Below are positions 1 through 64,000 of a stretch of DNA of 64,000 nucleotides, one piece after another. This DNA comes from an uncultured Victivallis sp. GTDB taxonomy: Bacteria > Verrucomicrobiota > Lentisphaeria > Victivallales > Victivallaceae. The notes under the pieces were generated by a model. The model was given only the letters and a program-made list of their open reading frames with translations, had not been told where the DNA came from and searched no databases. Positions within the stretch are counted from its first letter, which is position 1, and every line of letters starts with the position of its first letter. The stretch covers positions 1 to 64,000 of the forward strand of contig CALXOE010000007.1 in the NCBI GenBank assembly GCA_944389935.1. Direction: 5' to 3'. The position numbers were made by a program, and so were the translations under genes.

Positions 1-65
1 GGGACGCAACAGATTCTTAACATAACCCCCATCCAGGAACTTTTCAAGCTCAAAATCAAACTTTT

Positions 66-724
66 TTACAACTTTTCAGAGATAATGACACCACGCTTCA
101 ACGTCCAATCCGAGTACAGTATGTGGAAACTTTCATCCGGATGTTTTCCGTGTTTTTCCATCACCAGAACCCGATCCGACGGATATTCCGAATATTTTCC
201 GCCGCCGTAATACACGTAATCACAAGGGAATTTGCCCTCTTTTAAGGGAATTTGCCCTCTTTTTCCGAATGTGGCGGAAAAGTGGCGGAAAATGGGCAGA
301 TCAATCCGGAATCATCCGTCAGATATCCGGCAGACCGCAGAAAATCGAAGCCGTCCGCTCCGCGTGCCGGCGGCAGCCATCCGTCGTTTTCATCCGCATA
401 ATATGCGAGTAACAAGCCGAGCGATTTCATCCGGGCTGCGCATTCCATCATTCGCACATGATCCGGATCACAGAAAAAGAAAATTCTCATCATGCCCCAC
501 CCCAGAAGGACAAGCACTACCCATCCGGCAAACAATACCCACAGTCGTTTCTGCAAAAAAAGCATCGGCAGGGCAACCGCCATTCCTGCCGGAATCCCGA
601 ACACAAACCATTGCAGGCAATTCGCCTGAACCAGCATTCCGATCCATGTCAGTCCGAAACATGCACAGGAAAACCCCAGCGACACCGATAACAGCAGCAG
701 CGTGTAACTCTTTTTGGACGCCAT
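66..724 (-). pseudogene. Pseudopilin-like membrane protein, frameshifted
   Basis: The open frame starts at 724 behind a GGGAGG ribosome site and stops at 242 after 160 codons. It has an N-terminal hydrophobic region of about four membrane segments, then a region resembling the soluble part of H-X9-DG pseudopilins (MKSLGLLLAYYADENDGWLPP, then ICPF). The frame is lost in an exact 20-bp tandem duplication at 224-263. Removing one copy continues it as CDYVYYGGG..., VLVMEKHGKHPDES and LYSDW to a TAA at 66-68, about 212 residues. That tail matches the expected end of this family. I infer a recent inactivation, a phase-variable switch or an assembly error. No FTLIE motif is present, so it is not a classical prepilin. 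Confidence 0.7.
224..263. repeat. Exact 20-bp tandem duplication
   Basis: The unit aagggaatttgccctctttt occupies 224-243 and again 244-263 with no mismatch. Because 20 is not a multiple of three, it shifts the reading frame of the minus-strand gene and brings in a TAA at 242-244. Confidence 0.95.
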
Positions 725-827
725 GGTTCATTCCTCCCTTCTTCTTTCCATAATATTCCATGAGCGGATATCAAATTCAAATATCTTCCGGAAAGAGAAT
801 TTTTTTAATTATTTTTGATAATCATTC

Positions 828-855
828 TTGATTTTTATAAAAGCAGACGTATAGT
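828..855 (+). promoter_or_regulatory. Predicted ahpC promoter
   Basis: A -35 TTGATT (828-833), a 16-bp spacer and a -10 TATAGT (850-855) lie about 57 bases before ahpC. The TATAGTAATGG string recurs exactly at the promoter near 11909. The stretch 816-831 resembles a weak Fur/PerR-type dyad, too poor to call. Confidence 0.5.
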
Positions 856-912
856 AATGGAAAATGAAACAGGTAGGAGCCTGAATTCGAATCAACGCAA
901 GGAGGAGTAATT

Positions 913-1500
913 ATGTCACTCGTCACCAAAGCCGCCCCGGACTTCCGGGCCAATGCCGTCATGCCGGACAATACGATTGAGCCGTTCCAGCTCTCGAGTC
1001 TGCGCGGGAAATATGTCGTTCTCTTTTTCTACCCGATGGACTTCACTTTCGTCTGCCCGACTGAGCTCATCGCGTTCGACAATGCAATCAACCGTTTCAA
1101 GGAGCTGAACACCGAACTGGTTTCAGTCTCTGTCGACTCCGAGTACAGCCACTACGCATGGAAGCAGACCGAACGCAGCAAGGGCGGCGTCGGCAATCTG
1201 CGCTTCCCGATGGTCGCGGACTTCACGAAGCAGATTTCGCGTGATTACGGCGTCCTCGTCGACGAGGCGGTCGCTCTGCGCGGCCTCTTCCTGATCGACA
1301 AGGAGGGAATCGTCCGTCACGAGACGATCAACGATCTTCCGCTCGGCCGCAACGTCGAAGAGGCGCTCCGCATCGTCAAGGCGCTGCAGTTTACCGAGAA
1401 ATACGGCGAGGTCTGCCCCGCCAACTGGAGCGACGGGGCTGAGGGGCTCAAGCCCACCGCGGAAGGGATCTCCGCTTATCTCTCGCGGCACGAAAAGTAG
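913..1500 (+). CDS. ahpC: Alkyl hydroperoxide reductase C (2-Cys peroxiredoxin)
   Basis: Cytoplasmic thiol peroxidase that reduces H2O2 and organic peroxides. The 195 residues are the usual length for the AhpC/Prx1 class. The peroxidatic cysteine is C48 in FTFVCPTE and the resolving cysteine is C168 in GEVCPANW, so a typical obligate-dimer 2-Cys enzyme is expected. The start is fixed by AAGGAGG at 899-905. The gene is monocistronic, with its own promoter and a terminator at 1515-1553. No AhpF is adjacent, so the reductant (AhpF, thioredoxin or rubredoxin system) is not evident here. Confidence 0.97.
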   Translation: MSLVTKAAPDFRANAVMPDNTIEPFQLSSLRGKYVVLFFYPMDFTFVCPTELIAFDNAINRFKELNTELVSVSVDSEYSHYAWKQTERSKGGVGNLRFPMVADFTKQISRDYGVLVDEAVALRGLFLIDKEGIVRHETINDLPLGRNVEEALRIVKALQFTEKYGEVCPANWSDGAEGLKPTAEGISAYLSRHEK

Positions 1501-1514
1501 GAAACTCCCAGGGA

Positions 1515-1553
1515 CGCTTCCGGCATCTTCGAGGTGTCGAAGGCGTTTTTTTT
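1515..1553 (+). terminator. Intrinsic terminator of ahpC
   Basis: Stem CGCTTC/GAAGGCG with one bulge, extended by GCATCT/AGGTGT (with G-U pairs), followed by eight T residues. Confidence 0.75.
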
Positions 1554-1643
1554 GCAGTAGGAACTCTGGAACGCTTGTAAATCCGGGCAAAATATGATAC
1601 CGTATTTGAGGATTTTACCTGGAAAAACACAAGGAGTGATCTC

Positions 1644-3089
1644 ATGCCAATGAATTTCATATCCTCCGGCCTGCAGGCGATCCGGAATTTGAAGCTGCAA
1701 AACGGGGAATTTCTCCTGATTAAGGAAATTCCCTCTTCCTCTCCCGGCCGGGCAGACGCTCCGCCCCGCCATATCCTCGTCAAAATCCGGCTGAATCCGG
1801 TGGCGCGATCCAATATTTTCATTGAAATCCGACTGCCGGAACCGGAACTGTGGAATGGGCGTTTCCTCGGGCTCGGAAACGGCGGCGCGGCCGGCAGCAT
1901 CAATCCCGCCATCTTCACTCAACCGCTCTGGGACGGTTACGCAGCGGCATCGACCGATCTTGGAACTTCGCCCGACCCGGATTCCGGAATCGGCAATCCG
2001 GAAGTATGGCGGGATTTCGGTTATCGGGCGACTCATTTCATGACTGTGACGGCGAAAGAAATTATACAGGCCTATTATGGACGCGGCCCGGAGTTTTCCT
2101 ATTTCAGCGGCTGCTCCACGGGCGGGCAGCAGGCGCTTCAGGAAGCACAACGCTATCCGGAGGATTATGATGGAATCCTCGCCCGGCTCCCCGCCCACTG
2201 CCGTACGCCGCTGCACGCCTATTTTCTCTGGAACTTCCAGATTCTTCAGAAATGTCCATTCTCCGCAGAACAGGAAGCGAACGTAATCGCCGCCGGAAAT
2301 GAATACATGGCTCCCCGGGAAATTCCCATGGTCGCGGGAAAAATCATCTCCGATCCGCGCTGTACGCCGGCAGACATCGAGGCGGTCGTTGCGCTTGCGA
2401 TGAAAAAGGATGCCTCTTTGACCCCCGAACACGCGGAGGCGCTGCGCCTTCTCTTCGGCGGCCCCGTCCATGCGGCGACCGGGGAGCGCATCTTCGACGG
2501 CATCCCGTTCGGAAGCTCGTTCGACATCGCCCGCGGAAACCTCTATTTGTTCCGCTGGGTATTCGGGAAAGAACGGGATTTGATGACCATCAACTTCGCA
2601 GGAGACATCGACACCTACACCGCCGAACTCGGCCCCCTGCTGAACGCCGAAAATCCCGACCTGAGCCGCTTTGAACAGCATGGCGGGAAACTCATCATCA
2701 CTTCCGGCTCCGCAGACTCCTGCGTCCCCTATCATGCGACACTCGACTATTATGAACGGGCCGCGGAAGCCGTCGGCTCACTCGAACATTTGCGGGAATT
2801 CTGCCTTTTCTACCTCATTCCGGGTATGAGTCACGGCCCCGGACCGGGCGTCAACCAATTGCCGGACCTGCTGAATCTCCTGACTCGCTGGCGGGAAAAT
2901 GCGGAATTTCCCGGCACACTGGCCGGAGAACGGCTCGAAGATGACCGACTGATTTTTCAGCTGCCCATCGCTCCCTACCCGGAAAAAATCGTGCTGGACG
3001 AAAAAAACGGAGAACCGAAAGCCATTTCCGGCCCGCGCGGCGGCGTGAACCGCATCGCCCAACGCTTCCTCCCCCCGGCCGGAGAGTAG
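1644..3089 (+). CDS. Tannase/feruloyl esterase family protein
   Basis: An alpha/beta hydrolase of the tannase family (481 residues), expected to hydrolyse aromatic-acid esters of sugars such as galloyl or feruloyl esters. The nucleophile elbow is GCSTGG (S158). A likely acid is D358 in GSADSCVP, and the likely catalytic histidine is H397 in GMSHGPGP. Family members usually carry a cysteine beside both the serine and the histidine, forming a disulfide (CS-D-HC). Here C157 is present but the residue after H397 is glycine. No signal peptide is visible, so the protein appears cytoplasmic, which is unusual because many homologues are exported. AAGGAG precedes the ATG by 7 bases. It appears to be a single-gene unit. 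Confidence 0.82.
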   Translation: MPMNFISSGLQAIRNLKLQNGEFLLIKEIPSSSPGRADAPPRHILVKIRLNPVARSNIFIEIRLPEPELWNGRFLGLGNGGAAGSINPAIFTQPLWDGYAAASTDLGTSPDPDSGIGNPEVWRDFGYRATHFMTVTAKEIIQAYYGRGPEFSYFSGCSTGGQQALQEAQRYPEDYDGILARLPAHCRTPLHAYFLWNFQILQKCPFSAEQEANVIAAGNEYMAPREIPMVAGKIISDPRCTPADIEAVVALAMKKDASLTPEHAEALRLLFGGPVHAATGERIFDGIPFGSSFDIARGNLYLFRWVFGKERDLMTINFAGDIDTYTAELGPLLNAENPDLSRFEQHGGKLIITSGSADSCVPYHATLDYYERAAEAVGSLEHLREFCLFYLIPGMSHGPGPGVNQLPDLLNLLTRWRENAEFPGTLAGERLEDDRLIFQLPIAPYPEKIVLDEKNGEPKAISGPRGGVNRIAQRFLPPAGE

Positions 3090-3112
3090 CACGGCTCCCC
3101 CCCGGAAACGTT

Positions 3113-4675
3113 CTACTCCGGGGCCGTCAACCGGGGGACGTCCGCCGGTTTCCCGGCATGAAGCGGCTCATCGAGTTTAAACATCCAGCCGTCCGGACAT
3201 TCAAATACCGGAACGTACCCGTACAGGTAGAGCCGCTGGGCCGCGATCTCCCCCTCGCGGGAAATCCAGAGCCAGCGGCTGCCGATCAGCCGTTGCAGTT
3301 TATCCGGCGAAGTGAATTTCACGCCGCGCCGCAGATCCTCGAGAACCAGCATCGGTTCCCGATACCTCCCCGCGGCAAACATCGGATCAAGCCCACATAA
3401 AAAACGATACTCCGGCAGCGTGTAGATCAGCTGCGGAAAATCTCCCCAGCTCAAGTGTCCAATCACACTGCCGGGCGGAATTCCCCGTGCATGCACCCAC
3501 TCCGCGAGATCCCGGTAAGGATTCCAGACCTCTTTTGCCGCCTGCCGGAAATAACCGGCGCTCCACAATACCGCCGCAACCGCATAAGCCGTGCAGACGC
3601 GGCGTACCACTGTCCGCCGATCAAGCGGTCGCTCCCATGCCGCCAATGCCACAGTCAGCGCCAGCACCCCATACTCCGCCATCCGGAAATAGAGGCACAA
3701 CCCGATCCCCGTCCCGATCCCGAGAATCGAAAGAAACAACAATTCACGGCCGATCCTGCGGCAACTCTTCAGCCGCATCGCCACAATCCACGCCGCCAAC
3801 AGCGGCAGCGCCAGCAGAAACGGCGCACATTTGAGCGTATCCCATCCTCCGCTCGTGAGCTCACTGCCGCCAATCGGACCGGAGCCGGGCGAAAGCATCC
3901 CCCATACCACTTCCAATCCCTGAATCTTCCAGATCAGAAAACTGTTCGGAAACTGCGGATGCAGTGTAAGAGCCACAGCAACCCCGACCAGAGAAACCAC
4001 GGGAAGCAGCAACGCACGCCACTCCCGATCCGCGATCACCGCTGCCAGCGCAAACGCACCCGCCGGCATCAGCACAAAATGCGGATTGCTGTAACAGTAG
4101 CCGAACGCCAGACCCGCGAGGAAAAATGTCAGCCATTTTCTCCAGCCGCGCATCAACGCCGGCGTGCAGAACGCAGCCGTCGTCAACGCAAACAACGTAA
4201 TGGCAAGCACATGCGGACGGAGTGCCATAAGCCGTTCCGTCAGCGGCGGCGACAATACCGCAAAAAGCATCGTCCAACGCCAGACTCCCCGCACCCCCAG
4301 GCGCAACAGCAGGACCGCAACCGCCACCAACAGCAGAAGCATCAGAAATGCGCTCTGAAGATGAAAGGGGGGCACGTTGTCCACCCCCAAAAGCCCGCCG
4401 CACCGAAAAACACTCCACAACAGCAGATGAAATCCGAGCTCCTTATCGCTGAAATTCTCCTGCCACACCGACATCGTCGTTGACGGAAACTGTTTTGCCG
4501 CAAAAACTTCCGGTCCAGATTCCGCCATGATCGCATGATAGAACGAATCCCGGTCGGATTCGCCGCCGCAACAGACGGAATAAATCCGCACGGCCAACAG
4601 AAACGCCAGCGGCAGAAGAATTGCCGCAACCGCCTCCCGCAGCCGGAATCGTCGAAACTTCATCCTGTTCAACAT
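3113..4675 (-). CDS. Polytopic membrane protein, GT-C-like
   Basis: A 520-residue protein with about ten to twelve hydrophobic segments and a soluble C-terminus. After the first membrane helix comes an acidic loop (GGESDRDSFYH), the place where GT-C glycosyltransferases (PMT/ArnT type) keep catalytic acidic residues. The periplasmic tail (IGHLSWGDFPQLIY, LCGLDPMF) also resembles that group. A role in transferring sugars from lipid carriers is inference; the substrate is unknown. The start at 4675 is preferred over upstream codons because GGAGG precedes it and because it avoids overlap with the phosphatase gene, which ends at 4699. The two genes probably form an operon. Confidence 0.65.
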   Translation of the reverse strand: MLNRMKFRRFRLREAVAAILLPLAFLLAVRIYSVCCGGESDRDSFYHAIMAESGPEVFAAKQFPSTTMSVWQENFSDKELGFHLLLWSVFRCGGLLGVDNVPPFHLQSAFLMLLLLVAVAVLLLRLGVRGVWRWTMLFAVLSPPLTERLMALRPHVLAITLFALTTAAFCTPALMRGWRKWLTFFLAGLAFGYCYSNPHFVLMPAGAFALAAVIADREWRALLLPVVSLVGVAVALTLHPQFPNSFLIWKIQGLEVVWGMLSPGSGPIGGSELTSGGWDTLKCAPFLLALPLLAAWIVAMRLKSCRRIGRELLFLSILGIGTGIGLCLYFRMAEYGVLALTVALAAWERPLDRRTVVRRVCTAYAVAAVLWSAGYFRQAAKEVWNPYRDLAEWVHARGIPPGSVIGHLSWGDFPQLIYTLPEYRFLCGLDPMFAAGRYREPMLVLEDLRRGVKFTSPDKLQRLIGSRWLWISREGEIAAQRLYLYGYVPVFECPDGWMFKLDEPLHAGKPADVPRLTAPE

Positions 4676-4698
4676 GCGCCCTCCGGCATTGTCCTCAA

Positions 4699-5331
4699 TC
4701 AGTATCCACCCGCGCGCGAGAGCAAATCGCTGACATGGCTGATATCGTTCCAGGTTCCGAGCTGCCAGCAGCCGTCCGTGTGCAGAATCCGACTCAACGA
4801 GACATTCCCGACCTGGGGCTGGCGCGGCAGCGGCGCTGTGATGCCGAGGATGTGTTTGAACATCCCGCGCATCACCCCGCAGTGCGTCACAACCAGAATC
4901 CTTTTCCCGCACTCCCGCACGACCAGTTCATCGAGAAAACGATTGACCCGCTCATAAGCCTCCTCTTTCGACTCTCCACCCGTGATCGGACAGGGCGAGT
5001 GGTCGTGCAGAAATGCGTCGACCTCACCCGGGTAGAGCCGCTTCACCTCATCGAACGGCCTGCCGACCCAATCCCCGAGATCCCACTCCCGAAGCTCTTT
5101 CGACGGAATCACCTCCGCATACGGTGCGGCAATCCGCGCCGTCCGCATCGCCCGGTCCAGATCGCTTGCGTAAACCGCGTCAAACCGCATCTCTTTCAGC
5201 CGCTCCGCGAGCCGTGCCGCCTGTGCCAACCCCTTTTCATTCAGGGGAACATTGCTCTGCCCCTGCACGATATTCCGACTGTTCGCCGCCGTCTCTCCAT
5301 GACGGACCAGATAAATTTCCGTCGTAGCCAT
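4699..5331 (-). CDS. Histidine phosphatase family protein
   Basis: A branch-1 histidine phosphatase of phosphoglycerate mutase/CobC type, 210 residues. The RHG motif is in YLVRHGETAAN near the N-terminus; the second catalytic histidine is in VVTHCGVMRG; the substrate-side glutamate is in LREWDLGDW. The substrate cannot be read from sequence; alpha-ribazole phosphate, phosphoglycerate and sugar phosphates are all handled by the family. The start at 5331 (MATTEIYLVRHGE) has GGAG and GGGGCAGG upstream and matches family N-termini. The gene is just downstream of the ATPase terminator and 23 bases ahead of the GT-C-like gene. Confidence 0.85.
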   Translation of the reverse strand: MATTEIYLVRHGETAANSRNIVQGQSNVPLNEKGLAQAARLAERLKEMRFDAVYASDLDRAMRTARIAAPYAEVIPSKELREWDLGDWVGRPFDEVKRLYPGEVDAFLHDHSPCPITGGESKEEAYERVNRFLDELVVRECGKRILVVTHCGVMRGMFKHILGITAPLPRQPQVGNVSLSRILHTDGCWQLGTWNDISHVSDLLSRAGGY

Positions 5332-5348
5332 CCTGCCCCTCTCCAAAG

Positions 5349-5388
5349 AAAAAAGCACCCCCGGCGGGAAAAACCGCCCGGAGGGTGC
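5349..5388 (-). terminator. Intrinsic terminator after V-ATPase subunit K
   Basis: On the minus strand GCACCC..CGGGCGG pairs with CCGCCG..GGGTGC around a T5 loop, followed by TTTTTT. It closes the proA-ntpI-ntpK unit. Confidence 0.85.
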
Positions 5389-5410
5389 TCACCGTTTACA
5401 CCGGTATCGA

Positions 5411-5863
5411 TTACATCGCCATGATCGAGAAGACCAGCGCGAAGATTGCACAGGTCTCAATCACACCGAGGATCATCAGGTCATTCGCAAATCCCTGGTT
5501 CGTTTCAGCGAATGAATTGCAGCCGCCCGCCGCCGCTTTCCCCTGGAAAGTCGCCGAGACCATCTGCGCAAGTCCACCGAAGATGCCGATCGTCAGGTAA
5601 AGCGGCCAGTTCTGCGGGTTGTCCGCCGCCGCACCGTTGATCAGAATCATCATGATCATGCCGTAAATCGTCTGCGAAAGCGGCGCACCCGCCATCGCAA
5701 GCAGCAGAAACGGGGCGGGCTTATCCTGCTGATAGCACTTCTTCCAGGCGCCGATCGCCGCGGCGCCGGCCATACCGGTTCCCATCGACGAACCGATCGC
5801 GGCAAGACCGACCGCCGCATATCCACCGGCCTTCGCCAGCGCCATCATCAATTCCTGTTCCAT
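5411..5863 (-). CDS. ntpK: V-type ATPase proteolipid subunit K
   Basis: A 150-residue, four-helix duplicated proteolipid that forms the rotor ring of V-type ATPase in the inner membrane. The ion-binding carboxylate is E136 in ILGVIETCAIF on helix 4. The first hairpin has S63-Q64 (PLSQTIYG) in the place of the T-Q pair, and Q107 (ATFQGKAAA) matches the helix-3 glutamine, of the Na+-binding site known in Enterococcus hirae NtpK. This suggests, without proving, Na+ rather than H+ coupling. It lies 2 bases downstream of subunit I and is followed by a strong terminator. The catalytic subunits A, B, D and E are not in the window. Confidence 0.93.
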   Translation of the reverse strand: MEQELMMALAKAGGYAAVGLAAIGSSMGTGMAGAAAIGAWKKCYQQDKPAPFLLLAMAGAPLSQTIYGMIMMILINGAAADNPQNWPLYLTIGIFGGLAQMVSATFQGKAAAGGCNSFAETNQGFANDLMILGVIETCAIFALVFSIMAM

Positions 5864-5865
5864 GC

Positions 5866-7680
5866 CTAATTTTCCTCCATTTTCTTGCTGTTACAAAAAG
5901 GTTTGAATTTTGATCCGGCCCAGGTCAGCCCCACGTGGTTGGAAAACTCCAGCGTATTCAACCGCACCCCGTGAACCATCACGCTCATCAGGCAGAGCGC
6001 AATGTTGAGGACATGACCGAAAAGTATCACAACCGCCGCGGCCCACACTGTCAACCATGCCGGCCCAAGCTCAAACACACTCTTCCCCATATCGTTGAAA
6101 CTCGATGCGATGTAGTAACCCGCCAGACCCACCGCAAACAGACGGATGTACGACAAGACATCCACAAAACTGTTGATGATGCTGAACGGGAACTGAAACA
6201 CCTGCGCGACATCTTTCCAGTTCACATCCGCAACGGCCACCATCACAAGACCGATCCCGTAGAACCAGAACATGATCTGCGGAAACGCCGCGGGAAATAC
6301 CAGCAGCCGGATCGTCAGAATAAAATTGCCCAGCAGGAAAAACACCCAGCCGAGATTCCCGACCACACTGCGCACCGTCCCGTCGTGCAGCGCTTTCCAG
6401 ATCCGCCCCAGTGAGAGCTGAACGAGCGCCAGCGTAAAACAGATCAGCTGCGTGTACTGATTCTTGACCGCCTCATCCGTCAGCTGCGGAACTTCCGCCC
6501 ACTTCAGCCACGAGGGGTTCGCCATGCCGAAGATGTTCGAAGTCATCAATCCCCACACTATCGTCGCGACCGACAACAGCGTAAACAGCCGCACAGGCAG
6601 CACTGCCGCCGGATTGCCGCGGAACTTCCAGGCGGCAAACAGCGTCCCGAGCAGGAAAACCAGCCCGTAACCAGCGTCTCCGACGATCATCGCGTAGAAA
6701 ATCGTAAAGAAAATCAACACCCCGGCCGATACGTCGATCTCGTCATATCCCGGTTCAATTCCGAGAAATCCAAACAGCGGCTCGATCGTCCGCACCCATT
6801 TCGGAGTTTTGATGAGCGTCGGCACCCGGTCACCCGGCTCCGGATCCTCAATGAGGAGTCCCCACCCATTCGTATCCGCCGCTTTCTCGAGCGCCGGAAT
6901 CGACGGAGCCGGAACATAACCGAAGAGCGACACGATTTCGCCATGCTCCGCGAGCGAATCGCTCACGCGCGAAAACTCAAGCTCGCTCGAAAGCTGCGAA
7001 ACCCGTTTCGATATCGACGGAATCGACGCGAACAGTTCGCTGATTTCCTCTTCCACCACCCGCAGCTCATCTCCGAGCTCGGTTTCGCGACGGCGCAACG
7101 ACGGCGGATTGTCTTCGCCGCCGAGACGCACCTCCGGCAGAACCCCGTCCGCAATCGGTTCAGTTGAAAACACCACAAAATAGCAGCGCCCGTTCTCCTC
7201 GGCAATCAGCTGCGTATCGGCATTCTCCAACGCCTCGGCCGCCTCAAACGCCGTATCCCGCCCGCAGCAGAGATAGACGTAAATCCCTTTTGCACGCAGC
7301 GCGTCGATCTCAGTCCGGTCAAAATCTCCCCAGACGGCAAGACTCTTCAGCCGCTGCTGCACGGAAGCAAGTTCCGCAGAAATCTTCTCCCGCGAATCGA
7401 ACAGCTGCGCAGTTTGCTCGACCGCTTCGGCTCCTGAACGCACTTTTGCGTTCGGGCTCTCCTCCGCACCGCTCTTCTCGCGCTCTTTCCGGTACTTCTC
7501 CAGCGCGGACAGAACCCGGCGGGCCGTGTCGTGGCACTCCGAAAGCTGCTGACTCCGACCCGATTCGCTCCCTTTCGTCACTTCAACCTGCATCACGCCG
7601 AGAGAACGCAGCGCGGTCAAGACCGAGCTCTCCTCGGAACTCAACGCCAGCAACGTGACCTTTTTCATCGGAACAATCAT
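5866..7680 (-). CDS. ntpI: V-type ATPase subunit I
   Basis: A 604-residue stator subunit a/I. The N-terminal half is cytoplasmic with coiled-coil arms (about residues 80-280). The C-terminal half has seven or so membrane helices, with the essential arginine in SYIRLFAVGLAG (about R513) and the conserved HGVRLNTLEF near the end. It forms the ion half-channels against the K ring. The start at 7680 (MIVPMKKVTLLAL) is chosen because of a GAGAGGG site and because family proteins begin with this strand. It is 25 bases after proA and 2 bases before ntpK. The separation of I and K from the other V-ATPase genes is unusual. Confidence 0.93.
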   Translation of the reverse strand: MIVPMKKVTLLALSSEESSVLTALRSLGVMQVEVTKGSESGRSQQLSECHDTARRVLSALEKYRKEREKSGAEESPNAKVRSGAEAVEQTAQLFDSREKISAELASVQQRLKSLAVWGDFDRTEIDALRAKGIYVYLCCGRDTAFEAAEALENADTQLIAEENGRCYFVVFSTEPIADGVLPEVRLGGEDNPPSLRRRETELGDELRVVEEEISELFASIPSISKRVSQLSSELEFSRVSDSLAEHGEIVSLFGYVPAPSIPALEKAADTNGWGLLIEDPEPGDRVPTLIKTPKWVRTIEPLFGFLGIEPGYDEIDVSAGVLIFFTIFYAMIVGDAGYGLVFLLGTLFAAWKFRGNPAAVLPVRLFTLLSVATIVWGLMTSNIFGMANPSWLKWAEVPQLTDEAVKNQYTQLICFTLALVQLSLGRIWKALHDGTVRSVVGNLGWVFFLLGNFILTIRLLVFPAAFPQIMFWFYGIGLVMVAVADVNWKDVAQVFQFPFSIINSFVDVLSYIRLFAVGLAGYYIASSFNDMGKSVFELGPAWLTVWAAAVVILFGHVLNIALCLMSVMVHGVRLNTLEFSNHVGLTWAGSKFKPFCNSKKMEEN

Positions 7681-7705
7681 AATTACCCTCTCTCTCCGCC
7701 TCAGA

Positions 7706-8983
7706 TCACGAGCGGATCTGCCCGTCACCGCGAACGAGATATTTGTAACTGGTCAGCTCGTCGGCCCCCATCGGACCGCGCGCATGCAGCTTGTCCGTGC
7801 TGATGCCGATCTCGGCACCCATTCCGAACTCGCCGCCATCTGTAAAACGTGTCGAAGCGTTGCTGTACAGCGTCGCCGAATCCACGTTTGCAAAGAAATA
7901 ATCGATATCCGCCTGAATCGAACTTATGATTCCGTCGCTGTGACGGGACCCGTAATGGTTGATGTGCGCAACCGCCTCCTCAACCGAGCCGACCATCTTC
8001 ACCGCCAGAATCAGATCCAGATACTCCGCGAACCAGTCCTCCTCCGTCGCCGGAACCGCCGACGGATCAAATTTGCGGAATTCCGCATCTCCGCGCAGTT
8101 CGACCCCGTGCTCTTTCATCGCCGCAAGAAACGGCGGGATGAACCTCTCCGCAATCCGGCGGTCGATCAGCAGCGTTTCAAGCGCATTGCAGGCACTCGG
8201 ACGCTGGCACTTCGCGTTCACCACAATCGCGACCGCTTTCTCAACATCGCACTCGGCGTCGATGTACAAGTGACAGACCCCCTTGTAATGCTTGAGCACC
8301 GGCATCGTCGCCTCGGCGCAGACCAGCCGGATCAGACGCTCGCCGCCGCGCGGAATGATAAGATCGAGATATTTGTCCATCTTCAGCAGAATCGGCACCG
8401 CCGCGTGGTCGGTCCAAGGCACAAGCTGAACGGTGCCGTCCGGCAGACCGCAACCGACCGCGGCCTCGTCCAGCAGCCGGGCGAGCGCCATGTTCGAGTG
8501 AAACGCCTCGCTGCCGCCGCGCAGAATCACCGCGTTGCCCGCTTTCAGGCAGATTCCGGCCGCATCGACCGTCACATTCGGGCGCGACTCGTAGATGATG
8601 CCGATCACACCGAGCGGAACGCTGACCTTTTCGATGAACAGCCCGTTCGGGCGGGTCGTGCCGGAAAGCACCCGCCCGACCGGATCGGCCTGAGACGCGA
8701 CCACCCGGAGTCCTTCTGCCATCTCCGCAATGCGCCGATCGGTCAGCGTAAGCCGATCGATCATCGCCGCGGAGAGCCCCGCGGCTTTCGCCGCTTTCAG
8801 ATCCTCCTCATTGGCCGCCTTGATCGCCGGGACCGCCGCCTCAATCGTCTCGGCCATGCGCCGCAGACAGCGATTCTTCTCCTCGGCCGGGAGCACGGCA
8901 AGTGCGCGGGACGCAACAACCGCTTTCTCCCCCATCTCCCGCAGGACCTGCGTCATCATTCCGGTATCGATCGAATCGCCCAC
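7706..8983 (-). CDS. proA: Gamma-glutamyl phosphate reductase
   Basis: NADPH-dependent reduction of gamma-glutamyl phosphate to glutamate semialdehyde, the second step of proline synthesis; cytoplasmic aldehyde-dehydrogenase fold. Family signatures include YESRPNVTVDA, LRGGSEAFHSN, IPRGGERLI and the active-site cysteine region NAKCQRPSACN. The start is uncertain. GTG at 8983 (425 residues) has AGGGA ten bases upstream, while ATG at 8959 gives 417 residues, the Escherichia coli length. The frame stays open to 9061 but that stretch holds the promoter. No proB is adjacent. The gene leads an operon with V-ATPase I and K. Confidence 0.93.
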   Translation of the reverse strand: MGDSIDTGMMTQVLREMGEKAVVASRALAVLPAEEKNRCLRRMAETIEAAVPAIKAANEEDLKAAKAAGLSAAMIDRLTLTDRRIAEMAEGLRVVASQADPVGRVLSGTTRPNGLFIEKVSVPLGVIGIIYESRPNVTVDAAGICLKAGNAVILRGGSEAFHSNMALARLLDEAAVGCGLPDGTVQLVPWTDHAAVPILLKMDKYLDLIIPRGGERLIRLVCAEATMPVLKHYKGVCHLYIDAECDVEKAVAIVVNAKCQRPSACNALETLLIDRRIAERFIPPFLAAMKEHGVELRGDAEFRKFDPSAVPATEEDWFAEYLDLILAVKMVGSVEEAVAHINHYGSRHSDGIISSIQADIDYFFANVDSATLYSNASTRFTDGGEFGMGAEIGISTDKLHARGPMGADELTSYKYLVRGDGQIRS

Positions 8984-9025
8984 TTGAACACTTTCCCTGG
9001 TATTCGTCCCGTTTATCCACAAATC

Positions 9026-9054
9026 ATGTATTAAAATACCCCGCTTTTCGTCAA
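9026..9054 (-). promoter_or_regulatory. Predicted promoter of the proA unit
   Basis: On the minus strand a -35 TTGACG (9054-9049), a 17-bp spacer and a -10 ATACAT (9031-9026). It supports a translation start at 8983 or 8959 rather than further upstream. Confidence 0.4.
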
Positions 9055-9187
9055 CTTGCAAATTCCCTCACCCGATTTTTTGGAGATCAGACGCAAGATT
9101 CCATGAAAAAACCGGATTTTTCCGTCATTTGCGGCCTGAAATCCGATCCGGCGGCAAAAATTGTCTTGCGAAAACAGCTCCCGCAAT

Positions 9188-9215
9188 TTGAAATTCCGCT
9201 AAAAGGCGCTATGTT
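9188..9215 (+). promoter_or_regulatory. Predicted purA promoter
   Basis: -35 TTGAAA (9188-9193), a 16-bp spacer and -10 TATGTT (9210-9215), about 50 bases before the purA start. Confidence 0.45.
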
Positions 9216-9264
9216 ATTACCTTTGTTTCATAGAGTATCAACACCTTGAGTCAGGGGGGAAAAT

Positions 9265-10533
9265 ATGCCGGTTGACATTTTGGTCGGAACCCAGTGGGGC
9301 GATGAAGGAAAGGGCAAACTCATCGACGTGCTCACCCGCGACGTCGACATGGTCGTCCGTTTCCAGGGCGGCAACAATGCGGGTCACACCGTCGAGATCG
9401 GCGATGAACATTATGTGCTTCACCTCGTCCCCTCCGGCATCTTCCGGCCGAACGTGGTCAACGTCATCGGCAACGGTCTTGTCGTCGATGTCCTCGGACT
9501 CGTCGAGGAGATGAAAGGAATCGCGGCAAAAGGATTCTCGATCGACAACATCCGCCTGTCGAACCGCGCCCAGCTCATCTTCGAATACCACAAACGCGCC
9601 GACGCGCTCAAGGAATCCAATGCCGGGACCAGGAAGATCGGAACCACCAAACGCGGCATCGGTCCGGCTTATGCCGACAAGATGAACCGCACCGGAATCC
9701 GCGGCATCGACCTGAAGAATCCCATCCGGCTCGAGGAGCAGTTCCGCGCCGAGGCCGAGCGGTACAACAAAATGTTCGCGGAACACAACATCGCTCCGCT
9801 CAATATCGATGAGGAGTGGGCGCTCGTCCGCGAAGCGGCCGCGTTTCTCAGCCCCTACGTCTGCGACACGGTCTACCTTGTGAATGACGCGATCAAAGCC
9901 GGCAAGAACGTTCTCTGCGAAGGAGCCCAGGCCGCTCTGCTCGACATCGACCACGGCACCTATCCGTTTGTCACGAGCAGCAACACCGTCTCCGGCGGCG
10001 CCTGCACCGGCGCAGGCATCGCCCCGCAGAAGATCCGCGACACCTGGGGCGTCATCAAGGCGTACACGACCCGCGTCGGCGAGGGACCGTTCCCGACTGA
10101 ACTCTTCGATGAAAACGGTGAAACGCTGCGCAAGATCGGCCATGAATTCGGCGCCACGACCGGTCGTCCGCGCCGCTGCGGCTGGTTCGATGCGGTCGCG
10201 AGCCGTTACGCCTGCATGGTCGACGGCGTCAATAAGCTCGCCGTCACGAAACTCGATGTGCTCGACCAGTTCGAGCAGATCGGCGTCTGTGTCGCCTACG
10301 AGATCAACGGCCGGGTCACGAAAGAGTTCCCCGCGTCCGCCGAAGAGCTCGCCGCCGTCAAGCCCGTACTCGAGTGGCTGCCCGGATGGAAAGAGGATAT
10401 CAGCGCTGTCACGAGCTATGACAAGCTCCCCGAGAACGCGAAGAAGTACCTTGCGCGAATCGCCGAACTCGTCGACTCCGAACTCGCGATCATCTCCGTC
10501 GGCCCCCGCCGCGATCAGACGTTCGAGGTCTGA
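9265..10533 (+). CDS. purA: Adenylosuccinate synthetase
   Basis: Joins IMP and aspartate using GTP to make adenylosuccinate, the committed step to AMP. The 422 residues are standard length. The N-terminal GTP loop is GTQWGDEGKGKLID, followed by RFQGGNNAGHT. Other signatures are GTTKRGIGPAY, EGAQAALLDIDHGTYPFVTSSN and the C-terminal ISVGPRRDQT. A GGGGGG-rich ribosome site ends 4 bases before the ATG. The gene is monocistronic between its promoter and a strong terminator at 10565-10606. Confidence 0.98.
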   Translation: MPVDILVGTQWGDEGKGKLIDVLTRDVDMVVRFQGGNNAGHTVEIGDEHYVLHLVPSGIFRPNVVNVIGNGLVVDVLGLVEEMKGIAAKGFSIDNIRLSNRAQLIFEYHKRADALKESNAGTRKIGTTKRGIGPAYADKMNRTGIRGIDLKNPIRLEEQFRAEAERYNKMFAEHNIAPLNIDEEWALVREAAAFLSPYVCDTVYLVNDAIKAGKNVLCEGAQAALLDIDHGTYPFVTSSNTVSGGACTGAGIAPQKIRDTWGVIKAYTTRVGEGPFPTELFDENGETLRKIGHEFGATTGRPRRCGWFDAVASRYACMVDGVNKLAVTKLDVLDQFEQIGVCVAYEINGRVTKEFPASAEELAAVKPVLEWLPGWKEDISAVTSYDKLPENAKKYLARIAELVDSELAIISVGPRRDQTFEV

Positions 10534-10564
10534 CCCGAACACGTTGAACGGCAGCGGCCCGGGG

Positions 10565-10606
10565 CGGGGGGAGAAGAGAAGTTCACTTCTTTTCACCCCC
10601 CGTTTT
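10565..10606 (+). terminator. Intrinsic terminator of purA
   Basis: CGGGGGG/CCCCCCG outer stem with an inner GAAGAGAAGT/ACTTCTTTTC helix, then TTTT. It separates purA from rodA. Confidence 0.8.
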
Positions 10607-10632
10607 CGTCAAAGCGGCAGGTGGTTTGAACA

Positions 10633-11817
10633 ATGCGAAAGGCAAAAAAAAAGAGTGAAAGCTGGTGGCCGGTCCGGCTTCTGCGCTATCTCGGCGGATA
10701 TGACTTCATCCAGATCACCGCGCTGCTGTTCCTGATCTGCACGGGACTGGTTTTCATCTACTCCACCGGCGTGCAAATCGGCACCGCACTTTCGCTCCAG
10801 GCGTTCGACCGTCAGCTTCTCTGGGCCGGCGGAGGGTTCGTCCTCTGGATCGCGGCATCGTCGATCAACCTGCGCCGCACCGAATACAAGGTTTTCTCAC
10901 TGATCTTCTATCTGGCCACACTGGTTCTGCTGCTGCTTCTGCCGTTCGTCGGCCAGAAAGTCAACGGTGCGGTCAGCTGGCTGAACATCCCCGGCGTCGG
11001 CTTCCGTCTCCAGCCCTCGGAATTCGCGAAGCTCGCGCTCATCATGCTGCTTGCGGCGATGTTCTCCACCGCGATGTTCTCGGTGAATAAATTCTTCTGC
11101 CTGCTGCTCTCGGGTGTCACCGTCGCGATTCCGCTCGTGCTGATTCTGAAAGAGCCGGACTTCGGCAGCGCCCTGATCCTGATTCCGATCTATCTGGCGA
11201 TCGTCTTCTGCGCCGGGCTCAAATGGCGGTTCATCATTACCGTAAGCATCACCTCCATTTGCGCGCTCGCCCTGGTCGTGGCCAACGAAGTTCTGCGCAT
11301 TCATCCGTTTCTGAAAGGGTATCAGCTGAACCGCATTCTCGCGTTTCTCCACCCGGAGGATTTCCTCGCCTCGGCCGGATACCAGCCTTATCAGGCGGGA
11401 CTCGCGGTCGCCTCAGGCGGTCTCTTCGGCAAAGGCATCGGCGCCGGAACCCAGAACTCCCTCGGATTCCTCCCCCAGATGGCCGCCAACAACGACTTCA
11501 TCTTCGCGATCATCGCCGAAGAGACCGGATTCATTGGCTGTCTGCTGATCTTCCTCGCCTATCTGCTGCTGCTCTACTCGATCCTCCGAACCGCGTTCCT
11601 GACCGATGACCCGTTCGGCCGCTATCTCTGTATCGGCGTCGGATCGATCATCTTCGCCCACTGTTTCATCAACATCGGCATGAGCATCGGCATCACCCCT
11701 GTCACCGGACTCTCGCTGCCTTTCATCAGCTACGGCGGCTCTTTCTTCCTCATGCTCATGACCGCATGCGGCCTCATGCAGTCCGTCTACCGTCATCGCG
11801 ACGACGGGAAAGTGTGA
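10633..11817 (+). CDS. rodA: Rod-shape SEDS peptidoglycan glycosyltransferase
   Basis: A SEDS-family polymerase of lipid II for lateral wall growth, working with a class B PBP. 394 residues with about ten membrane helices. Signatures are GAVSWLNIPG, QPSEFAKLALI, GAGTQNSLGFLPQ, NDFIFAIIAEE and NIGMSIGITPVTGLSLPFISYGGS. The last two fit RodA better than FtsW. No PBP2 gene is adjacent. A rodZ-like gene lies elsewhere in the window at 22648-23334, on the other strand. The ATG at 10633 lacks a strong ribosome site. Confidence 0.92.
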   Translation: MRKAKKKSESWWPVRLLRYLGGYDFIQITALLFLICTGLVFIYSTGVQIGTALSLQAFDRQLLWAGGGFVLWIAASSINLRRTEYKVFSLIFYLATLVLLLLLPFVGQKVNGAVSWLNIPGVGFRLQPSEFAKLALIMLLAAMFSTAMFSVNKFFCLLLSGVTVAIPLVLILKEPDFGSALILIPIYLAIVFCAGLKWRFIITVSITSICALALVVANEVLRIHPFLKGYQLNRILAFLHPEDFLASAGYQPYQAGLAVASGGLFGKGIGAGTQNSLGFLPQMAANNDFIFAIIAEETGFIGCLLIFLAYLLLLYSILRTAFLTDDPFGRYLCIGVGSIIFAHCFINIGMSIGITPVTGLSLPFISYGGSFFLMLMTACGLMQSVYRHRDDGKV

Positions 11818-11844
11818 CCGTTCCCCTTGTCGACCGGGCAAGAG

Positions 11845-11914
11845 AAAAATTTTTTAAAAAAAGTTAGATTTATCTAATTCCCGGGCTTGCATTCTTTTTT
11901 TCGGGTGATATAGT
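11845..11914 (+). promoter_or_regulatory. Strong intergenic promoter with palindrome
   Basis: An A/T tract (11845-11862) of UP-element type, a perfect palindrome TTAGAT-TT-ATCTAA (11864-11877), a -35 TTGCAT (11887-11892), a 16-bp spacer and -10 TATAGT (11909-11914). No plus-strand gene follows. The palindrome could be an operator or part of a rodA terminator. Confidence 0.5.
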
Positions 11915-11920
11915 AATGGT

Positions 11921-12015
11921 GTTCTCCGGAAAAGAAGCGGGCACTCTTTTCCACCGGCCCTCCTGCGCGTGCTTTTTTCTGCATTTTCGGCATCCGCGGG
12001 AGGGCCACTCTTTTT
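11921..12015 (+). ncRNA. Candidate small RNA (about 95 nt)
   Basis: The interval between convergent rodA and the glycosidase holds a good promoter followed about 40 bases downstream by a long hairpin with a terminal T tract. The predicted transcript runs from about 11921 to 12015. Its 3' hairpin has an 8-bp GGCCCTCC/GGAGGGCC base (11956-11963 and 11999-12006), extended by TGCG/CGCG and GTGC/GCAT across a single C-C mismatch. Only a T-run on the plus strand follows, so it terminates a plus-strand transcript. It does not match SRP, 6S, tmRNA or RNase P features that I know. It would also be antisense-adjacent to the end of the glycosidase gene. Confidence 0.4.
11956..12015 (+). terminator. Long hairpin with T tract
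   Basis: Stem of about 16 bp with one internal mismatch, then ACTCTTTTT at 12007-12015. It ends just before the stop codon of the minus-strand glycosidase (12023). Confidence 0.7.
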
Positions 12016-12022
12016 GATGGGA

Positions 12023-13864
12023 TCAGCGCTCGTCCGGCAGTTCGACGAACCGGACAGCAGGAGCGGCTTCGTAAGTTACGCCACGATATGGAAAAGAGAT
12101 CGTCTCGTCGGAAGTGCTCCAGAACACAAGCACCCGCCCGCCATCCTCTCGATCGAACAGCAGCACCTGCACTGGGGACGGAACGTCGGCAACCCGTCCC
12201 GAGAACCGGGGGGCACGGCCGAGGGCGGCACTCATTTCCCGGTAGGCGAAATAAGCGGGTTTCGGTTCATAATTCCAGCGTACGATGCCGAAGTTGTCCT
12301 CTCGTTCAGACGGGTTGTCGCCATCGCTGTGGAAATCGTAGAAGTAGACTCTCTCAACTCCAGCGGCGAGGTAGGAGAGATAGAGCGTCTGCAGCAGATG
12401 TGCCTGCTCCGCCTCGGCAAATCCGCCCGCAAACTGGATGGTGCAGCCGAGGATCGCGCCGCGTCGTTCTCGAAACGTATAGAGTGCGATTCCGTCACCG
12501 ACGGCTTTTCCGGTGTGATCGAGAACCTGAACCAGCGGGGTGTATTCATCCCCTTCCGCGACATTCGCGGCGTTGAGAAACCGGGTGACATAGACATTTT
12601 TGAGATCCCTGATTCCGGCCTCTTTCCCGGTGGCGGTCGTAAGGGTTCGACTGGCGGATTTCGGGATGTCGGGTTTCGTCCACCACGCCTGATAACCGAT
12701 CCCGTAATAAGGGTGGAGTTCTCCGGCCGCACTGCGGCTTGACCAGTTCCCCTGCTCATTGCGATAGCGGACGTAATAGAACGGCACTTCGCCGAAGGCG
12801 AGCAGAATCCCGCCTTTTTTCACATATTCCAGCATCGGCTCTTTGTAAGACTCCTCGATGGCGGTGTGTTCGCAGCCGAGAAAAACCGGCAGTTTCTCCG
12901 GATCGGCTTCTGCCAGTTCCTCCGGTGTGACCGGAATAAGTTTCGCCCCCGGCAGCCAGTTGCGGGACGGCTCGAAATCGCGATCCGGATGCTCCCGGGA
13001 AACCGGCGCCCCGACGACCAGCTGCTGCGGCAGCTTCCGCCCGATCTTCCGCGCCGCCGCGCCGATCGCCCTGATGAGCACATCGGGCTGTTGCGCAATC
13101 AGATTGCTGCGGTTGGTTGCGCCGCCGCACTCCGTGATCCAGAGCGCACACGCCCCATCGCCATGGTCGGCCAGAACCGTCTTGAACTCCTCCATGCGTT
13201 TCCGCTGAAACGCGCTGCGGTCGACTCCCCATCCGTAGGGGTGAACCGCGATCGCATCGAAATACCCCTTTGCGCCGGCGGCATACATATCGCGCAGATA
13301 TCCAACGTTCCACCCGCACAGGCCGCCGACCATCACGACGTTCTCAGGATCAGCCGCCTTGAGCTCCTCGTATGCGATTTTCAGCAGCGGTACGAACTGC
13401 GCGGCGTTCGGATCGGGTTTCCAGAATCCGCCGTCCGGTTCGTTCCAGATCTCCCAGACTTTCAACTTCCCTCTGTAATGCCGGGCGCAGGCGCGGACGA
13501 AAGCACGCCACTCTTCCGGATGCCGGTAAAGCGGAACCACATCCGGGCGGATTTTGTCGACTTCCCAGTCATACCCCTCGAGGATCGGCAGATATTCTAT
13601 CCCATATTGATCGAGTTTTTCCAGAAGCTCATCGTAGCTGCTGAAATCGTACTGTCCCTTTTTCGCGGCAATTCGCGAAAATTTCATGTCGTGCCGCAGC
13701 GAAGTCATCCCTGCGTCCCGCATCATCCCGAGCTGGCGGTCGATGTTCTCCCACTCTTTCGCGGCATGCGGATGGGCGGCGATCCCCCACGGAGAATCCG
13801 TCCCGGCGCAAATCACAGCCGTGCCCAGCAAAACCGCAGCGGCTAATGTCTTCCATGTTTTCAT
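12023..13864 (-). CDS. Clan-A glycoside hydrolase with nested domain
   Basis: A secreted protein of 613 residues with a signal peptide (about 1-20). The N-terminal (beta/alpha)8 barrel shows the acid/base E142 in WEIWNEPDG and a likely nucleophile E245 in LWITECGG, the arrangement of clan GH-A (GH39- or GH5-like). After E245 the barrel is interrupted. Residues about 276-480 form a separate Rossmann/flavodoxin-like segment (QLVVGAP, VFLGCEHTAIEE, KKGGILLAFGEVP), and the last barrel helix and strand return at about 485-512 (QAHLLQTLYLSYLA, RVYFYDF). A small beta domain ends the protein. Substrate is unknown. It is the third gene of a unit with a regulator and a pseudopilin, 27 bases after the pseudopilin. 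Confidence 0.78.
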   Translation of the reverse strand: MKTWKTLAAAVLLGTAVICAGTDSPWGIAAHPHAAKEWENIDRQLGMMRDAGMTSLRHDMKFSRIAAKKGQYDFSSYDELLEKLDQYGIEYLPILEGYDWEVDKIRPDVVPLYRHPEEWRAFVRACARHYRGKLKVWEIWNEPDGGFWKPDPNAAQFVPLLKIAYEELKAADPENVVMVGGLCGWNVGYLRDMYAAGAKGYFDAIAVHPYGWGVDRSAFQRKRMEEFKTVLADHGDGACALWITECGGATNRSNLIAQQPDVLIRAIGAAARKIGRKLPQQLVVGAPVSREHPDRDFEPSRNWLPGAKLIPVTPEELAEADPEKLPVFLGCEHTAIEESYKEPMLEYVKKGGILLAFGEVPFYYVRYRNEQGNWSSRSAAGELHPYYGIGYQAWWTKPDIPKSASRTLTTATGKEAGIRDLKNVYVTRFLNAANVAEGDEYTPLVQVLDHTGKAVGDGIALYTFRERRGAILGCTIQFAGGFAEAEQAHLLQTLYLSYLAAGVERVYFYDFHSDGDNPSEREDNFGIVRWNYEPKPAYFAYREMSAALGRAPRFSGRVADVPSPVQVLLFDREDGGRVLVFWSTSDETISFPYRGVTYEAAPAVRFVELPDER

Positions 13865-13891
13865 TCGAAAATTTCTCCCGGAATTCTGCCG

Positions 13892-15091
13892 TCACAAACT
13901 GCGCAGCTCAAGCTGCTGCGTAACCACCTTCCGGACCTGCATGACGCTGTCGCGCAATTCCGTCGAATTCATCGATGCGGTATGTCCGTCCATGAACGAG
14001 AGGTTCGCCCGGTTACGGTGCCCGAGCCAGATTCCGGAATTCTGACCGCCGCTCGGCACCCCGACTCCATTGCTGGTGTGACTGTACTGATTGATCCCGC
14101 GCGGAACCTTGAACCAGTCCCCCGAACCGTACTGTGCGGTGTCGGCATACACATGCAGCTGGCTCGGGCAGCGCGCCTTGTTCAACATGTAAAACAGGTT
14201 TGAGGAATTGATGAAATTCATATAGACTCCTGTGCGGTCCGTATTGTTCGTATAACTCGAATCCCAGGTGCCCACGTACATGCCGTTGGTCTGCCATGCG
14301 TCAAAGTGGCCGCTGTCCGCTCCATTATGAAACGGACAGACGAAAATCTTCTTGCTGCCGGGTGAAATGTAACTCGCAAACTTGCTGTCCAGCGTATAAT
14401 CCCAGTTCGGTGACGCATTCAACTTCACCCCCATGAGCGCCTCCGAGAAAGGACGTCCCATCGTATTGACCACCATCCGCCCGTTGTTGTCGTTCGAGTA
14501 CATGAGCTGTGCGGCGATCACCTGCTTGTGATTGCCTACGCATTTCGCCTCTTTCGCCCGGTCACGCGCCTGGTTCAATGCTGGCAGCAGCATCGAGGCC
14601 AGAATCGCGATGATCGCAATCACCACGAGGAGCTCGATAAGCGTAAATGCCGCTTTTCTCGTCGCAGAGCCGTGGGCTTTGACCGTTGCATGGTCGTGGG
14701 AGGCAGGGGGCGTGTCCGCCGCCCCCCGCACCCCCGGCGTCCGGCAAGGTGCCGGTGCCGCGTACGGGTCGGAGTCGGACTCGGCTGCGGTCGGCCGGCA
14801 CGGGGAGAAAGAGCCGCAAAAACACGAAGCAATCTTCCCGCTTTTCTGCGGAAAGATTGCTTCGCGTTTTTGCTCCACTTCGCCGCTTGCCGAGCGGAAA
14901 CTCTGTTGCGGGGCGATGATCGGCCGATGAGAAGTTTGACAGGTGTTCGGTACGGGGCGAGACGCGGCTTCCCCGACCGCTTTCTCTCCCCCGAACCCCT
15001 CTCTTGACTGCCCGGTGCAAGCGTGGAAGGAACGGTACATTTGACAAGCTTTTACCATAAGAAATTCAATCAATGTGCAATAACGTCTCAT
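13892..15091 (-). CDS. Pseudopilin-like H-X9-DG protein with long insert
   Basis: From the ATG at 15091, placed behind an excellent AGGGAGG site, the protein has 399 residues. It begins [16 protein letters not shown], a degenerate prepilin motif, then about 132 residues of Pro/Ser/Arg/Ala-rich sequence, then a complete type IV prepilin N-terminus (A148/F149, [12 protein letters not shown]153). The rest is the usual body, ending in H-X9-DG ([15 protein letters not shown]). No in-frame ATG, GTG or TTG lies just before the intact motif, so translation must cross the insert unless processing removes it. The cleavage site has alanine rather than glycine at -1. Function is unknown; homologous pseudopilins are surface or periplasmic. 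It sits between a GntR-type regulator and a glycosidase. Confidence 0.8.
14648..15043 (-). other. 396-nt in-frame insert between two prepilin motifs
   Basis: The segment separates codons for [11 protein letters not shown] (residues 6-16) from [12 protein letters not shown] (149-160). It is very GC-rich, nearly free of stops in several frames on both strands, and rich in inverted repeats. These include the 26-bp hairpin at 14816-14873, the pair GTGCCGG (14749-14755) with CCGGCAC (14795-14801), and CCGGCA-AGG-TGCCGG near 14741. Its ends coincide with the duplicated TLIE motif, as expected for an element inserted at or duplicating that site. Mobility is inference; no transposase or terminal repeats were recognised. 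Confidence 0.55.
14816..14873 (-). repeat. 26-bp inverted repeat, sense-strand RNA hairpin
   Basis: Arms 14816-14841 and 14848-14873 flank a 6-nt loop. The two arms differ at two positions. On the coding-sense RNA both become G-U pairs, giving an unbroken 26-bp stem, while on the antisense RNA they would be A-C mismatches. Confidence 0.85.
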
Positions 15092-15106
15092 TTCTCCTCC
15101 CTCGTT

Positions 15107-16174
15107 TTATTGTGGGAAGCCGATGTTTTTTACGGTATTGCCCTGGTGGATCTCTGTCGGAACAATATGGAACATCGGAGTGTTTTCTTTATGCTCAAAA
15201 TAATCTTTCACCAGACGCACCGCATAAGAAACCACAAGATCGCGGCGGGTATTGATTCTGGTAATGTCCTCACCGGCTTTATGCCCCGCCCGACCGAGCG
15301 AAATCAAACTGAAATCACGGGGAATCTCAAGACCACACTCATTCGCTGCCCGGATGACCTCCCGTGCCGGAAACATCGACACCACGAACAATCCCGTAAA
15401 ACCAGGCTTCGGATGTTCTGAGAGATATTGTTTGAAGAACTCGTAACTGCGCAATGGCGAGGACTCCCCGATCTCAATATGTGGATGCAGCACTTCCACT
15501 TCCACACCGCACGCCCGGGCACATTTCAGAAAACCATCGAGCCGCTGCCGGATCACCGTCACTTCCGGTTCAGACACCAGGATCCCCAACTTCCGGTGGC
15601 CGTTCATCAGCAGATACGTTGCGGCCAGTACCCCGCTGAACTCGTTGTCGCCATCCACGTAACGGCAACCTCCCACACTCACTGTCCCGTAAGTGATGAT
15701 AACCGGCATCGGCTGCGCCATAATCCGGTTGAGCTGTTCCGGGGTAATCTTCTCGTGCGCGTAAGGAATGAACAATACCGCGTCGGCTTTGAGCTTCGGA
15801 AGCATTGCCACTCCCGACGCATTGTCCGGCATATCCACCAGCGACGATTCAAAACCGGCCTTCTCCGCCTCTTCTTTCAGAAGAGAAGAGAGCTCTTCCG
15901 AATAATCTGCAATATCGGACGGAGTCAGGCAGACTATTTTCCGGTAACGCGGCTCCCGCCGGACAAAATAACCGCGACGCTCCTGCGCTTCCAGCACCCC
16001 CGTCTCACAAAGCCGCTCCATCGCCTGCTTGACCGTGATCTGGCTGACATTGAATTCATCCATAATCTGACGGACGGAAAGAAATCTCTCCCCGGCACGA
16101 AATTGCAGGCAGCGTGCCGTCAAATGCTGCGTCAACTGATCCGCACGATTGAAGCGTATATTGTTCTGTACCAT
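15107..16174 (-). CDS. GntR-family regulator with LacI-like sensor
   Basis: 355 residues. An N-terminal GntR-type winged helix (about 5-75: LSVRQIMDEFNVSQITVKQAMERL, GVLEAQERRGYFV) is fused to a periplasmic-binding-protein/LacI-like effector domain (about 78-350; YRKIVCLTP, GHRKLGILVSE, FTGLFVVSMFPAREVI). This AraR-like architecture usually senses a sugar. It is first in a unit with the pseudopilin (15-base gap) and the glycosidase, so it probably controls them and itself through the operator at 16185-16205. Confidence 0.88.
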   Translation of the reverse strand: MVQNNIRFNRADQLTQHLTARCLQFRAGERFLSVRQIMDEFNVSQITVKQAMERLCETGVLEAQERRGYFVRREPRYRKIVCLTPSDIADYSEELSSLLKEEAEKAGFESSLVDMPDNASGVAMLPKLKADAVLFIPYAHEKITPEQLNRIMAQPMPVIITYGTVSVGGCRYVDGDNEFSGVLAATYLLMNGHRKLGILVSEPEVTVIRQRLDGFLKCARACGVEVEVLHPHIEIGESSPLRSYEFFKQYLSEHPKPGFTGLFVVSMFPAREVIRAANECGLEIPRDFSLISLGRAGHKAGEDITRINTRRDLVVSYAVRLVKDYFEHKENTPMFHIVPTEIHQGNTVKNIGFPQ

Positions 16175-16184
16175 GATGTCTTTT

Positions 16185-16248
16185 CTGTATTCATTTTAAA
16201 TACAGTATATATTATGACACAAATCGGTCACCATGTCAAGACTGTATT
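16185..16248 (-). promoter_or_regulatory. Promoter and operator of the GntR unit
   Basis: Minus-strand -35 TTGACA (16239-16234), a 17-bp spacer and -10 CATAAT (16216-16211). A perfect inverted repeat CTGTATT-N7-AATACAG (16185-16205) covers the expected start of transcription, and a second half-site ACTGTATT sits at 16241-16248 upstream of the -35. This fits autorepression by the GntR-type protein. Confidence 0.65.
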
Positions 16249-16395
16249 GAAAAAAAATGCATCTTTTTTTACCGGTCGTCATGGCGACGCGGCGACCGGA
16301 AATTCTTCACCGCAGTTTTTTCCAGATTTTTCCGGCTCCGGGATTGAATATTAATTTTATTGGAGTAAATTTATTAATGAACAGGAGGCATCGAC

Positions 16396-17397
16396 ATGAA
16401 CCCGACGGATGTGATCGCGGATCTGAGGAAAAAGTTATTGTTCTTCAAGGAGTTGACCAGGGAAGAACTCTCTGCTCTGACCGGACTTTCGCCCGCGTCG
16501 ATCACCAACTATTCCAGAATCATGCGCACGGCCGGAATGATCGCGGGGGAGAGTTTTCGCGCCCCCGGCGTAAAACGGCCGATCGAACGACTGCGGCTGC
16601 TGCCGGGAGAAGAGCGGGCGCTGGCCGTCATGGCTGCGTCCGACCGGGTCGAAGCGGAACTTCTCGGCTGTGACGGGAGGGTCCTCGAACGGCACAATTC
16701 TACCGTTCCGGAACGAAATCAGGCCGCCCTCCTGCAAACCATCGACCGGACGATCCGTGAGGGTATCACCGGAAAATCGGTTCAGGTGGCGACCCTCTGC
16801 ATCGACGGACTCGTGGCGCCGGATCCCGGCATGATCTTTCACATCTCGGGAATCGAAACCTGGGAACCCTGCGAAACCGTCGGCCTGCTGGAGGCCTGGC
16901 GCGAGATCCCGATCCGGCGGGTATTCACGCAGATCGCCGCCGCCACCCGGGGATTCGCCGCCGCGGCGAAACAGCCGGACCACATCGGTCTCCTGGTCTG
17001 TCAGAACGCGCATCTGAAGATCGGCACACTGGAGCGGGGAGAGATCGCCCTCGGACATTGCGGAACGCCCGGTAACGCCGTACACCGCTCCTGCGGTGTC
17101 GCCGCCCCCCTCTGTTTCTGCGGTCGAGAGGACTGCTTTGCGGCTGCTCTTGCCGCCAGACAGAAGCGACTGCCCGCCACCGTCATTGCCGGGGTGCTCA
17201 CCGGACTTTTCTCCGAGCTCGGGCTCCGGGTCGTCGGCCTCGACTGGCCGGAATGCGGAGAAGCAGTCATCCGCACACTCTCCGGCACGGGAATCGATCT
17301 CCGGCAGGTCGAGGATCCCGAACACTTCGCCCGGCAGGGCCTGCGCGAACTTACTGCGGAACTCATTCCCATTTCAGAAAGGATCATGGAAAAATGA
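16396..17397 (+). CDS. ROK-family-like transcriptional regulator
   Basis: 333 residues. An N-terminal helix-turn-helix (about 18-48, REELSALTGLSPASITNYSRIM) precedes a ROK/NagC-like domain. The zinc-site region is recognisable as GHCGTP...CFCGREDC (about 215-245). The glucokinase-type phosphate loop of active ROK kinases is not evident, so a sugar-responsive repressor is more likely than a kinase. AGGAGG lies 8 bases before the ATG. Its last codon overlaps the next gene by ATGA, implying translational coupling with the oxidoreductase. Confidence 0.75.
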   Translation: MNPTDVIADLRKKLLFFKELTREELSALTGLSPASITNYSRIMRTAGMIAGESFRAPGVKRPIERLRLLPGEERALAVMAASDRVEAELLGCDGRVLERHNSTVPERNQAALLQTIDRTIREGITGKSVQVATLCIDGLVAPDPGMIFHISGIETWEPCETVGLLEAWREIPIRRVFTQIAAATRGFAAAAKQPDHIGLLVCQNAHLKIGTLERGEIALGHCGTPGNAVHRSCGVAAPLCFCGREDCFAAALAARQKRLPATVIAGVLTGLFSELGLRVVGLDWPECGEAVIRTLSGTGIDLRQVEDPEHFARQGLRELTAELIPISERIMEK

Positions 17398-18614
17398 ATC
17401 ACAACCATTATGACGTCGCAATCATCGGCGGCGGAATCGGCGGAGTAGCGGCAGCCGTCTCCGCCGCGGAATCGGGCGCACAAACTCTGCTGGTCGAATC
17501 GAGCTGGCGATTCGGCGGCGTTCCGGTCAATTCGCTCATCGCGAGCTTCTCCCAGCCGATTCCGCCCGGAAAAACGGCTCCGACGTTTCAGGACATCCTG
17601 ATGAACCGCCTCGCCGCCCGCGGCGCTCTCAGCTGCGATGAATTCGATGACGTCGCCCTCTCGCTGATCCTCGACGAACTCCTCACGCAATCCGGTGCGG
17701 AACTGCTGCTCGGAACCGAGATGATCGAGGTGGAAGCCGATGCCGGAAACGTCTCATCCGTCACGCTGTACAACGCTTCCGGCCGCAGGAAAGTCTCCGC
17801 TGATATCTTCATCGATGGAACCGGAGACGGCAACCTCTGCGTCGCCGCCGGCGCCGAATTTGAGCTCGGCAACCGGAAAAACGGTCTGTGCCAGCCGATG
17901 ACGCTGCCGTTTTTCATGAGCGGCGTCGATTTCGACCGCATACCTCCAATGAAAGAAATCAATCACCGCTACAACATCGCCAAAGCGCGGGGTCTGCTTC
18001 ACAATCCGCGGGAGGATGTGCTCTTCTTCCGGCTTCCGGTTCCCGGCACGCTGCTCTTCAACAGCACCCGACTCAACGGATACGATCCGACCGATGCCGC
18101 CTCCCTGACCCGGGCCATGATCGAAGCCCGCCGCCAGGTCGCGGAAATGAGCCTCTTCCTGAAAACGCTGCCCGGATTCGAGCACGCTTTTCTCAGCCGG
18201 ATCGGATCGAAAATCGGCGTCCGTGAGAGCCGCAGAATCCGTTGCGATTACATGTTCTCCGAGGAAGATATGAATCGCGCCGCGCACTTTGAGGACAGCA
18301 TCCTGCGCAGCACCTCGCATGTCGACATTCACAGCCCCACCGGCAGCGGGACCCGGTTTGAGCCGCTTCCGCCCGGCGTGGAGGGTTATGAAGTTCCGTT
18401 CCGCTCGCTGCTGCCGGTCGGGTTGTCGAACGTCATCATCGGTTCGCGCTGCATCGGCGCGACCCACGAGGCATTCAGCGCCATCCGCATGATCGGCCAC
18501 GTCGGAGAGTACGGACGGGCCGCCGGATTCGCCGCAGCCGAGTGCATCAGACAAAAGCGCAATCCGCGCGAAATCGATCTTACTCCGGTACGGAAAAAAC
18601 TAGGCATGATCTGA
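17394..18614 (+). CDS. FAD-dependent oxidoreductase (FAD_oxidored type)
   Basis: 406 residues starting with the dinucleotide-binding motif DVAIIGGGIGGVAAAVSAA and VESSWRFGG, then FIDGTGDGNLCVAAGA, and a C-terminal FAD motif (NVIIGSRCIGATHEAFSAIR). This family is common in sugar-degradation clusters of this group; its substrates are poorly known. The start at 17394 overlaps the ROK-like gene by four bases. The 3' end overlaps convergent maf by 15 bases. Confidence 0.85.
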   Translation: MNHNHYDVAIIGGGIGGVAAAVSAAESGAQTLLVESSWRFGGVPVNSLIASFSQPIPPGKTAPTFQDILMNRLAARGALSCDEFDDVALSLILDELLTQSGAELLLGTEMIEVEADAGNVSSVTLYNASGRRKVSADIFIDGTGDGNLCVAAGAEFELGNRKNGLCQPMTLPFFMSGVDFDRIPPMKEINHRYNIAKARGLLHNPREDVLFFRLPVPGTLLFNSTRLNGYDPTDAASLTRAMIEARRQVAEMSLFLKTLPGFEHAFLSRIGSKIGVRESRRIRCDYMFSEEDMNRAAHFEDSILRSTSHVDIHSPTGSGTRFEPLPPGVEGYEVPFRSLLPVGLSNVIIGSRCIGATHEAFSAIRMIGHVGEYGRAAGFAAAECIRQKRNPREIDLTPVRKKLGMI

Positions 18615-19172
18615 ACGGCTTTCCAGCGCGGCTAGTTCGCGCTGCAGCCGCCCGAGCGGCAGCCCGATCACATTGTCGAGATCTCCGTCGATCGAGGCGA
18701 CAAGCAGTTCTCCATGCTCCTGAATCGCATAGGCTCCCGCCTTGTCCAGCACGGGAACAAGAGAGAGATAACGCTTCGCCGTCTCCACATCGAACGGCAG
18801 GAAAGTCACGCGCGTCGTTTCGCTCCAGACGCGACGCAACTCCGGTTCGGACCGCAACAGTGCCAGCCCGGTCACCACTTCATGAGTCCGGCCGGAGAGT
18901 TCCATTAAAATCGCAAGCGCATCGGCCGGATCGCGCGGCTTGCCGATCACCCGGCCCTCAAACAGAATCACCGTATCTGCTCCGAGTACCGGGTCGGCCG
19001 GATGATTCACTGCGACCGCCGCCGCCTTGAGCTCGGCATTGTACAACGGCACCTGCCGCGGATCAGGCAGGACCGCCACTTCACCCGCATCCGCGGGCTC
19101 TATCCGGAACGGAATTCCGAGCCGCAACAGAAGCTCCCGGCGACGCGGGGAACCGGAAGCGAGAATCAACAT
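18600..19172 (-). CDS. maf: Maf-like nucleotide pyrophosphatase
   Basis: 190 residues. It hydrolyses non-canonical or modified nucleoside triphosphates (dTTP/UTP or m7GTP type). Signatures are LASGSPRRRELLLRLG at the N-terminus, GADTVILFEGRVIGKP and GAYAIQEHGELLV. Last gene of the acc-asp23 run: the ATG overlaps the end of the AmaP-like gene (ATGTTGA). The 3' end overlaps the convergent oxidoreductase. Confidence 0.93.
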   Translation of the reverse strand: MLILASGSPRRRELLLRLGIPFRIEPADAGEVAVLPDPRQVPLYNAELKAAAVAVNHPADPVLGADTVILFEGRVIGKPRDPADALAILMELSGRTHEVVTGLALLRSEPELRRVWSETTRVTFLPFDVETAKRYLSLVPVLDKAGAYAIQEHGELLVASIDGDLDNVIGLPLGRLQRELAALESRSDHA

Positions 19173-19696
19173 TCGCCCGACACCGGAGAGGCAGGCTTCG
19201 ACACCGGAACGGCCGGGGGCTGAATCTCCGGAGCCGCCCCCGCCTCGAGCGCGTCAATCCGGAACTGCACCTTGCGCAGCGACCGGATTCCAAACATCTT
19301 CTCGAGCGTCTCAATCAACCGCGGGCGAATCTCTCCGGAGGTCTCCGGCAGCCCTTTGCCGCCCCCGACAAACGCACAATGCAACAGCAGCTGATAACTC
19401 TTACCCTGCCGGTAGAGCCGAATCCGATGCACTGCGAGCTCCGGGAAATCCTCAAGGACGGAGCGCGCCGCCGTCTCCACCGCCTCACTCGAGATAATCA
19501 ACTCCCCTCCCGCATCCGGCACGACGATGGATCCGCAACGATGCCGGCGGAACAGAAGCCGCAACACGACCCGCACCACCAGCAGCAGAATCAGCAGTCC
19601 GATGACCAGACCCGCCCCCATCGCATAGCCGATGTTGAAATCGTTGTTGAACAACTCCCGGTAAAGCTCGGCCGAAAAAAGCTCTTCAAGCACCAT
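19166..19696 (-). CDS. AmaP-like Asp23-associated membrane protein
   Basis: 176 residues. One strong membrane helix (about 22-46, GAGLVIGLLILLLVVRVVL) is followed by a cytoplasmic domain (GELIISSEAVETAARSVLED) and a Pro-rich tail. The topology and position directly after an Asp23-family gene match the AmaP anchor of alkaline shock proteins. Start 19696 (MVLEELFSAEL) follows GGAGGAGG; an upstream in-frame codon at 19747 would run through the terminator. Function in a diderm is unknown. Confidence 0.65.
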   Translation of the reverse strand: MVLEELFSAELYRELFNNDFNIGYAMGAGLVIGLLILLLVVRVVLRLLFRRHRCGSIVVPDAGGELIISSEAVETAARSVLEDFPELAVHRIRLYRQGKSYQLLLHCAFVGGGKGLPETSGEIRPRLIETLEKMFGIRSLRKVQFRIDALEAGAAPEIQPPAVPVSKPASPVSGEC

Positions 19697-19713
19697 CCCG
19701 GCACCTCCTCCAG

Positions 19714-19751
19714 AAAAAAACCGGGCGCGCCGCACTCCCGCACGCACCCGG
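19714..19751 (-). terminator. Terminator between asp23 and the AmaP-like gene
   Basis: Minus-strand CCGGGTGCG/CGCGCCCGG stem (nine pairs, one wobble) followed by seven T residues. Because maf and the AmaP-like gene lie downstream on the same strand, it may set their dosage. Confidence 0.75.
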
Positions 19752-19758
19752 TCGATGG

Positions 19759-20232
19759 TTAATTCATCGGGATCGAATCGATCTCCGCCTCTTCTTCCTC
19801 GCCGTTGCCCTCCTCCGAGGCCGTATCGTCGATGTCCTGGAAGAGTACGCTGACTTTCGTGACGGTCATACCGGTCACTTTCTCAACCTCCTCGATCACC
19901 GCTTTCTGCACCTGCGGCGCGACCTCCGGAATGTTGTAGCCGCTCTTTAAAACCAGCTTGATCTCGAGCATCACGCGATTGTTGTCATCCATCTCGATCG
20001 TGATCGCCCGCGCCATCCGGCGATTCCCGACAAACTCCGCGATGTTGTCCACCAGCGAACTGCCCGCCAGACGCGAAACCCCTTCAACCGAAAGTGCCGC
20101 CTTGCGCACAAGCGAAGCAATCACGTTCTCATGAACTTTCACCTCGCCGAGTTCGGAACTTTCCAACGCCGCCGCGCTGCCGGTTGCGGCCTGAGAAGCC
20201 GCCGCTTTCTTGTTGTTTGCTGCCGCCTTCAT
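19759..20232 (-). CDS. Asp23/Gls24 family envelope stress protein
   Basis: 157 residues. The Asp23 domain spans about 28-135 ([43 protein letters not shown]). The N-terminus is Ala/Lys-rich and the C-terminus acidic ([13 protein letters not shown]). The family is best known in Gram-positive bacteria, where it coats the membrane through AmaP. Its start overlaps the accC stop by ATGA, so it is translated with acetyl-CoA carboxylase components, an arrangement also seen in Firmicutes. Confidence 0.88.
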
Positions 20233-21599
20233 TTTCCGTCCTCCTTATGCTGCGAGCTCTCCTGCATGAAGCGCTCGACAAATCCCGTGTCGTACTTCCC
20301 CAGATTGAAACTCTTGTGGGAAACGATCTGCTTCTGAAACGGAATCGTGGTCTTGACCCCCTCGATCGTCATCTCGTCAAGCGCACGGCGCATGGTCGCA
20401 ATCGCCTCTTCACGATTGTGCCCCCAGACAATCAACTTCCCGATCATGCTGTCATAGTAGGGGGGGATCAGATAACCGGTGTAGGCATGCGAATCAACCC
20501 GCACATTCGGACCGCCGGCCGGAATGAACAGCTCAAGCCGCCCCGGACTCGGCGTGAAGTTGTTGTACGGATCCTCCGCATTGATCCGGCACTCGATCGC
20601 ATGCCCGCTGATCTGCACATCTTTCTGCCGGAAACTCAGCCGTTCGCCCGCAGCCACCCGGATCTGTTCCTTGATCAGATCGATCCGGGTCACCGCCTCC
20701 GTCACCGGATGCTCGACCTGAATGCGCGTATTCATCTCCATGAAGTAGAAGTTGCCGTCGTCCGTGTAGAGGAATTCGATCGTCCCGGCGCTCGTGTAGC
20801 CGGCCGCTTTCGCCGCCTTGACCGCCGCCGCGCCGATCCGCTCCCGCAACCGCGCCGAAAGCGCCGGCGAGGGCGCCTCCTCGATCAACTTCTGATTACG
20901 GCGCTGCACGCTGCAGTCACGTTCGCCCAGATGCACGACGTTCCCGTAGTTGTCGGCGATGATCTGAATCTCGATGTGGCGCGGATTCTCGAGATATTTT
21001 TCCATGTAGAGCGCCCCGTTGGCAAACGCGCTCTCCGCCTCGGTCCGGGCCGCATGATACCCCTGCACCAAGCTCGCATCGTTGCGCGCAATGCGCATGC
21101 CGCGGCCGCCGCCGCCAGCCACCGCCTTGATGATGACCGGATATTTGAGCTGGTGCGCCATCTTCAACGCCTCCTGCTCCGAGAGCAGTACCCCGTCACT
21201 GCCCGGCGTAGTCGGCACACCGGCTTTCTTCATCGTGTCACGCGCGACCGCCTTGTCGCCGAGCGCGCGCATCGCTTCGGGCGTCGGCCCGATGAAAGTG
21301 ATGCCGTGCTTGCGGCACGCCTCCGCAAAATAGGCGTTCTCCGACAGAAATCCGTATCCCGGATGAATCGCATCCACGTCGCAGATCGCCGCCACCGAAA
21401 GAATCCGGTCGATCAGCAGATAACTCTGGTTCGAGCGGGCGGGCCCGATGCAGACCGCCTCATCCGCCATCCGCACCGGGAGGCTGTCGGCGTCCGCCTG
21501 AGAATAAACCGCAACGGTCCGGATGCCGAGTTCCCGGCACGCACGGATCACGCGAAGCGCAATCTCGCCGCGGTTGGCTATCAGGATTTTATTGAACAT
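20229..21599 (-). CDS. accC: Acetyl-CoA carboxylase, biotin carboxylase subunit
   Basis: 456 residues. It carboxylates biotin on AccB using ATP and bicarbonate, the first half-reaction of fatty-acid synthesis. The N-terminus is [20 protein letters not shown]. The ATP-grasp glycine loop is [13 protein letters not shown], and further motifs are [21 protein letters not shown] and [13 protein letters not shown] with the catalytic region. It is 20 bases after accB and overlaps asp23 by four bases. The carboxyltransferase genes accA and accD are not here. Confidence 0.97.
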
Positions 21600-21619
21600 G
21601 ATTGTATACCGTCACCTTG

Positions 21620-22087
21620 TTATCCGATTACGAACAGCGCTTCCCCGTACTCGACCGGCTGACCGTTCTCCACGACGATCTCCTTGATCACTCCGCTCTT
21701 TTCGGCCTTGATCTCATTCATGACTTTCATCGCTTCGATGATGCCGACGACCGTATCCGGCGTAACCTTGTCGCCGACTTTCACGAACGGCTGAGCCTCC
21801 GGGGAGGAGGCGCGGTAAAACGTTCCCACCAGAGGAGAGTCGATCGTCTCCACCGGCGCGGCAGCTTCCGCAGCCGCCGGAGCGGCCGGAGTCTGAGCAG
21901 CAGCCGCCGGAGCCGGCATCGCCGCAACGGCGGGCACTGCGGCCGGAGCAACTTGAGTCACAATCTGGGCAGGAGCATTCCCGCCGCGACGGATACAGAG
22001 GTTGTACTCCTCGGCTTCGATCTTGAACTCCGTCAGATCATGCTCGCTCATCAGTTTGACTATCGTCTTGATTTCTTCGATTTTCAT
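21620..22087 (-). CDS. accB: Biotin carboxyl carrier protein
   Basis: 155 residues. It carries biotin on K121 in the motif EAMKVMNEI. The N-terminal helix region (1-35) is followed by a flexible Ala/Pro linker (about 38-78) and the biotinyl domain (80-155), the classic AccB layout. It is followed directly by accC and preceded by aroQ. Confidence 0.96.
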   Translation of the reverse strand: MKIEEIKTIVKLMSEHDLTEFKIEAEEYNLCIRRGGNAPAQIVTQVAPAAVPAVAAMPAPAAAAQTPAAPAAAEAAAPVETIDSPLVGTFYRASSPEAQPFVKVGDKVTPDTVVGIIEAMKVMNEIKAEKSGVIKEIVVENGQPVEYGEALFVIG

Positions 22088-22130
22088 TGCAGAAGATCTC
22101 CCTGGAATTTGGGTTTCATTTCTATTGATG

Positions 22131-22574
22131 TTAATTCCGCTTTTTCAAATGGGAACACAGGGCGCGAAGCGCAAGCTCATAAGAGTCGGCTCCGAATCCC
22201 GCGATTACGCCGATGCAGACCGGAGCGGTCAGAGAACGGTTGCGAAACTCCTCGCGGGCATGCACATTGCTCAAGTGCACTTCGACAGCCGGAAGTTTTA
22301 CGGCCGCGATCGCATCGCGGATCGCCACCGAGGTGTGCGTATAAGCCGCCGGGTTCATCACAATCCCGGAAATCCCCTCCGTTACGCTCTCTCCAATCCG
22401 GTCGACAATCGCTCCCTCGTGGTTGGATTGAAAATCAATCAGCTCGCAGCCGAGTTCGGCGGCAAGCTCACGCAGATGTGACACAATCGACTCGAGTGTG
22501 TCGTGACCATAGATCCCCGGCTCCCGGAATCCCAGAAGCTGCAGGTTCGGTCCGTTGATCAGTAATATTTTCAT
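22131..22574 (-). CDS. aroQ: 3-dehydroquinate dehydratase, type II
   Basis: 147 residues. It converts 3-dehydroquinate to 3-dehydroshikimate. Signatures are [21 protein letters not shown] at the N-terminus (with the catalytic tyrosine), [13 protein letters not shown] and [15 protein letters not shown] with the catalytic histidine region. No ribosome site precedes the ATG at 22574; TATAGTAATTGG ends 2 bases upstream, so a very short or leaderless transcript is possible, besides read-through from upstream genes. Confidence 0.95.
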
Positions 22575-22647
22575 AACCAATTACTATAACACCGTCTTCC
22601 GGCTTTTTCCAGTTTTCCGGAGATTTTCTCCGCAGAAAACGATCTTT

Positions 22648-23334
22648 TCACCTCAACTCCTGTAACTCGATCTGCGGCTCCGGCTGCAAATCGATCAGAC
22701 GGCTCTCGTCGAACGGCATCCCCGAAACCTCCACCGAGGAACCGCCGCGAAGCCCGGCAAGCACCAGAATCCCCGCCACCAGCAACGCCACCACCAGCAG
22801 AACCAGAACTCCCACGATCAACAACAGAAGCTGCCGCTGTTTGCGCTCATCCTCTTCGCTGCCCTCGCGATCCACCACCGTCTTGGTGATATCCTCCGGC
22901 AGTTCGTACTGCAAGCGCTCACGCAGTCCCGCAGTCAGGGCATCGGCATCCTCCCGGCTGACCCCGTAGAGGTTGCAGAGTTTGCGGATATAGCCCATGA
23001 CATAAACGAGCTGCGGCAGATTCTTGTAATCCTCCGCTTCCAGCGCCTCCAGATAGGTTTCTCGAATTTTGGTCTCCTCCGCCAGTTGCCGAATCGTAAG
23101 ATTGTGGCGGTGACGCAGCTCCGCCAGACATTCTCCGAACGAACCGTCTCCGGCAATCCGGCAGACGGTTTTCGGACGAACCTGCGCGCCCGGAATTTCA
23201 CGGATTTCCGAGTCGATCGGCCCGACCGGCTCTTCCAGCTCCTCCCGCGTCTCCGTACGCGATTCCTCGGGGAACAGACCGGGTTCTTCCTCGCTTTTCC
23301 GGCCGGGCAGCAGCCCGTGTTTCAACTCTTCCAT
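22648..23334 (-). CDS. RodZ-like helix-turn-helix membrane protein
   Basis: 228 residues. An acidic N-terminal extension (1-65), an HTH_25-type domain (about 66-125: FGECLAELRHRHNLTIRQLAEETKI, YVMGYIRKLCNLYGV), a linker and one membrane helix (about 169-195), then a short external tail. The layout matches RodZ, which links MreB to the wall-synthesis machine, but the periplasmic beta domain of RodZ is missing. It lies between ftsK and aroQ. Confidence 0.75.
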   Translation of the reverse strand: MEELKHGLLPGRKSEEEPGLFPEESRTETREELEEPVGPIDSEIREIPGAQVRPKTVCRIAGDGSFGECLAELRHRHNLTIRQLAEETKIRETYLEALEAEDYKNLPQLVYVMGYIRKLCNLYGVSREDADALTAGLRERLQYELPEDITKTVVDREGSEEDERKQRQLLLLIVGVLVLLVVALLVAGILVLAGLRGGSSVEVSGMPFDESRLIDLQPEPQIELQELR

Positions 23335-23415
23335 ATCATGACCCTTACCGTGTTGGGTTGTTTTTCCACTCTATCAATATAGCGCACATCCGCACATTCT
23401 GCAATGATTCCGGCG

Positions 23416-25983
23416 CTACTCTTCGTCCATTCCGTCGAAAATCAGAATCTCGCGCTTGTTGCCGCTGCCCGACGCCGGTCCGACGATGCCGCGCTCCTCG
23501 AAGAGATCCATGATCTCCGCCGCACGGTTGTAGCCGATCTTCAGCCGCCGCTGCAGGTAACTCGTACTCGCTTTGCGGTCGAGAACCACCACCTCGAGCG
23601 CGCGCCGGATGTTGTCGTCATCCCCCGGACGCATGTACTTTTTAATGACCGGGGCAATATCACGATAATCGTCGTCATCATAATCGGTCGCATTCTCGTC
23701 GATCTCCTCCTCCATCGCCTCCTCTTCGGCGACGACCTGCGCATTGAAGCTCTGCGGCACCTGGTCGGAGACGAACTTCACCACCTGCTTGATGTCCTCA
23801 TCCTTGACCCAGGCGCCCTGCACGCGCTCGAGATCCATGCCGCCCGGCGCCAGGAAAAGCATGTCACCCGAACCGAGCAGTTTCTCCGCCCCGTTCTGAT
23901 CGAGAATGACCCGGCTGTCGATCATCTGCCCGACCCGGAACGCGATCCGCGTCGGCAGATTCGCCTTGATGACACCCGTGATGATCTGCGTCGACGGCCG
24001 CTGCGTCGCAACCACGATGTGAACCCCCGCCGCACGTCCGAGCTGGGCGATCCGCGTGATGTACGCCTCGGAATCTTTCCGCGCATCGGTCATCATCAAC
24101 TCCGCAAGCTCGTCGATGATCACGATCAGCACCGGCATCTTCGCAGGAGCTTCGACCCCGTTTTCGTCGATCACCGGCACCGGATTCGGGCGGTTGTTGT
24201 ACTCCGCAAGCTTTTTGACGCCCGCTTTGGCGAGGATGTGGTAACGTTTTTCCATTTCAGTCACGGCCCAGCGCAGCGCGATCGGCACTTTCTTGGAGTC
24301 GTTGATGACCGGCGTAATCAGGTGCGGCAGCCGCTTGTAATCTTCAAATTCCACGATCTTCGGGTCGACCATGATGAGTCGCAACTCATCCGGCGAAAAC
24401 TTGAAGAGCAAACTCATGATGAGCGTATTCATGCAGACCGATTTGCCCGATCCGGTCGAACCCGCAATCAGCAGGTGCGGCGCCTTGGCCAGATCGAGAA
24501 TCACCGGATTTCCCGCCACGTCCTTGCCGAGCACGATCGGAATCGCCGCATGTCCTTTCTGCCACGCATCGGACTCCATCACCGCGCGCATGAACACCGC
24601 CTCGGTCTTTGTATTCGGAACTTCGACCCCGACCACCGGGCGCCCCGGAATCGGCGCAAGCACCCGAACCGTCTTAGCGGAGAGATTCATCGCGATGTTG
24701 TCGGCAATCGCCTCGACTTTCTTCACGTTGACCCCCTCGTCGAGGGAGATCTCGTAACGGGTGATCCGCGGACCGGAAATGTATCCCGACACCCGGCCGG
24801 AAACCTTGAAACTGTCGAGCGTCCGCTGCAGGATCTCGCGCGCCCGTGCGATCGCCTCCGGCGCTTCACCGACCAGATCGGAACCCTTGCTCAACATCGG
24901 AACCTGAGGCAGAATATATTCGCGCTCCCTGCCGCCGACGGTCGCTTTCGTTCCCTGTTCCACCACTCGCGTGCTGACCGCGGGAACCCCGGCGGCGGGG
25001 GACGCCTGCGGACGGGCGGCGGCAGGAACGGGAGAAGCGGAAAGACGCTGCCGTTCCGGCTCAGGAGCCGGATCCGCGGGAGCGACAGCGGCAAGCAGTT
25101 CCGGCTGAGAAACTTCCTCGTCCGTTTCTTCGAAAGTCGACTTCGTCGCGGCGGAACCGCGTTTTTCCCGCCGGGCATCCAGAACGCCGCGTATCCGGCT
25201 GAACACTTTATCGCCCCAGGAAAGGCGCTCGTCCGGTTCGCCCTCGTCCTCCTCATCGAGCTCATCTTCTCCGGCGGCTTCGGGTTCCGGTTCAGCTGGC
25301 GGCGCGGCGAGAGCGGCCGTCCGACGGCTGCGGGGCGTTTCAGCCGGATCCTCTTCCCATGAGCGCGGCGCAAAAACCCGGTCGCGCAGCAGCGCGTGCC
25401 AGTCGGAAAAATAGATGACGATCGCACCGCCCATCACGAGAGCCCATCCCAAAATCGTACTGCCGACCGCACCGATCAACTGCCGCAGAACGCCCTCCGG
25501 AAGATCCAGCGATTCGACCGCAGGAGCCGCAAGCACCTGACCGATCACCCCTCCGGTGAGCGCAAGTTCAGGGATGCCGCTGCGGCCGATCCCGAGCCGA
25601 TCAGTCAACGATACGAACGGATAGGGCGAGAGCGCCAGCAGCAGAACCGCGCCGACGAGAATCATCGCCTCCCCGGCAAAAAAGAGTCCCGGCCGGCCCC
25701 TCCCTGGCAGAACCGCCCGCAGCAGCCGCAACAGCGTGACAAAGACCAGCACGTAGGTCGCCAGCCCGAAAAGATTGAAAAGCCAGAACGCAAAATAGGC
25801 TCCGGCGCTGCCGATCCAGTTCGACGGGGGAGCATCGATTCCCCCCGAAATCGACGCGCCGTCCGTCGGCGAGTACGAGAAGATCGCCAGCAAAGCCAGC
25901 AGCAGAAGCGCAACATAAAAAATAGATTGAACCCGGAATCCGGACCCCCCGTCCCCCCGGGATGGAACCGCTGAATCAGCCAT
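23416..25983 (-). CDS. ftsK: DNA translocase FtsK/SpoIIIE
   Basis: 855 residues. Four to five N-terminal membrane helices (about 20-190), a Pro/Glu/Ala-rich linker (about 225-380) and the motor. Walker A is GSTGSGKSVCMNTL, Walker B is VLIVIIDELAEL, followed by the ATQRPST motif. The C-terminal gamma domain (about 785-850, ASTSYLQRRLKIGYNRAAEIMDLFEERG) recognises polar sequences on DNA. It pumps chromosomal DNA at the division septum. A TATATTAC-type -10 lies just upstream near 26030. Confidence 0.97.
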   Translation of the reverse strand: MADSAVPSRGDGGSGFRVQSIFYVALLLLALLAIFSYSPTDGASISGGIDAPPSNWIGSAGAYFAFWLFNLFGLATYVLVFVTLLRLLRAVLPGRGRPGLFFAGEAMILVGAVLLLALSPYPFVSLTDRLGIGRSGIPELALTGGVIGQVLAAPAVESLDLPEGVLRQLIGAVGSTILGWALVMGGAIVIYFSDWHALLRDRVFAPRSWEEDPAETPRSRRTAALAAPPAEPEPEAAGEDELDEEDEGEPDERLSWGDKVFSRIRGVLDARREKRGSAATKSTFEETDEEVSQPELLAAVAPADPAPEPERQRLSASPVPAAARPQASPAAGVPAVSTRVVEQGTKATVGGREREYILPQVPMLSKGSDLVGEAPEAIARAREILQRTLDSFKVSGRVSGYISGPRITRYEISLDEGVNVKKVEAIADNIAMNLSAKTVRVLAPIPGRPVVGVEVPNTKTEAVFMRAVMESDAWQKGHAAIPIVLGKDVAGNPVILDLAKAPHLLIAGSTGSGKSVCMNTLIMSLLFKFSPDELRLIMVDPKIVEFEDYKRLPHLITPVINDSKKVPIALRWAVTEMEKRYHILAKAGVKKLAEYNNRPNPVPVIDENGVEAPAKMPVLIVIIDELAELMMTDARKDSEAYITRIAQLGRAAGVHIVVATQRPSTQIITGVIKANLPTRIAFRVGQMIDSRVILDQNGAEKLLGSGDMLFLAPGGMDLERVQGAWVKDEDIKQVVKFVSDQVPQSFNAQVVAEEEAMEEEIDENATDYDDDDYRDIAPVIKKYMRPGDDDNIRRALEVVVLDRKASTSYLQRRLKIGYNRAAEIMDLFEERGIVGPASGSGNKREILIFDGMDEE

Positions 25984-26075
25984 CTTGCACCGTCACCTTG
26001 AAATCACACTACTCCAGACGGAGTAATATAGACCGCAGGTTTCGCAAATGCAACCGTTTAGAACTGAAAACCACG

Positions 26076-26100
26076 AAAAAACCTCCTCCCGTCCGGGAGG
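26076..26100 (-). terminator. Terminator after the HAD gene
   Basis: Minus-strand CCTCCC-GGAC-GGGAGG followed by AGGTTTTTT, between the HAD gene and ftsK. Confidence 0.85.
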
Positions 26101-26108
26101 AAACCGGC

Positions 26109-26681
26109 TCAACCGAGGATCCGGTTCATCTCCTCGGCGGAGACGAAGCGGTGCGCATTCCAGCCGTGCCTGAGCGCCCCCTCGATCAGTTCGGCGCGAT
26201 CGTCGAAGTAAAACGCCGGCACTCCGAACCGCGCTTCAAACGCCTCGAACATCGCTTTTTCCGGTTTTTTTGCGTGGACCTCGTAACTGTAGATCCCGTC
26301 CGGAACTGCCGGAGCAGCGGGAAACTTCCGCCGAACCTCGTCAAGATGCGTGACCGAGGTGTCTGAAAAGAACACCGGTCGGAAACCGCGGGCGTCCAGC
26401 CCCGCCACCAACTCCGCCATCCCCGGAACCGCCGGTCCGATAATCGAGCGGAACGCCCGCTCAAGCTCCGCATCGGAGAGCGATGTGCCGGTCAGACGCC
26501 GGAATCCCGAGAGAAATTCCGCAGGAGTCACTTCGCCGCGCTCAAACCGTTCGCTTGCGAGAAACAACGCCTCAGGCGGAATCTCCTGCGCACTCCGGTA
26601 GCCGAGCGCAGCAAAACAGCGCTCCGGATGAATCTCCAGACACACATTCCCGATATCCAGCGCAATGACTCTTTTCCGCAT
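26109..26681 (-). CDS. HAD-family hydrolase
   Basis: 190 residues, a HAD phosphatase with a small helical cap. Motif I is VIALDIGNV, in which the usual second aspartate (DxD) is replaced by asparagine (D-I-G-N), as in some HAD-IA proteins. Motif II is FFSDTS, motif III the lysine in VHAKKPEKAMF, and motif IV FYFDDRAELI. Substrate unknown. Start 26681 is preferred because GGAGGGTGAG precedes it; the frame extends further upstream but through a terminator. Confidence 0.82.
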   Translation of the reverse strand: MRKRVIALDIGNVCLEIHPERCFAALGYRSAQEIPPEALFLASERFERGEVTPAEFLSGFRRLTGTSLSDAELERAFRSIIGPAVPGMAELVAGLDARGFRPVFFSDTSVTHLDEVRRKFPAAPAVPDGIYSYEVHAKKPEKAMFEAFEARFGVPAFYFDDRAELIEGALRHGWNAHRFVSAEEMNRILG

Positions 26682-26733
26682 CCGCTCACCCTCCGCAAAC
26701 GTCAATTCCCTCACCATCGATCCGACCATCCAT

Positions 26734-26772
26734 AAAAAAAACGACGGAAAAATAACGGAACATCCCGTCATT
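26734..26772 (-). terminator. Terminator after the chromate-transporter pair
   Basis: Minus-strand AATGACGG/CCGTCGTT stem (one wobble, 17-nt loop), then a T tract. Confidence 0.55.
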
Positions 26773-26788
26773 TTCGCAAATTTCCCCC

Positions 26789-27394
26789 TCAGGGCTGGCA
26801 GAAAAACGCTCCGAAAATAGCGGAGAGCAACAGCAGCCAGAGAAATGGAAATTTCGTCTTCATCAGCACCGGAACCGTCACTGCCGCGAGAACCACGCAT
26901 CCCCAGTTCAGCCCGAACCCGCCGAGCGAACCGCCCGCGCCCGTCACCATTTTCCAGAATTCGCCCCACGGAATCTCCGTGCGAAACACCGACAGCTCCG
27001 CGAAAACCAACGCCGCCGATAGAACCAGCCCGAACGACGCGGGACGCATCCCCGCCAGAAACCCCTGCACCGGAACGCTCTTTTCATACCGCTTCAGCAA
27101 TTTGATCGCGAGAATCACCAGAAACAGCGCGGGCGTCACAATCCCGAGCGTACCGAGGCACGCCCCGAGAATCCCCTGCTGCGTAAAACCCACGTAAGTC
27201 GCCGTGTTGATCCCGATCGGCCCCGGCGTCACCTGCGCGATCGACACCAGATTCGCAAACGCCTCCGGCGTCAGCGGCGCACCCGGCGCACTCCCGACCA
27301 GATCCGCCGAAAGCAGCGGCACAAGCATGTACCCCCCGCCGAAACAGAGCAGCCCGAACTTGAAAAACGTGATGTAGAGCTCCCAGAGCGTCAT
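26789..27394 (-). CDS. Chromate transporter family protein, half-size
   Basis: 201 residues, about six membrane helices. Family motifs are FFKFGLLCFGGGYMLVPLL at the N-terminus and AQVTPGPIGINTATYVGF. It is one half of a paired short-chain CHR transporter; the next gene upstream overlaps by four bases and encodes the other half. The physiological substrate is often unknown; chromate or another oxyanion is inferred from the family. Confidence 0.88.
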   Translation of the reverse strand: MTLWELYITFFKFGLLCFGGGYMLVPLLSADLVGSAPGAPLTPEAFANLVSIAQVTPGPIGINTATYVGFTQQGILGACLGTLGIVTPALFLVILAIKLLKRYEKSVPVQGFLAGMRPASFGLVLSAALVFAELSVFRTEIPWGEFWKMVTGAGGSLGGFGLNWGCVVLAAVTVPVLMKTKFPFLWLLLLSAIFGAFFCQP

Positions 27395-28008
27395 TTCTTC
27401 GCCTCCGCCCCCTCACGCTTTTTCAGCCGCAGAACCGTCACCTGCGAGATCCCGAGCACGATCGCTCCGACGATCAGCCACGCCGGATTCACCCCGAATA
27501 CGCTCATCCCGACGAGACAGCCCGCCGCAATCACCCAGCCGAACCATCCTTTCACCGCCTTTTTGCGCATTTTGAGCGCTGTCACAATCACCATGCCCAC
27601 GATGCAGGCGATCACGCCGCGGAATGCCCCTTGAATATACGCATTCTGAATCACCTCCGCCACCGACGAAATCGCCGCCGCAATGCAGACGATGGTGACC
27701 AGCGACGGCAGAATCGAGCCGAGCAGCGCCGCGAGCGATCCCGGCAAACCGTTGATCCGCCAGCCGATGTAGATCGCCGAATTGCAGGCGAGAATCCCGG
27801 GGACGGTCTGCGTGATCGTGATCATCTCCAGCACATCGTCGTCCGTCAGCCAGCCGCGCCGGTGCACAAACTCCTCCTGCGCGGCCGCAATGATCGCATA
27901 TCCACCGCCGATCACGAGACTCGTGATCTTGATGTACGACCAGAAGAGCACCCAGCTCCGCTCCCAGACGCCGATCTCCGAATAGTGGCGGGAATGGCCG
28001 CTCATCAC
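27391..28008 (-). CDS. Chromate transporter family protein, half-size
   Basis: 205 residues, about six membrane helices. Motifs are FWSYIKITSLVIGGGYAIIAA and TQTVPGILACNSAIYIGW, equivalent to those in the partner protein. Start and stop overlap its neighbours by ATGA (esterase upstream, partner downstream), giving a tightly coupled three-gene set. Confidence 0.87.
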   Translation of the reverse strand: MMSGHSRHYSEIGVWERSWVLFWSYIKITSLVIGGGYAIIAAAQEEFVHRRGWLTDDDVLEMITITQTVPGILACNSAIYIGWRINGLPGSLAALLGSILPSLVTIVCIAAAISSVAEVIQNAYIQGAFRGVIACIVGMVIVTALKMRKKAVKGWFGWVIAAGCLVGMSVFGVNPAWLIVGAIVLGISQVTVLRLKKREGAEAKK

Positions 28009-28802
28009 GCCTCCTTGTCAAGCAGAAAACGCAACCCGTCCTGAATGTAGTGATCCCAGAACTCCCAGGTGTGGCTGCCGGCATCCTCGATGTAGCAGTA
28101 ACCGGGGAAGTGAATCTTCTCCATGTGGTTGCGGAATCGATGATTCTCCTGCAGCAGCCCATCCTCCGTGCCGCAGATCTGCAAAATCCGCGGTTTCGGT
28201 TTTCCCGAACCAAGCAGATCGTCCGCGAGCGTGAAAAGATCGTCGCCATTCGCGACAATCCGCTCCTCCGAACCGAAGATCCGGGTCAGCTCCTCGCGCA
28301 TTCCGGGACGTTCCCCGTTGGCAAACCAGCTGCGCGGATCGGTCACCGGAGAGAGCGCCACCGCTCCCGCAAACCGCTCCGGGCAGCGCAGCGCAAGCTT
28401 CAGCGCGCCGTAGCCGCCCATCGAAAGTCCCGCCGCAAACGTCTCCTCACGCTTCGTGCTGACCGGAAACAGATTCCGGACAATCTGCGGCAGCTCTTCC
28501 GACAGCATCGTCCAGTAACGATATCCCTCTGCCATGTCCGTGTAGAAACCGCGCTCTCCGGCCGGCATCACCACCACCAGTCCGTAAGCGGCCGCATACC
28601 GTTCAATCGAAGTCCGCCGCATCCAGATCGTGTGATTGTCGGAGAGCCCGTGCAGCAGGTAGAGCACCGGGTATTCCGCCCGTCCATCCTCCCCCGAGGA
28701 GACCATGCCGATCTGCGTCGCCGCTTTCTGCGGGACAAGTACGTTCATGCTGCAGGCGCGTCCGAGCACATCCGAATGAAATTCACATTGAAGAAAAGCC
28801 AT
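28005..28802 (-). CDS. Esterase of the EstA / S-formylglutathione hydrolase type
   Basis: 265 residues, alpha/beta hydrolase (Esterase_D family). The nucleophile is in AGLSMGGYGALK, the acid is D in CGTEDGLL, and the histidine is in AGSHTWEFWDHY. Oxyanion region: LYLLHGLSDNHTIW. No signal peptide, so probably intracellular. Related enzymes deacetylate sugar esters or hydrolyse S-formylglutathione; which applies here is unknown. It lies 41 bases after parC and overlaps the transporter gene. Confidence 0.85.
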   Translation of the reverse strand: MAFLQCEFHSDVLGRACSMNVLVPQKAATQIGMVSSGEDGRAEYPVLYLLHGLSDNHTIWMRRTSIERYAAAYGLVVVMPAGERGFYTDMAEGYRYWTMLSEELPQIVRNLFPVSTKREETFAAGLSMGGYGALKLALRCPERFAGAVALSPVTDPRSWFANGERPGMREELTRIFGSEERIVANGDDLFTLADDLLGSGKPKPRILQICGTEDGLLQENHRFRNHMEKIHFPGYCYIEDAGSHTWEFWDHYIQDGLRFLLDKEA

Positions 28803-28843
28803 TTGTCATCTCCTTGACCATCGTTGAAGATTTCTGCCGAACC

Positions 28844-31363
28844 TCAGAATCCAAATTCAGACTGCACCATTCCAAACTCGTCTTCCTCGTCGGGAGCGGG
28901 TTTTTCAGGAGCTTTCTCCACTTTCGCCGCCGGTTTCGGGCGCGGACGGGAACGCTTCGTCCTGGCCGGAGGAAGTCCGTCATCCTCCAGCACAAGCGTT
29001 TCGACAGCCTCCTCCGTCGCGGGGGAGGCCAACTCCGGTGCGGACTCCGCCTTTTTCCCCTCTTCCGCCGGATTCGCCTCCTCCGGAATCTCTTCCGCCG
29101 GGGATGTCGCCACCGGCTCCGGCACTGCTGTCTCCGGTTCCGTGATTTCCGGATCGGGCCGGGATTCCGCCGGCGACTCCTCCGGCTTTTTTCCCTCGGA
29201 AGCCGGATGTTCCGCCGCAGTTTCCACCGGTTTTTCCGCAGAAACGACGGACTGATCCGTCACTTCATCCGTCATCTGCCCGTCAGTTTCCGGAGTCTCC
29301 TCCTTGTCCGAGGCGGCAAGTTTCAGCGCTTCGAGTTCCTCTTCGGACAAATAGCGCTTGTGCGTGATCTTCGCAAGCTGCCGGGAGGAGATCAGGATTC
29401 CGCGCGCTTTCGGCGTGCGCATCGGCAGCTCCATCAGATTCAGTTCCCGCGCCGTGGTTTTCCCGCGGGCATTCATCTCCAGAAGCGTGTAAACCGCATC
29501 CGAACGTGGAGTCAGAAGTTCGAGCTTGCATTTCTCCGGGCAGATCATATACTCCTTGTCGAGGATGAATCCCCCGATCGATGTCCGCTTGCCGTAATAT
29601 TTCCCCGAGGCAGTTTCCCGGTAGATCACCCCGAACTCCGTCGAGGCATCATATTTGCGGAAATCATAAAGTTTGCCGACGAACAGTTTTTCCGGCGGCA
29701 GCGCAATGACTTTGTAGCTGCCGTTCTTGCTCACGCAGACGAATCGATCGAACTCATTGCAGGCGATCGTGTCATCGCTCTTGATCGCAGTGCCGATGTA
29801 ACCGTTCCGGCGATCCCAGCCGACTTTGATGTTGTTCAGCGCCGCCGCCGTCCGGTCGATCTTTTCGAGATGTTCGATCTCGGTCCGACGCGGATACTGA
29901 TCCCCATATTTTTCCAGCAGTTTTTTCAGGTAGCGGATCGCGTACTGCTTGAGGCTGCCGAGATTTTTATTGATCTCATCCATCTTCGCAAGCACTTCGG
30001 CGATTTCGCGCTGGTTCTTCTCGATGTCGAACCGGGAGATCCGGCGCACAGGCAGCGCGAGCAGCTTGTCGACATCCTCATCGGTCACGTCCCGCCGCAG
30101 CAGATGGCGGAACGGGGCGAGTCCTGCATGGACCTCCGCGTACTCCTCCTCCTGGCTGCCGCACTCCTCGATCCGCTTGTAGATGCGGTTCTCGAAAAAG
30201 ATCTGCGCCAGCGTCTTGGCATGAAACAGATCCTCCTGCTTGCCGAGCTCAATTTCGAGCTCCCGCTTCAAATATTCGAGCAGTTTACTCGTATTGCGCC
30301 GGATGACGTCCGTCACGCTCATCACCGCCGGTCGGCTCTCACAGATCACCGTCAAATTCACTGAAATCGACACCGAACAGTCGGTGTACATGTACAGCGC
30401 CTGGCGCGTCCGCTCCGGGTCATAACCGCGGGTCGGGACGATTTCGATCTCCACATGTTCGGTCGTGTAGTCGTTCACGCTCGCGATCTTGATCTTGTTC
30501 TTCTCGGCGGCCTTTTCGATCGATGCGATGAGGCTCTCGGTCGTGGTCGTCGCCGGAATTTCGCGGATGATGAGTTTCCTCCCCTCGATATCGATCTTCG
30601 CGCGCAGCGTGATCTTGCCGTTCCCATCCTGGTAGTCGCTCACGTCCATGAGCCCGCCCTGCTGAAAATCGGGATAGAGCTCGAACGATTCGCCACGCAG
30701 TTCGCTGATCTGCGCCTTGAGCAGCTCATTGAAGTTGTGCGGCATGACCTTCGTCGCCATGCCGACCGCAATCCCGTCGCTGCCGAGCATCAGAAGCGAC
30801 GGGATCTTCACCGGCAGCACGACCGGCTCCTGGCTGCGCCCGTCGTAGGAGTCGACGAACTCCGTGATGTCGTTGTTGAACAGCACCTCACGCCCCATCG
30901 GCGAAAGACTGCACTCGATGTATCGCGGCGCCGCAGCGGGACTCCCGGTCAGAATGTTGCCGAAATTCCCCTGCTTCGTGATGAAATACTCCTTGTTTGC
31001 GAGCACCACGAGCGCATCCCCGATCGAGGCATCCCCGTGCGGATGGTAGTGCATCGTGTTGCCGATCACGTTCGCCGCCTTGTGCGTGCGGCCGTCATCG
31101 ATCTTGTAGAGCGACCAGAGAATCCGCCGCTGCACGGGTTTCAAACCGTCGTCCACATCCGGAATCGCGCGGTCTTTCACGACATAGCTCGCGTACTCCA
31201 GGAAGTTCTGGTCCATCATCTGCCGGAAATACTCGTTGTTCCCGCGATGACGCACCGCCGTGACGGCCGACTCGTCAGGGACATCCAGTTCCACGGCTTC
31301 ATTCACTTCCGGTTTTTCCGGCTCGATCTCCCCGGTCTCGGGCTTCTCCGGTTCGTCACTCAT
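28844..31363 (-). CDS. parC: DNA topoisomerase IV/gyrase subunit A-like
   Basis: 839 residues. Type IIA breakage-reunion core with the catalytic tyrosine Y148 in APRYIEC, preceded by DGLKPVQRRILW and HPHGDASIGDAL. A reduced C-terminal domain follows (about 560-680). From about 685 the protein becomes a Glu/Pro/Ala-rich tail ending EEDEFGMVQSEFGF, instead of a full beta-propeller with a clear GyrA box. Hence ParC (decatenation) is favoured over GyrA. It overlaps parE by 8 bases. The last residues may be a conserved interaction peptide. Confidence 0.88.
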   Translation of the reverse strand: MSDEPEKPETGEIEPEKPEVNEAVELDVPDESAVTAVRHRGNNEYFRQMMDQNFLEYASYVVKDRAIPDVDDGLKPVQRRILWSLYKIDDGRTHKAANVIGNTMHYHPHGDASIGDALVVLANKEYFITKQGNFGNILTGSPAAAPRYIECSLSPMGREVLFNNDITEFVDSYDGRSQEPVVLPVKIPSLLMLGSDGIAVGMATKVMPHNFNELLKAQISELRGESFELYPDFQQGGLMDVSDYQDGNGKITLRAKIDIEGRKLIIREIPATTTTESLIASIEKAAEKNKIKIASVNDYTTEHVEIEIVPTRGYDPERTRQALYMYTDCSVSISVNLTVICESRPAVMSVTDVIRRNTSKLLEYLKRELEIELGKQEDLFHAKTLAQIFFENRIYKRIEECGSQEEEYAEVHAGLAPFRHLLRRDVTDEDVDKLLALPVRRISRFDIEKNQREIAEVLAKMDEINKNLGSLKQYAIRYLKKLLEKYGDQYPRRTEIEHLEKIDRTAAALNNIKVGWDRRNGYIGTAIKSDDTIACNEFDRFVCVSKNGSYKVIALPPEKLFVGKLYDFRKYDASTEFGVIYRETASGKYYGKRTSIGGFILDKEYMICPEKCKLELLTPRSDAVYTLLEMNARGKTTARELNLMELPMRTPKARGILISSRQLAKITHKRYLSEEELEALKLAASDKEETPETDGQMTDEVTDQSVVSAEKPVETAAEHPASEGKKPEESPAESRPDPEITEPETAVPEPVATSPAEEIPEEANPAEEGKKAESAPELASPATEEAVETLVLEDDGLPPARTKRSRPRPKPAAKVEKAPEKPAPDEEDEFGMVQSEFGF

Positions 31364-33182
31364 ATTTCGACACTTCCAGATTGTTCATGATATATTCGCG
31401 CCGCTTCGGGGTGTTGTTGCCCATGAAGAATCCGAGCAGCTCCGGAATGTTCTTCATATTGTCAAGCGTTACGGGCTGAATGCGCATCTCCTCGCCGATG
31501 AACCGCCCGAACTCTTTCGGCGAAATCTCGCCGAGCCCCTTGAACCGGGTGATCTCCGCTTTTTTGCCGAGCTTCCGCGCCGCCGCGTCACGCTCGGCCT
31601 CATTGTAGCAGTAAACCGGCGGCTGCTTCGGCGCCTGCACCCGGAAGAGCGGCGTCTCAAGCACATACAAATGCCCCGACAGCACAAGCTGGTCGAAGAA
31701 CATCAGAAAAAACGTGATCAGCAGATTCCGGATATGCAGTCCGTCCACATCCGCATCAGTCGCAAGCACGACCTTGTCGTACCGCAGATTGTCGACGGAG
31801 TCCTCGATCCCGAGCGCCTGCATGAGGAACGTCAGCTCCTCGTTCGTATAGATCTTCTCGAACTTCTCGCCGTAGCTGTTCATCGGCTTGCCGCGTAATG
31901 CGAAGATCGCCTGGCAGTTCACGTCGCGGCACACCTCGAGCGAACCGGCGGCAGAATCGCCCTCGGTCAGGAAAATCATCGTCTCGGAGGGAGTCACGCC
32001 GCGCGGCCATTTGTCGCCCGGATGGAATTTGCAATCCTTGAGTTTCGGAATCCGCAGCTTGCTCTTGACCGCCGCCGCCGCTCCTTTCTTCCTCAGCGCC
32101 TGAACCTGCCGGTGCATCTGCTCATTGCGCGAGACCTTGTCCAGAACGATCTCGGCGACCTCCTTGTTCTTGTGCAGGAAGTCGACGATCGCGTCGCGCA
32201 CCGCCGAAACCACCGGTCCGCGCACGTCGGTGTTGCCGAGCTTGTTCTTGGTCTGCGACTCGAAGATCGGGTCGCGCAGCTTGATCGCGATCGCCCCGGC
32301 CATGCCGTCACGCACGTCATCGGCCTTGTAACTCTTGCCGGAAAACTCGTTGATCGCTTTGAGCACCCCCTCCTTGAATGCCGAAAGATGAGTGCCGCCG
32401 TCGTTCGTATACTGGCCGTTCACAAAACTGAACGCGGTCTCCCCGTAGTTGTCGCTGTGAGTGAGCGCAAATTCCAACGTCGGCGTCTTCAGCGCGATGA
32501 TCGGATAGATCTTGTCCTCGCCGATCTCGACCTCGAGCAGATCCTCCAGACCGTGGCGCGACAGATAGAGCTGCCCATTCAGATAAATCGAGAGCCCGCT
32601 GTTCAAATAGGCGTACATCCAGAGCCGTTTTTCCAGATATTCCGGCTTGAATGCGTAACCGGGAAACAACTCCGGATCCGGCGTGAATGCCACAAACGTC
32701 CCATTGCGCTCAGTGGTTTCGCCCTCCTCCTCGCCCTGCAGGACGCCGCGCTCGAACCGCGCCTCGTGAAACTTCCCGTCCCGGTGCGACCGCACGGTGA
32801 ATTTTTCCGACAGGGCGTTCACCGCCTTGGTTCCGACGCCGTTAAGTCCGATGGAGAAAGCGAACGCATCCCCCTCATACTTGCCGCCCGTGTTCATCTC
32901 GGAGACGCACGCCACAACTTTGTCGAGCGGAATCCCGCGCCCGTAATCGCGCACGGAAACGCTCCCCGCATCCAGCGTGATGTCGATCCTTTTGCCGACT
33001 CCCATCGTGAATTCATCGATGCAGTTGTCGATGATCTCCTTGACGAGAACGTAGATCCCGTCCTCGGGATGGGATCCGTCGCCGAGGCGGCCGATGTACA
33101 TGCCCGGCCGGTGGCGGATGTGCATCAGCGGCGACAACGTCTTGATCGAATCGCTGTCATACTTCACCGCCGCTTCCGCCAT
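31356..33182 (-). CDS. parE: DNA topoisomerase IV subunit B
   Basis: 608 residues. GHKL ATPase domain (KEIIDNCIDEF, RDYGRGIPLDK, GLNGVGTKAVNAL), transducer domain, then TOPRIM (FLTEGDSAAGSLE, ATDADVDGLHIRNL) and the C-terminal RFKGLGEISP. It lacks the insertion seen in the gyrB of this window, fitting ParE. Start 33182 has AGGAGGAAAACAGGAG upstream; the extra 23 codons before it are part of the leader and overlap the promoter. Confidence 0.92.
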   Translation of the reverse strand: MAEAAVKYDSDSIKTLSPLMHIRHRPGMYIGRLGDGSHPEDGIYVLVKEIIDNCIDEFTMGVGKRIDITLDAGSVSVRDYGRGIPLDKVVACVSEMNTGGKYEGDAFAFSIGLNGVGTKAVNALSEKFTVRSHRDGKFHEARFERGVLQGEEEGETTERNGTFVAFTPDPELFPGYAFKPEYLEKRLWMYAYLNSGLSIYLNGQLYLSRHGLEDLLEVEIGEDKIYPIIALKTPTLEFALTHSDNYGETAFSFVNGQYTNDGGTHLSAFKEGVLKAINEFSGKSYKADDVRDGMAGAIAIKLRDPIFESQTKNKLGNTDVRGPVVSAVRDAIVDFLHKNKEVAEIVLDKVSRNEQMHRQVQALRKKGAAAAVKSKLRIPKLKDCKFHPGDKWPRGVTPSETMIFLTEGDSAAGSLEVCRDVNCQAIFALRGKPMNSYGEKFEKIYTNEELTFLMQALGIEDSVDNLRYDKVVLATDADVDGLHIRNLLITFFLMFFDQLVLSGHLYVLETPLFRVQAPKQPPVYCYNEAERDAAARKLGKKAEITRFKGLGEISPKEFGRFIGEEMRIQPVTLDNMKNIPELLGFFMGNNTPKRREYIMNNLEVSKYE

Positions 33183-33223
33183 CTCCTGTTTTCCTCCGTT
33201 TGTCCGTTCAACCATAACGGGAT

Positions 33224-33251
33224 AATATACCATTTTTCCCTGAAAATGCAA
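33224..33251 (-). promoter_or_regulatory. Predicted parE promoter
   Basis: Minus-strand -35 TTGCAT (33251-33246), a 16-bp spacer and -10 TATATT (33229-33224). Confidence 0.5.
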
Positions 33252-33301
33252 GCGGAAACCCGAATTTTGCAGGCGGCGGGAAAGAGGAAAAACCGGCCCG
33301 G

Positions 33302-33712
33302 TCAGCGTGTTCCGGCAGCCACCGGAACGCTCTCCCGCCAGACCGTCGCCCCCGTGGTCGAATCGGTCAGCGAAAAGCGGAGAAGATTCTGTTCCATGCG
33401 GGCCCGGAGCAGATAACGCCCCTCCGGCGAAAAGCGGATCCCGCTGATCGCCCCGGTCCGTTCGATCACCCGGCGAGCGAGCGACCGGAGCGGTTCCTCC
33501 GCATCGACCGCCACCGCCGCCCCCGGGCAGTTCTGCAGCGTGTATGCAAAAAGCGAGGTGACCAGATCATTCTCGGCGCCGCGCAGATCGCGGAACGCGG
33601 GCGCCTCCTCCGTCACAATCGCCCCCTCCGGCGGCGTTCCGGGCGGCAGAATCCAGCATCCACCCGCCAGCAGCAGCGGAATCGACAGCAATACGGCAGC
33701 AGGTTTCATCAT
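33302..33712 (-). CDS. Small putative lipoprotein
   Basis: 136 residues with a signal peptide and lipobox-like LLLAGGC (C19), so likely lipid-anchored. The rest (ENDLVTSLFAYTLQNCPG, FSLTDSTTGATVWRESVPV) resembles the small periplasmic proteins with a partner-independent beta sheet found beside LpoB/TPR proteins, but I do not recognise the family with confidence. Last gene of the gyrB-recA-exbBD run. Confidence 0.65.
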   Translation of the reverse strand: MMKPAAVLLSIPLLLAGGCWILPPGTPPEGAIVTEEAPAFRDLRGAENDLVTSLFAYTLQNCPGAAVAVDAEEPLRSLARRVIERTGAISGIRFSPEGRYLLRARMEQNLLRFSLTDSTTGATVWRESVPVAAGTR

Positions 33713-33722
33713 CCTCTCCCTC

Positions 33723-33968
33723 TTATTCCAGATCCCGCCGTTTCCGGCAGATGCAGATCGAATTGCAACGCGGACAGCGCGTGAGGTTCACCGACTCCTT
33801 GATGATGAACGAGTGATGACAGTTGTCGCAGTGAAACAGCGTGCTGTTGCTCAGATTCCAACTGTATCGCTTGACCCGATAGAGCTCACGACACCAGAGA
33901 ATGCCGATGAAAATCAGCCAGAGCGCAAAAAATCCGAACAACGCATCGGCATAAGAGATTCCAATCAC
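33723..33968 (-). CDS. Small membrane protein with zinc ribbon
   Basis: 81 residues. One membrane helix (about 8-27) followed by a cytoplasmic ribbon with two CxxC knuckles (FHCDNCHHS and RCPRCNS) and an extra Cys pair near the end (ICICRKRR). Overlaps the TonB-like gene by four bases. Function unknown; metal binding is inferred from the cysteines. Confidence 0.75.
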   Translation of the reverse strand: MIGISYADALFGFFALWLIFIGILWCRELYRVKRYSWNLSNSTLFHCDNCHHSFIIKESVNLTRCPRCNSICICRKRRDLE

Positions 33969-34702
33969 GGCGCCACCTCCTCCGACTCCATTTCCGGCCA
34001 GTAAACAACGATCGTCCCGTGCAACGCCTCCCGCTCCCCGGCAATCGCCTCAAGCGCGGCCTGGTCGAGCGCAGCGACCCCGCAGGATTGCGCCAGATGC
34101 TGCCGCATCATACCGCCCCCTCCTCGAACCGTGATGACTGTGGGGCATACAACCGCGTTCCGATCCACCTCCCCGGGCAGTCGCAGTCGCCTGAGCTCCA
34201 GCCGCTTTCCGTCGCCGTCCGTGATGAACGGCGCTCTCACCGCCGGAACCGGAACGGGCTTCCGTTCGTCGAAGAGCCCGCCGCAATACGGCTCCGGCTC
34301 TTCCGCCGGGATCAGCGCCAGTTTCGCATAACCGGGAAGCTCCGGCAGCTGCGGGGTCGGAATCCCGGCCTCATCGTCCGCTTCCCGCGCGACTGCACGC
34401 TCCCGGTGCTTCTCCAGCAACGCCGTATAACCCGAACCCGCATCCGAACGGGAAATCTGAGCCGGATCATGGACCAGCGTCCAGGCGAGCAGCTTGCGCC
34501 ACTCCTCCTCCGGCAGTCCGGACTGCGTCAGAAGCGTCACTCCCGGACTCTTCCGCGCCGGCGGAGTCCGCTTCTCAGGCTGATAACCGGCGAGAAAAAA
34601 CAGCGCCCCATGCACCAGCAGCGCCAGCACCAGGGCCTCGACCGTATACACCCAGCCGGGCGTAATCGGCCGCGTCAGCAGATAGTTTGGAATCTTCGCC
34701 AT
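33965..34702 (-). CDS. TonB-like periplasm-spanning protein
   Basis: 245 residues. A short cytoplasmic N-terminus, one membrane helix (about 18-40, YTVEALVLALLVHGALFFLAG), then a long periplasmic segment with Pro/Arg/Glu stretches. No clear C-terminal TonB fold is visible. The position right after exbB and exbD and the topology suggest an energy transducer or TolA/TonB analogue. Confidence 0.6.
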   Translation of the reverse strand: MAKIPNYLLTRPITPGWVYTVEALVLALLVHGALFFLAGYQPEKRTPPARKSPGVTLLTQSGLPEEEWRKLLAWTLVHDPAQISRSDAGSGYTALLEKHRERAVAREADDEAGIPTPQLPELPGYAKLALIPAEEPEPYCGGLFDERKPVPVPAVRAPFITDGDGKRLELRRLRLPGEVDRNAVVCPTVITVRGGGGMMRQHLAQSCGVAALDQAALEAIAGEREALHGTIVVYWPEMESEEVAP

Positions 34703-34735
34703 AGATCTCGTCTCGCCTCCTCCGCCGCAGCGGAC

Positions 34736-35203
34736 TCACTGTCCGAATACCGTCTCCGGCCGCTCCCCGGGCGGAACCGTCACCAGAAAACTCGGCAATT
34801 CCGCGGCTTCCGCCAGCGCCATCACTTCGGCACTCTGTTCGAGAGAGACTCCCCGGTCCGCCAGAATGATGATCGTGGCGTTGCGACTGCGGCCGTGCAC
34901 CTCGTTGAACTGCTGCTTGAGCATCTCCGGCGTCACCGGACGGTCGTTGAAATAGAGCAGCCGCCCGCCGTCCTCACCGCGCGTGATCGTCACCACAAAC
35001 CGCTCCAGATCCGCAAAGCTCGAAGGACGCACCCGGGGCGGATTCACCCGGATTCCCGTCACCCGCACAAATGAGCTCGACAGAAACAGGAACAACAGCA
35101 CGAGAAACAGCACATCGATCAGAGCGGTCAGCTCCGGCCAACCGCTCTTCGGCTTGAGCCCCGGCTTGTAACGCCGCGCTCCGATTGAGGGGGAATTATT
35201 CAC
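34736..35203 (-). CDS. exbD: ExbD/TolR family protein
   Basis: 155 residues. A single N-terminal membrane helix carries the key aspartate in ELTALIDVLFLVLLFLFLS; the periplasmic domain follows (FNDRPVTPEMLKQQF, IILADRGVSLEQ). It works with ExbB as a proton-driven motor. The GTG start at 35203 is chosen because GGAGGCGGGAC precedes it. It overlaps the exbB stop by 8 bases. Confidence 0.88.
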   Translation of the reverse strand: MNNSPSIGARRYKPGLKPKSGWPELTALIDVLFLVLLFLFLSSSFVRVTGIRVNPPRVRPSSFADLERFVVTITRGEDGGRLLYFNDRPVTPEMLKQQFNEVHGRSRNATIIILADRGVSLEQSAEVMALAEAAELPSFLVTVPPGERPETVFGQ

Positions 35204-35846
35204 GTCCCGCCTCCGTCTTCGCTTTCGACTCCCGACGGCGGCGCTCCATGAATCCGAGCATCTCAAGCGACGCCTTCTCCATATCCAGCGTGATGGAGTC
35301 CACCCGCGCCACCAGATAGTTGTAGGCCAGATAACACGGAATCGCCACCGCCAGCGCCGATGCCGTCGTCAACAACGCCATCTTCACCGCGCCGGCGATG
35401 TCCGTCGCCGTGAACGACTCACTCCCCTGCGCCGCGTCAAACACCTGCATCATCCCGAGCACCGTCCCGAGAAAACCGATCAACGGCAGCACAAACCCGA
35501 GCGTTCCGAGCAGATTGATGTGCCGTTCCAGTTTTGGAATCTCCTCCAGCGCCGCATCATCCACCGCCTTGCGGATATCCTCGTCACCGCGTTCATAGGC
35601 GCGAATCGCGGCCGCCAGCAGCCGCGCCGCCGGCCCCGGCGTGTGGTCGCAGAGCGTCAGCGCCTCGACAAATCCATCCCGCCGCAGCACGTTGAACAAT
35701 CCCCGCAGCACCTCCCCGATGTTGATCTCCTCCCGGTGGAACTGAAACACTTTCTTCAGGAAAATGAACAGCGCCACCACGCTGCAGAAGAGAATCACCC
35801 ACATGATCGGACCACCGTCCTCCATCAACTTCAAGACCAATGACAT
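35196..35846 (-). CDS. exbB: ExbB/TolQ/MotA family proton channel protein
   Basis: 216 residues, three membrane helices (about 12-32, 100-125, 150-175). Motifs include LGTLGFVLPLIGFLGTVLGMM and KMALLTTASALAVAIPCYLAYN, typical of ExbB/TolQ. It forms the pentameric channel with ExbD. It follows the TPR gene by one base and overlaps exbD. Confidence 0.92.
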   Translation of the reverse strand: MSLVLKLMEDGGPIMWVILFCSVVALFIFLKKVFQFHREEINIGEVLRGLFNVLRRDGFVEALTLCDHTPGPAARLLAAAIRAYERGDEDIRKAVDDAALEEIPKLERHINLLGTLGFVLPLIGFLGTVLGMMQVFDAAQGSESFTATDIAGAVKMALLTTASALAVAIPCYLAYNYLVARVDSITLDMEKASLEMLGFMERRRRESKAKTEAGRE

Positions 35847-35847
35847 T

Positions 35848-38352
35848 TCACGGTTTCCTCTGTAAATTGTATTTTCGCCGAATCTCCTGCCGGATCCGGT
35901 CGAAATCCTCGCCGGTCGGCAGTTGCAGCTCCTCCAGTATCCCGATCACCCGGAGCGCGTCGCGCGCCCCCGCCGGCGTCCCACGCTTCAAACCCGCCAG
36001 CGCGGCCGAATATCCGGCCTTGCCGGTCCAGACCGGATCCGGCATCACCCCGCCGCGTTTCTGGTCGAGCGCCAGATAAAGAACCCGGCTGTACGCATCG
36101 AGCGCCCGGCCCGGCTCCCCCAGAAGTTCCCGGCATTTCCCGAGTTTGTAGAGACTCTGAAGCTGCAGCCGCGGATCGCCCGGCTCCTCCGCCAGCTTCC
36201 CGTAAAGTTCCGCAGCGGCTTTCAAATCGGCCGGGTCGAGCGTCTCGGCATAAATGCAGTAACGCGCATCGGCAATCCGCCCGGACGCAATCCGCCCGAA
36301 CAACCCGTCGGGACGCAGTTCATGCGCCTGCCGGAAAAATTTCAACGCCCCGGCGTACCGCCCCGCATCCATCTCCAGATTCCCCGCCAGAAGTGCCGCA
36401 TCCGCAGCAAACGAACTCTCCGCCCGGGTCGAAAGCAGCGTCTCAAGCAGCTCTTTCGCCCGCGACGGATTCTGCTGAGAACGGGCGATCTGCGCCCGAC
36501 GGTAAAGCAGCTCGGCCGCCACTTCCGGCTCTTCTGCCGCCCCCCGCTTCTCGAGTTCAACAAGCTGCTGCTCCGCGCCCGCCGGATCACCGCCCGCAAG
36601 CAGATAATCCGCCAGCTGCAGCCGCGCTTCCACACTCCCGGCCGATCCGGGAAATCTCTCATCGAGCTCGTTCAAAGCGCGGGCGACATCTTCACTTCGC
36701 CCGCCGAAATATCCCGCCTGCATCGCCAGATAGAGCGCCCGCGCCGCATCAGGAGGCACTGGTTTCAGCCCGGCATAACGGAACAATCCCTCCGCCGCCG
36801 CCGGATAATCGCGCAACTCCAGCGCCAGCTCCGCCGCCGCCAGCTGCGCCGCCGGCACATAATCCGACTCGGGATGCAGGATCAGAAACCGTTCGTACTC
36901 GCTGCGCGCCGCTCCGGTCTGCCCCCGCTTCTCCAACAGAAACGCACGATAATATTCCGCAGCCACCCGGTATTCCGGATTCTTCGCGTCACGCAGCTTC
37001 TCCGCAACCGGCATCGCCTCAGCATAGGCCCCCAGCGGAATCAGCGACCGCAGCAGCCAGAAACGAGCGGCCTCCGCATGCGTACCGTTCACGTCCGCAA
37101 CCGATTTCATCCGCTGCGCGGCCCGGGCAAAATCCCCGCACCGGAAATAGTGTTCCCCCAGCAGCAGCTCCCCCTCCTCTTTCTGTGCCGGGGTCTCCGC
37201 CTGCTCGACCAGGTAACGGAACATCGGTTCGGCCAGATCGTACAGTTTCGCATCCGAAGCCGCCACCGCCGCCTCCCGCGCCGCCGTCAGCCGGTCTCCC
37301 GCCGGAATCCGGTTGTCGCCCGTCACCCGGGAGTAGAGATCCAGCGCCTGTTTCACGTCGCCCGCACCGGCCAGCAGACGGGCTCCGCGCAGCAGCAGAC
37401 CCGCACGGTCCGGCGAATCCGGATAAAACGTCAGATAGCGCCGCAGCGTCGCCGCCGCCTGCGCCGGATCGTGTCCCGCCTGCAGATTGATGAGTTCACG
37501 CAGCGCATTCTGCCGCTCGACATCGGTATCGGCCAGCTTGAACGCATCGGACCAGAGCGATTCCGCCGCCGCAGTCTGCTTCTTCTCCATCGCCAGACGG
37601 GCCCCGCCGACCGCGAGCTCATAGAGAATCGGAGCGGGCTGCTTCCCGGGATTCCCGCTCAAGCTCCCCCAATCCGTCAGAAAACGGTCAAATGCACCGC
37701 GCCGCAGAGCCACCAGCAGATCCAGCGTCCGCCAGTGCGCCGGATTCATCTTGCGAAACTTCCCCGCCGCCAGCAACTCTTCCGCAGTCTTGTAGTCGCC
37801 GGACTCGATCAGCGCGTAAATCCTCGCTTCGAGTGCGCGCTGCGCCCAGCGCGGCAAATCCGCATTTTCGTTTTCGATCTGTGCAAACTTTTCGACCGCG
37901 CCTTTGAAATTCTTCTGCCCGAGCCGGGCCTCCCCGACTCCGAGCGCCGCTTCGCAGGCCGTCTCCGGATCCGACGCTCCGGAGGCGAGTGCCGAAAAAA
38001 ACTCTTCAGCCTCCGCATACCGCTTCTCCGCCATCAGGATCTGCCCGGGCAGCATCCCGGCACCGTGGGCCGGCAGGCGGGAGCGATATTCCGCCAGCAG
38101 ACGTTTCGCCGCCTCGACATCGCCGTCCCTCAATTTCGCATCGGCCATCGAGAGCGTATTCGCCCCCCATTTCTCCACATCCTGTGCGGAAATCTGCCGG
38201 GCGTTGTCGAAGTATTGCGCCGCATTTTTGTAATCGCCCTGCGCACAGGCTTCTTCGCCGAGACGGCGTTCCGCCGCCTCGTCAGCGCAAAGCGGCAGCA
38301 GAAACGCCCCAAAAAGCGCCCCCGCCGCCGCAATGATTCGAGCTGTTTTCAA
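35848..38352 (-). CDS. Large periplasmic TPR-repeat protein
   Basis: 834 residues. Signal peptide (about 1-23, MKTARIIAAAGALFGAFLLPL) and then tetratricopeptide-like helical repeats over the whole length (for example CAQGDYKNAAQYFDNAR, AEKRYAEAEEFFSALASG, CGDFARAAQRMKSV, AGRYAGALKFFRQAHEL). Expected to be a periplasmic scaffold. Position one base before exbB suggests it is the periplasmic partner of the ExbBD-TonB-like system, as TPR-ExbB-ExbD sets occur in other diderms. Confidence 0.8.
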   Translation of the reverse strand: MKTARIIAAAGALFGAFLLPLCADEAAERRLGEEACAQGDYKNAAQYFDNARQISAQDVEKWGANTLSMADAKLRDGDVEAAKRLLAEYRSRLPAHGAGMLPGQILMAEKRYAEAEEFFSALASGASDPETACEAALGVGEARLGQKNFKGAVEKFAQIENENADLPRWAQRALEARIYALIESGDYKTAEELLAAGKFRKMNPAHWRTLDLLVALRRGAFDRFLTDWGSLSGNPGKQPAPILYELAVGGARLAMEKKQTAAAESLWSDAFKLADTDVERQNALRELINLQAGHDPAQAAATLRRYLTFYPDSPDRAGLLLRGARLLAGAGDVKQALDLYSRVTGDNRIPAGDRLTAAREAAVAASDAKLYDLAEPMFRYLVEQAETPAQKEEGELLLGEHYFRCGDFARAAQRMKSVADVNGTHAEAARFWLLRSLIPLGAYAEAMPVAEKLRDAKNPEYRVAAEYYRAFLLEKRGQTGAARSEYERFLILHPESDYVPAAQLAAAELALELRDYPAAAEGLFRYAGLKPVPPDAARALYLAMQAGYFGGRSEDVARALNELDERFPGSAGSVEARLQLADYLLAGGDPAGAEQQLVELEKRGAAEEPEVAAELLYRRAQIARSQQNPSRAKELLETLLSTRAESSFAADAALLAGNLEMDAGRYAGALKFFRQAHELRPDGLFGRIASGRIADARYCIYAETLDPADLKAAAELYGKLAEEPGDPRLQLQSLYKLGKCRELLGEPGRALDAYSRVLYLALDQKRGGVMPDPVWTGKAGYSAALAGLKRGTPAGARDALRVIGILEELQLPTGEDFDRIRQEIRRKYNLQRKP

Positions 38353-38368
38353 ACCGTCACCACCCCGA

Positions 38369-39475
<1,107 letters not shown>

Positions 39476-39507
39476 TTTCCGTTCTCCCAGTGAAAATAGA
39501 TTACTGT

Positions 39508-42018
<2,511 letters not shown>

Positions 42019-42031
42019 TCAACAGGGGAAC

Positions 42032-42060
42032 AATATACAGCCAACCCCGCGCAATTTCAA
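42032..42060 (-). promoter_or_regulatory. Predicted gyrB promoter
   Basis: Minus-strand -35 TTGAAA (42060-42055), a 17-bp spacer and -10 TATATT (42037-42032). It would drive the gyrB-recA-TPR-exbBD unit. Confidence 0.5.
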
Positions 42061-42143
42061 GGAAAAAGCGGAGCGGCGGTTGCATATTTTCCATTCGCAT
42101 GTTATTTTTACCGGAAAGAAGAAATCTCTGGAGGAGAATCGCG

Positions 42144-42797
42144 TTGTCCGCCGCTGAAATCACCTATGTTGAGGAGCTCAAACGCAAGCTCATTCACCTC
42201 TCGTCGCTCTGGATGGTGTTTGCAGTCGTGCTGATCCCGAGCCGCCCCGTCGCGGCGGGGCTTTTCGCGTTTCTGCTCGTCGCGACGCTCATCGCCGAAC
42301 ACGCCTACGCCTGCAACTGGCCGGTCCTGGCGCCGCTCTACGGTTTCTTCTTCGGCCGCATGCTGCGCAAAAAACCAGAACCCGGCGCCTGGATCGTCTC
42401 CGGCGGCAGCTACGTTCTCATGGCCGCGCTGCTCGTGACCGTGCTCTACGAGCGCGAAGCCGCCGGCGGCGCCATGACCGTCATGCTCACGGGCGATGCG
42501 GCCGCCGCGCTCATCGGCCGCCGTTTCGGACGGCACAAGGCACCGAACAACAAGAGCTGGGAGGGAGTCGCGGCTTTTCTCATCTTCGGCGGCGCCGCTC
42601 TCGGAATCTATCTCGCGCTGACCGGCGCCGGAGTCGCCCTCTATCTCGGCGGAGCGATCGCACTTCTGCCGGCGTGCGCGGCGGAACTCTTTGAAAAACA
42701 GCTCCATATCGACGACAACTTCTCGATCCCGGTCATCGTCGGCGCGGGATTGCAGCTCGCGCTGCTGCTTTCACGCGCAGACGGGATCACAGCTTGA
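42144..42797 (+). CDS. Membrane CTP transferase/dolichol kinase-like protein
   Basis: 217 residues, about six membrane helices. Motifs of the SEC59/CdsA-like family: KRKLIHLSSLW at the N-terminus, MLTGDAAAALIGRRFG and NNKSWEGVAAFL near the middle, DDNFSIPVIVG at the end. Likely uses CTP to phosphorylate or activate a polyprenol or lipid; exact substrate unknown. A TTG start at 42144 is chosen because GGAGGAG lies at 42130-42136 and no ATG fits. Its stop overlaps the convergent yceD-like gene by 11 bases. Confidence 0.8.
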   Translation: MSAAEITYVEELKRKLIHLSSLWMVFAVVLIPSRPVAAGLFAFLLVATLIAEHAYACNWPVLAPLYGFFFGRMLRKKPEPGAWIVSGGSYVLMAALLVTVLYEREAAGGAMTVMLTGDAAAALIGRRFGRHKAPNNKSWEGVAAFLIFGGAALGIYLALTGAGVALYLGGAIALLPACAAELFEKQLHIDDNFSIPVIVGAGLQLALLLSRADGITA

Positions 42798-43251
42798 GGT
42801 TGTCGAGGGCAGACCAGCGGTCATCGGCCTCGTCGTCGTCCGTGCAGGAGCAGCTCCCCCGATTTAGGTTTTTCCCGCAGTGCGGGCAGAGTCCCCGGCA
42901 CTCTTCCGAGCAGAGCAGATTCATCGGCAGCTCGAGCAGCATCTCGCCCCGGACATCTTCGGTGATATCGAGCTCATCCTCCTGCGGCTGCTCGTAAAAG
43001 AGGCAGACGCCCGGATTTTCGATCGTCTCAGCCACGGGTTCGAGGCAGCGGCCGCAGAGCCCGGCGACGCCGGTCCGGACCTTTCCCTCGACGAGGACGC
43101 CGCCCGAGACCGCTTTCGCCAGCAGATCGTAATGGACCGGAGAGGTCACCCGCAACAAGTCGGATGGCTCGATCTCGAGCCACTCCGCCGGCTCATCGCC
43201 GACGAGTTCGACCGGTTCCTTTTCCACCCGTGCAACGGAAAAACGAATCAT
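42787..43251 (-). CDS. YceD/DUF177 family protein
   Basis: 154 residues with the C-terminal zinc-ribbon-like tail LCPHCGKNLNRGSCSC and the central LCGRCLEPV. DUF177 proteins usually precede rpmF (L32) and act in 23S rRNA or ribosome assembly. Here no rpmF follows; the gene ends against a convergent gene. Start 43251 overlaps the coaD stop by four bases. Confidence 0.85.
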   Translation of the reverse strand: MIRFSVARVEKEPVELVGDEPAEWLEIEPSDLLRVTSPVHYDLLAKAVSGGVLVEGKVRTGVAGLCGRCLEPVAETIENPGVCLFYEQPQEDELDITEDVRGEMLLELPMNLLCSEECRGLCPHCGKNLNRGSCSCTDDDEADDRWSALDNLKL

Positions 43252-43745
43252 TTTCCGGCCTCCCTGAGCTCTTTGACTTTCGCGGCGATCACCGGGACCG
43301 CCGCCGGGGGGACGTAGGCGCTGAAATCCGCCCCGAGCATCGCGACCTCCTTGACCATGTGGGAACTTACAAACGAATTCTCCTGGGTCGGAGTCATGAA
43401 GATCGTCTCGCACGAATGACGCAGACTGCGGTTCATGAGCGCCATCTGAAGTTCGTACTCGAAGTCGGAGAACGCCCGCAGCCCGCGCAGCACCGCGTTC
43501 GCCCCGAACTCCTCGATCGCGTCGACGAGCAGCCCGCGGAACGCCACGACCTGAACATGCGGAATCTCCCGGCAGCAGAGCTCGATCAGCGCCTTGCGCT
43601 CCTCCATCGTGAACATCGGAGACTTCTGGGAGTTGACGGCGATCGCGACGATCACCCGATCGAACAGCCGCCCCGCACGGACCACCAGATCGAGATGGCC
43701 GTTCGTGAACGGATCGAAAGAACCGGGGTACAATACGGTTTTCAT
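43248..43745 (-). CDS. coaD: Phosphopantetheine adenylyltransferase
   Basis: 165 residues, the standard length. It transfers AMP from ATP to 4'-phosphopantetheine in CoA synthesis. Motifs are YPGSFDPFTNGHLDLV (with the TxGH nucleotidyl-transferase signature), LRGLRAFSDFEYELQMALMNR and SSHMVKEVA. Start 43745 is selected by homology (MKTVLYPGSFDP); a longer frame upstream lies in the promoter. Confidence 0.96.
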   Translation of the reverse strand: MKTVLYPGSFDPFTNGHLDLVVRAGRLFDRVIVAIAVNSQKSPMFTMEERKALIELCCREIPHVQVVAFRGLLVDAIEEFGANAVLRGLRAFSDFEYELQMALMNRSLRHSCETIFMTPTQENSFVSSHMVKEVAMLGADFSAYVPPAAVPVIAAKVKELREAGK

Positions 43746-43797
43746 CGGAATTTCCTGTCGTAGAGTTGTTGACGAGCGGTTATAGTCAGTGTATCTT

Positions 43798-43826
43798 AAT
43801 ATACGCCGCAGTTTGACATTATGCAA
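43798..43826 (-). promoter_or_regulatory. Predicted coaD promoter
   Basis: Minus-strand -35 TTGCAT (43826-43821), a 17-bp spacer and -10 TATATT (43803-43798). Confidence 0.45.
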
Positions 43827-43864
43827 GGGAAAACCGGATTTTACTTCCGGATTCGATTCAGTTT

Positions 43865-44848
43865 ATGACGGACAATCTGTTGAAATTCACCGAGGTCGGA
43901 CACCTCGGACTGCCCGGGGAAAGCCGGGAGAAACGAAAACTGTCCCTCGGGATCGGCGTCTTCGACGGCGTCCACCTCGGTCATCGCCTGATCCTGGCCG
44001 AAGTGCTGGCCGCCGCCGGCGAAACCGGGTCGATCCCGGCAGCCATGACGTTCGACCCGCACCCGCGGGCCGTGCTCCGCCCCGACGAGTCCCCGATGCT
44101 GCTCGTGCCGCTCAAGGAGCGCGTCCGGCTGCTGCGCGAGGCGGGCGCGGAACTGGTCTGGGTCGTGCCGTTCACGCCGGAGTTCGCCCGGCTTGAACCG
44201 CGGCAGTTCCTCGACCGGCTGCTCGGCTGCCCCGAAGTGGAAGTCTCGGGGATCTGCGTGGGGCGGCACTGGCGCTTCGGCCGCAACGGAACGGGCGACA
44301 GCACGTTTCTCGAACACTACGCCGTCGAACGGGGCATCCGTTTCCGCGGCTGCCCGGAACTCGAACTCGCCGGAGAGACCGTCAGCTCAAGTGCAATCCG
44401 CCGCGCCGTAGCGGCCGGCAAACTCGACCGGGCCGCCGAGATGCTCGGACGTTCCTACCGACTCATCGGCACGGTTGAGCGCGGATACCACGCCGCGAGT
44501 GACCGGCTCGACTGCCCGACCGCGAATCTCGCGTTCACCGCGGGAGTTCTGCCGCCGGACGGGGTCTATGCCGCCGCCGCCTGGCGCGACGGGGTGCCGT
44601 ATGCGGCCGCGGTCAACATCGGATTTGCTCCGACTTTCGGCTGGGAAAACTCCGTCCGGCGCGTCGAAGTCCATCTGCTCGGATTCTCCGGCAACCTTTA
44701 CGGCTGCGAACTCGGCGTGGAGTTTCTGAGCTATCTGCGTGAAGAGCGCACGTTTCCGGACCCGGAGGCCCTGAAACAGCAGATCGATCAGGATATGGCG
44801 CAGATCCGCCATTACTTTGAACAACATTCATCCAACCCAAAAAGGTGA
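43865..44848 (+). CDS. ribF: Riboflavin kinase/FMN adenylyltransferase
   Basis: 327 residues. The N-terminal FAD synthetase domain has GVFDGVHLGHR and GRHWRFGRNGTGD with SSSAIR; the C-terminal riboflavin kinase domain has DCPTANLAF and GVYAAAA followed by NIGFAPTFG. It makes FMN then FAD from riboflavin. The normal ...FPTAN motif reads CPTAN here. It opens a plus-strand run with an HTH protein and acpS. Confidence 0.94.
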   Translation: MTDNLLKFTEVGHLGLPGESREKRKLSLGIGVFDGVHLGHRLILAEVLAAAGETGSIPAAMTFDPHPRAVLRPDESPMLLVPLKERVRLLREAGAELVWVVPFTPEFARLEPRQFLDRLLGCPEVEVSGICVGRHWRFGRNGTGDSTFLEHYAVERGIRFRGCPELELAGETVSSSAIRRAVAAGKLDRAAEMLGRSYRLIGTVERGYHAASDRLDCPTANLAFTAGVLPPDGVYAAAAWRDGVPYAAAVNIGFAPTFGWENSVRRVEVHLLGFSGNLYGCELGVEFLSYLREERTFPDPEALKQQIDQDMAQIRHYFEQHSSNPKR

Positions 44849-44856
44849 TTTTCGAT

Positions 44857-45948
44857 ATGGAGAGCAGAACCTATCTGGCCAGCGACCTGGCGGGAGAACT
44901 CGGGCTGCCGCGCAGCACCATCAACGACTGGCTCGTGCGCTACGCCGATTATCTCGAAGTCGAAACGCGGGGAAAACGCAAAGTTTATTCGGAAAAATCG
45001 CTGCGGATTCTCAAAGAGATCTCCGGCATGCGCAACGAGGGAAAAAGTTCGTTTGAAATCGAGCAGCTTCTCGCCTCGCGTTACGGCATCCGCCCCGAAC
45101 TTACTGCGCACCCTCCGGCCTCTTCCGGCTTACCCGCCGCCCCCGAGGGGGGCGAGACGCTCCCCGCCCCGGCCTCTTCCGCCGGAGAAAACGGCGAGAC
45201 GCTCCCCGCCCTGCGCCCTGCGTTCGAGCAGATGAGCGTACAGATCAACACCGAGTTTCTGAAACTCGCGGATCGGCTTGAGGAGGCGGAACACCAGCGC
45301 CGCCGTCTGGTGCAGCGCATGCGGATCATCATGACCGTGCTGCTGCTCGGGCTGGTCGCATTCGTCCTCGTGCTCGCATTCGTGATGTATCAGGCGTTCA
45401 GCCGCATCGAACAGCGCAACCGCGAAGCCGCCCTGGAGGCGACCCGCGAATCGGGGGCGAAACTCAACGAGATGACCGTCATCCTCGACAAGTCGCGGGA
45501 GGATTTCTCCGCGAATCTCGCCCGGCTCCGGGAGGAGATGGGCAGGCAGCGCGAAAGCTTTGAAGCGAGAATCCGCGAGATGGAGAAAGACGCCGCCACC
45601 CGCACCGAGGCGCAGATCATCAAACTCAAGGAGGAGTTCGCCCGCAAACAGCAGCAGGAACTCCAGAAACTCGTCGACGCCCACGAAAAGAAACTCAAAG
45701 AGGCGCAGGCCGCCACCGCCAGATCCGACTCCCTCCGGCAGCAGGCCGAAAGCGAAGCGAAAAACGCCCGAGAAAAACTCTCTCAGGGCGAACGCGAACT
45801 AGAAGAGCTCCGCCGCGTCCTGAAAGAGTTTGAGGCAAAACGGCTCGAAGCGGAAAAAGCGCGGCAGTCACAGCAGCAGCAATCACCGGAGTCGAAGTCG
45901 GAGTCGGCGCCGGAAACCGCCGCTCCCGCGCAGGAGACGGAAAAATGA
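44857..45948 (+). CDS. MerR-like HTH protein with membrane helix and coiled coil
   Basis: 363 residues. The N-terminal helix-turn-helix (about 5-55, LASDLAGELGLPRSTINDWLVRYADYLE) resembles MerR-type domains. A Pro-rich linker (about 85-120) has two GETLPA repeats. One membrane helix (about 154-178) precedes a long, highly charged coiled coil (about 185-340) and a Gln/Glu/Pro tail. The layout would put the HTH in the cytoplasm at the membrane and, if the helix spans once, the coiled coil outside. Function unknown. Start 44857 follows AAGGTGA; its stop overlaps acpS by four bases. Confidence 0.65.
   Translation: MESRTYLASDLAGELGLPRSTINDWLVRYADYLEVETRGKRKVYSEKSLRILKEISGMRNEGKSSFEIEQLLASRYGIRPELTAHPPASSGLPAAPEGGETLPAPASSAGENGETLPALRPAFEQMSVQINTEFLKLADRLEEAEHQRRRLVQRMRIIMTVLLLGLVAFVLVLAFVMYQAFSRIEQRNREAALEATRESGAKLNEMTVILDKSREDFSANLARLREEMGRQRESFEARIREMEKDAATRTEAQIIKLKEEFARKQQQELQKLVDAHEKKLKEAQAATARSDSLRQQAESEAKNAREKLSQGERELEELRRVLKEFEAKRLEAEKARQSQQQQSPESKSESAPETAAPAQETEK
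45151..45211 (+). repeat. 19-bp direct repeat, 42-bp spacing
   Basis: ggcgagacgctccccgccc occurs at 45151-45169 and 45193-45211. The spacing is 14 codons, so both copies encode the same peptide (GETLPA) in the linker. Confidence 0.9.
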
Positions 45949-46325
45949 TCGCCGGAGTCGGAACCGATATCGTCGAAATCGCGCGCATCGAAACAATGCT
46001 CACGAAATTCGGCGAAGCGTTCCGGCAGCGGATCTGCGCCCCGGCGGAATTGACCGAGGGAGCCCGCCGGAAACACGCCGCGACCTACTACGCCGGCCGC
46101 TGGGCCGCCAAGGAAGCCGCGGCCAAGGCGCTCGGGTGCGGAATCGGAGAACACTGCGCGTTCACCGAACTGGTCATCGAGAACACCCCCTCGGGCGCTC
46201 CGCGCCTGAAACTCGAGGGGAAAGCCGCCGAATTCGCCGCGCGGCGCGGCGGCGGCACATTTCATCTGTCGCTCAGCCACGAAACCGCCTATGCCACGGC
46301 GGTCGTCATCTGGGAAATCAGCTGA
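45945..46325 (+). CDS. acpS: Holo-[acyl-carrier-protein] synthase
   Basis: 126 residues. It attaches 4'-phosphopantetheine from CoA to apo-ACP. Motifs GVGTDIVEIARIE (metal aspartate) and GRWAAKEAAAKALGCG are diagnostic. Start overlaps the HTH-protein stop by four bases. An AraC-type gene follows 13 bases later. Confidence 0.95.
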   Translation: MIAGVGTDIVEIARIETMLTKFGEAFRQRICAPAELTEGARRKHAATYYAGRWAAKEAAAKALGCGIGEHCAFTELVIENTPSGAPRLKLEGKAAEFAARRGGGTFHLSLSHETAYATAVVIWEIS

Positions 46326-46338
46326 AGAGGCAGTGCGC

Positions 46339-47157
46339 ATGAGGGAGGAGTTCATCTTTTCCGGAACGCCTCAGGCCGATTCCCCGGTGACGGTGCAGCT
46401 GGCCGGGAGCAGCTGGTGCGACGGCTCCTATGTCATCGAACGGAACGGGGCGGACCTCTGGGTTGCCGAGTTCATCGAGTCCGGCACCGGCACCCTGACC
46501 ATCGAGGGGGTCACCTGCCATCCCGCAGCTGGGGATCTCTACCTCGTCCCGCCGATGAGCCGCCACCGCTACTCCTCCAGCGCGGAAACCCCGTGGATCA
46601 AGCACTGGATCAACTTCTCCGGCCCGTTGATGGCGGAACTCGTGCGACTCTATGGACTTGAGGGGGTCTTTTATGTCCCGGCGTTTTCGCGGCCAGAACT
46701 CTTCAAAAACGCCCTTCACCAGCTCCGGCTTCATCCGCAGGAGGCGCATACCCGGATCGGTCCGGAATTTCTGATGGGGCTGATCGTGACCATGGCGGCC
46801 GATCTGCACGCCGCCGCCCGCAAACACCAGCCGTCGCCCGAGGCTGCGGCATTGCGGGAGTGGCTCGATACGCTGATCTTCGCCCCAGCCCCCTCCCTCC
46901 TCGAAATGGCCGCAAAAATCTCGCGGTCACGCGGCCAGACGATCCGCATCTTCAAAAACGAATACGGAGAAACGCCCACGCAGTACCTGATCGAGCGCAA
47001 ACTCGAAACCGCGCGCATGCTGCTGCGCGGTTCCCCCATGGCGATCAAGAAGATCGCCGAACAGCTCTGTTTCTCGGACGAATACTATTTCGCCGCGATG
47101 TTCAAACGGAAAACCGGCATCGCGCCCGGACGATACCGGGCGGCACATATGAAGTAA
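46339..47157 (+). CDS. AraC-family transcriptional regulator
   Basis: 272 residues. N-terminal cupin-like sensing domain (about 10-140, GTLTIEGVTCHPAAGDLYLVPP) and C-terminal double helix-turn-helix (about 175-268: SLLEMAAKISRSRGQTIRIFK, IKKIAEQLCFSDEYYFAAMFKRKTG, APGRYR). Such regulators usually activate sugar genes; no such target is adjacent. Start at 46339. Confidence 0.88.
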   Translation: MREEFIFSGTPQADSPVTVQLAGSSWCDGSYVIERNGADLWVAEFIESGTGTLTIEGVTCHPAAGDLYLVPPMSRHRYSSSAETPWIKHWINFSGPLMAELVRLYGLEGVFYVPAFSRPELFKNALHQLRLHPQEAHTRIGPEFLMGLIVTMAADLHAAARKHQPSPEAAALREWLDTLIFAPAPSLLEMAAKISRSRGQTIRIFKNEYGETPTQYLIERKLETARMLLRGSPMAIKKIAEQLCFSDEYYFAAMFKRKTGIAPGRYRAAHMK

Positions 47158-47256
47158 ATTCCGCCGGAATGACGGAAAAATCACGGGAGAACCCGCCGTT
47201 CCACCTCAAAAAGCGGCGGAAAAACGACGGAGAAACGGCGAAAAAAATACGGAATA

Positions 47257-47571
47257 TCAGGCGTTCCCGCCCGAATTCCCCTCCTGTTCAAGCTGCCGGA
47301 GCAGCATCTCGGCGGGGGTGAGAAACTTCTTCGCCTGGTTGCAGGCTCGGCAGCAGACCACAAGATTGCCCCGGGTGCTTCTCCCGCCGCGCGCCACCGG
47401 AACGATATGATCGAGCGTCAGCTCTTCCGGAGGGAATTTCTTCCGGCAGTAGTGACAGATTCCCTGTTGGAACAGATTCCGGAAATAGGGGGTGTTCCGC
47501 AGTTCGCGTGCTTTTGCGCGCTCGCGTTTGATGTGCCGCTCATCGCGGTTGATTTCGACCCAGTCGTCCAT
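47257..47571 (-). CDS. HNH endonuclease domain protein
   Basis: 104 residues. An HNH motif with zinc cysteines: CHYCRKKF, LTLDHIVPVARGG, GNLVVCCRACNQAKK. Small stand-alone HNH proteins can be nicking endonucleases or restriction-like. No toxin partner is obvious; a response regulator gene lies just upstream on the same strand. Confidence 0.82.
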   Translation of the reverse strand: MDDWVEINRDERHIKRERAKARELRNTPYFRNLFQQGICHYCRKKFPPEELTLDHIVPVARGGRSTRGNLVVCCRACNQAKKFLTPAEMLLRQLEQEGNSGGNA

Positions 47572-47601
47572 GCAAACCCCACACTCCGGAAAGGTTGTCC
47601 G

Positions 47602-48024
47602 TCATCCCGCGATCCGGCCCGTGTCGAGGACCTCGCGGATCGCTTTCGCCACGGTCGGCAGCCGGTGCGGCTTCGGCAGAAATCCGCATGCGCCCTGGTT
47701 GAGAAGATCATGCACCTCCGCCTCCGAAACGAATCCGCTCGACAGCAGGATTTTCGCATTCGGATCGATCGCGCGGATCCGGAAGAACGTCTGATGTCCT
47801 CCCTGCTTCGGCATGATCATGTCGAGCAGCACCAGGTCGATCTCCGATGGATTCGCCTCATAAATCTCCACGGCATCCAGGCCGTTTTCCGCCAGGAGCA
47901 CGGAGTAGCCGAGTTTCTGGAGCGCTTCGATCAGGAAATCCCAGATCGTCTCGTGGTCGTCGACGATCAGGATCGTCTCGGTTCCACCCGGCAGGGCATT
48001 CGTCTTCTTATCCATAAATTCCAT
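47602..48024 (-). CDS. Single-domain response regulator
   Basis: 140 residues consisting only of a receiver domain. Acidic pocket VDD at 21-23, phospho-acceptor D68 in LVLLDMIMP, conserved lysine K118 in GFLPKPH. No output domain, so it probably acts through protein contacts (CheY-like) or in a phosphorelay. No histidine kinase is adjacent. GAGGAG precedes the start at 48024. Confidence 0.9.
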   Translation of the reverse strand: MEFMDKKTNALPGGTETILIVDDHETIWDFLIEALQKLGYSVLLAENGLDAVEIYEANPSEIDLVLLDMIMPKQGGHQTFFRIRAIDPNAKILLSSGFVSEAEVHDLLNQGACGFLPKPHRLPTVAKAIREVLDTGRIAG

Positions 48025-48154
48025 CGTCTCCTCATCCTCTGCATACCGCTCCGGGCTTCAGGAACAGATCCACGCCTTTCTCCCATGCGTGCAGACCCGG
48101 AAAAATCTTCTTTCTTTCCGGTTCCCGTTGGCGATACGACAAATTCATGTATAT

Positions 48155-48183
48155 ATTATACTCGATTTCCCGATGAATGGCAA
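48155..48183 (-). promoter_or_regulatory. Predicted promoter of the response regulator
   Basis: Minus-strand -35 TTGCCA (48183-48178), a 17-bp spacer and consensus -10 TATAAT (48160-48155). Confidence 0.6.
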
Positions 48184-48209
48184 GCACTGGAACCATAATT
48201 TGATCGAAA

Positions 48210-48989
48210 ATGGCATTGACGTACTACCAGATTCTCGGCGTCGACAGCCGGGCCGGTTTCGCCGAACTCAGGCGGGCCTACTACCGCCAGGCGAAGCGGT
48301 GTCATCCGGACCTCTTCCGGAATGCGCCGGACAAGACCCGGGAGTTCCAGGCGCTCGCACTCGCGTTCGATACGCTTTCCGACGCGGAAAAACGACGCAG
48401 ATATGACCGTTCGCTGCTCACCGACACCGAGCTGATCCGCCGCGATCGCACCCGGCCCGAAGAGCCGATGATGGATTCCGAGGCGGACGACATCCTCGAG
48501 GAACTGATCGTCGGCAACCGCACGCCGCCGGAGAGCTCGCTCGCGACGCTGCTGGCCGATCTGCGTAAAACCGAGATCTTCATGACCTACCGCGAGGGAC
48601 GCGACCACTTCCGTCACAACCGGTTCGAGAACGCGGAAACATGTTTTGCGCAGGTCGTTGCCGCGGCGCCGCAGAATATCGTATTCCGGATCAATCTTGC
48701 GCGCACGCTCGCCGCACGGAAGAAATTCGGCGCGGCCGCCCGCCACTACCGAGCCGCGATCGGAATCGGAAAACGACGCGTGCCGTGCCAGCGGCTTCTC
48801 CGCGTCCGCCGCGAACTCGAGGAGATCGAGCGCAGGCGACTTTCGCTCTTCGGATTCTTCCGGAGACTGTTTCATGAAACACCGGCACAGCTCGGCCCCG
48901 ACGAAGCCGACTTGATGATCGATGAGCTGAACCGCTCCCTCACGCGCGCGGCTCGAAATCTGCAACTGGAGAACCGCGATGAAAAATGA
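48210..48989 (+). CDS. J-domain protein with helical-repeat region
   Basis: 259 residues. N-terminal DnaJ domain (1-67) with HPD at 32-34 (CHPDLF), so it can stimulate DnaK. The remainder includes TPR-like helices (about 130-190, REGRDHFRHNRFENAETCFAQV) and a basic/arginine-rich tail. It lacks the G/F and zinc-finger regions of DnaJ. Overlaps the TtcA-like gene by 11 bases. Confidence 0.85.
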   Translation: MALTYYQILGVDSRAGFAELRRAYYRQAKRCHPDLFRNAPDKTREFQALALAFDTLSDAEKRRRYDRSLLTDTELIRRDRTRPEEPMMDSEADDILEELIVGNRTPPESSLATLLADLRKTEIFMTYREGRDHFRHNRFENAETCFAQVVAAAPQNIVFRINLARTLAARKKFGAAARHYRAAIGIGKRRVPCQRLLRVRRELEEIERRRLSLFGFFRRLFHETPAQLGPDEADLMIDELNRSLTRAARNLQLENRDEK

Positions 48990-49806
48990 TCCCGACCGCA
49001 CTCCCGCTTTCCGGGAACTCTGCCGCCTCGCCGGACAGGCCGTCGCCCGCTACCGCATGATCGGGGAGGGCGACCGGATTCTCGTCGGACTCTCGGGCGG
49101 CAAAGACAGTTTTCTGCTGCTGCATGTGCTGCATGCGCTGCGACGCCGGGCGCCGATCCGTTTTGAGATCGTTGCTGCGACGTTCGACCCCGGCTTCCCG
49201 GAATTCAATACGGCCGCCATCGCGCGATATTGCCGGGAACGGGAATGGGAACACCGTGTTGTCCGGCTCGACATCGCCGCCCTGCTTGAAGAGAAGCAGT
49301 TCAAGGCGACGCCCTGTATCCTCTGTTCCCGACTCCGGCGCGGGAAACTCTACGGCCTCGCCGGAGAAGAGCATTGCGGGAAACTCGCGCTCGGTCAGCA
49401 CTTCGACGATATCGCCGTCTCGTTTCTGATGAGTCTCTGCCGCGGGCAGGGACTCACCACGATGGGGCCGAACGTCGCAACCGGAACCGGAGAGCAGATC
49501 CGGGTTATCCGGCCGCTCGCACTCGCACCCGAGTCGCTGATTATCCGCTGCCGCGATGAACGCACCCTGCCCGACGCCGGAAAGTGCCGCTATGAGGAAG
49601 AGCTCGCCGACGGCGACCGCGCCTATTTCCGCCGGCTCCTCGACGAACTCGCCGAAAGAATCCCGAATCTGCGCAGCCAGATGTTGCGTTCCCTCGGCAA
49701 CGTCCGGGCAGAGCATCTGCTCGACCCCGCATTTCTCAACCTCGAAAAAACAGAAAAAAGGAAGCCGGATGCAGGGAAAACATCCGGCTCGGGAAAAAGG
49801 GAATAG
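48979..49806 (+). CDS. TtcA-like tRNA 2-thiolation enzyme
   Basis: 275 residues. PP-loop SGGKDS at about 39-44 and CILCSRLRRG, the second cysteine pair of the TtcA/TtuA group that holds an iron-sulfur cluster. The GQHFDDIAVSFLMSL motif matches TtcA. Expected to thiolate a tRNA base such as cytidine 32; assignment to a specific position is inference. Confidence 0.85.
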   Translation: MKNDPDRTPAFRELCRLAGQAVARYRMIGEGDRILVGLSGGKDSFLLLHVLHALRRRAPIRFEIVAATFDPGFPEFNTAAIARYCREREWEHRVVRLDIAALLEEKQFKATPCILCSRLRRGKLYGLAGEEHCGKLALGQHFDDIAVSFLMSLCRGQGLTTMGPNVATGTGEQIRVIRPLALAPESLIIRCRDERTLPDAGKCRYEEELADGDRAYFRRLLDELAERIPNLRSQMLRSLGNVRAEHLLDPAFLNLEKTEKRKPDAGKTSGSGKRE

Positions 49807-49810
49807 GGAA

Positions 49811-49842
49811 AGAAGTTTCCGGAAGTTCCGGACTTCTGTTAT
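49811..49842 (+). terminator. Weak terminator after the TtcA-like gene
   Basis: AGAAGT (49811-49816) pairs with ACTTCT (49832-49837), with an inner CCGGAA/TTCCGG helix, followed by only a short T-rich stretch. Confidence 0.4.
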
Positions 49843-49934
49843 TCAACATAATTCGCCGGAATCAGAAATCAAGCCACTTTGATAAAAAAACATCTATATT
49901 TTTATACTTTTTTTCGTTTTTGCGAAAAAACCGG

Positions 49935-49962
49935 TTGTCCGCGGACTCTTTCGGGCTATATT
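49935..49962 (+). promoter_or_regulatory. Predicted thioesterase promoter
   Basis: -35 TTGTCC (49935-49940), a 16-bp spacer and -10 TATATT (49957-49962), about 24 bases before the start codon. Confidence 0.5.
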
Positions 49963-49985
49963 AACCGGAAAAGAGGAGGTTGGAA

Positions 49986-50360
49986 ATGGCGGGAGAAAAA
50001 GGTGGAATGATCTTTCTCGGTTCGCGGCTCGTGAAAGTGCTCGATCTGGGCATAGGCGGGAATCTCTACGGGGGGCGGCTGCTCGAGATGGCGGCGGAAC
50101 AGGGGGCGATTCACGCGGCGCGGAGCACGGGGGAGGCGCATCTGGTCGGCTACCGTTTTTCGGAGTTTTACCTCACGCGCCCGGTCGTGGCGGGGGAGGT
50201 TCTCGACTTCTACGCGGAGGAGGTTCGCCGCGGAACATGCAGCGTGACGTTCTGGCTCGAGGCGCGGGTCGGAGACGAACGGGCGCTGCGGGGAGAATGT
50301 ACGTTCGTCGCGGTCGACGGGGAGGGGAAAAAGAAACCGCTCCGGAAAAGAGGAATATAA
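49986..50360 (+). CDS. Hotdog-fold acyl-CoA thioesterase (YciA-like)
   Basis: 124 residues, hotdog fold. Features are the central YGGRLLEMAAEQGAIHAAR helix with a catalytic-type acidic residue, and FYLTRPVVAGEVLDFYAEEVRRG. The family hydrolyses acyl-CoA esters; chain preference unknown. Start 49986 is six bases after GAGGAGG. A small unknown gene follows 71 bases downstream. Confidence 0.8.
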   Translation: MAGEKGGMIFLGSRLVKVLDLGIGGNLYGGRLLEMAAEQGAIHAARSTGEAHLVGYRFSEFYLTRPVVAGEVLDFYAEEVRRGTCSVTFWLEARVGDERALRGECTFVAVDGEGKKKPLRKRGI

Positions 50361-50431
50361 CCACCGGAGAAAGAACTGGATTTTTCCCGGAAAAGCGTTA
50401 TATTGTAGAAGAACGAAAGGAGTTTTCCCAG

Positions 50432-50677
50432 ATGACCGATGAAACGAACAACAATCCGGCGCTGCTGCTCGGGTTGGGGCTGGACGGCAAAGACGGCCAC
50501 CGCCGCATCACGAAAGGGGATAACTTCTGTCTGGTCGGCGGCTCCGAGGAGACGCACGAAAAGATGACTGAAACCGTCGTCAAATTCAACGAAAAGCTCT
50601 CGCGGCGCGGCAAGACGCTCGGCGAACTCTCCGGCGACGAATTCACCGACATGATCCGCGAAGCCTCCGGCAAGTGA
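50432..50677 (+). CDS. Small conserved-looking protein, unknown
   Basis: 81 residues, no membrane segment or signal peptide (MTDETNNNPALLLGLGLDGKDGHRR, GGSEETHEKMTETVVKFNEKL). AAAGGAG lies at 50416-50422, and a TATATT -10-like element near 50398, so the gene has its own expression signals. I do not recognise the family. Confidence 0.65.
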   Translation: MTDETNNNPALLLGLGLDGKDGHRRITKGDNFCLVGGSEETHEKMTETVVKFNEKLSRRGKTLGELSGDEFTDMIREASGK

Positions 50678-50697
50678 CCCATACGGACTCCGCCCCC

Positions 50698-51330
50698 TCA
50701 ATTCTCTTCACTGCGCGGCATGAATGAGAGCGTGGAACGCCAGTAAATTCCTCCCCGGGCGGCGGCGGAGTCGTCCGCCGTTGCCGCGCGCGCCTGAATC
50801 CGGGACGTTTTGCACGTTTCCTGATATTCGATCCACGCCACGGACACCGGATGAATCCGCCCGTCACCCCCCGAAAACAGAGACGAATTCGGAGCGCGGC
50901 ACCCCGCGGAATCCGAGCGCGGTAATGAATGCGGAGGTGGTTCCATCCGCGTGAAACTCCTGCCACTGCGCCTTGAGGATGCCCTCTATGACGCAATCAG
51001 AGGCCCGGTAAAAGGCGCTGCCGTGATGATTGGCGATGCTCTCCACCTCCCAGATTGAAATCCATCCGGCTCCGCACGCCTCCGGATCGGACGAAACAGG
51101 ACGGGGCTTCTGGTAAGCGGGGATCGCAAACAGCGGAGCCGGAGAAAAGTGAACGGAACGGAAAAACTCCTTACCGGCGAATTTCGCAAACGAAAATTCC
51201 GGAGCACGAAAGCCCCGGAGTCCCGGCGCACCATCGAGTCCGGAGAGCGAAAACCGGGGGAGGCAGCCGCATGGACAAGCGGTCCGCCCCCCTTCGCATC
51301 CGGAAATCCGTTTCACCGCGGACGCAATGC
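50698..51330 (-). pseudogene. Frameshifted gene of unknown function
   Basis: Between thrC and the small gene, protein-like sequence runs in two minus-strand frames. The upstream part (for example WISIWEVESIANHHG, ILKAQWQEFHADGTTSAF) ends at a TGA at 50864 right after a run of six G. The downstream part (GDGRIHPVSVAWIEYQET to the stop at 50698) continues in another frame. A one-base change in the G run joins them into one sensible reading. No clear start codon or ribosome site was found at the 5' end. Family not recognised. Confidence 0.4.
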
Positions 51331-51333
51331 CTG

Positions 51334-52818
51334 TCACTGAAGAAAGTTCCGAATAAAGAGCTTCATCCCCTCCTTTGAGACGCAGCCCTTGTGGAGCACG
51401 GGCAGATCTTTCAGCCCGGCCAACGGTTTCGGAACGGGGACTCCGGTCACTTCCGAGAGTTTCGCGACCATGCCAAATTCGTCCGCAGGCAGTTCGCCGG
51501 GCTGAATTGCGGGCAGCACCGCCGCCGCGAATTTGAACGGCGAAGCGGTCGAGGCGAGCACGCACGGGGTCGCATCTCCGGTTTCACGGCGATACTGCTT
51601 GTAAACGTTCAGCGCCACGGCGGTGTGCGGGTCGCAGAGATAGTGGTATTTCCGGTAAATTTCACCGATGGTTGCGGCAGTTCCGGCATCGTCGCAGAAG
51701 CCGCCGAAGAACTCCGACTGAAGTTTTTCACGCGCCGCGTCGGAGATGGAGTAACGTCCGTTCCGCGCGAGCTCCTCCATCAATCCGGCGACGGCGGAAG
51801 TGTCTCCGCCGTAGAGCAGAGAAAGCATCCGTTCGAGGTTCGACGAGATGAGGATGTCCATCGACGGGCTGGTCGTCGTGTAGAACGGCCGGTTGCGGTC
51901 GTAGACGCCGGTGCGGATGAAATCCGTGAGGATGTTGTTCCGGTTCGAGGCGCAGATCAGCCGCGCGATCGGGATGCCCATTTCGCGCGCGTAGACCGCC
52001 GCGAGGATGTTGCCGAAGTTGCCGGTCGGAACTGCGACATTGAAAGCCTCTCCCTTGCGCAGTTTCCCCTGCCGGATCAGGTCGCAGTAAGCCGACACGT
52101 AGTAGACGATCTGCGGCACGAGCCGCCCGAAGTTGATGGAGTTCGCCGAGGAGAACTCCATATTGTGCGCGTTCAGATACTCTTTCATCTCACGGTCGGC
52201 GAAGATTTTCTTGACGCCGTTCTGGGCGTCATCGAAATTCCCCTCGATCGCGCAGACGGCGACGTTGCCGCCCTGTTGCGTGACCATCTGGAGTTTTTGC
52301 ATGGCGCTCACGCCGTTCTGCGGGTAAAAGACGATGATCTTCGTGCCGGGCACGTCGGCGAATCCGTCGAGCGCGGCCTTGCCGGTGTCGCCGGAGGTGG
52401 CAGTGAGGATCACCATCGTGCGGCCGGGGGCGGCTTTCCGGGCGGAGATCGTCAGGAGATGCGGCAGAAGCTGCAGCGCCATGTCCTTGAAAGCGCAGGT
52501 TGGTCCGTGCCAGAGTTCGAGGACGTTCAACCCCGGGGCGACTTCGACGATCGGCGCGGGATTTTCCGAATCGAACGTGCCGGTGTAGGCGGCCTCGACG
52601 CCGCGGGCGATCTCGTCGGCGGAGAAGTCGGTCAGATAAAGTGCGAGCACTTCGCGGGCGCGCGCCTTGTAATCCATATCGATCATCCGGTCGATGAGTT
52701 CGCCGGAGATCTTCGGGAACTCGGACGGGATGAAGAGCCCGCCGTCCTCGGCGAGCCCTCTGGCGATGGCCTGGGCGGAAGTGACGTTCCGCGGGCTTCT
52801 GGTGCTGGTGAAATACAT
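51334..52818 (-). CDS. thrC: Threonine synthase
   Basis: 494 residues, PLP enzyme that makes threonine from O-phosphohomoserine. The PLP lysine is in TCAFKDMALQ, the phosphate-binding loop is TSGDTGKAAL, and PTGNFGNILAAVYA is typical. The length matches the longer bacterial type. Start 52818 (MYFTSTRSP) is preferred over upstream codons by similarity and by GGATGGAG upstream. Confidence 0.95.
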   Translation of the reverse strand: MYFTSTRSPRNVTSAQAIARGLAEDGGLFIPSEFPKISGELIDRMIDMDYKARAREVLALYLTDFSADEIARGVEAAYTGTFDSENPAPIVEVAPGLNVLELWHGPTCAFKDMALQLLPHLLTISARKAAPGRTMVILTATSGDTGKAALDGFADVPGTKIIVFYPQNGVSAMQKLQMVTQQGGNVAVCAIEGNFDDAQNGVKKIFADREMKEYLNAHNMEFSSANSINFGRLVPQIVYYVSAYCDLIRQGKLRKGEAFNVAVPTGNFGNILAAVYAREMGIPIARLICASNRNNILTDFIRTGVYDRNRPFYTTTSPSMDILISSNLERMLSLLYGGDTSAVAGLMEELARNGRYSISDAAREKLQSEFFGGFCDDAGTAATIGEIYRKYHYLCDPHTAVALNVYKQYRRETGDATPCVLASTASPFKFAAAVLPAIQPGELPADEFGMVAKLSEVTGVPVPKPLAGLKDLPVLHKGCVSKEGMKLFIRNFLQ

Positions 52819-52951
52819 GATAGGATGCTCCATCCGTTCTAAATGGTTTTCAATTAGTTCCACTCAGAGTATAATGTACACCGGAACGTCCGTTTTTTCC
52901 AGTGGCTTCGGCGTTTTGCCGAAGAACGAGCTTGATGGAGCGGTGTTGCAC

Positions 52952-53782
52952 TCAGACGATGTCAAACATCAGTCTGCCGAGTTCGAGAGCGTACTTCAAC
53001 TTCAGCTTCCGGATTGCGGGAGTCGGACAGTTGCGCTCCCCGGGAACTTCAAAGTTGAAGAGACCGCGATAGGAGGAACTTTTGAGTTTTCTCATGAACG
53101 CGATCCAGTTCACGCTGCCGCGGCCGCAGGGGAACATGTGGTGATCGGCATTGCCGAGGTTGTCGGCGATATGGAGGGCGATGAGTTTGTCGCCCGCCTG
53201 GTCGATAAAGGCGGCGGGATCCCCCTGAACCAGATTCAGATGGCCGGTATCGAGGCAAATGCCCAGCTCCGGACGGTCCACTTTCGCGATGATTCGCAGG
53301 AGATCTGCGGCAGACTGCGTCAGACGGGAGAGATTTTCGATGGCGATCCGGATTCTGCTTCCGGCGATAGAGCGACACAGCGTGGAGAGGGATTCCACAT
53401 TCAGCGTCTCTGCCGCCTCCGGGGTCATCTCCCCCGTAAAAACGGCCTTGCCGCCGCAATGGAGGACCGCCGCCCGGACGCCGATGCGTTCGTAGACTTC
53501 GAGTTCTTTTTTCAGGAAGTCGAGGAAAGCGCGCCGCGTGGCCGGGTCGGGATGGGCGATGTCGGCGGTCAAATGGAGATGGCCCTGCTCCAGTGCAATG
53601 CCGTGATCGGCGGTGAATCTCGCGAATTCGTCCGCGGCGTAGAGCGGATCGGGCTGATCCATCAAAATCTTGCCGTGTTCATCGGAAAACTCCGCATACC
53701 GGTAGCCGCACTCGGCCAGCGTTGCAATCGCATTTTCGGGGGTCTCCTCCACAAGGAAAGCGGTCCACATCGAGATTTTCAT
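52952..53782 (-). CDS. Sugar phosphate isomerase/epimerase family (TIM barrel)
   Basis: 276 residues with the AP-endonuclease-2-like TIM barrel of xylose-isomerase-like epimerases. Metal ligands are likely E149 in RIAIENLS, D177/H180 in CLDTGHLNL, H204 in LHIADN and E246 in FNFEVPG. The substrate is probably a sugar, keto-sugar or inosose; not assignable further. A GAAAGG site and leader hairpin lie just upstream. Confidence 0.82.
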   Translation of the reverse strand: MKISMWTAFLVEETPENAIATLAECGYRYAEFSDEHGKILMDQPDPLYAADEFARFTADHGIALEQGHLHLTADIAHPDPATRRAFLDFLKKELEVYERIGVRAAVLHCGGKAVFTGEMTPEAAETLNVESLSTLCRSIAGSRIRIAIENLSRLTQSAADLLRIIAKVDRPELGICLDTGHLNLVQGDPAAFIDQAGDKLIALHIADNLGNADHHMFPCGRGSVNWIAFMRKLKSSSYRGLFNFEVPGERNCPTPAIRKLKLKYALELGRLMFDIV

Positions 53783-53798
53783 AGTCGCACCTTTCGGA

Positions 53799-53824
53799 AA
53801 GCCGCGGAGAAGCAGTCGCGGCTT
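53799..53824 (-). repeat. Inverted repeat in the epimerase leader
   Basis: AAGCCGCG and CGCGGCTT (8 bp each) flank a 10-base loop just upstream of the ribosome site. It could affect initiation; no riboswitch family recognised. Confidence 0.55.
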
Positions 53825-53967
53825 GCTGTTTTTCCGGGATAAATCTACCTTTTTGATTACGGTATCGCCGTTCCCGGAATTTTCAAGAAAACCGGCGACG
53901 ATTTTCCGGAATTCCCCCGGTTGCGCTCCCCTCTATCGGATTTTACACGGCGGGGAACGCGGCGGGA

Positions 53968-54817
53968 TCACTGCTCGGCTGCGCTTTCCGATATACGCCC
54001 TTTGCCGGTGGTGAAGGTGTAGTGATAGGCCTTCAGCACGCCCCCCGCCTCGGAAGTGAATCCCCAATATGGCGGGGAGTTCAAATAGAGATTATAAGTA
54101 CACTCCGGGCGCAGGCGAACCGGTACGGTGATGACGGTCTGTTCCTTGTTGTACGAGGGCCTGCCGACGAATTCCGGGAAATCAACATCGCTTTTCTGGC
54201 AGAAAGACCAGCTGGTCGGATTCATCCGGCGGTCGAAAGTCACTTTGATCTCCTTGAGATTCGGATCGACATTCGTCGCGCCGTTGGCGGGTTCGACCGA
54301 GACGACGTGCGGGGCATTCGCGGCTTGCTTCTCATCGCGGAGCTGACGCAGAAGCTCTCCTGTCAATTCCAACATTTTTTCCGAAATCGGGCACTCCAGC
54401 AAAAAAGCATTTACGCCATCCACCTTGACGATCGAGGTGTTCAGCGTCTGCGAGATGAACTCGCTTGTCGCCGTCCTTCTCCGGAGAGACGGAGACGGCG
54501 GACGCCGTTCCGGACGGCGCAGTTTGCACGTCAGGCGCCTCCGCCGCCGGGGCCGCCTCTTCCGGTTCGGGAGGCGGCAATGCGACACTCCACACCGGCA
54601 GCTCGACATGACGAACCGGAAGCGGCGTCGAGGCGCGGAGCACGGCGAGCTGCTCGAACGGCAGCAGAATCAGCAGCAGCGCCGCCAGATACAACCACCG
54701 CCCGCCCGCAAAGATGAGCCGCCGGCGGCAGCAGAGTTCAATCAGCCACAGCAGCCCGACGACGACCGCGCCGCGCAGAATCGAGTTTGCGAGATAGCCG
54801 AAGAGGAGTTCACTCAT
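53968..54817 (-). pseudogene. BlaR1-like M56 protein remnant, frameshifted
   Basis: The 5' part (from 54817) has two membrane helices as in the BlaR1/MecR1 (M56) N-terminus (ILRGAVVVGLLWLIELCC, LYLAALLLILLPFEQL) and then a Pro/Ala-rich stretch; its frame runs on to 54332 as nonsense. The 3' part, in another frame, is sensible (FISQTLNTSIVKVDGVNAF, then PANGATNVDPNLKEIKVTFDR, an Ig-like/Big_5 domain) to 53968. The switch lies near 54445-54480. The zinc-protease HExxH region and remaining helices are missing, so internal sequence was lost as well as the frame. It overlaps blaI by 8 bases, the normal BlaI-BlaR order. Confidence 0.7.
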
Positions 54818-55184
54818 GTTTCAGCTCCTCGATCGTCCGTTCGAGTTCCTCGATCTCCTCCGGCGAAAGTTCTCCGCTGCGAACGAAGAACGACAGCATC
54901 GCCCCCGGCGCCCCGTCGAACATCGTATCCATGAAACGGCGGACGGAGGATTTCAACACGGCAGCACGCTCGATCAGCGGCTCGTACAGATAGCTGCGGC
55001 GGCTGCCGCTCCGGCGGACGAACTGCTTTTTGACCAGCCGCCCGAGCAACGTCTTGACCGTCACCGCCTCCCACGGCATGACGCGCCGCACGTTGCCGAC
55101 GATCTCCGGGAGCGTCTGCGGCGAACGCTCCCACAGCACCTTCATAATCTCAAGTTCACTCTCCGGAATCCGTATCTCTTCCAT
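54810..55184 (-). CDS. BlaI/MecI/CopY family repressor
   Basis: 124 residues. Winged helix (about 1-75: SELEIMKVLWERSPQTLPEIV, AVTVKTLLGRLVKKQFV) and C-terminal dimerization helices. It normally represses its own gene and is inactivated by its BlaR1-type protease partner; that partner is broken here. Operator at 55208-55231. Confidence 0.9.
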   Translation of the reverse strand: MEEIRIPESELEIMKVLWERSPQTLPEIVGNVRRVMPWEAVTVKTLLGRLVKKQFVRRSGSRRSYLYEPLIERAAVLKSSVRRFMDTMFDGAPGAMLSFFVRSGELSPEEIEELERTIEELKHE

Positions 55185-55207
55185 CGCGGAACACCTCCCT
55201 CTGATTC

Positions 55208-55231
55208 TATAAGTTACACGAGTAATCTATA
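55208..55231 (-). promoter_or_regulatory. BlaI-type operator/promoter
   Basis: Dyad TATAagTTAC-ACGA-GTAAtcTATA centred at about 55219.5, about 24 bases upstream of the repressor start and containing a TATAGA-type -10 on the minus strand. Confidence 0.55.
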
Positions 55232-55239
55232 AAATCACC

Positions 55240-55280
55240 CCCCTCCGCCAGAAAAAACGGAATTTTTGCCGGCGGAGGGG
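55240..55280 (-). terminator. Inverted repeat after the beta-helix gene
   Basis: Perfect 10-bp CCCCTCCGCC (55240-55249) / GGCGGAGGGG (55271-55280), 21-base loop, with only a weak T stretch downstream (TGATTTTA). Probably the end of the glycan operon. Confidence 0.5.
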
Positions 55281-55299
55281 ACAAGAGATGCGTCAGGAT

Positions 55300-57144
55300 T
55301 CAGTTACCGGGACATCCGGGACCAGTGTAGATGAGCGTTCTGCAACGATGTCCGGGATCGTTCAGGCGGTTGTCCGGACATTCGATCGCCTCGCTGCTGA
55401 GAAACAAAATCGCGCTGTGCATTTCGCGCAGCCGGGAACTCTCCTCTTCGGAAAGCGGCCGCCCGAAAAAGTCCAGTCGGCGGCTGATGTCCAGATTTCC
55501 AAACGCAGCCGGATTCGAAAAAGGGCGGTTGATCCGGTTGTTTGAAACCCGGGGATTGCGGCTGTTGAAAACCGCAATGGCCGGACCAGCGTTGCAGTTG
55601 CTGATTTCATTGTCGGCAATCGTGATCTTTTCAGTGTTGATGGTCGGCGTAATCCGGTCGGACGGCGGAGCACAGCAGCCGCACATGACCAGAATCGCCG
55701 CAATCGCGGTGTGACCGAAAGCACAGTCATTCAGACGGTTTCCCCGGATGACGATGTTTCGCGGCATCGGCCCCTCCAGCCAGAAAAATTCCGGTTTGAG
55801 GATGATTCCGTTGAGGGCAATGCGCTCAATGCAGTTTCCTTCGATCCGGCAGTCGGCGGCTTTGAGCAGAATGCCCCGCACATGACAGTCGTGCAGATGG
55901 TTGTTCCGGAGTATCGCTCCGGAGCCGCAGCTGCCGTAACTGCAGGCGAAGTCGCCGGATTCGATGTCTACCGGACGGTCGAGCCGGATGCGGCAGAACG
56001 ATCCGCCGGGAAAACTCTGCAGTTCGATCCCGAACTTCCGCTTGTAAAGCTCCTTGATGCAACGCAACCCCTCCTCTTCGCTCCCGACCGTCTCCCGGCT
56101 GGAAACAACCACGGCCCGGCACTTCTCCACCCCCCGTGGCGCAGAGAAGAAAAAGAGCTCCGTTCCATCCGGCAGATCGGTTCCGAACGGCGTGACGATC
56201 AGAAGTTCGTCTTTTGCGAGCGGTTCCACCACGACGTGAAAATAGCCGTGTATATTGACGAGATCATCCATCGCCCAGGAGAATTCGCACGCCTCAATCA
56301 ACGGCCCGCGGTGCTGATTCATCGAGTGGAAGCAGTCCGCGGCCGAGGCCAGAAGCCGATCTGTTCCGGGACGCCGGATCAACCGGCAGCGACGATAGGT
56401 GTTCCCCCCGCCGCCATGGCCGGTCTCATAAAAAGCAAAACCCGGCGACGCATAGATCGTGATCGCTTCAAACTCCATGTTTTCGCAACTGTCGACCAGC
56501 AGCATACCGCCTTCATGGCGCATTCCCAGCACGATACGGTCGCCGGGACGGGGCGTCCGAAGCTGGTAGCGCCAGTGGCGGGCGACCGGTTCCGATACCG
56601 GAACCAGCAGATTGCCCGCCGCGTCGAAAGAGAGTGTTTCCCGAGGAACAATGAAGTCGAGATTGTCGATCTCATGCTCGCCCGCCGCATCGAGAAACAT
56701 CAGCCGGAAGTGATCCTGATCCCGCTGTCCGTGAAAACGGCGGACAAAGTACTCTTCCAGCCGGATCACCAGCCGAACATCTCCGACGTCAAGCAGAGTT
56801 CCCTGCAGAAACGGCAACTCCTCCATGTCGAGGGCGAGGCCGGAAAGCCGGACGTTGCGGCAGTTGCGGAAATGTACGCCCGCCGTGACTTCGGAGGAAA
56901 ACCAGAAGGTCGCGCCCTCCGCTTCCAGAGAGATGTCCCGCAGGTTTTCCAGCAATATTCCCTCCCGGCCCGGAAAACGGTAGTCGCCGGGCGGAATGCG
57001 GACCATGCCGGAGCCGTTCCGCCCGGCGCGCCTGATCCGTTCCAGCACTTCGCGCCCGGCGGCGGCCCGGCGCTCTTTTTCGCCTTCATCCCACGCGGAA
57101 ACCTCCGCAGGAAACAATTGTGATATGGTGATCGTTTTCTTCAT
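55300..57144 (-). CDS. Right-handed beta-helix protein, GH110-like
   Basis: 614 residues with right-handed parallel beta-helix repeats over most of the length (VRIPPGDYRF, ENMEFEAITIYASPGFAFYE, GAILRNNHLHDCHVRGILLK, KITIADNEISNCNAGPAIAVFNS). The acidic cluster in SWAMDDLVNIHG is of the type seen in GH110 alpha-1,3-galactosidases. No signal peptide at the assigned start (57144), which also lacks a good ribosome site. Last gene of the glycan operon. Substrate inference (alpha-galactosides) is tentative. Confidence 0.7.
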   Translation of the reverse strand: MKKTITISQLFPAEVSAWDEGEKERRAAAGREVLERIRRAGRNGSGMVRIPPGDYRFPGREGILLENLRDISLEAEGATFWFSSEVTAGVHFRNCRNVRLSGLALDMEELPFLQGTLLDVGDVRLVIRLEEYFVRRFHGQRDQDHFRLMFLDAAGEHEIDNLDFIVPRETLSFDAAGNLLVPVSEPVARHWRYQLRTPRPGDRIVLGMRHEGGMLLVDSCENMEFEAITIYASPGFAFYETGHGGGGNTYRRCRLIRRPGTDRLLASAADCFHSMNQHRGPLIEACEFSWAMDDLVNIHGYFHVVVEPLAKDELLIVTPFGTDLPDGTELFFFSAPRGVEKCRAVVVSSRETVGSEEEGLRCIKELYKRKFGIELQSFPGGSFCRIRLDRPVDIESGDFACSYGSCGSGAILRNNHLHDCHVRGILLKAADCRIEGNCIERIALNGIILKPEFFWLEGPMPRNIVIRGNRLNDCAFGHTAIAAILVMCGCCAPPSDRITPTINTEKITIADNEISNCNAGPAIAVFNSRNPRVSNNRINRPFSNPAAFGNLDISRRLDFFGRPLSEEESSRLREMHSAILFLSSEAIECPDNRLNDPGHRCRTLIYTGPGCPGN

Positions 57145-57222
57145 GGATCGGTGATGCTTTTCCCGGCATATTTTCCTGCTGCCGTATTATCGTACAGATT
57201 CGTATTGGGCGGAACCGGCCGC

Positions 57223-57420
57223 TTACAAGGAGTCCACGTATTCGAGGACGCTCCCCATCGGACTCCAGAAGGGATACCACGCTTCGCCCTTCCAGACCTC
57301 CCTACGGGCGTATTTGGCCGCGGAACCGTCTGCCCGGACCATGGTGCTGAAGTCGGAATGGTGATCCGGATCGTAGTTCATGATCGTCCCGGAACAACAT
57401 CCGTGTAAAGAGAGTTCTTT
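57223..57420 (-). pseudogene. C-terminal relic of an H-X9-DG protein
   Basis: A 65-codon frame without its own start, opened by a TGA at 57421-57423, reads GTIMNYDPDHHSDFSTMVRADG and then AKYARREVW, to a TAA at 57223-57225. HSDFSTMVRADG is an H-X9-DG motif. It does not continue the neighbouring pseudopilin, which has its own H-X9-DG and stop. This appears to be the remaining tail of a second family member. Confidence 0.65.
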
Positions 57421-57470
57421 TCATGCTTTTCCTTGTTTTATTCACCAGAGAATATGTTTTCCGGTGAAAT

Positions 57471-58082
57471 TCAGTAATCCTTGCGGCTTTTCCAGTCACA
57501 GCCGGAAACAAATCTGAAATTCGCGACATGGCCATCCAGAAATCCCACGTTATAGGACAGATAGTGTCCCAGGGCAGAAAGAGCCTTGCCGGGATTCGCC
57601 TGCTCTGCTCCACGGTCTGCCATCAGAAAATATTTGGACGGCACCCGAACCGAAGTGATCTTCACGACCGTCGGGAATTGCGACATCCCGCTCCCGTTCC
57701 ATTTCCAATCGGCTTTTCCCCATACGTAGCTCGTTGCAAGCAGGCCATTAAAATTGTCTTTTAAGGATTTCCAGTATTCATTATCGGCGGGACAGTGAAA
57801 AAGAACCGGTTGGTGATCCTGTCCCCCTGCGACAAGCAGTTGATAACTGACCTCATAGCCGAGATAAATGTTGTCCACATTCTGTTTATAACCGGCACAA
57901 TAATCATCATTGGAGTTAGCATAAAGAATATTCGCGGTCATCAGCTGCTTCAACTGCGAGATGCAGGAGGTTATATTCGCTTTTCCCCGGGCTTTGTTGA
58001 GCGCTGGCAGCAGCATGGAGGCCAGAATGGCGATGATCGCTAACACGACGAGCAATTCAATAAGGGTGAAATTTCTTTTCAT
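57471..58082 (-). CDS. Pseudopilin-like H-X9-DG protein
   Basis: 203 residues. It starts [32 protein letters not shown], a prepilin N-terminus (F5 in the position of the mature first residue, E9), and ends with H-X9-DG ([14 protein letters not shown]). AAGGAAGGA precedes the start. It lies inside a glycan-degradation operon between an NPCBM lipoprotein and a beta-helix protein. Function unknown; a short substrate-facing pseudopilin or surface anchor is inferred. Confidence 0.88.
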
Positions 58083-58136
58083 ATTGTCCTTCCTTTCCTG
58101 GTGGATGTGAATTTTGAATTAATGGAATTCCGAATA

Positions 58137-59573
58137 TTATGGTCTGTTTCCTGTTCCAGCCTCCTCTGTTTCTCCGTCCGGTGCCCGCAGCGACCAGAAT
58201 TCCCGCATCATGATTTTCCCATTTTTCCTGAGTTCTGCAATCGGAGAATGAAACTCCAGTTCGGTAAACTGCCGCGCTACATAAACATGGCTCGGGAACT
58301 CCGCTTCCGGCCCGCCCGGCGGAACCTCCATCGTGAGTAGTTCGCCTGAAGCCAGGCGGGCCCGGATGGTCTGCCGCGGTCCCGGACTTTTGCGTTCCAC
58401 GCTCTCCAACCGGTCAAACGGGATATCGGCAACCCGCAGAAAAGCGGAGTTTCCGTCGTTTATCCAATACTGCGCCGCTTCCGCCGGAGCGTCGGAGTGC
58501 CGGGTGGAACCGGGCAGCTCCAGTTTATCGATGCTTTCCGTCGGCAGGACCGCAACGCTCCAGATGCCGCACGGCCGGGAGAAATCCCCGAGGTTGTGCA
58601 GAATGGTCGTCACTTCCAGCCGGTCGCCGCCCGGCCGCAGATGGAACCGGTATTCCGTTTGCAGCAGGAGGAAAAGGCTCGGGCGCGAGATCAGGATGCA
58701 CTCGCCCTCCTCGCCGAAGCGGAGTTCATACGGCCCGAACAGATGCAGGTCTTCGCCGGGCAGGAAGTACCACGCCGGTTCCGAACGGGCGAAGCGGGTG
58801 TGCTGCCGGTAATAGCTGCGTCCGCGCCGCAGATCCGCCGGCAGCGGATGCCGGGGCTGCTCGAGAACATTCTCCCCGCCGGCCCGCCGGAAACCGACCA
58901 GCCTGCCGCCGAACGAGGGCACGATCTCGTATTCAAGCACCCCGTTGCCGATCCGGAGAGCAGGACGCTCCCGCCAGACGAACGGTTCGACTTTGACCTC
59001 TTTCCAAGCCGGAAGCGGCGGCAACGGCCCCGGCGGCAGCTCGCGCACCATATCGGCCCGGTTGCGGCAGCGGACCAGATGCTCCTGAAACGCCGCCCGG
59101 TCACGCACCCGGAAATACGCATCGGCGAAACACAGCGTCTGCGCCCTGTAGTCCGGCCCGTACTGCACGGAAAGCTCCAATTGCCGCGCCCCGGCCAGCG
59201 GAACGGAAATCCGCCGGCGCGGCGCTTCACGGGTGAAGCGGATGCTCTCTTTCAGCTTCCGGTCCACGATGATATCCAGCCGGACTTCATCCCGGTATGC
59301 TTCTTCATCGATCCCCGCTTCGGCGGAAAAGGAGTCCGCCATACCGCCGAGATCGTAGACCAGGCTTCCGTAGGAATCGACGCAGACCGCGTCCGCGACC
59401 TCCCTTCCCGCCGCGCCCAGCGTCACGCCGCTGCGGAAACTGCCGTTGCGGATTTCGCCGTCGCAATACGGCACTCCCGCCATCGGAACGCACTCCCCTG
59501 CCGCGCAGCCGGAAAGGCCGCAGCAGACTGCCGTCATCACCGTTAGAAGAAAGAGGTTCCGTTTAATCGACAT
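58137..59573 (-). CDS. NPCBM-like lipoprotein
   Basis: 478 residues. Signal peptide with lipobox GLSGC (about residue 23), so membrane-anchored. An N-terminal NPCBM-type carbohydrate-binding domain (about 25-150: FRSGVTLGAAGREVADAVC, LVYDLGGMADSFSAEAGIDEE, LELSVQYGPDYRAQTLCFADAYF), then a domain with beta-rich sequence that may be a galactose-mutarotase-like or glycosidase accessory fold. It follows the Asp-box gene with a 2-base gap. Confidence 0.7.
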   Translation of the reverse strand: MSIKRNLFLLTVMTAVCCGLSGCAAGECVPMAGVPYCDGEIRNGSFRSGVTLGAAGREVADAVCVDSYGSLVYDLGGMADSFSAEAGIDEEAYRDEVRLDIIVDRKLKESIRFTREAPRRRISVPLAGARQLELSVQYGPDYRAQTLCFADAYFRVRDRAAFQEHLVRCRNRADMVRELPPGPLPPLPAWKEVKVEPFVWRERPALRIGNGVLEYEIVPSFGGRLVGFRRAGGENVLEQPRHPLPADLRRGRSYYRQHTRFARSEPAWYFLPGEDLHLFGPYELRFGEEGECILISRPSLFLLLQTEYRFHLRPGGDRLEVTTILHNLGDFSRPCGIWSVAVLPTESIDKLELPGSTRHSDAPAEAAQYWINDGNSAFLRVADIPFDRLESVERKSPGPRQTIRARLASGELLTMEVPPGGPEAEFPSHVYVARQFTELEFHSPIAELRKNGKIMMREFWSLRAPDGETEEAGTGNRP

Positions 59574-59575
59574 TT

Positions 59576-61753
59576 TCACTCTGCCGTGTTCTGGGAGCCG
59601 TTTTCCGCAATAACCGCCCGCCACGCGCCGATGCCGTTCGTGCCGACATAAAGCCGGTTGCCGTCGTGCGGATCGAGCGTCAGGCGCCATGCCATGCCCT
59701 CGCCCGGCATGTCGCTGAGTCTCCGGTAGCTTTTTCCGGCGTCCTCGGTCAGGTAGATACCGGGAACGTTGGTGTGGCTTGTCCACCATGGAGCTGCGAC
59801 CGCGACGAACCAGCGGTCGGGATTTTTCGGGTCGATCGCGATTCCCTGGCACATCTCCATGCCGGGCAGCGAAGCCTTCGAAAAACTCTTTCCCGCATCG
59901 CGGCTGACGAGAAGCCCCTTGTTGGTTCCCACCCAGAAGACGCCGGGAGCCTCGGGAAGGGCCTCAATGGTCCGGACGGCGTATTCTTTGAGCGCCTCCC
60001 CGCCGATTTTCCGCCACTGCCTCTCCTTGCGGTCGCAGTGATACAGCCCCTGATCCGTTGCGGCATAGATGTTCGTGCCGTCGGTGACGAGATTCGGAAG
60101 AATCGTCCAGTTGTCGCCGAAGAGCTTGCCTTGCGGCAGGCCGGGAGCAAAAACCTCCCATTTTTCGCCGCCATTGCGGGTATAATAGACATTTCCAGAC
60201 ATTTTCGCATTGCCGCCGCACGCGACAAGCAGTTCCGAATGATCGCCGGAGAGTGTGACCAGTCCGGTCAGGAAACTGCCCAGCCGGGGGATTCCCTCGG
60301 AGCGGTTCTCCCAGTGCAGACCGCCGTCGGTACTGGTGTAAAAGCCGTTGACGGTCGGATTCTGCCAGTCGATGGTCATGGTCAGCGCCAGTTTGCGATG
60401 ATCGTTTTCGGCGATGAGCAGACGACTGGTCTCGTTGATGAGCATGTCGCCGGTTTTCTTGTCATCCCGGAAGGGCCAGAAGAAATTTTTGCCGCCGTCG
60501 GTGCTTTTGAACAGCCCGAGATCCGCGGTGTTTACGTAAATGGTCTGCGGATCGACGGGATCCACGGCGACCTGATAGACGCAGAGCGTATTGATCCCTT
60601 TCGGACAGGCGGTGAAGTGTTCTCCTCCGTCATCGCTGCGCCAAACCGTGAAGAAGTCGCCCAGATAGATCCGGTCCGGATTCACCGGGTCGAACGTGAT
60701 TTCATAAACGCCATTGAGCGAACTGAATTTCGTCCATTTCCGGGCATCCATGTACCAGTCCGCCGGGTAGCGGAGCGCCTGCCGGAAATTCACCGCGGGC
60801 TGTACCCAGTTCTTTCCGAAATCATCCGTGTAAAAGAGATGCGCGCCTTCGCCCGGCACGGTCGCCCAGATGCGCGGTTCGCGGCCCGGCTGGAATTTCA
60901 CCTGATGAAAACGGGTCATCTCCTGCCGCACGGGAAGAGCGCGCCAGTTTCTGCCGCGGTCTTCGGAAAAGAGGATTCCTTCCTTTCCGCAGTTGGCCAG
61001 CAGCCAATCCGCCCGATAGACGGCACGATCCAGGCTGGTCACACTCTGTTCCAGCAGGCGGTTCCAGCTCTTTCCGCCGTCGCGGCTCTCGTAAAGACCG
61101 CCGCTGCGGTTGGAGTCCAGCGGCAGTTCCCGTGCCGAAACGAGAAGGCGATTCGCATCGTCCGGGTCGGTCAGCACGTTGGTCAGGAATTTGTCTCCCA
61201 ATCCCACGAACTCCCAGTTGTCGCCCGCATCGGAGCTTTTCCAAAGCCCCTGATGGAAGGTCGCCGCATAGAGCGTGCCGTCCGGCGCGAAATTGAGCCG
61301 GTTGCCCCAGTCTTTGCCGGGTGTACCTTCGCCGGGAAAGCCCAGAATTTTCCGTTCTTTCCAGCTTTCGCCGCCGTCGCTGCTGACCATCACGGCGCCG
61401 GGATACCAGAATTTCCACGCCCAGGGAGCATTGCCGACCGCCGCCACGAGCCGGTCCGGATTTTTCGGGTCGATCACCAGGTCGGAGACACCGTAGTGGG
61501 TCTCCCGGAAAAAGCCGCGATTCTTCATAACCCAGCTTTTCCCGCCGTCGTCGCTGCGGTGAATGCCGCCCTTGTCGGAAAGGCAGTAAACCCGGCCCGC
61601 ACGGTTCGGATCGGTCACGATCCTGCCGATATAGCCGCCGCCGTCGAGATTGAGACGCTCCCAGCGGCAGGGAAGCTCCGGCGCCGGGGCGGCTGCATTG
61701 ACCGCCAGACCGCACATCAGGCCGGCACCGACAAGGAGGAGAGTGTTTTTCAT
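59576..61753 (-). CDS. Secreted Asp-box beta-propeller (sialidase/GH74-like)
   Basis: 725 residues with a signal peptide (about 1-21) and about twelve Asp boxes of SxDxGxxW type (SDDGGKSW, SSDGGESW, SSDAGDNW, SRDGGKSW, SEDRGRNW, TDDFGKNW and others). This forms a tandem 7-bladed propeller as in BNR/sortilin-type or GH74 proteins. The catalytic arginine triad and FRIP motif of true sialidases were not seen, so sialidase activity is not supported. It may be a glycan-binding or hydrolytic propeller. Confidence 0.78.
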   Translation of the reverse strand: MKNTLLLVGAGLMCGLAVNAAAPAPELPCRWERLNLDGGGYIGRIVTDPNRAGRVYCLSDKGGIHRSDDGGKSWVMKNRGFFRETHYGVSDLVIDPKNPDRLVAAVGNAPWAWKFWYPGAVMVSSDGGESWKERKILGFPGEGTPGKDWGNRLNFAPDGTLYAATFHQGLWKSSDAGDNWEFVGLGDKFLTNVLTDPDDANRLLVSARELPLDSNRSGGLYESRDGGKSWNRLLEQSVTSLDRAVYRADWLLANCGKEGILFSEDRGRNWRALPVRQEMTRFHQVKFQPGREPRIWATVPGEGAHLFYTDDFGKNWVQPAVNFRQALRYPADWYMDARKWTKFSSLNGVYEITFDPVNPDRIYLGDFFTVWRSDDGGEHFTACPKGINTLCVYQVAVDPVDPQTIYVNTADLGLFKSTDGGKNFFWPFRDDKKTGDMLINETSRLLIAENDHRKLALTMTIDWQNPTVNGFYTSTDGGLHWENRSEGIPRLGSFLTGLVTLSGDHSELLVACGGNAKMSGNVYYTRNGGEKWEVFAPGLPQGKLFGDNWTILPNLVTDGTNIYAATDQGLYHCDRKERQWRKIGGEALKEYAVRTIEALPEAPGVFWVGTNKGLLVSRDAGKSFSKASLPGMEMCQGIAIDPKNPDRWFVAVAAPWWTSHTNVPGIYLTEDAGKSYRRLSDMPGEGMAWRLTLDPHDGNRLYVGTNGIGAWRAVIAENGSQNTAE

Positions 61754-61771
61754 CTGGTTGGAATCCTTTCG

Positions 61772-63484
61772 TTATTTCGTATAGGTGTGGCGGGAAGCCG
61801 TGTCGTGGTTGTAGCCGGGATACCAAGCGTGGTCCAGCCCCTGATACATGGTCATGGAGGCCTTGCCTTTCAGGTTGTTGAAAAGTACCCAGACACCCGA
61901 GGGAGGACAAATCCAGTCCGAGAGGCCCGCATGTGTGATCGTGACCGGACAACTGACCCGCGACGCGAAATTCACCGTATCGTAGTAGCCGAGGCCGGGA
62001 GCGTAATCCGGCCGCCAGCCGCGCAGCCGCCCGACTTCGACGCCGCCGAGGTCGCAGAGCCACGGAATACCGATTTCACAGCCGGTGATCCCGTCGGAAA
62101 GTGCCGCCACCGCCATCGTCTGGAAGGCGCCGTGGCTGCCTCCCTGAAGGTAAGTTTCCTTCCCGTTCCATTCCGGCAGGGAGCGGGCGAACTCCAGCCC
62201 CCGCAGATTGCGCAGGATCATGTTCTTGAAATAGCAGGTATCCGGCTGCCGGTTTTCATCGTTTCTGAAACCATAACCGTTGAGTTCGCCCTTTGCCAGA
62301 TCGCGGTAATACTCCGGTTCGCGGCCGTTTTCGATGCCGTGGGCGTTGATGAAAAAGTGAATCGCATCTTTCGATTCGATGACTTCCGCGCTTTGCACGC
62401 CATAACCGTGGAAATGAAGATACAGCGGCAGAGAACCCGGCTTCGCATCTTTCGGAACTGTCAGGTAGCCGGAGACCGGACGCGTGCCGACGGCGGCAAC
62501 CTTGATGTCATAAACCCGGGAGATTTCAGTTTCCCTGACGAGCTTCTTTTCCTGCACCCGCATCGGAACAGCGGCCAGCTCCGCCTTCGCCTTCAGCCAG
62601 AACGCATCGAAGTCGGCCGGTTCTGGGACGCCCTGCTTGAGCGCTTCCGGAGCGACGCAGGCGCCGAGGCCGAACTCCACCGGGCAGGAGCGGTTCGCCC
62701 AGAAGCGGTTGACGGTTTTCCCGTCCCGGTCGAGCAGCACCGCCTTGACCATCACGAAGCCGGGTTGATCGAGCGAGGTGCGGCAGACAGCCGGAACGCC
62801 CGGCTTCGTCTCCATATCGAACGTCTCCGTTCTGCCGTCGTCTCCGTACCGGGTGATGCGGAGCTTTCCCGCCGCCGGCCTGCCGTCTTCCTGAAGCAGA
62901 AAGAAGAAACGCATCTCCTCGCCGGGCCGGTACCGGACATCGGTACGGTCGGCGTAACCGGTGACCGTGCAGGCGGCATAATCCGGCAACACTTCTTCGG
63001 TGACGGCGATATTGCGGAAACGGGCGGTTCCGACAACCCAGTCGAGCCCGAGCACGATCGCCGCCGACTTCAGGTTTTCCGGGACCTTGACTGAAACCCG
63101 GCGCGTCGTCCAGTCCGCCGAACCGGCCGAGGTGGAGACCTGCGGCATATCCCGTCTGCCGTTTTCATCGACCAGCTTCAGCGCCAGCCGGACGCCGTTC
63201 CACGGGTGCGGTCCGGGAGAAACGTTCACTTGGGAGATTTCACCGGAGAGCGTCACCGTCTTCCCCGCCAGCAGCGCGGGATCGACCGGAATGTCCACGG
63301 TATTTTCGCCGATGTCAGACGCCGAAAAATTCAAAACTGCCGTGTCCCCCTCTCCGGTGAAATACCGGCCGGCCCCCGGCTGAACCTGCTGCGTCAATTC
63401 CGGCTGATAAAGTTTCTCACCGGCCGAAAGTCCCGCCGCGGTCAGCAATACAGCCAGAGGAAATGAAAGAAAGGATTTCTTCAT
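61772..63484 (-). CDS. Secreted CE7-type acetyl esterase with N-terminal domains
   Basis: 570 residues. Signal peptide (about 1-20), a beta-rich carbohydrate-binding-like domain (about 25-180), an Ig-like region, and a C-terminal AXE1/cephalosporin-C deacetylase-type hydrolase (about 290-560). Nucleophile in GGSHGAFQ, acid in AGLSDWICPPS, histidine in GLDHAWYPG. Removes acetyl groups from sugars. First gene of the operon, divergent from the AraC regulator. Confidence 0.83.
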   Translation of the reverse strand: MKKSFLSFPLAVLLTAAGLSAGEKLYQPELTQQVQPGAGRYFTGEGDTAVLNFSASDIGENTVDIPVDPALLAGKTVTLSGEISQVNVSPGPHPWNGVRLALKLVDENGRRDMPQVSTSAGSADWTTRRVSVKVPENLKSAAIVLGLDWVVGTARFRNIAVTEEVLPDYAACTVTGYADRTDVRYRPGEEMRFFFLLQEDGRPAAGKLRITRYGDDGRTETFDMETKPGVPAVCRTSLDQPGFVMVKAVLLDRDGKTVNRFWANRSCPVEFGLGACVAPEALKQGVPEPADFDAFWLKAKAELAAVPMRVQEKKLVRETEISRVYDIKVAAVGTRPVSGYLTVPKDAKPGSLPLYLHFHGYGVQSAEVIESKDAIHFFINAHGIENGREPEYYRDLAKGELNGYGFRNDENRQPDTCYFKNMILRNLRGLEFARSLPEWNGKETYLQGGSHGAFQTMAVAALSDGITGCEIGIPWLCDLGGVEVGRLRGWRPDYAPGLGYYDTVNFASRVSCPVTITHAGLSDWICPPSGVWVLFNNLKGKASMTMYQGLDHAWYPGYNHDTASRHTYTK

Positions 63485-63533
63485 GTCTCAACTTTCCTGT
63501 TTATTTTATGGCAAATGATTCCGAAAAAACAAC

Positions 63534-63627
63534 GCTCGATATCAATCCATCGTTTTTTGCTTTATTTTACGTCTTTTGAATTTTTATTCAACAAGTGCTA
63601 CTTTAATATTATGACCTGATATCGAGC
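63534..63627. promoter_or_regulatory. Divergent promoter region with paired operators
   Basis: A perfect 11-bp inverted pair, GCTCGATATCA (63534-63544) and TGATATCGAGC (63617-63627), lies 83 bp apart centre to centre, near eight helical turns. Between them are a minus-strand promoter (-35 TTGAAT 63591-63586, 16-bp spacer, -10 TAAAAT 63569-63564) and a palindrome TTGAAT-TTTT-ATTCAA (63576-63591). The upstream copy lies at about -60 to -70 for the esterase operon, as for an AraC activator. Confidence 0.6.
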
Positions 63628-63655
63628 AAAAAACAAGGGAAAAGGATTGTGTAAT

Positions 63656-64000
63656 ATGGTAAATGAAAATACGTTTTCTGGCATTGACATTCCGACCCGG
63701 ATCGTTTTTCGCTCCAACCGGAACTGCAATGACAGAATCGGAATGGGAATACAGAATAAACCGGAACCGGGTGACCGGATTACGACTCCGACCAGCTTTT
63801 CTTTTTTCTCCGTTTCCTGGCTGGCCCGCGGAAGCGGCTGTTATGAAAACAGCATCGCGGGACAGCGTTATCCGCTGTGCGCCGGTTCCGTTTTCCTGCG
63901 CCGGCCGGAGCTGGAGCACCTGATCCGGGTGGACGCCGAAAGCGGCTGGCTGGAATATTGGCTCCATCTCGGAAACTTCGCATGGCCGTTCTTCCGGAAC
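63656..64000 (+). CDS. AraC-family regulator, 5' part (truncated by window)
   Basis: 115 codons, open to the edge. ATG at 63656 after AAAAGGA. The sequence resembles the cupin-like sensor part of AraC regulators (SFFSVSWLARGSGCYENSIAG, AGSVFLRRPELEHLIRV, WLEYWLHLG). The DNA-binding domain lies beyond the window. Divergent to the glycan operon, which it probably controls. Confidence 0.7.
   Translation, partial: MVNENTFSGIDIPTRIVFRSNRNCNDRIGMGIQNKPEPGDRITTPTSFSFFSVSWLARGSGCYENSIAGQRYPLCAGSVFLRRPELEHLIRVDAESGWLEYWLHLGNFAWPFFRN

Follow-up and report, generated by a model that had tools for sequence, protein, structure and literature searches.

The window, by which we mean the whole stretch of 64,000 nucleotides analysed here (positions 1 to 64,000 of contig CALXOE010000007.1, from assembly GCA_944389935.1 of an uncultured Victivallis sp.), carries a prepilin-type gene on its minus strand (13892..15091), whose 399-codon frame runs from an ATG at 15091, behind GGGAGGAG, to 13892 and is preceded by the ribosome-binding region GAGGGAGGAGAA (15092..15103). 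This gene contains two copies of the prepilin motif, which start at 15079 and 14647 and are thus 432 nt apart from start to start. The first (CTLIEFLM, 15056..15079) is native and decayed, while the second (FTLIELLVV, 14621..14647), the first codons of which are of a type typical of the insert (TTT ACG CT.), leads into the pilin part of the gene (13895..14646). Between the two lies a cassette (14648..15055, minus strand) that is a mosaic of palindromic modules with one open frame, is found in many copies, and begins with a left arm (GTAAAAGCTTGTCAAATGTACC, 15034..15055) resembling the left end of a recombinase element. One of its modules (14796..14892) is self-complementary, as seen from a self-inverted blastn match, and forms a 26-pair hairpin when folded as RNA. 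An earlier note on this DNA had described an in-frame insert between a decayed and an intact prepilin motif, which is what we find, although the 396 nt given there for its length should read 408 nt between the motifs. Codon 7 of the second motif (GTG, 14624..14626) deserves mention since, by homology, it marks the position where, or close to where, recombinase elements elsewhere are joined to the pilin genes of other genomes; no such element is present at the window gene itself. By eye, the upstream neighbour (15107-16174) looks like a GntR/LacI-type regulator and the downstream neighbour (12023-13864) like a secreted enzyme, and several prepilin-motif genes similarly have as neighbours an enzyme-like gene and a regulator resembling LacI or GntR. 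Prepilin-motif genes are numerous (about 120 in the own genome, G000, and 143 in G002, an uncultured Victivallis MAG), and represent a large expansion without a clear explanation here.

Family searches recognise only the second motif of the window protein as a prepilin signal. Pfam N_methyl (PF07963) matches residues 145-169 with 29.0 bits (cut-off 21.2) and TIGR02532 matches residues 147-169. In a structure prediction that reached a mean pLDDT of only 50 with 14 sequences, residues 12-146 have a pLDDT <50 and a long helix is predicted from residue 151, at the second motif, with a pLDDT near 90 at the helix start. As for the history of the insert, the pilin part has relatives in G002 (97% identical), G004 (80%) and G005 (42%). 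The G002 orthologue has a cassette at the same point, behind nearly the same decayed first motif (TWIEFLM), and the insertion at this gene therefore predates the split between G000 and G002. The site is empty, with no insert, in the G004 and G005 homologues.

The segment is not the single-copy sequence, conserved in syntenic orthologues, that would have made a mobile element doubtful. The blastn search proposed in the earlier note, for repeats ending at FTLIELL codons, was positive: 14640-15091 gave 89 matches in its own genome, which, merged by hand, come down to 40 places, counting the window. A prepilin motif follows the cassette in 28 of these 40, the contig ends before that point in seven, and the motif has been lost in five (L022, L024, L040, L043 and L044). 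When motifs on either side are considered, intact or decayed, 33 of the 40 places have one, and six of the seven others abut a contig end. Across 61 genomes (own included), matches were found in eight, that is, many cassette copies in G000, G002 and G007 (Victivallis vadensis DSM 14823), one match in G035, and weaker or short matches in G004, G005, G006 and G051. Copies in G007 are 75-77% identical at the nucleotide level and occupy the same site. Judged from sequence, these comparisons demonstrate a dispersed cassette of about 0.4 kb at a fixed point, codons 7-8 of the motif, in many of the roughly 120 prepilin genes, and at the same prepilin-motif site in three species. The G035 cassette (L052, contig C58), which comes from another genus, has motif and junction letters identical to those of a V. 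vadensis copy (L064, G007 C26), and this suggests recent transfer or contamination.

A full copy opens with a start codon and a few residues, followed by the first motif, the left arm (GTGAAAACTTGTCAAATATACC or one of its variants), the mosaic of palindromic modules, a short basic stretch usually ending in KAA, the second motif and the pilin. The stretch before the AAF of the second motif is basic and resembles a prepilin leader. The only arm is the left one, the right end being the first half of the motif, and no second inverted arm was seen in the cassettes. Modules duplicate and drop out among copies, and the hairpin-forming one described above (14796..14892) is missing from some as an in-frame deletion. 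The first motif is exactly FTLIELLV in four of the 17 readable own copies, a set that omits at least four more decayed ones (L024, L031, L039 and L100), and the second is exactly FTLIELLV in 25 of the 28 own inserted genes, which is partly so by construction as these genes were collected by that motif. Insertion has also been serial, a cassette lying inside the second motif of an earlier insertion in L035, L050, L058, L073 and L075. In two further places (L010 and L026), what comes after the second motif of the cassette, at the contig end, is a left end of another kind (ACTACTTGTTAAATATACGTTT or nearly so), which is also seen behind a native motif in G000 C9, G005 C77 and G007 C50; the arm behind the cassette's own motif in L010 and L026 is of the recombinase type. 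A single duplication and fusion of one prepilin gene, which the earlier note had offered as an alternative and which a gene with two motif copies readily brings to mind, is hardly credible when about 40 places hold the same cassette, homologous sites are empty and insertions are serial, and we consider it refuted by copy number.

The reading frame is mostly maintained across these insertions. Of 25 measured spacings between the two motifs, which come in a dozen different lengths, 24 are divisible by three, L019 (407 nt) being the sole exception. These 25 omit copies with a first motif that could not be placed as well as L026, which is also out of frame (394 nt) and has no pilin behind. All 29 scored cores are open in frame, for which they were picked, and their other frames are often open too (+1 in 22, +2 in 19, -0 in 23). 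The insert is GC-rich and low in stops, as described previously, but it is low in stops in several frames, and an open frame alone is therefore weak evidence. A chance open frame is insufficient as an explanation, yet a real caveat given how many other frames are open. In core alignments, dN/dS in frame 0 is 0.97 within the own genome, 0.78 within G002, 0.54 within G007 and 0.71-0.95 between species, while shifted frames give 0.67-1.46 overall (0.75 and 1.09 within the own genome). We read this as a frame that is kept without clear selection on the cassette peptide, selection on which is unsupported in the own genome and only weakly hinted at within G007 and between species. A dN/dS close to 1 offers no hint of a function for the insert peptide, and because its amino acids are nearly neutral, the cassette looks like tolerated, translated selfish DNA.

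A different view would be that the cassette is an adopted leader, maintained by selection, with hairpins or a peptide that control pilin expression or slow it down. It would account for the strong RNA structure of the whole window cassette (z -4.25), for a cassette at the window gene that is common to two species, for the maintained frame, and for the values of dN/dS below 1 within G007 and between species. We nevertheless find it improbable, since within the own genome the dN/dS of frame 0 lies between those of the shifted frames, modules are freely lost and duplicated, 80 of the 108 scored prepilin genes do without a cassette, and no Rfam family matches the window cassette at the gathering score.

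The earlier note saw no start codon near the second motif copy, and this holds, since the closest in-frame ATG is 131 codons before that motif, with a weak Shine-Dalgarno sequence, and, among all types of start codon, the closest whose Shine-Dalgarno match reaches at least 4 is the upstream ATG, 148 codons before it. A start with a Shine-Dalgarno match was found for 18 of the 28 inserted genes, at a median of 148 codons upstream of the motif (lower quartile 63), most of the other ten being cut by a contig end, and for 78 of the 80 uninserted genes, at a median of only six codons. If the cassette were merely a new 5' untranslated stretch, with translation starting inside it near the second motif, these distances would be hard to understand, the window gene has no ATG within 130 codons, and there would be no reason for a spacing in multiples of three. 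Possible exceptions are L046, with an ATG 17 codons before the motif, and L038, with a GTG 32 codons before it, each having a Shine-Dalgarno match of 4, whereas the GTG of L013 is rightly placed and has no such match. We regard an internal start, as a general account, as very improbable.

The codons of the second motif tell which part of it belongs to the cassette. They were compared between 28 own prepilin genes with a cassette and 80 without, that is, 108 of 120 matches, the rest having not been retrieved, having failed the motif pattern, or duplicating another gene in the first 80 residues; a text pattern applied to the upstream frame decided which genes counted as inserted, and decayed insertions may therefore be among the uninserted. 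The Thr codon of the second motif is ACG in 28 of 28 inserted genes and in six of 80 uninserted ones (Fisher p 2e-20, which overstates independence since the copies are related). GAG at codon 4 and CTC at codon 5 are each found in 26 of 28 inserted genes, vs 39 and 25 of 80 uninserted ones, and the two sets agree from codon 9 onward. Because usage differs before that point and agrees from there on, the left part of the second motif must travel with the cassette, while the right part is native. First-motif copies have ACG in 5 of 17, which is somewhat above the uninserted genes (p 0.02). In G002, the Thr codon is ACC in nine of ten inserted and seven of 27 uninserted genes, in a sample of 37 of the 143 matches that comprises the cassette matches and the best-scoring ones. 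Since the second motif begins inside the right end of the cassette, in codons peculiar to the cassette, it amounts to a replacement signal, and the proposal of the earlier note, an element that enters prepilin codons and supplies such a signal, is supported as far as sequence can tell. A pure target-site duplication is not a full account, the first codons of the second motif being of cassette type and those of the first motif of native type. There may be a short duplicated stretch in codons 3-7, GAA CTT being common to both sides in L019; both sides of L012 have GTT as codon 7, and the base of crossover is not clean.

What the earlier note did not foresee is that cassettes swap sequence and that their insertion site is common to a large-serine-recombinase element. 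Swapping is apparent at the window gene, where the left half of the cassette is closest to the G002 orthologue (88%) and the right half is up to 98% identical to other own cassettes, vs 93% over a shorter stretch for the orthologue, the second motif of which reads ACA where the window gene has ACG. As its right half is nearer to own cassettes than to the orthologue, cassettes or their right halves have been exchanged within the genome. Gene conversion has thus taken place, and could alone make the second-motif codons uniform. This leads to the most substantial of the alternatives, in which homologous recombination between prepilin genes, via the flanking motif and helix codons, spread one ancient insertion, perhaps made by a recombinase. 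The mosaic structure of the window cassette, the uniformity of right ends within each species and an own assembly devoid of the recombinase all fit. However, the left side offers no more than about 24 nt of homology, and still the first-motif copies keep a native appearance as far as codon 7; on the right, the signature of the cassette gives out at codons 7-8, though the conserved tract runs about 60 nt further. Both cassette borders thus lie near the recombinase insertion point, and we hold spread by gene conversion from one insertion to be possible, albeit rather unlikely.

The recombinase genes themselves were seen in other genomes. In G002 C14 and G007 C19, large serine recombinase genes lie directly beside the recombinase-type arm noted above, in inverted orientation, with a pilin gene next. 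A scan of one genome per species, using an alignment of five such proteins and two peptide patterns, identified 30 loci, of which 28 are labelled Lentisphaerae or below, one Clostridia and one uncultured bacterium. The Clostridia-labelled locus (L273, CALVMH010000051.1) has a recombinase and a pilin half like those of Lentisphaerae, and its label is perhaps a binning error. In 22 of the 30 loci (21 found by script and L298 by eye), and in 20 of the 25 that remain when query members are set aside, a pilin gene interrupted near codon 7 lies no more than about 180 bp from the recombinase start. All eight loci with no such junction within the searched stretch (L284, L287, L289-L293 and L295) share 28-43% identity with the query. 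The right junction was tabulated for 21 loci and lies around codon 7, in keeping with an element that joins its target at one fixed core without duplicating more of the target. L281 alone displays both junctions; the two motif halves there surround an element of about 1.84 kb holding the recombinase, and by eye its two ends are not evidently inverted repeats of each other. Where elements have an arm in common (e.g. L276, L297 and L299), they agree up to the base before codon 7 and are host-specific thereafter. Several other recombinase loci have unrelated arms, several right ends are without an ACAAGT arm, and the border of L283 is ambiguous. Left ends (G000 C9, G005 C77 and G007 C50) match right ends (G002 C14 and G007 C19) as inverted repeats, but these belong to different elements. 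Resolvase and Recombinase domains score above cut-off in all five proteins, while a zinc ribbon was found in three (two of them below the curated cut-off), and not in L267 or the truncated L270. A sequence comparison with solved structures gave no match to the recombinase at E 0.01, and no relatives were confirmed in viral contigs.

In the own assembly, there were no matches to this prepilin-site recombinase family. Own contigs C20 and C73 break off inside the left end of a recombinase element, and the end of C84 is only a few bases away from one. The gene on contig C9 has a stop after the prepilin start and then a gene on the other strand; a large cargo insertion was considered there, for which no right end was found, and the locus was treated as a remnant. 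A recombinase tail beside the arm on contig C17 was likewise rejected as an autonomous element, its closest relatives being tails of another recombinase type. Some loci in other genomes merit separate mention. In G002 C6 (L267/L284), a gene with NUMOD3 and a weak GIY-YIG match (5836-6522 of L267) lies between the recombinase and the pilin half. In V. vadensis (L270, G007 C19), a TraG/VirD4-type conjugation coupling protein (2865-4826) is encoded right behind the truncated prepilin-site recombinase, and conjugative elements may use the prepilin site too. In L227/L292 (G006 C128), a prepilin start is cut at codon 7 by a different arm (GACAGTGCTAAGTAAACC) near another recombinase, which is perhaps a second arm type at this site.

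The likeness between cassettes and elements lies in their left ends. In examples of both, seven bases separate the GT of codon 7 from ACTTGT, namely GGTGAAA in own cassettes, GAACACA in a G007 cassette, and GAATACT, GGTTACT and GAGGACT in element left ends, an equality of spacing that is partly by construction because the junction pattern permitted 6-8 bases. The left end of the cassette therefore resembles that of some recombinase elements in letters and in GT spacing. The reading that we favour, and consider probable, is that of a non-autonomous cassette tied to a recombinase homing on prepilin codons, with later exchange between cassettes.

Under the reading of a recombinase-tied cassette, the prepilin motif site would serve as attB for a large serine recombinase. 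A circular cassette, with the junction ...FTLIELL-GT-GGTGAAAACTTGTC..., would recombine with the GT in codon 7 or 8 of a prepilin motif, giving a product made of the native first half and arm, the cassette, and a cassette-borne first half joined to the native second half. The gene would regain a complete signal in frame, the site would be reusable, and homologous recombination would later exchange sequence between cassettes. Ribosomes would read from the old start through the cassette, and cleavage by prepilin peptidase would be expected at the second motif, so that the cassette peptide would come off as a long leader. Against this scheme, the reaction would be an attL-like by attB one, and not the textbook attP by attB, as the cassette has a left arm only and a motif half at its right end. 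As the recombinase is absent from the own assembly, the enzyme would either reside in an unassembled repeat or cassettes would now move only by homologous exchange. The broader proposal, to which we give a little less than an even chance, is that a lineage of Lentisphaerae serine recombinases took the codons of the prepilin signal as attachment site, which would offer >100 landing sites per genome, with a translated cassette riding the same reaction. Each insertion would rebuild the signal in frame and regenerate the site, permitting stacking and recombination, and the peptide would be disposed of by the prepilin peptidase of the host. The outcome would be a cassette system that occupies the N-termini of a whole family of surface proteins.

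If true, this would have implications reaching beyond one gene, since (i) the secretion signal of a large gene family would be a mass landing site, where insertions repair their own damage and host processing removes the resulting peptide, (ii) the leader length that a prepilin peptidase handles and the evolution of recombinase specificity for conserved codons would become testable, and (iii) a recombinase inserting at many near-identical natural sites would be of interest as a tool. The long N-terminal extensions in a share of the predicted pilins of these genomes are insertion products and not domains. In the open-licence literature on Victivallis/Lentisphaerae pilins and on large serine recombinases, we found no report of prepilin-directed recombinases or of such cassettes.

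Known systems each display part of this picture. Site-specific and multi-targeting large serine recombinases have been described, with conserved targets inside coding sequence, and DNA competence genes, which might include pilin-like genes, are enriched among their targets; in the main text, the word 'pilin' is absent (PMC10083194). The elements found here share the Resolvase and Recombinase domains and the disruption of target genes at a fixed site. They differ in that their target consists of the signal codons of a family of >100 genes per genome and in that a translated, non-autonomous cassette is found at the same site. Like a MITE, the cassette is small, occurs in many copies and looks like an autonomous element at one of its ends. 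A MITE would have terminal inverted repeats and a target-site duplication, whereas here only one end matches. The direct repeat at the ends of the cassette is the prepilin motif itself, the copies of which differ (ACG in every downstream copy, vs a minority of upstream ones). Nor does the cassette match the recombinase element at both ends, as a derivative of it should, its left arm being similar and its right end being a motif half.

The integrative element SXT, which inserts in prfC, brings a replacement 5' coding sequence for its target gene. It has one target gene and an enzyme of a class other than the serine recombinase found here, whereas the present case involves many paralogous targets and a 0.4-kb cassette that is read through in frame.

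The nearest in-frame selfish DNA that we found described, as far as the sources considered go, is that of the Rickettsia palindromic elements (RPE), small palindromic repeats that lie in frame in protein-coding genes and are apparently tolerated (PMC10969869). The cassette is likewise multi-copy, palindromic and in frame inside genes, with no clear selection on its peptide. RPE are about 150 bp long and found in unrelated genes, whereas the cassette is about 400 bp long, is found in one gene family at one codon position, brings a second secretion signal, and shares its site with a recombinase element. By these traits it behaves as an RPE does, though we do not class it among them. PARCEL repeats, which are also palindromic and translated, diversify membrane and surface proteins, and the portion of their description that we compare with (PMC2996958) mentions no fixed insertion point in a signal sequence. 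Taken with these precedents, the prepilin cassette would be a new combination of two known ideas, in-frame selfish DNA and integrases that target conserved coding sequence.
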